DNA of 27,137 nt from a virus: the IMG/VR virus record IMGVR_UViG_3300046812_000348, positions 1 through 27,137 of that record; one strand, 5' to 3'. The notes under the pieces were generated by a model. It did no database searches and was not told where the DNA came from. It worked only from the letters and a program-made list of their open reading frames with translations. Both the position numbers and the translations under genes were made by a program. This document shows, one piece after another, positions 1-27,137 of the stretch (positions are counted from its first letter, which is position 1; every line of letters starts with the position of its first letter).

Positions 1-149
1 ACGCGCCCGCAGAAGCCGCACTTGCGCGGCGGCGGTGGCGGTGGCGGTGGACGCTGCACCTGGCCGGCGGGCCCTCGCCACGCGGCGGGAGCGATCGGCA
101 CCGACAGGCGCGGTTCGTAGTTGAGCGGCGGGCGAGGCTCACCCGTCAT
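1..149 (-). CDS. Hypothetical Pro-rich protein with CxxC, cut by window edge
   Basis: The reading frame opens with ATG at 149 and overlaps the stop of the preceding gene by the ATGA rule. It runs off the left edge after 49 codons. The visible part starts MTGEPRPPLNYEPRL, continues into a run of about eight prolines, and then shows KCGFCG, a likely half of a zinc-binding knuckle. The pairing of a Pro-rich linker with CxxC suggests a small DNA- or protein-binding factor of the early operon. The C-terminus is missing, so no family can be assigned. Confidence 0.6.
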   Translation of the reverse strand, partial: MTGEPRPPLNYEPRLSVPIAPAAWRGPAGQVQRPPPPPPPPRKCGFCGR

Positions 150-352
150 TCGCGACGGCGGTCGCTGGATTGGCATCGCGTTTTCCTCCTCTCCAACACG
201 CACTCGGGGCATCGCGCAATGCGCGCCCGGGCCGGTGTTGCGAACCAATACTCGCAGTCCTCGCAGCGGACCTTGACCATGCCGGGCAGCGGCTCCCAGG
301 GCTCCTCCTTGATCGCCCGGGCCAGCGATTCGGGATCTTTGGCGTCAGCCAT
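146..352 (-). CDS. Small zinc-ribbon-like protein
   Basis: This 68-residue protein carries CEDCEYWF and CPEC separated by about 18 residues. The CxxC-x(n)-CxxC spacing is that of a minimal zinc ribbon, and conserved aromatic and Arg residues follow the first knuckle. It overlaps the upstream membrane-protein gene by 8 bp and the downstream gene by ATGA, so it belongs to the tightly packed early operon. Small zinc ribbons in phage early regions often bind host RNA polymerase or nucleic acid, but nothing here shows the partner. The function is unassigned. Confidence 0.7.
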   Translation of the reverse strand: MADAKDPESLARAIKEEPWEPLPGMVKVRCEDCEYWFATPARARIARCPECVLERRKTRCQSSDRRRE

Positions 353-470
353 GGACGGCGGATCCGATGAGGTAGAGGCCGGCGATGACGAGCAGCAGGA
401 TCACGCCGATCATGAGGTCGAACGTGCCGCGGCGGAAGCGGATCAACGCGCGGCGTTGGTGACTGGTCAC
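345..470 (-). CDS. Small single-pass membrane protein
   Basis: This 41-codon gene starts with GTG at 470, inside the stop of the preceding coiled-coil gene (GTGA overlap). Its product has a basic N-terminus (QRRALIRFRRG) followed by a hydrophobic helix of about 18 residues (LMIGVILLLVIAGLYLIG) and a very short tail. Positive charges before the helix predict a cytoplasmic N-terminus. The basic start, the clean helix and the coupled junctions on both sides make it more than a chance frame. It could be an early membrane modulator; no family is recognised. Confidence 0.65.
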   Translation of the reverse strand: MTSHQRRALIRFRRGTFDLMIGVILLLVIAGLYLIGSAVHG

Positions 471-751
471 GCCGCCACCATCAGGGAGCGCACATGCTTC
501 GTGCAACGGTCCCGCTCGCGCGTCAGTTGATCGATCATGTTCTGCGTAGCGCCAAGCTTCCGCGCCAGTTCCTCACGCAAAATCTCGAGCTCCCGCAGCT
601 TCACATTGATCTCGTCGGCCGACTGCTCAGCTTGCCGCAGCGCAGTGCGAACCACGTGCTTTGGTACCGACACGCATGGCTGTGCCGTGGTCTCGGCGAT
701 CATGTTCGACGCGTGGTCAGCGTTCTCCGCTTCGTCATTATGGTGGTCCAT
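467..751 (-). CDS. Hypothetical coiled-coil protein
   Basis: This 94-residue protein is rich in Glu, Arg, Leu and Gln from about residue 38 onward (for example VKLRELEILREELARKL), giving a heptad-like pattern typical of a coiled coil of 50 residues or so. The N-terminus is acidic with several Asp, His and Asn residues. A GGGA element lies upstream of the ATG. It follows the loader-position gene after a 45-bp gap, so it sits near the end of the replication cluster. No catalytic motif is visible and no family is recognised. Confidence 0.65.
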   Translation of the reverse strand: MDHHNDEAENADHASNMIAETTAQPCVSVPKHVVRTALRQAEQSADEINVKLRELEILREELARKLGATQNMIDQLTRERDRCTKHVRSLMVAA

Positions 752-796
752 CTCGCTTCGTCCCTTTCGATAAAGCGCCTCGCAGACGTGTCGTCC

Positions 797-1291
797 TCAC
801 GCCGCCGCCCTCCCTTCGTCCTGGTCGAGCCATTCGGGTGGGAGCATCCCGAGGTTGATGGGGGCGTGCTTGCTAACTAACGCTGCAAGCATGCGGCCGA
901 ATTCTAATTGCCTGATCGGGCTCGACAGCACGAGGTCACGCGAGCTCCTGACCTTTGCCGGATCTGACCAGTCGGCCTTTGCTTCCGCTTGCTCTCGACC
1001 CTGCTTTGCCTTCCAGTCGGCGTCCTTACCGCGCGAGGCATCCGCGATCATGTCGCCCCGGTTTGCCTGCCACCACGCACTTAGCCCGCGGTGTAGGTCG
1101 GCGTAGGTTGGGGTCCGCCTTGCGCTTCTGGCGATTTGCTGAAGGCTTCCGATGGAGAACGCCCCGTCTGGGAAATCAACGAGCATTGGCAGCATGTCTG
1201 CCAGCGCTTTTGCGGCGGCGCTTGCATCCGTCGGGGCCACGAGCTTGGCGAGCATGGCGACCCACTGGAGGCGATGACGTTCGTTGATCAT
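797..1291 (-). CDS. Putative replication protein in helicase-loader position
   Basis: The 164-residue product is encoded directly after the initiator-like gene and coupled to it by ATGA, the position where phages commonly keep a helicase loader (lambda P or DnaT/DnaC type). It is largely helical. It contains a segment around residues 45-75 (GSLQQIARSARRTPTYADLH, then a Trp pair) that resembles the winged-helix-like patches of small replication proteins. A Walker A motif is absent, so it is not a DnaC-type ATPase. The assignment rests mainly on gene order. Confidence 0.5.
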   Translation of the reverse strand: MINERHRLQWVAMLAKLVAPTDASAAAKALADMLPMLVDFPDGAFSIGSLQQIARSARRTPTYADLHRGLSAWWQANRGDMIADASRGKDADWKAKQGREQAEAKADWSDPAKVRSSRDLVLSSPIRQLEFGRMLAALVSKHAPINLGMLPPEWLDQDEGRAAA

Positions 1292-2208
1292 TGGAGCAAT
1301 CCTCGGGGATGAAGGTCATCGGCGAAGTCATCGGGGCCGAGACCGACCGCTCGCAGGACGGGATCGAACGTCTCAGGTGGTTCGTCGGACCAACGTTCCT
1401 GGTTGAGCCAAGTGCTGGGATGCGGGATGAATCTTGGCTCGGGCGGCCAGACTGCGCGTTGCAATGCGGCCATGATGGTCGCGGCGGTCGTTTTCGTCAG
1501 CGCTCCGGCGAAGGCCTTGCGGGCGGCTCCTTTCCCGATGCGTTTCGGGAATAATCTCCAAAAGGTCAGAAACTCTGCCGAATCACGCTCACCCCCCCCG
1601 CTTGCGGGGGGAGGGGGGGGAGTCTTACTTTCTTTCTTATCGTCCCGTCCCTTCCCTTCCCTTGTACTTCCCTTGGAGCCTGTAACATCGTCTGTCACAG
1701 AACTTGTTACGTCGGTTGTTGCAATCTTTGTGGGAAGGATTGTCACATTGTGCGTGACAGGTGATGTAGCGTCGTCTGTCACAGTCGGCGGTGGCTCACT
1801 GCCACTAACGCTACGTGTTGCTGCCTGTCGTGCTGCTCGTGCTGCCTCCGTTCGTGCACGGCGATCCAGTCTCGCCTTCCATGCCTCCCTAGCTTTCTCA
1901 GCTACCGTCGGGTGGTATAGACGCCCGTCGCTACACTCCACCCACCCGCGCAACGCCATGTCCTTCACGCGCTCCCATCCCGGACCAGCCCCTGAAAGAT
2001 GCGCCAGCAACCGGTCGTCATTCGGTAAACTACCAGCCGGCACCTGAAGAAATGCCTTGGCCCACAGCGAGACGCCGGCCTTGAATTCGTCGCCGTTGCT
2101 CAGCACGTAAAAGTCGCTGTCGAACAACCGCACGATGTCCAATGGCATGTATGGCATGCCACGTAGGTCGCAATCGGCTGGCGTTAGTGGATCTGGAAAA
2201 TCACTCAT
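1288..2208 (-). CDS. DUF1376/YdaU-like phage replication initiator
   Basis: The 306-residue protein begins with a DUF1376-like winged-helix region (about residues 20-115). Its features are a DSDF...LSNGDE start, an LWAKAFLQVPAGSLPND block, and WVECSDGRLYH. A linker rich in VT, TD and DD dipeptides (about 135-175) and a poly-Pro/poly-Gly stretch (about 190-205) follow. The C-terminal block (about 210-285: FWRLFPKRIGKGAARKAF and a later HPSTWLNQERW) resembles the C-terminal domain of phage O-like initiators. Such proteins bind iterons and recruit helicase. The repeats encoding the VT-rich linker may themselves be the origin, as in lambda O. ATGA overlaps couple it to genes on both sides. Confidence 0.72.
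   Translation of the reverse strand: MSDFPDPLTPADCDLRGMPYMPLDIVRLFDSDFYVLSNGDEFKAGVSLWAKAFLQVPAGSLPNDDRLLAHLSGAGPGWERVKDMALRGWVECSDGRLYHPTVAEKAREAWKARLDRRARTEAARAARQAATRSVSGSEPPPTVTDDATSPVTHNVTILPTKIATTDVTSSVTDDVTGSKGSTREGKGRDDKKESKTPPPPPASGGGERDSAEFLTFWRLFPKRIGKGAARKAFAGALTKTTAATIMAALQRAVWPPEPRFIPHPSTWLNQERWSDEPPETFDPVLRAVGLGPDDFADDLHPRGLLQ
1681..1784. other. Candidate phage replication origin (iteron-like repeats)
   Basis: Within the initiator gene, the hexamer TGT(C/T/A)AC occurs at 1681, 1693, 1705, 1741 and 1777, plus an inverted copy GTGACA at 1754. The blocks 1681-1700 and 1765-1784 match at 18 of 20 positions. 1741-1759 is a perfect TGTCAC/GTGACA inverted repeat with a 7-nt spacer. 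The first three hexamers start exactly 12 bp apart. The arrangement resembles lambda ori inside gene O. Repeated VT codons in the protein linker could give a similar pattern, so this is a candidate only. Confidence 0.45.
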
Positions 2209-2450
2209 GATCCAACCTCGATTCGCATCACGAAGATTCCCTTGTGATGGTTAGGCGCACAAACCGCGACGGCAATACCGTCTTCCGCGATTACGCGCCG
2301 CATGTGCCTTCCGGCTTCGGATTGCGTGACGCCGAGCAGCATCGCCAGCTGCTTTGCTGGGGGCACCCGCATTCCAGGCTCTAGGTGTGGCACCACGACT
2401 CGGCGCAGCAACGCTCGATGAGCTCGGCCCTCGGGCTTCTCGCCGCTCAC
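2205..2450 (-). CDS. Small winged-HTH DNA-binding protein
   Basis: The 81-residue product has a GntR/MarR-like helix-turn-helix pattern at about residues 25-60: PHLEPGMRVPPAKQLAMLLG, then VTQSEAGRHMRRVIAEDG, where the second helix would be the recognition helix. A hydrophobic beta wing follows. The preferred start is GTG at 2450, which makes a GTGA overlap with the upstream stop; a GTG six codons earlier is also possible. It is likely a regulator or replication accessory factor of the early operon. The ATGA overlap with the initiator gene downstream suggests coupled synthesis. Confidence 0.65.
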   Translation of the reverse strand: MSGEKPEGRAHRALLRRVVVPHLEPGMRVPPAKQLAMLLGVTQSEAGRHMRRVIAEDGIAVAVCAPNHHKGIFVMRIEVGS

Positions 2451-2617
2451 CGCTGGCACCCCGCGCACTTGAAGGGCGAGCTGGCGCTGCCGTCGTCGAG
2501 CGTGAAGCGATATCCAACGTGCCCGTTACACCGCACACACGGTCGGTGCGGATCATGTGTGCACATCGGCGGCGCATGGCTCCATGACATGCAGGCGAAG
2601 CACAGGAAGTCGGTCAT
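2447..2617 (-). CDS. Small Cys-rich zinc-binding protein
   Basis: This 56-codon gene starts at 2617 (ATGA overlap with the methyltransferase-like gene) and ends in a GTGA overlap with the next gene. The product contains CFAC, PMC, CVRC and CAGC, four clusters with seven cysteines, plus several histidines, enough for one or two zinc sites. The reading is MTDFLCFACMSW at the start and FKCAGCQR at the end. This is a compact zinc-finger layout typical of small phage early proteins. No specific family is recognised. Confidence 0.7.
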   Translation of the reverse strand: MTDFLCFACMSWSHAPPMCTHDPHRPCVRCNGHVGYRFTLDDGSASSPFKCAGCQR

Positions 2618-3261
2618 GCTGCCAGCGCCCGTGGCTGAGCCGTGCGCGCGATCGACAACAGCAGATCACGGAACGCGGGCGGCGTTGCGCTTCGCTGGCG
2701 CTTCGACAGGCGTTGGCAAACGCCTGTCCTGATCGCCCTTCGCCTGCCCTCTGGCGTGTTGTGCTCAAGGAAGCTCACCCACGGGAAATCGCCGTTCGCG
2801 CTTCCCCAGTGGAGGGATGGGAGATCAACCCCACAGGCATACAGCCATGTGCGCTTACGCGCCCGGTGACCAAATGCTCCCTGATCGACGCAGCAGGCCC
2901 AGCCGTCAAAGCCATAGAGCGCATCCGTCCGTATCCAGCCACCGCCGCGGGGAGGCTCCAGCAGGCCGAAATGCTCCCACGCCTGACTGCCTTCCGGATG
3001 CTCCAGCACGCCGCCCCAGCGACGCACCGAGGCCAGCGCAGCCGCGAAGCAGCCGGCATCGTCGCCAAGTTTGAACCGACCTGGATAGACGTGCTCAACG
3101 AAGCCATGCATGCGGGTCCAGCGCTGGCAGGGCGGATGCGCCACCACCGGCCACGGGCCGGCATAGCGCCGGGCGTCTCGCGCCTCGTCCCACAGCTCCA
3201 CGCCATTAATGCCGGCGTATGCGCCATCGGCCTGCACGTAGAGAGCTGCCACGCGCTTCAT
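2614..3261 (-). CDS. Divergent C5-methyltransferase-like protein
   Basis: The 215-residue product, starting at MKRVAALYV, shows several blocks resembling DNA cytosine-5 methyltransferases. HPPCQRW at 42-48 resembles motif IV with catalytic-type Cys45. LEHPEG at 87-91 resembles motif VI. QGAFGHRARKRTW at 127-139 resembles the QxRxR motif VIII. A C-terminal SATPPAFRDLLLSIA resembles motif X. The usual FxGxG cofactor motif I is not visible at the N-terminus and there is no long target-recognition domain. A longer upstream frame exists, but the ATGA overlap at 3258-3261 favours this start. It may modify DNA or be a degenerate relative; activity is inferred, not shown. Confidence 0.55.
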   Translation of the reverse strand: MKRVAALYVQADGAYAGINGVELWDEARDARRYAGPWPVVAHPPCQRWTRMHGFVEHVYPGRFKLGDDAGCFAAALASVRRWGGVLEHPEGSQAWEHFGLLEPPRGGGWIRTDALYGFDGWACCVDQGAFGHRARKRTWLYACGVDLPSLHWGSANGDFPWVSFLEHNTPEGRRRAIRTGVCQRLSKRQRSATPPAFRDLLLSIARTAQPRALAA

Positions 3262-3491
3262 GGCGTCGCCTCGGCCGTCGCCGGCTCCGCCACCAGGCAC
3301 CGCAGACAACGCCCCACGACCGGCCGCTCCCGCTTCAGCAGAACCACCTCGCGCACCTCGACCGAACCGGGATTGAAGCACATGGGCTGATCACTGCCGC
3401 ACGCACAGCGCAGGCTGGCCAATTGCCCGAGCCAGGCACGGAACGCCTCGACTTCGGCGCGATCGGAAGCAGTGACGCGGGGGCGCTTCAT
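3258..3491 (-). CDS. Small Cys-containing hypothetical protein
   Basis: The 77-residue product starts MKRPRVTASDRAEVEAF and has five cysteines in the order CAC, C, CLRC, a plausible single zinc site formed by two knuckles about 30 residues apart. The chosen ATG at 3491 overlaps the stop of the VRR-NUC gene by ATGA, whereas a longer frame would overlap that gene by about 80 bp. It lies between the nuclease and the methyltransferase-like gene, so a role with nucleic acid is reasonable, but no family is recognised. Confidence 0.62.
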   Translation of the reverse strand: MKRPRVTASDRAEVEAFRAWLGQLASLRCACGSDQPMCFNPGSVEVREVVLLKRERPVVGRCLRCLVAEPATAEATP

Positions 3492-3961
3492 GCCGCAGTC
3501 TCCGCATGCACCCGCAGCGGCACGCCACAGGCCGCGAGGAACGTCAGCATCTCGGACACCGAGTGACACACCCCGATCACCATCCCGGCCGCCTCGAGCC
3601 TTGGGAACACGTCCTCCTGGCCAGCCAGCTCGCGCAAGGCGCCCCGCTTGGTGCGGACAATGCGCGTGCGCGAGAGCCGTCCGCCGCGGCGCTTCAGCTC
3701 GATGCCGATGAGCCGCCGGTGGAGCACGAGCACGTCAGGCCAGCCGCGCTTCAGGCCTAGGCGCGAGAGCTTGGCCGCGTATTGGGGCGGGAGGGGGACG
3801 GAACCGGCGGGGAAGGTGGTCCACTGCGCGGGCGGCATCAGCAGCTTGTCGAGCGCGTCGGCAACCGAGGCATGGAGCTCCTGCTCGGGCCGAATGTCCT
3901 CGGTCAGGCGGTAGGGCGCCGGCGCTGCGCGAACGACATGGGCGCTGCCGCCAATACGCAT
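3488..3961 (-). CDS. VRR-NUC domain nuclease
   Basis: The 157-residue protein carries a VRR-NUC core of the PD-(D/E)xK superfamily. Residues 69-92 read GLKRGWPDVLVL, then GIELKRRGG, giving Asp76, Glu88 and Lys90 as likely catalytic residues; an N-terminal helix contains PEQELHASV. Stand-alone phage VRR-NUC proteins of this size act on branched DNA or as small nucleases near replication genes. The start at 3961 avoids overlap with the preceding gene; in-frame upstream codons exist. It could resolve replication or recombination intermediates. The domain call is stronger than the exact role. Confidence 0.8.
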   Translation of the reverse strand: MRIGGSAHVVRAAPAPYRLTEDIRPEQELHASVADALDKLLMPPAQWTTFPAGSVPLPPQYAAKLSRLGLKRGWPDVLVLHRRLIGIELKRRGGRLSRTRIVRTKRGALRELAGQEDVFPRLEAAGMVIGVCHSVSEMLTFLAACGVPLRVHAETAA

Positions 3962-3975
3962 GGAAGTGCCCACGG

Positions 3976-4563
3976 CTACTGGATGACGGCTGGCGGTTCG
4001 CTGGGCATCATCTCCGAGGCGATCGCCGCCTGGCCAAGCAGCCAAGCGCGGTCCCAGGTGTCGTGCAGTTCAGATCCAGCGCGGTGAGGGTTGCTGTCGC
4101 GCGGTGCACCCTCACGGCCACTGAACGCACCGTCGTCATAGGCGCGATCGACCGTCATCTGATGCGCCTCGTTGCGGGTCGGCTCCTCGACGTCGAGGCG
4201 GGCCAGCAGCTTCTCCTTGATGTTCGGGATGACGCCGGACAGGTCCAGCATCTTGAGCTCCTCGCGGATCTGCAGCACGAGCACGTCGTGATCCTGGAAT
4301 CGCAGCGCGAGCGATCGCGTTATGGCATCGGTATCCACGCCGGCTTTCTTCGCGTCCTTGAGGACGGCTCGGTATTCGCCGTTCTTCGTCTTCGCCGTGG
4401 CCTGTGCTGACTCAAGGCCGATCTTCGCGATGAGCGCCTTGCGGTAGAAGTCGCGCTTGGTCTCGTCGGTGCAGTTGGATCCGCCCTCGTCGTCGATATC
4501 GGGCTCCGGTGTTGGCTCTGGCTCCTCGATCGGTTGTCCGTTCGCCTTCGCTTTCTTTGCCAC
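3976..4563 (-). CDS. Protein with C-terminal Rmf/CrpP-like domain
   Basis: The 195-residue product starts with GTG at 4563 behind a strong GAGGGGG site. Residues 1-35 are charged and low in complexity (EEPEPTPEPDIDDE). Residues 36-130 are helical and resemble, weakly, GapR/DUF2312-type DNA-binding helices (AKTKNGEYRAVLKDAKKAGVD). Residues 138-180 (AYDDGAFSGREG, NPH, then WDRAWLLGQ) match the Rmf/CrpP-like pattern of an AY..G..A...G...NP..... W..GW type. That fold is known from ribosome modulation factor and relatives in phages. A nucleic-acid or ribosome-binding role is inferred. Confidence 0.6.
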   Translation of the reverse strand: MAKKAKANGQPIEEPEPTPEPDIDDEGGSNCTDETKRDFYRKALIAKIGLESAQATAKTKNGEYRAVLKDAKKAGVDTDAITRSLALRFQDHDVLVLQIREELKMLDLSGVIPNIKEKLLARLDVEEPTRNEAHQMTVDRAYDDGAFSGREGAPRDSNPHRAGSELHDTWDRAWLLGQAAIASEMMPSEPPAVIQ

Positions 4564-4584
4564 GTTGTCCCCCTCGTGGATTGT

Positions 4585-4767
4585 TCAGTCTGAGCCGGCC
4601 GCCTTTAGCGCGGCGTTGATGTGTTGTTCGGAGCATGCAACTATCAATCGCCCCGCTGTGTTGGGCTGCATCCACCAGCCGTCCGGCGCGCTGGGACGAC
4701 CCAGCCGCACCAACGCCAGCGTGGTCTGCGGGCAGTTCGGCGCGTCGCAGCTCAATAAAACGCTCAT
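4585..4767 (-). CDS. Small Cys-containing hypothetical protein
   Basis: The 60-residue product begins MSVLLSCDAPNCPQT and later has CSEQHINAALKAAG. The Cys/Cys and Cys/His pairs about 36 residues apart could bind one zinc ion, a pattern seen in many tiny phage proteins that start with an SCD.P.C motif. Its ATG overlaps the stop of an 18-residue upstream ORF. The function is unknown. Confidence 0.6.
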   Translation of the reverse strand: MSVLLSCDAPNCPQTTLALVRLGRPSAPDGWWMQPNTAGRLIVACSEQHINAALKAAGSD

Positions 4768-4820
4768 GACACGGACGAAATGAGCAGGACCGCCGCGGCG
4801 ATGATGATCCAGAGCTTCAT
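4764..4820 (-). CDS. 18-residue hydrophobic microprotein
   Basis: An ORF of 19 codons encodes MKLWIIIAAAVLLISSVS. Its ATG overlaps the preceding stop (ATGA at 4817-4820) and its stop overlaps the next start (ATGA at 4764-4767). The product is nearly all hydrophobic after Lys2, so it could insert in the membrane, or the ORF may only carry ribosomes across the gap to the next gene. The double overlap is the main support; size alone would not justify a call. Confidence 0.45.
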   Translation of the reverse strand: MKLWIIIAAAVLLISSVS

Positions 4821-5359
4821 GATGGCTTCTTCGGTTTGAGCAAACCGGTTTCGCGTATGCACTTGCCCAGCGTCAGCGTGCGGGGATCGATGCCAGCGTC
4901 AATCTGGCTCTGAACCCATGCCTGATAGTGCAAGGCCAACTGGGACTTGCGGTTTTGCCATGTGGAAATCCGCAGCATGTTCTGTGACGAACGGGCGAGG
5001 TCGGCCAGGATGAAAGGTAACGTCGCCTGGTCGTAATCAATGATATTACCACGACTGTCCTTAACCAGCCGCGTGGGATCGAAGCTCCAAGCATCGCCGA
5101 ACAGGCTTAGCTGAGAGTACGGGCCGGCATCATCGTCCTCCTCGCCCTCCCCCGGTTGCTGCGACAATTTCGCCAGCACCGCCCGCACCTTGTGTTTGAT
5201 CAAGACTTCGGGATCTGTTTTGGCTCGGATGATCGCAGCGAGAGCCTCCTGCACCTCTTCCTCGACGTAGGAGCCGTCTGGGTTTCTCTTTAGTGGCGCG
5301 ACTGCGCGATCGTACATCTGCTTGTAGATGCCGCGGACCTTGGAGGAGACGCTTGCCAC
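4817..5359 (-). CDS. Hypothetical early protein
   Basis: The 180-residue protein is not recognised. It opens MASVSSKVRGIYKQMYD, has an acidic patch around residues 70-78 (GEGEEDDDAG), and ends with helical stretches containing LARSSQNMLRISTWQ and a basic tail (KPKKPS). Its length, the clean junctions and the ribosome site inside the end of the ParB-like gene make it a real gene. It sits between the ParB-like gene and the small-gene cluster, in the replication/regulation part of the operon. No transmembrane segment or catalytic motif is seen. Confidence 0.65.
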   Translation of the reverse strand: MASVSSKVRGIYKQMYDRAVAPLKRNPDGSYVEEEVQEALAAIIRAKTDPEVLIKHKVRAVLAKLSQQPGEGEEDDDAGPYSQLSLFGDAWSFDPTRLVKDSRGNIIDYDQATLPFILADLARSSQNMLRISTWQNRKSQLALHYQAWVQSQIDAGIDPRTLTLGKCIRETGLLKPKKPS

Positions 5360-5363
5360 CCTA

Positions 5364-6215
5364 TTACCTCCCCCGCCTGATCTGCTCCAGGTCGCGAACC
5401 GCTGTCTTCAGCGCGTCGATGTCGAGCTTTTCCAGCACCGCCTTGCGATCGTCCTCGGTGAGATTGATCAGGGCGAGGTCGGTTGGCTTGAGCGCACCGA
5501 TGCTGCGAATAACAAGCACATGACCCGTCATCGTCATTACAGTGCGAATAGAGTCCTCGGCGCCGCTGACGACATTCCGGGTTGCGCGCTCACGCTGCGC
5601 AAGTTCTTCCAGCCCGGCTTCTAGTGTAAGCCGCTCGTCCTCGACTAAGGCCGCAACATCGGGCGCAGCAGCACGTAGACGCGCCATCCGCGCCTCGCGG
5701 GATTTTCCATCGTCCTCGCCGGCGCGTGCCTGCTTAAGCGCAACGTCGAAAGGCATAACACCGAGGCGGACATTTTCTCCTGCGGCTTCCGAGTGACGTA
5801 AGATTTGGCGAGCCTGCTGTACCATGCGGACAAAACCCGAAGAGTCTTCGGGTTTTACTGCTGGGTCTTTATTCCCCCTGCCGCGCTTAACCTCCGGATA
5901 AATCGTGGCAAGCAACACAGCGCGTTGACCGTTGGAGAGATTGCGGCGCGATATGTTCGCCGAGACGATCAGCGCAGCGACGTCATGCCCGTTTGTTCTC
6001 TCGTAGCGCGGCTCTACCTTCGCACGGTCGCAAGCGTTGAGCCGATTTCTACCGTCTATCAGTACGCCCTGGTCGTCGATCAGTACGGGATGCAGTAGGC
6101 CGTTCGCCTTGATGTCATCCGCAAGGTCGTCAAGCTCATCATCCCGCATCATCGGGAACAGCGCCGCGAGCGGATGCACCTCGGTCGGGCGCCAGCCTGG
6201 ATCCCCGATCTTCAC
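5364..6215 (-). CDS. ParB/Spo0J-like domain protein
   Basis: The 283-residue protein has a ParB N-terminal-like (sulfiredoxin-fold) domain at about residues 10-90: HPLAALFPMMRDDELDDLADDIKANG, then PVLIDDQGVLIDGRNRLNAC. The DGRNRLNAC block at 54-62 corresponds to the conserved GxxR nucleotide-binding motif. Residues 90-200 are helical with NISRRNLSNGQRAVLLA, which resembles the ParB HTH region. Phage proteins of this group act as DNA-binding regulators, nucleases or CTPase-like clamps. No parA lies beside it in this window, so plasmid-style partition is not supported. It overlaps the gene upstream by ATGA. Confidence 0.75.
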   Translation of the reverse strand: MKIGDPGWRPTEVHPLAALFPMMRDDELDDLADDIKANGLLHPVLIDDQGVLIDGRNRLNACDRAKVEPRYERTNGHDVAALIVSANISRRNLSNGQRAVLLATIYPEVKRGRGNKDPAVKPEDSSGFVRMVQQARQILRHSEAAGENVRLGVMPFDVALKQARAGEDDGKSREARMARLRAAAPDVAALVEDERLTLEAGLEELAQRERATRNVVSGAEDSIRTVMTMTGHVLVIRSIGALKPTDLALINLTEDDRKAVLEKLDIDALKTAVRDLEQIRRGR

Positions 6216-6421
6216 GACCGCCCCCTCCTAAGTTCGTCGAGCACCACGCGAAGCCGAGATGCAAGCGGCGCCGGCACCATCTCAAAGCTACGCCAGCCCA
6301 AAACCCATGTCGGCCACATCAGCTTCTGCCCATTGGCATCGCGCGTGATGCGCCGAAACCCGCGGAACTCGTGTCGCTCCATGATTGTCCAGGGGCGTTC
6401 ATCAGCCACTCCGTCGCTCAT
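6212..6421 (-). CDS. Hypothetical 69-residue protein
   Basis: The product starts MSDGVADERPWTIMERHEF and is rich in Arg and Trp (RGFRRITRD, WPTWVLGW). The ATG at 6421 is chosen because GGAG lies at the right distance and the product then starts 20 bp before the end of the HTH gene; a start at the next Met is possible. The stop overlaps the ParB-like start by ATGA. No family is recognised. Confidence 0.55.
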   Translation of the reverse strand: MSDGVADERPWTIMERHEFRGFRRITRDANGQKLMWPTWVLGWRSFEMVPAPLASRLRVVLDELRRGRS

Positions 6422-6746
6422 GAAGCTTCTCCGCCAGTTCCTCAAGGATGCGCTCGGCGCGCTCTGGCGGACGGTCACTGAGCGACCGCATCTCCTTCCA
6501 GACCTCGTCGAATTCTCGGCAAGCTAGCGTCAGGGTATCGGCCCGTGGTGCGACCTCACCGCGCAGCAAAAGGGCTGCGCCGTTCGACGTTATGCCGAGC
6601 CGGATAGCGAGTTCTTTCGCCGGGCTTGGCGAATACGCCACAGCCTTCTTAAAGGCCTCGGCCAGGCGTTTGCGCACGAAAGCGTTCTGTGTTTGTCGAT
6701 CAACAACAATTTGGTCCGTCGGCGAAAGTGACATCGTGCCCCCCAT
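6402..6746 (-). CDS. HTH-like early regulator
   Basis: The 114-residue protein contains a likely helix-turn-helix at about residues 42-70 (PAKELAIRLGITSNGAALLLRG), with a long helix on each side. The N-terminal half has VDRQTQNAFVRKRLAEAFKKA, and the C-terminal half is charged (RPPERAERILEELAEKL). This would be a small DNA-binding regulator of the leftward operon, perhaps a CII-like activator by position, though the HTH match is only moderate. An alternative start at the second Met would remove four residues. Confidence 0.55.
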   Translation of the reverse strand: MGGTMSLSPTDQIVVDRQTQNAFVRKRLAEAFKKAVAYSPSPAKELAIRLGITSNGAALLLRGEVAPRADTLTLACREFDEVWKEMRSLSDRPPERAERILEELAEKLHERRSG

Positions 6747-6750
6747 CGGT

Positions 6751-6867
6751 TCAGTTTCCTGTCACCGGATGGAGCGATGTAATGGAGGTTAGACGCGTAG
6801 CTACGTATGCAGGCACAGCAAGCCGGCGCCCGATCCTTGGACCGGAGAGGGGCGTCGGCTTATTCAT
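6751..6867 (-). CDS. Possible 38-residue protein
   Basis: This ORF fills the gap between two early genes. Its ATG at 6867 overlaps the preceding stop by 8 bp and its TGA lies 4 bp before the next ATG. The product reads MNKPTPLSGPRIGRRLAVPA at the start and is moderately basic. The tiling with both neighbours is what supports it. Composition is unremarkable and no family is recognised. Confidence 0.4.
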   Translation of the reverse strand: MNKPTPLSGPRIGRRLAVPAYVATRLTSITSLHPVTGN

Positions 6868-7138
6868 TTCCGTCATCCCTGACGCCGAAGCCGCGCTTGT
6901 GCAGCGGCACGTCGGGGAGGTCCGGGGACGGCGGCGAAGACCTTTCCAGAATCATCCGCATGCCGCCTTGGTCGAGCCACTCGGCAAAGATTTTCGTGGC
7001 CTCTAAGTGCCCGATGTCGGTTCTCGCGATGGCGAATTGCGACTGGCGGGGCGCCCACCCCGCGGCGTCCACGAGCGCCATGAGCTCTTCTTGGACCTGA
7101 TTGGCCCACGCGGCATCGATGACGGTGGCGTCGCTCAT
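6860..7138 (-). CDS. Early protein with tail-fibre-like WAN-VQEE motif
   Basis: The 92-residue product begins MSDATVIDAAWANQVQEELM, followed by VDAAGWAP. This segment aligns with residues 37-65 of the tail fibre encoded at 15326-16591 (TVLDYDWANTVQEE and AGLTP), a motif common near the N-terminus of phage fibres and head-fibre-like proteins. The remainder is unlike the fibre. It is coupled to cro by ATGA, an unusual place for a structural motif. It may be a recombined fragment that gained its own reading frame; the role is unknown. Confidence 0.6.
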   Translation of the reverse strand: MSDATVIDAAWANQVQEELMALVDAAGWAPRQSQFAIARTDIGHLEATKIFAEWLDQGGMRMILERSSPPSPDLPDVPLHKRGFGVRDDGNE

Positions 7139-7371
7139 GCGGCGTCCTGTGGGAGTGATGTTCGTTTGATGGTCTGTAGGGGAAAATCGTCATCAGTAAC
7201 GGCGCTACTAGTGACGCGCTCGATCTCGCGCATCATCGCGCGGTCGGGAATGCGCTCGCCCGTAATGTAGCGATGCACGGTACGCCCGGGGTTGCTGCCG
7301 CCGATGCCGAGCATCCCGGCAAGCTGGGTCATCGTGATCCGGTTCTGCCTGCGCCAATCTTCGAGAGTCAT
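7135..7371 (-). CDS. cro: Cro-like HTH repressor
   Basis: The 78-residue product starts MTLEDWRRQNRITMTQLAGM, and residues 12-40 form an XRE/Cro-type helix-turn-helix (LAGMLGIGGSNPGRTVHRYITG). It is the first gene of the leftward operon and faces cI across an operator-filled intergenic region. The P-left -10 box ends only about 9 bases before the ATG, so the message would begin at or just before the start codon. By analogy with lambda, it would damp cI and early transcription in lytic growth. Symbol by position and fold, not by close homology. Confidence 0.75.
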   Translation of the reverse strand: MTLEDWRRQNRITMTQLAGMLGIGGSNPGRTVHRYITGERIPDRAMMREIERVTSSAVTDDDFPLQTIKRTSLPQDAA

Positions 7372-7379
7372 GGCGCAAC

Positions 7380-7407
7380 AAGATAGCCAATTCGGCTACT
7401 ACGTCAA
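7380..7407 (-). promoter_or_regulatory. Leftward early promoter P-left
   Basis: Read on the minus strand, TTGACG at 7407-7402 and TATCTT at 7385-7380 are separated by 16 bp. A palindromic operator lies inside the spacer and reaches into the -10 box. The same layout recurs at P-right. The predicted transcript start is at about 7373. Confidence 0.65.
7384..7398. promoter_or_regulatory. Operator 1, TAGCC-N5-GGCTA palindrome
   Basis: TAGCCAATTCGGCTA is a perfect 5-bp inverted repeat with a 5-bp centre, placed between the P-left -35 and -10 boxes, so a bound repressor would exclude polymerase. Likely bound by CI and Cro. Confidence 0.7.
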
Positions 7408-7416
7408 GCCGATACA

Positions 7417-7431
7417 TAGCCAAGTCGGCGA
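7417..7431. promoter_or_regulatory. Operator 2, imperfect copy
   Basis: TAGCCAAGTCGGCGA keeps the left half-site and three of five bases of the right half-site. It lies in the middle of the cro-cI gap, 33 bp from operator 1 start to start. A further half-site TAGCC follows at 7432. Weaker binding is expected. Confidence 0.5.
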
Positions 7432-7451
7432 TAGCCAGCCGCAGCGTTAAC

Positions 7452-7466
7452 TAGCCAAAGTGGCTA
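7452..7466. promoter_or_regulatory. Operator 3, beside the cI start
   Basis: TAGCCAAAGTGGCTA is a perfect 6-bp inverted repeat (TAGCCA/TGGCTA) ending one base before the cI ATG at 7468. It is well placed for autoregulation of cI. Confidence 0.7.
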
Positions 7467-7467
7467 C

Positions 7468-7881
7468 ATGCTGAAGAATGAACCTATCACGACGCGCCTG
7501 CGGGAGATTCGCCACAACCGAGGATACAGTTTGGCGGAGCTAGCTCGGGAAAGCGGCATTGCGGCGCCAACCATTCAGAAGATCGAGAAGGGCGTCACTA
7601 AGAATATTAGCCCCGCCCAAGCTCCCCGTCTCGCGAAAGCCCTCGAAGTCTCGATAGCCGAGCTCTACGCGGAGATCGGCTCAACCATCCGGCTCAAGCC
7701 TATTCGTCCGATCGTCCCAGTGCAGTCCAAGAGAAGCGGCCACCTGATCCATGAGCCGGATCAAATCCGCCTTATCGGGATCTGGGAGCGGCTGCCGCGG
7801 AACGCGCAAATGGCGATCATGACGCTCGCCCAGGTCATCGCAGATGCCTCCCCGAAGGACGGCCCGTCGAAAGTCGCTTAG
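7468..7881 (+). CDS. cI: CI-like phage repressor
   Basis: The 137-residue protein has an XRE helix-turn-helix at residues 8-65 (TTRLREIRHNRGYSLAELAR, then IAAPTIQKIEKG). A helical C-terminal part follows (about 96-130, QIRLIGIWERLPRNAQMAIM) resembling that of short repressors that lack a LexA-like autoprotease domain. No Ser-Lys cleavage dyad is seen, so induction would not go through RecA-stimulated self-cleavage. No ribosome site is visible; an operator abuts the ATG. It probably represses both early promoters and leads the transcript that continues into the HEPN pair. Confidence 0.8.
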   Translation: MLKNEPITTRLREIRHNRGYSLAELARESGIAAPTIQKIEKGVTKNISPAQAPRLAKALEVSIAELYAEIGSTIRLKPIRPIVPVQSKRSGHLIHEPDQIRLIGIWERLPRNAQMAIMTLAQVIADASPKDGPSKVA

Positions 7882-7984
7882 GCGAATGATCTCGCCCATC
7901 GTTTTGCCTCCCCTAATTTTCTTACCCCCGCCTCGGGGCGCGGCATGAAAGCGAGGCCGGGCCGCATAGGAAAGGCGTCGCGTT

Positions 7985-8437
7985 GTGATTGAGCGCCGGC
8001 GGCGCGCCCCCGAATACTGCTCGGCAGCCGATTGGGCATCGGGCGCGCGCCAACATGGAAAGGACGCCCAAACCCTTCTGGAAACCGGTAGTATGCGGAA
8101 TGCCTACTATCATGCCGGGATGGCAGTGGAATTCGCCCTCAAGGCAAGGATCATGCATACGGAAGGGCTGAACTCCTGGCCAACTTCCAAGACTCGCCCG
8201 GAGCTGTACACCCACAATCTAGGCGATCTATTGCAGGTGGCGAACCTCAAGCCAGCGCTTGAACAAGAGGTTGCTGACCTGTCGCCCTTGGGAATCGCCT
8301 GGTATTCGATGAAGGACTTCAACATCAATTTGCGTTATCCTAACGGGCGGCCTTTCCCAAGGCGCCGCGCGGTGGATGCGGTTCGCTCGATCACAGAAAT
8401 GGGGCTGGTGGAATGGCTGATCCGCGGCATTCTCTAA
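7985..8437 (+). CDS. HEPN-domain protein
   Basis: The 150-residue product starts with GTG at 7985 behind AGGAAAGG. Residues 13-60 form the HEPN pattern: SAADWASGARQHGKDAQTLL, then SMRNAYYHAGMAVEFALKAR. Arg38 to His43 gives the R-x4-H motif used by HEPN ribonucleases. The usual partner nucleotidyltransferase (MNT) is absent; instead an unrecognised gene overlaps its end by 25 bp. HEPN proteins serve as toxins in toxin-antitoxin and abortive-infection systems, so its place just after cI suggests a lysogen-expressed defence or addiction cargo. Nuclease activity is inferred from the motif only. Confidence 0.72.
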   Translation: MIERRRRAPEYCSAADWASGARQHGKDAQTLLETGSMRNAYYHAGMAVEFALKARIMHTEGLNSWPTSKTRPELYTHNLGDLLQVANLKPALEQEVADLSPLGIAWYSMKDFNINLRYPNGRPFPRRRAVDAVRSITEMGLVEWLIRGIL

Positions 8438-8895
8438 GCGAGGAACGAGCAGAAGCGGGCTGGCGCATTCTCGCGCTGATGGACGAGATCGGCTTCGACG
8501 CCCTAGCGGCCGCGTGGATCCATGACCGTCAGACCGGGAAGTGGTGCTATCTGCTCTCGACCCCCATGATTCTGACGAAAGGACCGATCTGGATATACGA
8601 ACGGCTGGCCCGCGTGTTTCGGCATCGGCCGCTGCCGCCTGGCGTCTCGCCGCTCGACATCACCGTCATTGACCCCGCGCTCGAACTGGCCCTGTTCGGA
8701 TCGCCGGCTATTGCGGTCAGCGGGACGCCGCCCGGCGTCCGAATTGTTGTGACCATCGAGATAAGCATAGAACATATCGGGGTGACTGACGGATTTGCGG
8801 CCTTCTTCCGTCGCGTTCCCCTCCCCCTTCGGGCGAAGAAGAAGCATCCAAGCCGGACATTCGACCACAAGGTTAAACGGCTAGAAGCTGCCTGA
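8413..8895 (+). CDS. Unrecognised partner of the HEPN protein
   Basis: The 160-residue protein overlaps the HEPN gene by 25 bp, so the two are probably co-translated. N-terminal residues 15-45 are helical (AGWRILALMDEIGFDALAAA) and followed by WIHDRQTGKWCYLL. A middle block has IYERLARVFRHRPLPPG and DITVIDP, and a basic tail follows (RAKKKHPSRTF). It has neither the GSx10DxD of MNT nucleotidyltransferases nor a known antitoxin fold by eye. It could be the antitoxin, a sensor or an effector subunit. The sequence ends shortly before the P-right operators. Confidence 0.62.
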   Translation: MADPRHSLSEERAEAGWRILALMDEIGFDALAAAWIHDRQTGKWCYLLSTPMILTKGPIWIYERLARVFRHRPLPPGVSPLDITVIDPALELALFGSPAIAVSGTPPGVRIVVTIEISIEHIGVTDGFAAFFRRVPLPLRAKKKHPSRTFDHKVKRLEAA

Positions 8896-8954
8896 TAGAC
8901 CGCGCCGCCCACCGTCCCCTAGCATAACCTGCCGGGCGCCCCGTCAACAATTAT

Positions 8955-8969
8955 TAGCCGATAAGGCTA
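8955..8969. promoter_or_regulatory. Operator 4, upstream of P-right
   Basis: TAGCCGATAAGGCTA is a perfect 5-bp inverted repeat identical in its arms to operators 1 and 5. It lies just upstream of the P-right -35 box and 32 bp from operator 5, which would allow cooperative binding about three helical turns apart. Confidence 0.65.
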
Positions 8970-8977
8970 CTTCTCTG

Positions 8978-9005
8978 TTGACTAAGTAGCCGATTTGGCT
9001 ACGCT
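8978..9005 (+). promoter_or_regulatory. Rightward early promoter P-right
   Basis: TTGACT at 8978-8983 and TACGCT at 9000-9005 are spaced by 16 bp with an operator between them. This copies P-left in spacing and in the bases around the operator. The -10 match is modest, so strength may depend on other factors. Confidence 0.55.
8987..9001. promoter_or_regulatory. Operator 5, within P-right
   Basis: TAGCCGATTTGGCTA fills the -35/-10 spacer of P-right. The repressor that turns off cro would therefore also turn off the recombination and integration operon. Confidence 0.7.
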
Positions 9006-9042
9006 CTCCCTCCATCGTTCACCATCGATGGAGCCCTGACAC

Positions 9043-9366
9043 ATGCCCGCCGGCGAGAATCCCGCGCCACCGTCGCCTAGCGTGGCGTCGAGGCTGTACC
9101 CGCTCACGGATGTCTGGTTCCAGACGAGCCGCCACGGCTGTCGGCTGTTGATGGCAGCGGATACGCCGGGGGTTGAGACCGAGATTTGTGTGGAGATGAC
9201 CGCCGGCGTCATTATGCGGCTCCGCCATATCGACAACATCAAAGGCCGCCGGATCTTCGAGGCCATCGAATGGGACCCGGCAGACGATCATGGCGTCGTC
9301 GCATCAGATGATCCCTTGGTGCAGCTCCAGGGGCCGTTTCGGGCGGGACTGCAAGATGCCGAATGA
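9043..9366 (+). CDS. Hypothetical first gene of the rightward operon
   Basis: The 107-residue product starts MPAGENPAPPSPSVASRLY with GGAG about nine bases upstream of the ATG. It has no transmembrane segment and a mixed beta-rich composition (CRLLMAADTPGVETEICVEM). Its place directly after the operator-controlled promoter makes it an immediate-early gene, and such first genes are often anti-host or anti-defence factors, but no family is recognised. The stop is followed by about 80 bp with strong palindromes and no convincing gene. Confidence 0.6.
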   Translation: MPAGENPAPPSPSVASRLYPLTDVWFQTSRHGCRLLMAADTPGVETEICVEMTAGVIMRLRHIDNIKGRRIFEAIEWDPADDHGVVASDDPLVQLQGPFRAGLQDAE

Positions 9367-9447
9367 GCGCGACGTGCGCGCCGACCGGACGTTAGCCGGC
9401 GTTGGCCGGACGCGCCCCGGGCCGGCCGCATTCCTGGCTCAACAGCC

Positions 9448-9720
9448 GTGAACGCTGAGATAGCCGTGCCGGGTGCAAGCGGCTCGGCGTCGTGGAAGCC
9501 GGCCTTTCCGCCAGAAGGGCCGGCTTCTATCGCGCAGATCGCTCGCTCGGACCGCCGGCAGGTCAGCGCGCGCACGCACAAGCAATGCAACGACTGCGGG
9601 CACACAAAGATGCTGGCTGAATTCACCACCTATACCGGCGAGCTTGGTCGGAGATACCGGCCGTACTGCAAACCCTGCGCAAGCGCCCGCACGCTGGCTT
9701 GGCATAGGCGGCAAGCATGA
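9448..9720 (+). CDS. Zinc-ribbon protein resembling HNH N-terminal domain
   Basis: The 90-residue product contains CNDCGHTKMLAEF, then RYRPYCKPCASARTLAWHR, the CxxC-x(n)-CxxC pattern found at the N-terminus of many phage HNH endonucleases, but no HNH motif follows. It therefore resembles a stand-alone zinc ribbon. The GTG start at 9448 lacks a clear ribosome site. The 5' part is coded by a perfect 10-bp inverted repeat, so the true start is uncertain, although no ATG lies further down in frame. It is coupled to the next gene by ATGA. Confidence 0.6.
   Translation: MNAEIAVPGASGSASWKPAFPPEGPASIAQIARSDRRQVSARTHKQCNDCGHTKMLAEFTTYTGELGRRYRPYCKPCASARTLAWHRRQA
9495..9527. repeat. Perfect inverted repeat, possible attenuator
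   Basis: GAAGCCGGCC at 9495-9504 pairs with GGCCGGCTTC at 9518-9527 around a 13-nt loop. A short CTAT, not a T-run, follows. It could be an RNA hairpin that limits or regulates the rightward operon, or simple coding sequence. Confidence 0.4.
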
Positions 9721-9872
9721 TCCATCCCGACATCATGCAGCTCGCCAGAGAAGAGGACCTCGCTGCCCTGCGCCGGTTCTATCGCCGGCGCCGCCACGCG
9801 CTCTACGTGCGGGTCGCCGGCACAGCAGTCGGAATTCTGGTGCTGTGGACTGCAATCATTTGGATCCTATGA
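9717..9872 (+). CDS. Small membrane protein
   Basis: This 51-codon gene starts in an ATGA overlap with the zinc-ribbon gene and ends one base before the ATG of the next. The product has an acidic start, a basic run (RRFYRRRRHALYVR) at about residues 20-32, and then one helix (VAGTAVGILVLWTAIIWIL) of about 19 residues to the C-terminus. The arginines predict a cytoplasmic N-terminus with the C-terminal end in the membrane. This topology suits a small early membrane factor; no specific family is recognised. Confidence 0.65.
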   Translation: MIHPDIMQLAREEDLAALRRFYRRRRHALYVRVAGTAVGILVLWTAIIWIL

Positions 9873-9873
9873 C

Positions 9874-10110
9874 ATGAACGAACAACCAGACCCGATCCTG
9901 GCCACGCTGCGGGAGCGCGAGGCCGAGCTGCTCACCGAGCATGCGCTTGCGACACAGGCGGTCGCGGTGGTCAACGGCCGGCTCGACGAGGTCCGCGATC
10001 TGATCGGCGCCATCACGCGGAAGCGCCCGGCACGCAAGCCGAAGGCTGCGACAGAGCCTGCGCGGGAGAATGGCGGCGACCTGCTGGAGACCCACCATGA
10101 ACCGGCATGA
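9874..10110 (+). CDS. Coiled-coil hypothetical protein
   Basis: The 78-residue product has a helical segment at about residues 8-48 (LATLREREAELLTEHALATQ, then GRLDEVRDLIGAIT) with heptad-like spacing, followed by a basic Lys/Arg/Pro/Ala-rich tail (KRPARKPKAATEP). The tail may bind nucleic acid. It lies two genes before the recombination genes and overlaps the next gene by 14 bp. No family is recognised. Confidence 0.65.
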   Translation: MNEQPDPILATLREREAELLTEHALATQAVAVVNGRLDEVRDLIGAITRKRPARKPKAATEPARENGGDLLETHHEPA

Positions 10111-10315
10111 TTTCCGCAATGCGATTTGCTGCCTTCACAACATCGACGCACATCAGCTTGTCGCCAGCGGCATTATCCACGACAGCGATGGCAAGGCGTG
10201 GCAGCGGTTCGCTTCCAACCCCGAGGCGTTCTTCCTCCGCCTCGACGACGCGCGTGCCGAAGCGCTGTGGGGACTGGTCGCGCGGCAATTGCAGCCGAGG
10301 GGCGTAGCGGCATGA
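10097..10315 (+). CDS. Hypothetical 72-residue early protein
   Basis: The product starts MNRHDFRNAICCLHNIDAHQ, chosen because GGAG lies upstream of the ATG at 10097; a longer frame would start inside the previous gene. It continues with IIHDSDGKAWQRFASNPEAF and a helical tail. This resembles small conserved phage proteins with a helix-strand-helix fold, often annotated without function. It is coupled to the following gene by ATGA. Confidence 0.6.
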   Translation: MNRHDFRNAICCLHNIDAHQLVASGIIHDSDGKAWQRFASNPEAFFLRLDDARAEALWGLVARQLQPRGVAA

Positions 10316-10533
10316 GCGCCATCGTCGAAATCCGCCTCGATTTCTCCCGGACGTTCGTTCCGCCCGGTGGCGATCGATATCAGCCGCTCAAGATCGCCGC
10401 GGGCCTCACTGTTGCGGTCGAGCCGGGCGAGGACGTCGAGGCGGTGAAGCGCACGGTGCAGATCGAACTGCGCCAGATTATCGAGGAGACGTATCGCTCG
10501 CAGGTCCGGCCGAAGCGCGAGGAGGCAGCATGA
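10312..10533 (+). CDS. Hypothetical 73-residue protein before ERF
   Basis: The product begins MSAIVEIRLDFSRTFVPPGG and ends with a helix holding VKRTVQIELRQIIEETYRSQ. The predicted strands followed by one helix suggest a small folded protein. ATGA overlaps connect it with the 72-residue gene upstream and the ERF gene downstream, so it is probably made in step with the annealing protein. No family is recognised. Confidence 0.6.
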   Translation: MSAIVEIRLDFSRTFVPPGGDRYQPLKIAAGLTVAVEPGEDVEAVKRTVQIELRQIIEETYRSQVRPKREEAA

Positions 10534-11303
10534 ACGAGGTCGCCACCGTCACCGCGTCCAACCTTCCCGCGCTGCCGGTGGAGCGCGTCCTGCAGGCCGT
10601 CATCGCCGCCGCGAGCGACCCGGCCGTCGACGTCGCCAAGATGCGCGAGCTGCTCGGCCTTCAGAAAGAGCTCATGGCCATGCAGGCGGAGCAGCAATTC
10701 AACGAGGCCTTTGCACGCCTGTCGCGCAAGCTTCCCCGCATCAAGAAAGACGGCAAGGTCGAATACAAGAACAAGCAGACCGGGCAGATGGAGAAGTCGT
10801 TCAACTTCGCCACGTGGGACACGATCGACAAGCACATCCGGCCGCTGCTTGAGGAGGAAGGCTTCACGCTGTCCTTCGACTCCGCACCGCGGCAGGGCGA
10901 TGGCGGCGGCATCATCGTCACCGGCACGCTGCTCCACATCGCCGGCCACAAGCGCACGGCGTCGATCCCGCTCGCGCTCGATAGCTCAGGCGGCAAGAAC
11001 AACATCCAGGGCATGGGCAGCACGTTCAGCTACGGCAAGCGCTACACCGCGACCGGGCTATTGAACATCGTGACCGAGGGCGAGGATGACGATGGCCACG
11101 CCGGCGGCGAGCGGTTCATTTCGCCAGAGCGGGCCGATGAGCTTCGTGCGCTGGCAGCGAGCGTCAAGCGTCAGGAAGGCCAGCTGCTCGACCAGATGTT
11201 CGGGGGCACCGTGCGCACGATGGATGAGGTTCCGGAGGACGCATACCTGCCGGTGAAGAACATGCTCCTCGGCATCCAGCGCGCCCAACAGAAGAAGGCC
11301 TGA
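10530..11303 (+). CDS. erf: ERF-family single-strand annealing protein
   Basis: The 257-residue protein has the ERF core at about residues 45-175: QAEQQFNEAFARLSRKLPRI, a basic KKDGKVEYKNK, then FNFATWDTIDKHIRPLLEEE, followed by GFTLSF and FSYGKRYTATGLLNIVTEGEDDD near 165-190. The last block is the conserved YG.RY.....l.i.t.eDdD signature. ERF proteins anneal complementary single strands and circularise or recombine phage DNA with a 5'-3' exonuclease, here encoded just downstream. A helical C-terminal part follows. Confidence 0.88.
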   Translation: MNEVATVTASNLPALPVERVLQAVIAAASDPAVDVAKMRELLGLQKELMAMQAEQQFNEAFARLSRKLPRIKKDGKVEYKNKQTGQMEKSFNFATWDTIDKHIRPLLEEEGFTLSFDSAPRQGDGGGIIVTGTLLHIAGHKRTASIPLALDSSGGKNNIQGMGSTFSYGKRYTATGLLNIVTEGEDDDGHAGGERFISPERADELRALAASVKRQEGQLLDQMFGGTVRTMDEVPEDAYLPVKNMLLGIQRAQQKKA

Positions 11304-11308
11304 AGACG

Positions 11309-12109
11309 ATGGCCAAGATTTATTGGACGGTCCAACAGGGGAGTGCCGCTTGGTTCAAGCTGCGTGCCGGGATCCCCACGGCGAGCAATTTCGACAAAAT
11401 CCTGACGCCGAAGCGGGCCGAGCTTGCCGCCGCCCGGTTCAAGTATGGGTGCCGCCTGGTCGCAGAGAAGTTGCTCAACTGGCAGGCCGACTCGCTCGAT
11501 ACGATCCGGCACATCGAGGAAGGCAGGCTCAACGAGCCATTCGCCGTCGGACAGCTGCACGCGATCAGCGGCGTCGTGACGCACAAGCTGGGTATCGTGA
11601 TCACCAACGACGGACGCTTCGGCGCATCGCCGGATCGCGCGATCCCCACCCACGGTACACCGGCTGGTGATATCGAGGACGGCGTATTGGCCGAAGTGAT
11701 CGAAGTAAAGTCGCCGACTGTGCCAAAGCAGTTTGAGTATCTGCTGCTCGGCCATGACGACGCATATCGGTGCCAGGTACAGGGTCAGATGTATGTCGCC
11801 GAAGCCGACAAGGCGACGTTCTACTCGTATTCAGATCGCATGCCGGCGTACCACGTGGAGACCGGCCGCGACGAGCCGTTCATCCGCAAGCTGCGGGACG
11901 CGCTCGAGCAGTTCGACGATGAGCTGCAGGAGATGCTCGAGCGCGCGCAATCGCTCGGCATCTATCAGGCATTCGAGGATGCGCGACTTCCAGCCGATCG
12001 CGAATACGCCGACGGCATCCGGCGGGATCCGATGACCACCGCGGAGGAGATGGCGGCGGTGATCGAGCACGAGACCCGGCCGGGCGACCTCTACCGGCTT
12101 GGTGCCTGA
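11309..12109 (+). CDS. YqaJ-like viral exonuclease
   Basis: The 266-residue protein has the YqaJ/lambda-exo fold of the PD-(D/E)xK group. Visible residues are QQGSAAWFKLRAGIPTASNF near the start, Glu76 (GRLNEPFA), Asp109 (GASPDR), Glu132 and Lys134 (VIEVKSP), and QVQGQMYV at about 156-163. These are the usual catalytic and metal residues. With the ERF gene it forms a two-component recombinase: strand resection to expose 3' ends, then annealing. The stop overlaps the next start (TGATG). Confidence 0.88.
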   Translation: MAKIYWTVQQGSAAWFKLRAGIPTASNFDKILTPKRAELAAARFKYGCRLVAEKLLNWQADSLDTIRHIEEGRLNEPFAVGQLHAISGVVTHKLGIVITNDGRFGASPDRAIPTHGTPAGDIEDGVLAEVIEVKSPTVPKQFEYLLLGHDDAYRCQVQGQMYVAEADKATFYSYSDRMPAYHVETGRDEPFIRKLRDALEQFDDELQEMLERAQSLGIYQAFEDARLPADREYADGIRRDPMTTAEEMAAVIEHETRPGDLYRLGA

Positions 12110-12267
12110 TGAGCGACGCTGTGCTAGGCCTTGCGGGTGGCTGCGCCTCTATGGCGGGACCGGCTGCTACCGGCCCCGCCCATTCCGAGGGAGACGCGGC
12201 ATACCGAGTGGGAGTTCACTATGCCGACGATCGCCGGAACTGCGCTTCAACGCGCTGTGCCCAATGA
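12109..12267 (+). CDS. Possible 52-residue protein
   Basis: The ORF starts in the exonuclease stop (TGATG at 12107-12111) and ends in an ATGA overlap with the excisionase candidate. The product is Gly/Ala-rich with four cysteines (GGCAS near residue 12, then NCASTRCAQ at the end). It contains a GC-rich hairpin at 12153-12180. The tight junctions support translation, but composition gives no function and the ORF may only couple its neighbours. Confidence 0.42.
   Translation: MSDAVLGLAGGCASMAGPAATGPAHSEGDAAYRVGVHYADDRRNCASTRCAQ
12153..12180. repeat. GC-rich inverted repeat
   Basis: GGCGGG-A-CCGG pairs with CCGG-C-CCCGCC around CTGCTA, giving a 6+4 bp stem with one mismatch. No T-run follows on either strand, so a factor-independent terminator is not clear. 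It may regulate expression of the xis/int pair. Confidence 0.4.
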
Positions 12268-12677
12268 TACCGCCTTCCCCAGCAAGTGGCAACGACTGGC
12301 TCACGCCGGACGACATGGCCACGGTGTTGCACGTATCCCGACGACAGGTGCTGCGCCTGGTGCGCACGCACAACGTCCCGGTGATCCGTCCCGCCCGCTC
12401 CGTCGTCCTGTTTGACCCGATCGCGCGCCACGCACTGGAAGAAGCATGCCGCTCCAAATCCGTCGCCGGCCCGATACCGGGTCGCTTGAGATCTACGGCC
12501 GGGTCCGCCCCGCCGGTGCGAAAACTGGGATCAGAGTCCGCCAGCGCGCTGGCAGTGATGACCCAGCTCTTGCGCGAGAAGAAGCGGTCGCGATCGAATT
12601 CGAGATCATCCGCCGGCACCTCCACGGCGACCGTCCACGAACTCGATCCTTCTCGGTCGCGTGTGAGGCCTACATAA
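12264..12677 (+). CDS. HTH protein, likely excisionase
   Basis: The N-terminal part has a MerR/Xis-type helix-turn-helix at about residues 12-62: WLTPDDMATVLHVSRRQVLR, then VRTHNVPVIRPARSVVLFDP. It is the last gene before int, the usual place for a small excisionase. Downstream of about residue 62 the frame runs through the first 230 bp of the integrase gene in another frame and reads as low-complexity Ser/Arg sequence. The functional part may therefore be the first 65 residues, or the open end may reflect a lost stop. Confidence 0.62.
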   Translation: MIPPSPASGNDWLTPDDMATVLHVSRRQVLRLVRTHNVPVIRPARSVVLFDPIARHALEEACRSKSVAGPIPGRLRSTAGSAPPVRKLGSESASALAVMTQLLREKKRSRSNSRSSAGTSTATVHELDPSRSRVRPT

Positions 12678-13510
12678 AGGCCGCGCCGCGGACCGAACGA
12701 ACCATCGTCGCCTGCATGCGGCTGATCCCGTTCTTTGGCGAGATGCCGCTGGACCGCATTAAGCCCGACGTGCTGGACCAGGCGCGCGTGGCATTGTGCC
12801 GAGAGGGTGCGAGCAATGGCACGTTCCTGCGCAACGTCGTGGCGCCGGTGCGGGCGATCATGAACTTTGCGCACGGCAAGGAGTGGGGCCCGGCGCCGCG
12901 GTTCCGGGTGGAGAAGGACAAGGCGCGGCGAGCACCTGGTTTCCTGACGCCGGCGCAGGCGGAGGCGTTGATCGCCGCGGCCGCGGGGCACCTGCAACCG
13001 CTGCTGCGATTCCTGCTCTGCACCGGGTGCCGGTTGGGCGAGGCGTTGAAGCTGGACTGGCGCAGCGTTGACCTGATCGGCCAGCGGGTGACCTTGTGGG
13101 AGGGTGAGACCAAGAGCGGCGATCGCCGGACGATCTGGCTGGTGCCCGCGGCGATGGACACCTTGCAGGGCATCGCGCACCGCACCGGGCCGGTGTTCCT
13201 TACCGGGAACCGCAAGCCTTATCGGACATCCGAGAACTACGGCGGGCAGATCAAGAAGGGGTGGGCGACGGCGTGCAGGAACGCTCAGCTGAGCGGGATC
13301 ACGCCGCACGGCACGAGGCACACCTGGGCCTCTTGGCACTACGCCGTGCACCAGGATCTGCTGAAGCTGCGGACGGACGGCGGGTGGGCGTCGACGCTGT
13401 TGGTCGAGCGATATGCGCACCTTATGCCGGCCGGTGAGGAAGCGGCGATCCAGGAATTCTGGGGGATGCCGAGGAGCAACGTCGAATTCAAATATGCACA
13501 GCATCAATAA
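12446..13510 (+). CDS. int: Tyrosine recombinase, phage integrase
   Basis: The 354-residue protein has an N-terminal arm/core-binding region and a catalytic domain with Arg196 (CTGCRLGEAL), Lys223 (ETKSGDRR), His288 and Arg291 (PHGTRHTWASWH), Trp314 at the second His position (GGWAS) and Tyr323 (ERYAHL). The Trp is normal in many phage integrases. It would insert the phage at tRNA-Thr(GGT), whose 3' part lies about 0.8 kb downstream. Only the HNH-like gene separates it from the attachment region, and it belongs to the repressible rightward operon. Confidence 0.9.
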   Translation: MPLQIRRRPDTGSLEIYGRVRPAGAKTGIRVRQRAGSDDPALAREEAVAIEFEIIRRHLHGDRPRTRSFSVACEAYIKAAPRTERTIVACMRLIPFFGEMPLDRIKPDVLDQARVALCREGASNGTFLRNVVAPVRAIMNFAHGKEWGPAPRFRVEKDKARRAPGFLTPAQAEALIAAAAGHLQPLLRFLLCTGCRLGEALKLDWRSVDLIGQRVTLWEGETKSGDRRTIWLVPAAMDTLQGIAHRTGPVFLTGNRKPYRTSENYGGQIKKGWATACRNAQLSGITPHGTRHTWASWHYAVHQDLLKLRTDGGWASTLLVERYAHLMPAGEEAAIQEFWGMPRSNVEFKYAQHQ

Positions 13511-13638
13511 CCACTATGCACCGAACGTGATGTGAAATAACCGTCCATACGCCTAGTCTGTAGCTATACAACGGACTGACACCGCGCTTGCAACGCAGTG
13601 CCAGCCCTGACCACAACGGCCTGTCTGAGAGGCGCAAA

Positions 13639-14247
13639 ATGGCTGAAACCCAAGGTATCCCCGCCGCTACTCGCGTCAAGCGCAACGGCTCGCTAAACAT
13701 AATTCACGAAGGGAAATACCGGTTGTCTCGCCGCGGCGACACCGGCTCCTTCGAGATCGGGGCCACCTTGGAAGGCAAGAGGTATCGTATCGGCGTCGGA
13801 AATGACCGGCAACAGGCAGAGCGGAGATTTCGAAACTTCATTGCGGAAATGGAAAGCGGCTATAAGCCTACCCAAGACATCGGTACAGATTGGATGGTTG
13901 TAGCCAGCGCCCTTGTGCTCCGGCAGCGCTATGCTGCAAAGGATCGAGGCATACCGTTCGAGGTCGGGGAGCGTTTTGTCTATGGCCTCATGCAGCAGAC
14001 TGGCTTTCGTTGCGCCGTCTCTGGGATAGCCTTTTCGAGAACGAAGCCCAACGGCATTGCCCACGTCGATCCTTGGGCACCTAGCATTGATCGCATCGAT
14101 AATCGCCAGGGCTATCTGCATGACAACGTGCGCATTGTCGCTATAGCCGCCAATTATGCCATGAACCGCTGGGGCTATGACATGTTGCTCCGGCTTGCAA
14201 AAGGTGTGGTCAGATCAGCAATGACGGTAGCCGTTGAGGAAGCGTAA
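13639..14247 (+). CDS. HNH-like protein between int and attP
   Basis: The 202-residue product starts MAETQGIPAATRVKRNGSLN behind GAGAGG; a longer frame lacks such a site. Residues 20-75 resemble an arm-type DNA-binding segment of integrases (GSFEIGATLEGKRYRIGVGN). The C-terminal part has GFRCAVSGIAF, APSIDRIDNRQGYLHDNVRI and NYAMNRWGYD, the SIDRIDN..GY...NVR pattern of a family of phage HNH/endonuclease-VII-like proteins. The metal-binding His set is incomplete, so nuclease activity is uncertain. A weak promoter-like TATACA lies at 13565. The role may be in recombination or it may be a mobile gene. Confidence 0.65.
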   Translation: MAETQGIPAATRVKRNGSLNIIHEGKYRLSRRGDTGSFEIGATLEGKRYRIGVGNDRQQAERRFRNFIAEMESGYKPTQDIGTDWMVVASALVLRQRYAAKDRGIPFEVGERFVYGLMQQTGFRCAVSGIAFSRTKPNGIAHVDPWAPSIDRIDNRQGYLHDNVRIVAIAANYAMNRWGYDMLLRLAKGVVRSAMTVAVEEA

Positions 14248-14249
14248 CA

Positions 14250-14271
14250 TGGACACGTGGTGGACACGGGA
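14250..14271 (+). repeat. Direct repeat, candidate integrase arm site (left)
   Basis: A 22-bp segment holds TGGACACG twice at an 11-bp interval. It is identical to 14471-14492 on the other side of the tRNA fragment. Paired arm sites of this kind are typical of attP. Confidence 0.65.
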
Positions 14272-14311
14272 TGTGCCAGATTTATAGTGATTACAAACAC
14301 TTATCGCGATT

Positions 14312-14365
14312 AGCACCCCTTTGGTAAGGGGGAGGTCGAGAGTTCAATCCCCTCCAGCAGCACCA
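14312..14365 (+). other. attP core: 3' part of tRNA-Thr(GGT)
   Basis: The sequence reads as a tRNA from the end of the D arm: anticodon stem CCCCT/GGGGG around TTGGTAA (anticodon GGT at 14323-14325), variable loop AGGTC, T arm GAGAG-TTCAATC-CCCTC, acceptor strand CAGCAGC, then A and CCA at 14363-14365. The 5' half of the tRNA is absent; upstream is AT-rich. This is what a phage copy of an att core looks like. The T stem contains one A-C mismatch (14341 with 14351). Confidence 0.8.
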
Positions 14366-14393
14366 TCCTAACCACCGGAAAGCATTAGCTAAT

Positions 14394-14522
14394 ATGGCAA
14401 ATCAAAGCGCCCGAACTGGAACGAAACAGGCCGGAACAGGCGTGAACAATCCCGCAACCGGCACCAGCCGTGGACACGTGGTGGACACGGGAAATTCCGC
14501 TTTGTTCCGACGATTCGCATGA
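14394..14522 (+). CDS. Doubtful 42-residue ORF across the right arm repeat
   Basis: An ATG at 14394 opens a frame that ends in an ATGA overlap with the secreted-protein gene. The product is Thr/Gly/Asn-rich (MANQSARTGTKQAGTGVNNP) and includes the arm repeat. There is no good ribosome site. Listed because of the overlap; more likely attP sequence. Confidence 0.22.
   Translation: MANQSARTGTKQAGTGVNNPATGTSRGHVVDTGNSALFRRFA
14471..14492 (+). repeat. Direct repeat, candidate integrase arm site (right)
   Basis: Second identical 22-bp copy of the 14250-14271 element, 221 bp away start to start, with the tRNA core between. See the left copy. Confidence 0.65.
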
Positions 14523-14911
14523 AAGAAACCGACCCCAAAATGAGTACCCCAAAAACCTACATCTTCGCTGCCGTCCTGGCGCTGACCACTGCGACCGCCC
14601 AGGCCCAGGCCCCAGACCTCAGTCTGCACCAACTGCCCGACGGACGATGGGCTTGTCCGAACGGCGACATTCCCAGCGGCGACTGGCGCATCTCCTGCTT
14701 CGGCGGTGCGCCCCGTTTGTCGGCAGAGCAAGGAAAGGCGATGGCCGAGAGTTGGTGGCGATCCCACGAGGCCGAGGCGGCTCGTCAGGCGGAACAAAGT
14801 CGTCAAGCCAAAGCGAAGGGGCGCGAGATCATTCTGCAAACATGCACCAAGCCCGATCCCAGTATCAACAAAGCATGGTGCGCCGACCAACTCGCGCATC
14901 TGAATGACTGA
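14519..14911 (+). CDS. Secreted Cys-containing accessory protein
   Basis: The 130-residue product has a Sec signal peptide: a basic start, a hydrophobic core (YIFAAVLALTTATA) and an AQAQA cleavage zone. A start at the second Met (MSTPKTYIFA) would give the cleaner signal. The mature part has four cysteines (WACPNG, ISCFGG, QTCTKP, AWCADQ), enough for two disulfides in the periplasm, and a helical Glu/Arg/Gln-rich middle. It sits next to attP, on the opposite strand to the late operon, the typical place for a lysogenic conversion gene. No family is recognised. Confidence 0.65.
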   Translation: MKETDPKMSTPKTYIFAAVLALTTATAQAQAPDLSLHQLPDGRWACPNGDIPSGDWRISCFGGAPRLSAEQGKAMAESWWRSHEAEAARQAEQSRQAKAKGREIILQTCTKPDPSINKAWCADQLAHLND

Positions 14912-14927
14912 CTCGCCCGTCCGAGTC
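14910..14927. terminator. Inverted repeat at convergent junction
   Basis: GACTCG-CCCGTC-CGAGTC is a perfect 6-bp stem with a 6-nt loop at the end of the plus-strand accessory gene, between convergent transcripts. No T-run follows, so terminator function is tentative. Confidence 0.35.
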
Positions 14928-14977
14928 GTCCCCGGTCTGTTCGCCTGTCAAAGTGTCGGACAGATCGTCAGGGCCGG

Positions 14978-15157
14978 TCACTTGCACCCCGCCAGCCGCT
15001 GCTCGACCACCTCGCGCTGGTGCTGCAATTCCGCCTGAATATCACGGTATTCCTGCGTGAGCAGCGCCATACTGTGCGAGTTGCTCCACCCCACGGCGGT
15101 CAGCCCCGCGAGAAACAGCGGGACCGCCCCGGCAGCAACCTTCAGCCACCCGTTCAT
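14978..15157 (-). CDS. Membrane-anchored coiled-coil protein, spanin- or holin-like
   Basis: The 59-residue product has a hydrophobic helix at about residues 5-23 (LKVAAGAVPLFLAGLTAVGW) and then a polar helical tail with Gln/Glu/Arg repeats (TQEYRDIQAELQHQREVVEQ). This is the topology of a short inner-membrane spanin (Rz-like), but it is far below the usual 140-160 residues. It ends the late operon, where lysis genes are common. A lysozyme-like domain occurs in the tape measure, and no separate endolysin is seen here. It is coupled by ATGA to the previous gene. Confidence 0.5.
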   Translation of the reverse strand: MNGWLKVAAGAVPLFLAGLTAVGWSNSHSMALLTQEYRDIQAELQHQREVVEQRLAGCK

Positions 15158-15312
15158 GGCGCCGGAACGGTGTCACCGATATGCGTGCCGTCGGGCACTT
15201 CGATGAACAGCGCCGCCGTCTCGGGCGGGAAGCAATCGGCGAAGTCATGACCGTCTGGGTGTGAGTCCTGCAACTCGACAACGACGCCACCGACTATGCG
15301 TGCCATCAGCAT
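15154..15312 (-). CDS. Small tail-distal protein after the fibre
   Basis: The 52-residue product starts at 15312 behind an ideal GGGAG seven bases away and reads MLMARIVGGVVVELQDSHPD, then FIEVPDGTHIGDTV. Short proteins of this form, with a beta-rich start and an EVP.g...gd ending, are common directly after phage tail fibres, where they may act as caps or chaperones. The function is not established. It ends in an ATGA overlap with the membrane protein gene. Confidence 0.6.
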   Translation of the reverse strand: MLMARIVGGVVVELQDSHPDGHDFADCFPPETAALFIEVPDGTHIGDTVPAP

Positions 15313-15325
15313 CACATCTCTCCCG

Positions 15326-16591
15326 CTACCATTCGATTACGCACCAGCCGGTGCCGCCGTTGGTGGGTAAAGAACCGCCAGCACCGCCACCACCACCACC
15401 GCCAGGACCACCGGTACCAGAGGGAAACCCACCAGCGCCACCGCCAAAGATGCCGCCGCTGCCACCCTGGCGAAAGGTTCCAATGTCGCTGGCACTGCCA
15501 CCACCCGCGCCGTCGCCACCGTTGCCGCCAATCGTATTGGAACTGCCCGCACTGTCAGCCGCGCCGCCGCCGCCGCCGCCCGTCAGGGTTTCCCCCCAAT
15601 AGCGCGGCAGCGTCGGTCCGACTGTCCTGGTGCCAAAGTGTCCAACAGCGGCGGTCCCCATAACACCAAGAGCGGCAACACCAACCGCGTCAGGAGCGCC
15701 ATTCGTCGCTATTACGGAGCCGCCTACCGGGAACACCGCCGCCGCAAATGGTGACGCACCGCCAGCAGCGCCCCCCAATGAATTCGCGAATGTGCCCGCC
15801 TTCCCGCCGACCGCACCGCCGCTGCCTGGAGACGGTCCACCACTGCCACCCGCACCCCCGACGCCCAACACACTGCCCGCACCTCCGCCACCGCCCAAAG
15901 CATTTCCTGGCGTTGCGCCACTGCCGCCTACGCCACCAGCAAAGCGGACGGTTCCGCCGGTGCCGCCGGTGCCGCCAGCGCCGCCATAGTAGGTGCCCGC
16001 TGATGGCGTCGAGGCGGCATCGCCGCCCGGTAGTGCGCTGATCAGCACGCCAACTGAAGTTGTGCCAGTGCCGACCGTCACGGCGTAGCTGGCCCCGCCG
16101 GTGACATTGAAATTACCATGCGCATATTCACCGCCACCGCCGCCGCCATGCTGACCAGAACCAGTGCTTCCGCCCGCGCCCACCACACGGCAACGGATCG
16201 AATTAACTCCCGGCGGGACGATAAATGTCGAGCTTGTCAGGAATAGCTGAAACTGCCCGCCGCCATACGGCACGAGCTGGCCGTTGGCGTAGCCGCCGAG
16301 CGGCGGTTGCACGATGCTCGATACCGGCGGTGGCGCTGCGTTGGCGATCTCCAGCTTTGCGATCGTGTGGATTGCCAGCTTCAGTTGCCCGTCGTTCTGC
16401 TTATCCGGTGTCAGCCCGGCATCGAGCACGACGCCGACGATTTCCTCCTGCACCGTGTTCGCCCAGTCGTAATCGAGCACGGTTGCTTCTAACTGGCTCG
16501 ACACATTGCCGGCTTGAAAGAACCCCGGCGATCCAACCGGCTGCGCGGCGGGCTTCGCGGTGGCAACCCAGGCGTTGTCAATTCGGTGCAT
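15326..16591 (-). CDS. Glycine-rich tail fibre / adhesin
   Basis: The 421-residue product (start MHRIDNAWVATAKPA at 16591) has an N-terminal attachment segment with TVLDYDWANTVQEEIVGVVL followed by AGLTPDKQNDGQLKLAI, typical of phage fibre N-termini. A beta-rich part at about 105-160 follows, then more than 250 residues dominated by Gly, Ala and Ser with runs of up to eight Gly. Such Gly-rich ends may fold as polyglycine-II bundles as in phage S16 gp38-type adhesins. It ends GTGWCVIEW. It follows gp48, as expected for a fibre, and probably binds the host surface. Confidence 0.78.
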   Translation of the reverse strand: MHRIDNAWVATAKPAAQPVGSPGFFQAGNVSSQLEATVLDYDWANTVQEEIVGVVLDAGLTPDKQNDGQLKLAIHTIAKLEIANAAPPPVSSIVQPPLGGYANGQLVPYGGGQFQLFLTSSTFIVPPGVNSIRCRVVGAGGSTGSGQHGGGGGGEYAHGNFNVTGGASYAVTVGTGTTSVGVLISALPGGDAASTPSAGTYYGGAGGTGGTGGTVRFAGGVGGSGATPGNALGGGGGAGSVLGVGGAGGSGGPSPGSGGAVGGKAGTFANSLGGAAGGASPFAAAVFPVGGSVIATNGAPDAVGVAALGVMGTAAVGHFGTRTVGPTLPRYWGETLTGGGGGGAADSAGSSNTIGGNGGDGAGGGSASDIGTFRQGGSGGIFGGGAGGFPSGTGGPGGGGGGGAGGSLPTNGGTGWCVIEW

Positions 16592-17210
16592 CGGCCGTTC
16601 CCTCTGCTGGCGCATATCGGAAGATCACCGTCGTGTGCGCCGGTTTGTATTCATCGAATATACATTGCAGGATCGTCGCTTGGTCGCTGTGCGTCACCAA
16701 TCGATCGCCAACGCGATTTGCCGACACGCGGAAATATGTCGCCATTCCCGGATCAGTGATGGTGACCTGCCAGACGAATGACCACGCGTTATCAAACAGG
16801 CGATCACCGACGCGATTGCGGCCGACGTAAAACGGCGCGAATTGCTGGATTGTTATCTCGATCCCGAGCGACGCGGCCAGCCCGATGAAATAGCCCCGCG
16901 ACGCGCCGCCGCGCATGGTGAACTTGGCGCATACTGCGAACTGCCGCGCCGCAAGGTCCTCGATCGTGCCGCTGCACGGATCGGGCAATCCGAGCGACGC
17001 TTCCCATTCCGGCAACAGTTCAAGGGTAGAGCAGGGGAACGCGTCGATCAGCAATTGCTGCGCGCGCTGATCGAGCCGCGTCGGCGTCGGCATCAGCGTC
17101 AACAAGTCCTGCGCCTGTAGCGTGCCGAGGCCGCGATGCCAGACGCGGCCGCGCGGCAGTAAGCGCTGAAACTGGATCAGGTAATCAAGCGCGGTGCGGA
17201 CAACGATCAT
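16578..17210 (-). CDS. Mu gp48-like tail protein (YmfQ/DUF2313)
   Basis: The 210-residue protein begins with YLIQFQRLLPRGRVW, the hallmark start of the YmfQ/gp48 family, continues with a helical block (LLIDAFPCSTLELLPEWEAS, then LGLPDP), and has RQFAVCAKFTMRGGASRGYF near the middle. The C-terminal half contains NRVGDRL twice, about 30 residues apart, which is unusual for the family. In Mu-like phages it joins the baseplate J protein to the fibres. ATGA couples it to the J gene upstream. Confidence 0.82.
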   Translation of the reverse strand: MIVVRTALDYLIQFQRLLPRGRVWHRGLGTLQAQDLLTLMPTPTRLDQRAQQLLIDAFPCSTLELLPEWEASLGLPDPCSGTIEDLAARQFAVCAKFTMRGGASRGYFIGLAASLGIEITIQQFAPFYVGRNRVGDRLFDNAWSFVWQVTITDPGMATYFRVSANRVGDRLVTHSDQATILQCIFDEYKPAHTTVIFRYAPAEGTADAPN

Positions 17211-18322
17211 GACAGCGAGGACAACACCCCCATGACCGGCAAGTGGCGAGCGGGAGCAACGACCGGCGCGGCCGGGGTGATCACCTCAAAATGCACCACG
17301 CCGGGTGTGTTGATGATCGAGGCATAAAGGTCCGATGGGTAGATCGTCCCGCCGACCTCACTGATGTTTAGAAACATGTCATCGAGTGACGCCAAAATGG
17401 CGGCCTGCTGCTCCACGGTGTTCGGTGCCAAGTCTTTCAGCGTGACCGCGACCGGAAGCGGAATCGGCGCCATGACATAGACCAGCGCGGTAACAGGCTC
17501 CAGCGGCCAGATCGCATCCGCGACCAGGAGCTGATCGCCGCTCGCGATCGGCGCGCGCGTCTCAAGCGATGCCGCACCATCGGTGCCGATCGGAAAGCCG
17601 CCGGTTGCCGCGTTCGCAATGTCGAACATAATGAACACCTCGACGGTGCCCGGCCCCTGTCCCTCCGGGATCGTCCAGGCGCGCGTGCAACCCGGCACCG
17701 AGGTGGCCCACTCGATATAGTCCGAAGCACTGCCCCCGTGCGGTGGCGCGGCATACTGGCGCAACATGCGCGTGCGCAACGCGGCCTCGGTTTCCTGATC
17801 GGAGCCGCCGCGAGTAAGCCCCACGGTTATCCCGCCTGCGTTGACGCCCGGGGGCGGCGTATCGAGCGAGATTGGCGTGCCGTCATCGCAGTTGGTGATC
17901 GCGCCCGTGATCGCGGCGACGATCGGCACCAGCGCGACGCCGGTCGAGTCGGTTCCTGCATCAGCAGTGGACACGTAGGGCGTGCCGTCCTGGCGGGTCA
18001 GCGTGGCGCCGAGCGGGATGGCGATATTTGGCACGCCGGTAAACTGCGCGACCCCGGACGCGGCGGTGGCATCGAGCTGATAGACGCCGATCAGCGCGGC
18101 CCAGGCGTGCAGGTATTCATCGGTCGCGGTGAACGGCACTGCCTCGCGGCTAATCCAGTCGAGGAACCCATAGAGCGAATACGTTAGGCCGGCGATGCAC
18201 CATGCCAGGACGCGCAGCACGGCATTGCGCAACAGCCCGTCGAGGCCCGGAACGCCTGACGTGGTGATGTCCTGGATTGCGGTGTTGCGCAGCGCGGTCA
18301 ACGTCGGTCGGGCATAAGGCAT
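17207..18322 (-). CDS. Baseplate J-like protein (Mu gp47)
   Basis: The 371-residue protein starts MPYARPTLTALRNTAIQDIT. It has the J-family order: an N-terminal helical domain (LRNAVLRVLAWCIAGLTYSL), a middle segment with TRGGSDQETEAALRTRMLR and GGSASDYIEWATSVPGCTRA, and a beta-rich C-terminal part ending in VLSSLS. It forms the baseplate wedge with gp46 and gp48. The start at 18322 overlaps the gp46 stop (TAATG); a longer frame lacks support. Confidence 0.88.
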   Translation of the reverse strand: MPYARPTLTALRNTAIQDITTSGVPGLDGLLRNAVLRVLAWCIAGLTYSLYGFLDWISREAVPFTATDEYLHAWAALIGVYQLDATAASGVAQFTGVPNIAIPLGATLTRQDGTPYVSTADAGTDSTGVALVPIVAAITGAITNCDDGTPISLDTPPPGVNAGGITVGLTRGGSDQETEAALRTRMLRQYAAPPHGGSASDYIEWATSVPGCTRAWTIPEGQGPGTVEVFIMFDIANAATGGFPIGTDGAASLETRAPIASGDQLLVADAIWPLEPVTALVYVMAPIPLPVAVTLKDLAPNTVEQQAAILASLDDMFLNISEVGGTIYPSDLYASIINTPGVVHFEVITPAAPVVAPARHLPVMGVLSSLS

Positions 18323-18990
18323 TATCGGATCATCCGCAGTTGCCGCATCGGAACCGGAGGCACGAACATGGGCGACGGCAACGTTGCAAGCCCCTGCCAC
18401 GCCCAGCCGAACATGAAGCGCGTCAGGCTACCGTCCGGCTTTATGATCGCAATCGCGATGCCGAGCGCGGTCGAGCCGGCGCCACCCAGCCAGCTCGTGT
18501 TGCAGTCAACCTGCGCAGCGACGCCATCAGTGATCAGCCATTGCAACGCGTCGAGCGCGTAGGTGCGTGCCAGCCCCAACGTGTCGCGGGTTTTCTTGGC
18601 GCGCTGCAACTGCCAGAGGTTCGAGCCAAGCGGCTGGTCGTTGTAGGGATCGGCCCACCAGCCCCTGCGGTCCGTTGTGCCATCGGTGGGCACGAAGTCG
18701 GGCGTCGCCAGCCTGTCGGTGAACAGTGAGACAAGGCACGCGGTTTCCAGGTCCTGGCCGGTTTGTAGATCGCCCGCCGCAAGGTCCCAATCGCCGATGG
18801 CGTTGGAATTGTCCCACAGCACCAGGATGTCGCCGGACGAATTGGCGTTCGGTAGGTGGTAAGCCGCGTCCCATACCGTGCCGCCATTGTCCCATTGCGT
18901 GACAGGCGCATCCCACGTCGTGCCGGGGATCAGCGCATAGTTGCCGGTGTAGATCGGCAAGCCGAGTTCGTCCTCGATCCAGCCGGTCAT
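18322..18990 (-). CDS. Mu gp46-like baseplate protein with Trp-rich N-terminal insert
   Basis: From about residue 70 the product matches gp46: GDLQTGQDLETACLVSLFTD, then DRRGWWADPY and ALQWLITDGVAAQV. Compared with the usual length of about 150, it has about 65 extra residues near the N-terminus. That region holds five WD dipeptides (Trp26, 33, 40, 59 and 68) and reads like short repeats TTWDAPVTQWDNGGTVWDAA. The insert might add a surface domain on the baseplate. It overlaps the PAAR gene by ATGA. Confidence 0.78.
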   Translation of the reverse strand: MTGWIEDELGLPIYTGNYALIPGTTWDAPVTQWDNGGTVWDAAYHLPNANSSGDILVLWDNSNAIGDWDLAAGDLQTGQDLETACLVSLFTDRLATPDFVPTDGTTDRRGWWADPYNDQPLGSNLWQLQRAKKTRDTLGLARTYALDALQWLITDGVAAQVDCNTSWLGGAGSTALGIAIAIIKPDGSLTRFMFGWAWQGLATLPSPMFVPPVPMRQLRMIR

Positions 18991-19265
18991 TCTGACGAAT
19001 AGCTCGGCGAACCGGTGACGAAGTGATCACCACACCGCGTCGAGCCGCCTAAATTCATGATGGCAATCGCCAACCCGTCCGCCGTCACGCACACTGAGCC
19101 CTGGACAATCGGATTGATCCCGTGGCCTGGAATCGGACAATCATACATGTCTGTTACGCGGGCGACGGGGATGCCGTCCGCTATCCGCGTCGGCGAACAG
19201 GGGCCGATGATTACGCCGCCGTGGCTCCCTTTGTCGCCGACCCGGCACACTGGCTGAACGCTCAT
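18987..19265 (-). CDS. PAAR-domain spike tip protein
   Basis: The 92-residue product has the PAAR pattern VGDKGSHGGVIIGP, then DGIPVARVTD, CPIPGHGINPIVQGS and a final GDHF. These His and Cys residues would bind the metal at the tip of the spike. PAAR proteins cap the VgrG/gpV-type spike and sharpen it for membrane piercing. Here it is a separate polypeptide beside the gp45-like spike, and ATGA overlaps link it to both neighbours. Confidence 0.85.
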   Translation of the reverse strand: MSVQPVCRVGDKGSHGGVIIGPCSPTRIADGIPVARVTDMYDCPIPGHGINPIVQGSVCVTADGLAIAIMNLGGSTRCGDHFVTGSPSYSSE

Positions 19266-19705
19266 GCCTTGCTCTCAAAGTCTGGCGAGTTGACGGTGAT
19301 CTTGGTCGTTGCGTTTATCACGATAGTATCTGCAGTGATGGTAAGTGTGTGCGGGCAGGTGATTTCGATGTTGCCGCCATTCGCCAGCTTCACCACGTTG
19401 CCGCCGTTGTCATACAGCGCGACCTCGCCCGACTTCAGATTGCGCAGCCGGTATTGTTGATTGCCGGTCGCGATGATTGTGCCGTTGCTGCGGTCGCCGC
19501 TGGTGAATAGCGCGGTCGCATCGGACCCCGGCATGGCGTGCGAGGCGAGGCCATAGATTTGCAGCACTGGCATGTTGTCGATTGTCTCGGGCGGGAAGCC
19601 CCGCACCTGTGCGCGGTGCACCGGGCCGGTGTCATCGGTCGCGGTAATCTTGACCGTCGCGACCATGTTCATCACGCGACGATAGAGGCGATCCGCGACG
19701 CTCAT
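19262..19705 (-). CDS. Mu gp45-like baseplate spike protein
   Basis: The 147-residue product has the gp45/gpV order. The first half is an OB-fold-like part (VATVKITATDDTGPVHRAQV, then LQIYGLASHAMPGSDATALF and GDRSNGTIIATGN). The second half is a beta-helical C-terminus of short repeats (LTITADTIVINATTKITVNS). It would trimerise into the central spike. The C-terminus lacks the long iron-binding tip of Mu gp45, which fits with a separate PAAR gene next to it. Confidence 0.85.
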   Translation of the reverse strand: MSVADRLYRRVMNMVATVKITATDDTGPVHRAQVRGFPPETIDNMPVLQIYGLASHAMPGSDATALFTSGDRSNGTIIATGNQQYRLRNLKSGEVALYDNGGNVVKLANGGNIEITCPHTLTITADTIVINATTKITVNSPDFESKA

Positions 19706-20916
19706 ACCTGCGGCACCGTGCGGGCCGGCGGATTGCCGCCTGTCGTGGCGTCGGCGTTAGGCGCGGTCGGGTTATTCGCGTTCAGCCCTTCGTTCATCAT
19801 GAGATAGCTTGGCGCGGTCGGCTCGACGCTGAATGCCTCTTTCGGCCACAACCCAAGGTGCGCGTGCTGGCCGTGTTCATCGCGCGTGTAGGTGACGGTG
19901 CCGATCAGCCACGACTTGTTCGGATCCACCTTGAGCTGCGGCGCGTTGACCGGCGCCAGCATGTTCGGCGCCCATAGCGTGCCCGCCGCGTCGCGCCATG
20001 AGTCACACGTCACGCTGAAGGCAAACGACTGTCCCCAGCGGCGGTTCTTTTCCCAGATCGCGCGCTGCCCGGCGATCGGCTGGCCGTTGATGGTTTGCTC
20101 GCTGATCACGTACAGCTTGCGGAATCGCGGCACGTCATCGTCACGCACGATCTGGCCGACCAGCGGCGCATTCACTCCGGCATCGGTGCCGAGCGCCATT
20201 GTGGACATCAGGTGTCCTTCGTATTCCTGATACCGCTGATCCATCGACATCATGATATCGGCGGCCTCGATGTTGTCGCCGAGGGTGAACCCTGACGCCA
20301 TCGACTGCGTGCCTACGATCGCCAGCATCACCGAGCCGTCCGGCATGTCATAGGGGACCAGCTCGGAATAGCGCGTAATCCGATCGATGATCTCCCAGAC
20401 CGTCTCCCCCAGGTTGATGTTGAGTTGCGGAATCGCCCGGAAGGGACCTTCGGCGCTGGTGTTGATCGTGACCTTGTATTGCGCGGCGAGGGTCCGCGCG
20501 ATCGATACCGCATCGCCGTTGAGGATTTGCATCCCTGGCGTGCTCGGACTGCCGGCGCTGGTGTTCTGCACCAGGGCGGAACAGTCCACCAAGTCGCAAC
20601 TCTTGCTGCGTCCCTCGATCCGCACGGTGTGGTTGCCGGCGCTGACTGACGACGCGTAGCGATCGACATAGCCGGTCAGCACGAGGTCGGAGCCGATCTG
20701 GACGGTGCACGGCTGGCCAGCCTGTAGCGCAATGTCGGGGGCGTTGGGATACCGCTCCGTTGTCTCGATCGAAAAGCTTGCCGGGATCGCCGCGAGCGGG
20801 CGCGTCACCGACACACGTTGCCAGCCGGTCAACGATTGGTTGCCCACAATAAGCGTGAGCTGATCGGTTGCCCCCGGCGGCGGGCCGCGCGTGACGACGC
20901 CATGCGCCGCGCTCAT
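19702..20916 (-). CDS. Mu gpP/gp44-like baseplate hub protein
   Basis: The 404-residue protein starts MSAAHGVVTRGPPPGATDQL behind AGGGGT. It shows hub-family blocks: LIVGNQSLTGWQRVSVTRPL, TVQIGSDLVLTGYVDRYASS, RIEGRSKSCDLVDCSA and, in the middle, a LysM-like to beta transition (ISEQTINGQPIAGQRAIWEK). The order and length match Mu gp44, which sits under the spike. The homing endonuclease gene lies directly upstream, in the opposite orientation, but the start and ribosome site of the hub gene remain intact. Confidence 0.85.
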   Translation of the reverse strand: MSAAHGVVTRGPPPGATDQLTLIVGNQSLTGWQRVSVTRPLAAIPASFSIETTERYPNAPDIALQAGQPCTVQIGSDLVLTGYVDRYASSVSAGNHTVRIEGRSKSCDLVDCSALVQNTSAGSPSTPGMQILNGDAVSIARTLAAQYKVTINTSAEGPFRAIPQLNINLGETVWEIIDRITRYSELVPYDMPDGSVMLAIVGTQSMASGFTLGDNIEAADIMMSMDQRYQEYEGHLMSTMALGTDAGVNAPLVGQIVRDDDVPRFRKLYVISEQTINGQPIAGQRAIWEKNRRWGQSFAFSVTCDSWRDAAGTLWAPNMLAPVNAPQLKVDPNKSWLIGTVTYTRDEHGQHAHLGLWPKEAFSVEPTAPSYLMMNEGLNANNPTAPNADATTGGNPPARTVPQV

Positions 20917-20933
20917 CGGATAACCCCTAATGA

Positions 20934-21827
20934 ATGCTGTTCACATTGAGTATGCATACAATGCATGTGATCGACGGCGCGCCACGATGTATTGATGGCG
21001 GCATGAACGCTGACCGATGTGTTTATGCCAAATTCCGTGAAACGGGCGAGCCATTCTACATCGGCAAGGGAAGCCAGAAACGGGCATGGGACCACGAACA
21101 AGAGGCGCGGCGGGGTAAGCGCGGCCACAAATGCCACATCATCCGTGACATGTGGAGCCGCGGCCATGAGCCGATTACCGTCATGCTCCACGAGGGTCTG
21201 ACCGAGACCACCGCCAACGAATATGAAATGGCTTTCATCCGCGCCATTGGCCGCGCCGATCTTGGATTGGGTCCGCTGGCTAATCTGACCGATGGTGGGG
21301 ACGGCACAACCGGTCACAAACCATCTCCAGAAGTGATCGCGAAACTCGTGGCAAGGTTGCGTGGCAAAAAGTTGCCGCCGGACATCGTGGCTAGGCGACT
21401 CGGACGCAAGATGTCGCCTGTGGCTGTCGGGAAGACGGCGGCGGCGCATCGCGGCTCGAAGCGGTCGCCCGAGACCTGTAGCCGAATATCGGCCGCGGTT
21501 CTCGGGAGAAGCATTTCGCCGGAAGCACTCGCGAAATGGCATGCTCGGAAGCACTCGCCGGAGACAATCGCTAAGCTCCGCGCGATGCGCCACACGCCCG
21601 AAGCGCGCGCGAAGATGTCGGAGGCCGGGCGCGGTAAGACGAAGTCGGCGGAGCATCGCGCGAATATTGCGGCGGCGCTGCGAAACAAAAAACACCCGCC
21701 GGAACACGTAGCGGCGATGGTCGCGGGGCGTCATCGATTGAGCGCGGGAAAACTCAGGGGCATGAAGAGCGGATTTTGCGTGTCTGCCGATGCCACCATG
21801 CCGGGTTCTCTGGTGGTATCGGCATAA
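20934..21827 (+). CDS. GIY-YIG homing endonuclease with NUMOD3 repeats
   Basis: The 297-residue product (the start could also be MNADRCVYAK at 21003) has a GIY-YIG domain at about residues 27-100: CVYAKFRETGEPFYIGKGSQ, then Arg49 and HIIRDMW. Seven or more NUMOD3-type DNA-binding repeats follow, of the form K/H-SPE-x(3-5)-K-(x)5-G (for example GHKPSPEVIAKL, RKHSPETIAKLRA). It lies opposite to the tail operon between the second gpN-type ORF and the hub gene, and its last 30 codons overlap the end of the former. This is a free-standing mobile gene of the Seg type. Confidence 0.85.
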   Translation: MLFTLSMHTMHVIDGAPRCIDGGMNADRCVYAKFRETGEPFYIGKGSQKRAWDHEQEARRGKRGHKCHIIRDMWSRGHEPITVMLHEGLTETTANEYEMAFIRAIGRADLGLGPLANLTDGGDGTTGHKPSPEVIAKLVARLRGKKLPPDIVARRLGRKMSPVAVGKTAAAHRGSKRSPETCSRISAAVLGRSISPEALAKWHARKHSPETIAKLRAMRHTPEARAKMSEAGRGKTKSAEHRANIAAALRNKKHPPEHVAAMVAGRHRLSAGKLRGMKSGFCVSADATMPGSLVVSA

Positions 21828-22303
21828 AGGGTAAACGCCTCTGCCAATGAGGGCATCGAGGCGGCGGTGTCTATCTCGACCAGCCACGCGAGGTTCGCGC
21901 CGCGCACCCCCAGGTCGAGGGCGACGGCAGCGCGGAGCGTCCGCAGCGCCTGATAGGTGGCATCGAGGCCGGCATCCGCGGCGCGGGTCGCTTCCGCGTC
22001 CAAGGCACCGCAGACGGCGACGCGGACCGCCTGGGCGTCCTGGTAGCTGATCGGCTGATACGCGGCTGTGGCGTTCCCAAGGGCGGCGCAGGCAGCACAT
22101 CGCAGGTTGCTGGCGATGGCGTCCTGTGAGGCGTTGGCAGCGACGGACAACGGCCCCGTGCCCGGCAGCGGCGCCGGTATCCAGCCGGTCAGCGGAAGCA
22201 GGAGTCGGATCGCGTCGCCCGGATCGGTCGCGGCAGCGGCGAGCGCGGCGGCGAGCTGCACCCCGGCGGCAGCGAAGGTGTCGGTTTGCGATTGCGTGCT
22301 CAC
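21731..22303 (-). CDS. C-terminal half of a Mu gpN-like DNA circularisation protein
   Basis: The 190-residue product starts with GTG at 22303, overlapping the stop of the preceding ORF by GTGA. It is helical and Ala-rich and ends with MPSLAEAFTLYADTTREPGM, then NPLFMP. That corresponds to the lPaL..ayrlYgd..R...i..rN...hP.f.P end of gpN-type proteins. Together with the upstream 293-residue ORF it gives about 483 residues, the usual length of a one-piece gpN. The 3' end is overlapped in antisense by the homing endonuclease. It may act as a separate subunit. Confidence 0.7.
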   Translation of the reverse strand: MSTQSQTDTFAAAGVQLAAALAAAATDPGDAIRLLLPLTGWIPAPLPGTGPLSVAANASQDAIASNLRCAACAALGNATAAYQPISYQDAQAVRVAVCGALDAEATRAADAGLDATYQALRTLRAAVALDLGVRGANLAWLVEIDTAASMPSLAEAFTLYADTTREPGMVASADTQNPLFMPLSFPALNR

Positions 22304-23181
22304 AGGAAGCTCGCGGCGGTGTTGACCAGACTGGCAGCCGAGTTGACCACGGTCCGGGCCGTCGTGGCGGCTGCGAGGGCCGTCTGGACGGTCGCGGTCA
22401 CCGGCTGAAGGGTTGAGCGGCTTCCGGTATCGAACCGCCCGAAGTAGCCCTGCAGCCCCCGCACGCTGTTGAATATGCGCGACGCGTCGCCGACGGCGGT
22501 CTGCGCGATCGAGGTGAACTGGCCGACACCATCGGTCACGGCTTTGGCCACGTTGCCAACGCTCGACAGGGCGGATCCCAGGTCGGAGGCCGAGGCGAGG
22601 TTGAGACCAGCGACCGCGCTGGCAACGTTCTGCAAGGTCGCCGTGAGGGATGCCGGAAATTGCACATCCCCGGCCAGGATGAATGAGAACTGCACTTCGA
22701 TGTAGCGCCCGCGCTCGCGGCGGTCGGTGATCTGAAACTCCAGCAGCACGCATTGGATCGAGCCAAGCGTCGGATGCATCAGCGTGCCGGGCCCGGCCTG
22801 TTCGCAGGCGGCCACCATCGCGTCACGCTGCGGATAGACGTCATCGCCGGTCAGATAGGCCTGGATCGAGAACCGCCGCGGCAACTTGCCGAGGTCCTCC
22901 GCCCAGGCGGTGTCGCGGTAGGGGTATTCATGGATCGCGACGCGTCGGCCGGCGGCGGTGTCACCGGCATCGAGGACGAATCCCACCCCGCGCCAGGATC
23001 CCGGTTGCAGTTGCTGCGCCCACGAGCCGGCGGACCACGAGGCGCCCGAGCTGTCCGGTTGCTGCGATCCACCAAGGCTCTGGCCGATCCTGGCCACGTC
23101 GTTGACCACGCTTCCGGTGGTCTGCACGAGCTGATTGACGCCGCCGAGCGTGCCGCTGATCTGGCCGAGGATGCCGCTCAT
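22300..23181 (-). CDS. DNA circularisation protein, N-terminal half (Mu gpN-like)
   Basis: The 293-residue protein holds the gpN N-terminal domain at about residues 55-170: LQPGSWRGVGFVLDAGDTAA, then RVAIHEYPYRDTAWAEDLG, RRFSIQAYLTGDDVYPQRDA and LMHPTLGSIQCVLLEFQITD. In Mu, the N protein is a tail/injection component long called DNA circularisation protein. Low-complexity helices follow to the C-terminus (VNSAASLVNTAASFL). It overlaps the tape measure stop by ATGA and continues in another frame as the 190-residue ORF. Confidence 0.82.
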   Translation of the reverse strand: MSGILGQISGTLGGVNQLVQTTGSVVNDVARIGQSLGGSQQPDSSGASWSAGSWAQQLQPGSWRGVGFVLDAGDTAAGRRVAIHEYPYRDTAWAEDLGKLPRRFSIQAYLTGDDVYPQRDAMVAACEQAGPGTLMHPTLGSIQCVLLEFQITDRRERGRYIEVQFSFILAGDVQFPASLTATLQNVASAVAGLNLASASDLGSALSSVGNVAKAVTDGVGQFTSIAQTAVGDASRIFNSVRGLQGYFGRFDTGSRSTLQPVTATVQTALAAATTARTVVNSAASLVNTAASFL

Positions 23182-25361
23182 ATGCTGGCCATGTCCTGGT
23201 GCTCAACGCGGACGGGCGCGACGTTGACCGAGCCGCTTCCGGTCGCGGTCACGCTGCTATTCGGCGGCGGGTTCTTGTGCGTGATCGACACGTCAACGGC
23301 ACCGTTGGGCGGCGTCGGTGGCGGCACGGTCACGGGCGCGGCTGGCGTAGCGGGCGCGGCTGGCACGGGCGGAGCTGGTGGCGTGACGGGCGCGGCTGGC
23401 ACGGGCGGCGCCGGCGGTGGCGCGGCTTGCGCGATCTGCGTCGGTGGCGGCGTGACGTGCGGCGGAGCTGCCTTGGCCTGCTGTGCAGCGAGATTGCGTT
23501 GCAACTCGTTTGCCCACCCCGGCTTGTTCGTGGAGGTCCAGGTGGGTTGTAGGGTGCTGGCGATGCGCTGCGCCTGCATCGGGTCCTTCAGGTCGACCGT
23601 CAGGTCACGGCCGGTGCGGCGATGGTAATCCGTCTGTGCGAGCAACCACGCGGCGCGATCCTGGTTTGCTGGCGAAAAATCTTTGATTTCAGGATGCGCG
23701 CTCTGCACCCCGGCGAACGTGCCCGGCTGGAATTGATAAGCGCCTGCAGCATGCGAGTTGTCCTTACCCGCCCATTGTGGAAACTGACTGCCGGCAAAAT
23801 GCCCGCCTCCATACAGCGCGGAATAATCGCCGCGCGATTCATGCGTCGCGATCGTTTGCAGTAGTCCGCGCCCCTCTGGCGTGAGGTCCGGCGCGGTCGG
23901 GGTAAATGCGCCGGCGGCGCCGGATGGCGCTGCACCCGGCGGTGCCCATGCTCCGCCCGGTGTGAAGTTGCTATTGGGCGACGGCGCCCAGGCACCCCCT
24001 GGCGTGGCCTGCGGTCCTGTCGGCGCCCACGCACCACCCGGTGTAAACGGCGCCTGCTTCGGATATGCCTCCGGCGCGGCTTCATGTCGCCCAGCCCAGA
24101 AATCGGACAGCGTCGTTTTGACGCGCGCGGCTGCGCTATTGATACCGTCCAGAACGTCGGTTGCGATCCGGCCGAAATCTTTCCAGTGATCGATGATCAG
24201 CGCGGTTACCAGCACGACGGCACCAAGCCCACCCAACAGTCCGACCGTGCCTCCCGCTATTCCAATCGCGCCGGTCACTTGCGCGATCGAGGCGACGATG
24301 CCGATTGCCCATTTCGCCGCGAACAGGACCGCGATCCCCTCGGCGACTTCCTTCACCGTGTCGAGATTGTTGATTACCCACTTGAGGCCGTCGAGTAGCG
24401 AGTTGATGCCGGCTTCGACCTTCGACCAATCGACGCCCTGCAACCACGTCGTGAACTCCTGCGAGATACGATCGACAGCCGCGACAATCTCGGGCGTGTG
24501 CTTCTCCACGAACTCGGAAAGCCGGTTCAGCAGCGGCGCGAAGTCGCGCGCCAGCACCACCGAGATTTGCTGGCCAAGGTGATCGAACGCGACGCCAGCG
24601 CGGCCCTGCGCTTCGGTGAACTCTTGCAGGCTGCGCTTCTGGTCGTCGGTCAACTCGGTATAGCGGCCGGCATCGGTAAACCACTGCGCGAAGCTCTGGT
24701 GTGACTGGCGGAACGTCTCGACCAGCTTGCTACCCTCGGCGCCGAACAGTTCGGTTGCGGCGCGGGCGCGGTTCGCCGGGTCGGGCAGTGCGGCAATCTT
24801 CGCGATCAATTCCGGCATGAGGTCGGCGGCGCTGCGTATCTGCCCATTCGCGTCCCGCAGGTTGACGCCGAGATAGTTCGCCATTTGACCGACTTCGGCG
24901 AAGTTGCCGCGCCCTATGGCGAAGTCAGCCAAATTGGTGTGCAGCGCTTTCAGGCTGCTTGTCATGTCGCCGGCATTGCCGCCCGCGAGCCGCGTCGCAT
25001 CCTGGAATTGCTGAAGCTGTTGCGTCGTCGTGCCGATGTCGTCGGCGTTCTGCACGAGCTGGTGTGACCAGTCGGCATAGCTGTTCACCAGCTTGACCAT
25101 GCCAGCGATCGAGGCGGCGCCGGTAATCGCGCCCATGACGGGGACGATCTGCGACAGCGTGCGGAATACGGTGGCCGCCGTCTTGCCGATCCACTCGAAG
25201 CCCTGCGCTACCTTGCGCAGTCCTGACACATCGACGAAGCGCGAGACCGAGCGCGACATGCGCTCCATCGGCGCGCGCATCGCGGTGATGCGGCGATTGA
25301 TCGCGTCAATCTGCTTGGTCGCATTGTCAACGACCGAATAGGTGACGCTATAGCCAGCCAT
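23178..25361 (-). CDS. Tape measure protein with lambda R-like lysozyme domain
   Basis: The 727-residue protein has an N-terminal helical region, hydrophobic segments at about 71-92 and 341-391, and a linker at 438-475 with TPGGAWAP three times. A domain at about 497-610 follows: GRGLLQTIATHESRGDYSAL, AAGAYQFQPGTF and DFSPANQDRAAWLLAQ. These match lambda endolysin (GH104 lytic transglycosylase) blocks, with Glu508 as the likely acid. A Pro/Ala-rich tail at 630-690 follows. The domain would open peptidoglycan during injection. The start overlaps the frameshifted chaperone stop (TAATG). Confidence 0.88.
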   Translation of the reverse strand: MAGYSVTYSVVDNATKQIDAINRRITAMRAPMERMSRSVSRFVDVSGLRKVAQGFEWIGKTAATVFRTLSQIVPVMGAITGAASIAGMVKLVNSYADWSHQLVQNADDIGTTTQQLQQFQDATRLAGGNAGDMTSSLKALHTNLADFAIGRGNFAEVGQMANYLGVNLRDANGQIRSAADLMPELIAKIAALPDPANRARAATELFGAEGSKLVETFRQSHQSFAQWFTDAGRYTELTDDQKRSLQEFTEAQGRAGVAFDHLGQQISVVLARDFAPLLNRLSEFVEKHTPEIVAAVDRISQEFTTWLQGVDWSKVEAGINSLLDGLKWVINNLDTVKEVAEGIAVLFAAKWAIGIVASIAQVTGAIGIAGGTVGLLGGLGAVVLVTALIIDHWKDFGRIATDVLDGINSAAARVKTTLSDFWAGRHEAAPEAYPKQAPFTPGGAWAPTGPQATPGGAWAPSPNSNFTPGGAWAPPGAAPSGAAGAFTPTAPDLTPEGRGLLQTIATHESRGDYSALYGGGHFAGSQFPQWAGKDNSHAAGAYQFQPGTFAGVQSAHPEIKDFSPANQDRAAWLLAQTDYHRRTGRDLTVDLKDPMQAQRIASTLQPTWTSTNKPGWANELQRNLAAQQAKAAPPHVTPPPTQIAQAAPPPAPPVPAAPVTPPAPPVPAAPATPAAPVTVPPPTPPNGAVDVSITHKNPPPNSSVTATGSGSVNVAPVRVEHQDMASI

Positions 25362-25836
25362 TACGACGACCGAGCCTCGCGTTCGCGCTCAGCGATGCGG
25401 CGTGCCTGTTCGGCCCACCAGATGAGTTGCGTTCCGGTCAGGCCCCAGGCGTCGTGCGGACCCCACCCCCAGAAACGCGTCAGATCGGCGATCAGCTCGC
25501 GCCATCCTTGGGGGTAGGCGCGAGCAGTTCGGCTAAAAAATCGAATGCCTTGGTCAGCTCGCTATGGCGCAGCTCCAGCACCACCTCGCGCGGCACCTTG
25601 GCGACGGCGGCAACCAGCGCGATCTGATAGCGGCGCATTGTGTAGGCCGTCGGGCTTGTGGTGTTCAGCTCCAACTCGGCGCGCTCCAGTTGCTTCGCCG
25701 TGGGTTCTTCCAGGTGGAGCGAGGTGAACCGTTTCTTTTGAAACGTCACATCGATGTCGAGGTCGAACGTGCGCGGTAGCGCTTCCTCCTCGCCGCCATC
25801 GTCCGCATCGAACTCGCTTGAGATCGCGTCCATCAT
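25361..25836 (-). CDS. Frameshifted tail assembly chaperone (GT-type product)
   Basis: A -1 shift near the end of the chaperone gene would extend it by about 50 residues read GWRELIADLTRFWGWG, then WGLTGTQLIWWAEQARRI, ending at the TAA that overlaps the tape measure ATG. This Trp-rich extension has no ATG of its own. Two slip sites are present: T TTT TTA in the correct frame at 25540-25534 and CCCCC at 25514-25510. In lambda and Mu the longer product recruits the tape measure during tail assembly. The product would be about 158 residues. Confidence 0.7.
25492..25836 (-). CDS. Tail assembly chaperone (Mu gp41-like)
   Basis: The unshifted product has 114 residues: an acidic N-terminus (DAISSEFDADDGGEEEALPR), then FDLDIDVTFQKKRFTSLHLE, and a helical C-terminus (YQIALVAAVAKVPREVVLEL). 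The size, acidic start and place between tube and tape measure match the phage tail assembly chaperone (TAC) family. It overlaps the tube gene by ATGA. The ratio of short to long product would depend on slippage at the sites described for the extended form. Confidence 0.82.
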   Translation of the reverse strand: MMDAISSEFDADDGGEEEALPRTFDLDIDVTFQKKRFTSLHLEEPTAKQLERAELELNTTSPTAYTMRRYQIALVAAVAKVPREVVLELRHSELTKAFDFLAELLAPTPKDGAS

Positions 25837-26204
25837 GCGAAGGTCTCGGACACGTCGATACCGTCAAAGCGCACCTGGAAAGTGCCTTCGGCGGCGCGCA
25901 CCTCGGTCGCGCTGACGCACCACATGTTCGCACCGCCCACGACCTTGCCGCTGGCCAGCGATACCTGCACCTCGACGCAGCGCATCTCGTTGAAGTCGCC
26001 AACGGTGATTTCGCTGCTATCGCGCAAGGTCGCCTCGATGAAGCCCTGCGACGGCACCTCGCTGAAGCCGTGCACGGAGTCGAGGCCTAGCAACGTCTCG
26101 CGTTTCCAGCGCACGGGACTCCAAGTCACATCCGACACCACCATGTAAGCGTTGCCGTCGATCGACACGCCGGTAATACCGGCGAGTGCCACACAATTCG
26201 CCAT
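25833..26204 (-). CDS. Tail tube protein (Mu gpM-like)
   Basis: The 123-residue protein begins ANCVALAGITGVSIDGNAYM and has alternating beta strands (WSPVRWKRETLLGLDSVHGF, then GFIEATLRDSSEITVGDFNE), typical of phage tubes: GLD..HG(F/Y) and an N-terminal G..ti(d)G pattern. It follows the sheath gene, as in Mu, and forms the rigid channel inside the contractile sheath. A GGAGG-like element (cctccgg reverse complement) precedes the ATG. Confidence 0.85.
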   Translation of the reverse strand: MANCVALAGITGVSIDGNAYMVVSDVTWSPVRWKRETLLGLDSVHGFSEVPSQGFIEATLRDSSEITVGDFNEMRCVEVQVSLASGKVVGGANMWCVSATEVRAAEGTFQVRFDGIDVSETFA

Positions 26205-26219
26205 ATTGGGCCTCCGGGG

Positions 26220-27137
26220 TTAGCTCTTGCGGAATTGCAACAGGATGGCGATCTGGCGGAGCTGATTGACCAGATCGACCGGCGCGAGGATTTTGACCAG
26301 CCCGTTGCCGGCATCCTCGACCACCACACTGCGCGCGAACGTGTTGGCGTTCTGCACATAGCCAGCCGACTGCAACGCGCGGTATTCCATGATTACGCTG
26401 GCCTTGATCATGGGCGCGCTGACGCAGTTGGAACCGGCGAGGATCGGCGTCGTGTCGGACACCAGTTTCTTGCGCGCGTAGCGGGTCAGCAGATAGTTGG
26501 AAAGATCGCGCGCGACGAACATCAAGCCATACATCGTCTCGGTATCGAGGTAGCTGTTGTCCGCCGCGCCGGCCGCGTTCTTTTGGTAGGTCGTGGCCGA
26601 GCGCTCGATGACCACGGTATTCGCGTCGCTGACGCGTGTCGTGCTCAACCCGTCATAGAGCAGCGTATTGCGCTCGCCGAGCGTCCATTGCGCGGCGACC
26701 GGCGGGGCGAGCAGGGTCGTGTTGATGTATTGCAGCGGCAGCCCTGGATCGACGCGGAGGCTGGCAGCGGCAGCGGCGCAATACTCGCTTGCCCATATCC
26801 AGACCGGATCAGGCGAGCCGCTGAACGCCACGATCGACATATGCTGATCGTTGCGAGCGGTGCCGAACGCGGTGCAAGCGCCGAGCGTGCCGCGGAAGGC
26901 GGAGAACGCCCCGCCGTAGATCATTTCCTGCCAGGACCACCGGCCCACGTCGTCGGCCAGGAACGTCTGCAAGGCATTCAACGACGCGGTGTCGTTATAG
27001 GGCGTGCATATGAAGTCGTAGGGTTTGGATGACAGGTTGCCCAATCCGGCGGTCAATGTCGGATTGGCGGTCCCGCCCGCCATTGGGGCAAAGGCGAGCG
27101 TCACCCCTGGCGTCGGATATTCGCCGCCATTGGTGCC
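26220..27137 (-). CDS. Tail sheath protein (Mu gpL-like), 5' end outside the window
   Basis: The frame stays open to the right edge; the part seen is about 305 residues. It contains YDFICTPYNDTASLNALQTF, a Cys/Ala-rich helical block (ASEYCAAAAASLRVDPGLPL), LLYDGLSTTRVSDANTVVIE, YLDTETMYGLMFVARDLSN, and the C-terminal LVKILAPVDLVNQLRQIAIL. These match the Mu sheath. The residue order near the edge (NGGEYPTPGVTLAF) shows that the visible Met is internal. The sheath contracts to drive the tube through the envelope. The missing part is probably about 170-200 residues. Confidence 0.88.
   Translation of the reverse strand, partial: GTNGGEYPTPGVTLAFAPMAGGTANPTLTAGLGNLSSKPYDFICTPYNDTASLNALQTFLADDVGRWSWQEMIYGGAFSAFRGTLGACTAFGTARNDQHMSIVAFSGSPDPVWIWASEYCAAAAASLRVDPGLPLQYINTTLLAPPVAAQWTLGERNTLLYDGLSTTRVSDANTVVIERSATTYQKNAAGAADNSYLDTETMYGLMFVARDLSNYLLTRYARKKLVSDTTPILAGSNCVSAPMIKASVIMEYRALQSAGYVQNANTFARSVVVEDAGNGLVKILAPVDLVNQLRQIAILLQFRKS

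Follow-up and report, generated by a model that had tools for sequence, protein, structure and literature searches.

Introduction

Few toxin and defence components of prokaryotes are as common as HEPN modules, and the HEPN fold, two-gene modules built around it and HEPN-based defence by prophages are already known. In the HepT/MntA system, the HEPN protein is restrained by its small neighbour through AMPylation (PMC7641770). Whether the Class II pairs of this system are toxin-antitoxin systems was left open in the same study (PMC7641770). In the Tha/Ith system, a cI-driven HEPN protein with a cognate inhibitor can protect lysogens (PMC11087260).

AF0298-like HEPN-T proteins and AbiV lack the His of the Rx4-6H motif and have another conserved His in the stretch that separates helices 2 and 3, a pattern that Anantharaman et al. 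propose to be an alternative active site (PMC3710099). Many HEPN families also have an Ex3[KR] motif in helix 2, and HEPN domains devoid of conserved polar residues can be inactive and serve in binding (PMC3710099, Anantharaman et al.). HEPN proteins without the classical motif represent a recognised gap, and here one such protein with a putative alternative site is consistently paired with one unnamed family at more than 100 loci, E. coli prophages among them. This makes the activity of HEPN proteins without Rx4-6H, and the question of what restrains them, approachable with a few point mutants in a laboratory strain.

A gene pair flanked by operator clusters in a temperate phage

The locus lies in a stretch of 27,137 nucleotides (IMG/VR virus record IMGVR_UViG_3300046812_000348, positions 1 to 27,137), referred to as the window in the following. 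The element carrying it is a contractile-tailed temperate phage with genes for tail sheath, baseplate, integrase, Erf and exonuclease. DNA similarity between positions 6200-11300 of the window and known phages was confined to the erf gene. The two open reading frames proposed in an earlier sequence-only reading were found on the plus strand, together with their 25-nt overlap. The features of the region are the following:

7135..7371, minus strand: small divergent HTH gene in a Cro-like position (weak HTH_3 match, E 0.001, below cut-off)
7384..7466, strand not applicable: left operator cluster, three TAGCC-N5-GGCTA palindromes (at 7384, 7417 and 7452)
7468..7881, plus strand: cI-like HTH repressor gene, upstream of the pair (HTH_3 48.6 bits; phrog_8 transcriptional regulator, E 3e-13)
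7985..8437, plus strand: HEPN gene, 150 aa, GTG start (PF05168, 30.3 bits; predicted HEPN fold)
8129..8143, plus strand: codons of E49-x3-K53, acidic/basic motif of helix 2 (conserved in 85/85 homologues)
8213..8215, plus strand: codon of H77, which lies between helices 2 and 3 and is the probable catalytic His of the alternative site (84/85 homologues)
8333..8338, plus strand: codons of R117-Y118, end of helix 3 (R in 79/85, Y in 85/85 homologues)
8413..8437, plus strand: overlap of the HEPN and partner frames, 25 nt
8413..8895, plus strand: partner gene of an unnamed family, 160 aa, ATG start (full-length homologue on a Lichenicola plasmid)
8955..9001, strand not applicable: right operator cluster, two TAGCC-N5-GGCTA palindromes (at 8955 and 8987)
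8978-8983: -35 element TTGACT in the right operator cluster, seen by eye only and not reported by the promoter scan

The TAGCC-N5-GGCTA palindrome gave 16 strand hits versus 3.5 expected, a number reached in none of 100 shuffles. Five of the sites are near-perfect, and fewer than two mismatches were found nowhere else in the window. The left operators lie between the divergent HTH gene and the cI-like gene, and the right operators just past the pair, which agrees with the placement of the pair between cI and the P-right operators in the earlier reading. The cI-like gene, the HEPN gene and the partner gene form one block flanked by operator clusters on both sides. This layout resembles cI-rexA-rexB of lambda, with the pair occupying the place of rexAB. 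Promoter and terminator scans around the pair performed no better than chance. Its position on the same strand after cI and between the operator clusters suggests that the pair is probably made in lysogens.

Two neighbouring genes may be mentioned. A plus-strand gene a short way past the right operators (9448-9720) encodes a 90-aa protein that resembles endonuclease VII (phrog_1035, E 2e-8). The leftward operon contains a gene for a ParB-like protein (5364-6215, minus strand; phrog_21315, E 6e-19, and several ParB-like families).

The HEPN protein has a putative alternative active site

The assignment of the first protein to the HEPN superfamily was borne out. The protein matched PF05168 (HEPN-T) with 30.3 bits, above the gathering cut-off of 22, and its predicted structure (pLDDT 94) had the HEPN fold, with Z scores of 13.4 to 1ufb and 12.8 to AF0298 (2hsb). 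It also matched phrog_5737, a PHROG without assigned function, and was 44% identical to a homologue on a Lichenicola plasmid. A sequence search for solved relatives returned none, giving only spurious matches to bacterioferritin and designed proteins.

The sequence-only reading had placed the active site at an R-x4-H motif formed by Arg38 and His43. The letters are present, but they do not constitute the HEPN motif. R38 and H43 occurred together in 1 of 85 HEPN homologues, namely the window protein alone, and in the model they lie at the start of helix 2, whereas the motif site of the family is the end of helix 3 (PMC3710099). Conservation thus ruled them out as the active site. At the end of helix 3, where the classical Rx4-6H of HEPN RNases would be expected, R117 is present and no His was found at the right spacing.

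Other residues were almost invariant among the 85 relatives: E49 (85/85), K53 (85/85), H77 (84/85), R117 (79/85) and Y118 (85/85), along with aromatic residues at positions 106, 112 and 144. In the model, H77 falls in the segment linking helices 2 and 3, and R117 lies where helix 3 ends. The protein thereby shows the arrangement of AF0298-like HEPN-T proteins, with Ex3[KR] in helix 2, a His between helices 2 and 3, and a basic residue at the old motif. To judge from sequence, E49/K53, H77 and R117-Y118 match the alternative HEPN active site of AF0298 and AbiV. From this conserved set and the modelled fold similarity, we infer that the protein is probably an RNase. The misassignment of R38 and H43 means that the proposed R38A/H43A mutant would be uninformative. 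The informative residues are E49, K53, H77 and R117, and the residues to be targeted at the bench are corrected from R38/H43 to those of the alternative site.

The missing Rx4-6H at the family position leaves room for another interpretation, especially since HEPN domains without conserved polar residues can be inactive binders (PMC3710099). The HEPN protein could be the binding subunit of a non-catalytic complex that recognises RNA or nucleotides, and the pair would then be non-toxic and regulate phage or host expression. We hold this to be clearly unlikely. The near-invariance of E, K, H, R and Y across phyla goes beyond what binding alone would need, and the module is patchy and mobile to the same degree as conflict systems.

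The two genes are linked in both directions

The earlier reading had called for a search for co-occurring homologues. The window HEPN sequence alone found no homologue among viral contigs, and neither did the partner sequence. An alignment-based HEPN profile, however, recovered 37 loci from viruses and 223 from GTDB genomes, and the analysis was continued with the best 80 of the latter. An overlapping open reading frame, counted as the partner, was present downstream of the HEPN gene in all 37 viral relatives. In the best 80 of the 223 genomic loci, the downstream frame was matched by a partner HMM in 80 of 80 cases. This HMM was built only from 20 earlier pairs, and it did not match overlapping decoy open reading frames. 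Altogether, a partner was located downstream in 117/117 of the relatives taken (37 viral and the best 80 of 223 genomic), which come from many phyla; some genomic pairs were near-copies, and 95 partner sequences were left at about 90%. Consistent with this, an overlapping gene also follows the HEPN relatives of a Klebsiella phage and of plasmids from Acinetobacter and Rhizobium, and on the Lichenicola and Deinococcus plasmids the partner comes immediately behind a HEPN gene that it overlaps.

Since the HEPN profile was derived from paired genes, the search was reversed, and about 1,100 genomes were queried with the partner. A HEPN gene was located directly upstream of the partner at 22 of 25 loci and adjacent to it at 1 more, and the other 2 (L163 and L165) had an intact partner with the HEPN gene reduced to a C-terminal remnant or absent. 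These two loci, both of which look eroded, hint that the partner can persist alone. Decay was considered as a clue to which gene encodes a toxin. The HEPN gene was broken or lost with an intact partner at 3 loci, versus at least 1 locus with a broken partner, and this clue was rejected as the broken loci were too few.

We conclude that the HEPN gene and its partner form an obligate two-gene module with near-absolute linkage in both directions. The earlier reading would have been refuted by homologues that mostly lie apart, and on this point the result favours it. No fixed third gene was found beside the viral copies, where the 89 flanking genes were varied phage early and regulatory genes according to PHROG tallies. 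On the Acinetobacter plasmid pAJ4131 (L004:1235-3758), the genes preceding the pair are those of a BrnT/BrnA toxin-antitoxin system and a DUF6236 gene.

The overlap of the two reading frames is conserved

The overlap was exactly 22 nt in 89/105 pairs, and the frame register was the same in 102/105; the window pair overlaps by 25 nt. In the 22-nt class, the HEPN C-terminus W-[LI]-[KR]-x-[HY]-W-stop and the partner start M-x4-L-V are encoded by shared bases. The conservation of both protein ends across the overlap indicates that the arrangement is old. At the sequence level, the 22-nt overlap fits translational coupling.

The partner may have a degenerate nucleotidyltransferase-like fold

The partner had been described as neither an MNT nucleotidyltransferase nor a recognised antitoxin, and this description holds. 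The window partner had no match in Pfam, PHROGs, NCBIfam or PADLOC. Some of its relatives matched phrog_5760 (no function given), but the window protein did not. Its relatives include a full-length one encoded on the Lichenicola plasmid (E 3e-17) and another, on a Deinococcus plasmid, that is partial. Among 76 partners, none had the catalytic GSX10DXD motif and none matched PF01909, so that a true MNT was rejected.

The fold is nevertheless reminiscent of this group. The partner was modelled as an alpha/beta protein with a pLDDT of 81, weaker beyond residue 90. Its top Foldseek match, a weak one (E 0.044, TM 0.33), was 7ae2_B, the MNT chain of a HEPN-MNT complex. The best VIA-align matches, likewise weak, were the nucleotidyltransferases 2rff (Z 6.0, 97 residues, 3.7 A) and 1ylq (Z 5.4), followed by acyl-CoA synthetase, KH and BolA domains at Z 4.7 and below. 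A profile comparison of partners with MNT proteins, made with a small MNT set from the same genomes, was not significant (2/60 shuffles scored as high), and its aligned piece was out of register with the structural match. The models thus make a degenerate (dead) MNT-like fold possible.

The N-terminal half is the best conserved part of the partners, and the C-terminal halves are strongly variable. On the Deinococcus plasmid (L003:4989-6371), a DUF3800 protein carries the partner as its N-terminal portion. An actinobacterial partner (L077:5381-6193) has a C-terminal extension with a very weak resemblance to NERD nucleases (E 0.026, below cut-off), and long C-terminal extensions are also present in L122 and L108. 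In a SAR202 genome (L070:5384-7330), the partner frame continues in frame into a PurH-like protein (MGS and AICARFT domains). This is either a natural fusion or the result of the module having inserted at the purH 5' end.

Variable C-termini with lineage-specific additions (the DUF3800 fusion and the L077, L122 and L108 extensions) are what would be expected of a sensor, and they lead to the chief rival of a toxin-antitoxin-like or abortive-infection reading. According to this rival, the pair is a sensor-effector defence system: the HEPN protein alone would be non-toxic, and the partner would sense a phage component and be needed to activate the HEPN RNase. Activating partners of this kind are found in many two-gene defence systems. 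Carriage by prophages and plasmids also agrees with such a role, and HEPN proteins are common among validated prophage defence systems (PMC11087260, PMC9519451). We nevertheless consider it rather unlikely, as the partner is small, most of its relatives have no extra sensing domain, and its N-terminal rather than its C-terminal half is best conserved.

The module is patchy and mobile

The module is present in both bacteria and archaea, and its carriers include plasmids, prophages and viral contigs. It was detected in 3/385 genomes of an alphaproteobacterial class, in 4/37 genomes of the genus Methylomonas, and in 7/392 and 10/297 genomes of two phyla. The distribution of the module is patchy and mobile. 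In the HEPN tree, phylum labels required 34 changes (minimum 16), which suggests, rather than proves, horizontal transfer. The window HEPN protein fell into a supported branch (100/99) of 11 proteins, whose members with known host are all alphaproteobacterial.

In E. coli, one copy was present in 189/5,426 genomes, and the DNA was at least 99% identical in all 189 (60 records listed). Both copies that were examined reside in lambdoid prophages, in the nin region of the early lytic operon, with P/ren on one side and ninE/rusA on the other, and their annotation goes no further than "HEPN domain-containing protein" and "hypothetical protein". Given this placement, the position next to cI is just one among several and does not characterise the system. 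From both partner type and location, the sequence-only reading had suggested a distinct system that would exclude other phages or stabilise the prophage: the partner does belong to a distinct, unnamed family, but the location does not carry over to the E. coli prophages. Its assumption of expression in lysogens has to be narrowed in the same way. Lysogen-specific expression is suggested for the window phage only, and adjacency to cI is not general, given the nin-region copies of the two E. coli prophages.

The nin-region copies (2/2 examined) could also mean that the genes serve the lytic phase, in host takeover or counter-defence, and are carried by plasmids and chromosomes incidentally. We regard this as quite improbable, as most genomic relatives are located outside evident lytic operons in many bacterial and archaeal phyla, and the window copy is situated ahead of the rightward operators, on the side of the repressor.

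A proposed mechanism

We tentatively favour, at a little short of an even chance, a toxin-antitoxin-like or abortive-infection module in which a HEPN RNase is held by a non-enzymatic partner. The HEPN protein, probably a dimer, would be an RNase effector with an alternative active site. The translationally coupled partner would bind it and keep it inactive, and because the partner has no nucleotidyltransferase motif, inhibition would occur without enzymatic modification. Phage infection or loss of the partner would then free the HEPN RNase. What the analysis documents is the gene pair with its overlap and conservation, the conserved residues, the HEPN fold and the patchy distribution; the activity as an RNase, the binding and inhibition by the partner, the trigger and the lysogenic expression are inferred.

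This toxin-antitoxin-like or abortive-infection reading accounts best for the near-absolute linkage in both directions, for an overlap consistent with translational coupling, for the agreement of E49/K53/H77/R117/Y118 with the AF0298/AbiV site (Z 12.8 to AF0298 and 7.7 to AbiV), and for the patchy spread on plasmids, viral contigs and E. coli prophages. Faint as they are, the structural matches of the partner, one to the antitoxin (MNT) chain of a HEPN-MNT complex and the others to two further nucleotidyltransferases, point in the same direction. The pair also has the genomic hallmarks of type II toxin-antitoxin systems, namely two small, co-directional, overlapping genes that are jointly conserved on mobile elements. 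Several observations argue against the reading. The protein has no classical Rx4-6H, and lack of this motif can go along with an inactive binding domain; the resemblance of the partner to the nucleotidyltransferase fold is weak (Z 6.0, TM 0.33), with a profile comparison that is not significant; gene decay shows little asymmetry; and the E. coli prophage pair is located in the lytic early region, away from cI.

Comparison with known systems

The PADLOC candidate PDC-M28A matched the window HEPN protein with E 3e-9 and a weak score of 35 bits, and PDC-M28 models matched 0/76 partners. DefensePredictor reports four HEPN systems, of which its text names only one, and may already describe the module.

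The prophage Tha/Ith system of S. aureus (PMC11087260) likewise comprises a prophage HEPN protein with a cognate inhibitor, transcribed from cI in lysogens. However, Tha is a protein of 301 aa with R265-x4-H270, whereas the window HEPN protein has 150 aa and is devoid of the motif, and Ith is antisense, whereas the partner is encoded by a co-directional, overlapping downstream gene. The module is therefore distinct from Tha/Ith.

The closest folds, with Z scores of 11.9-13.4, are those of AF0298, TT1696 and TM0613 (PDB 2hsb, 1ufb and 1o3u), and AF0298 serves in the literature as the example of the alternative His. Unlike the module, these are structural-genomics entries without known function and without a partner described alongside. 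AbiV (PF18728; PDB 9bj5-9bj7) shares the HEPN fold, the absence of the classical His and the alternative His between helices 2 and 3. Its PDB title is "an RNase in a two-component antiphage system", and 9bj6 aligned to the window HEPN protein with a Z score of 7.7. The window protein nevertheless falls outside the AbiV Pfam family, scoring 17.1 bits (E 0.0066) against a gathering threshold of 27.1.

HepT/MntA (PMC7641770) resembles the module in that a small HEPN gene is located next to a small partner gene. Class I pairs combine an RX4HXY HEPN protein (PF01934/PF08780) with a GSX10DXD MNT protein (PF01909), and the module has neither component. On the HEPN side, it agrees with Class II, in which a PF05168 HEPN protein without RX4H has a conserved tyrosine. 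Both classes, however, have an MNT antitoxin with PF01909 and GSX10DXD, and 0/76 of the partners described here had either.

Within the libraries searched, the partner family and its near-obligate bond to an alternative-site HEPN protein appear to be new; the coverage of the literature was incomplete, and an earlier description is possible. More speculatively, and with considerable doubt, the module might represent a third HEPN two-gene class of bacteria and archaea, in which an RNase with the alternative site would be restrained by a pseudo-nucleotidyltransferase through binding only, not by AMPylation, and in which the two frames would be locked together by the dual-coding 22-nt overlap.
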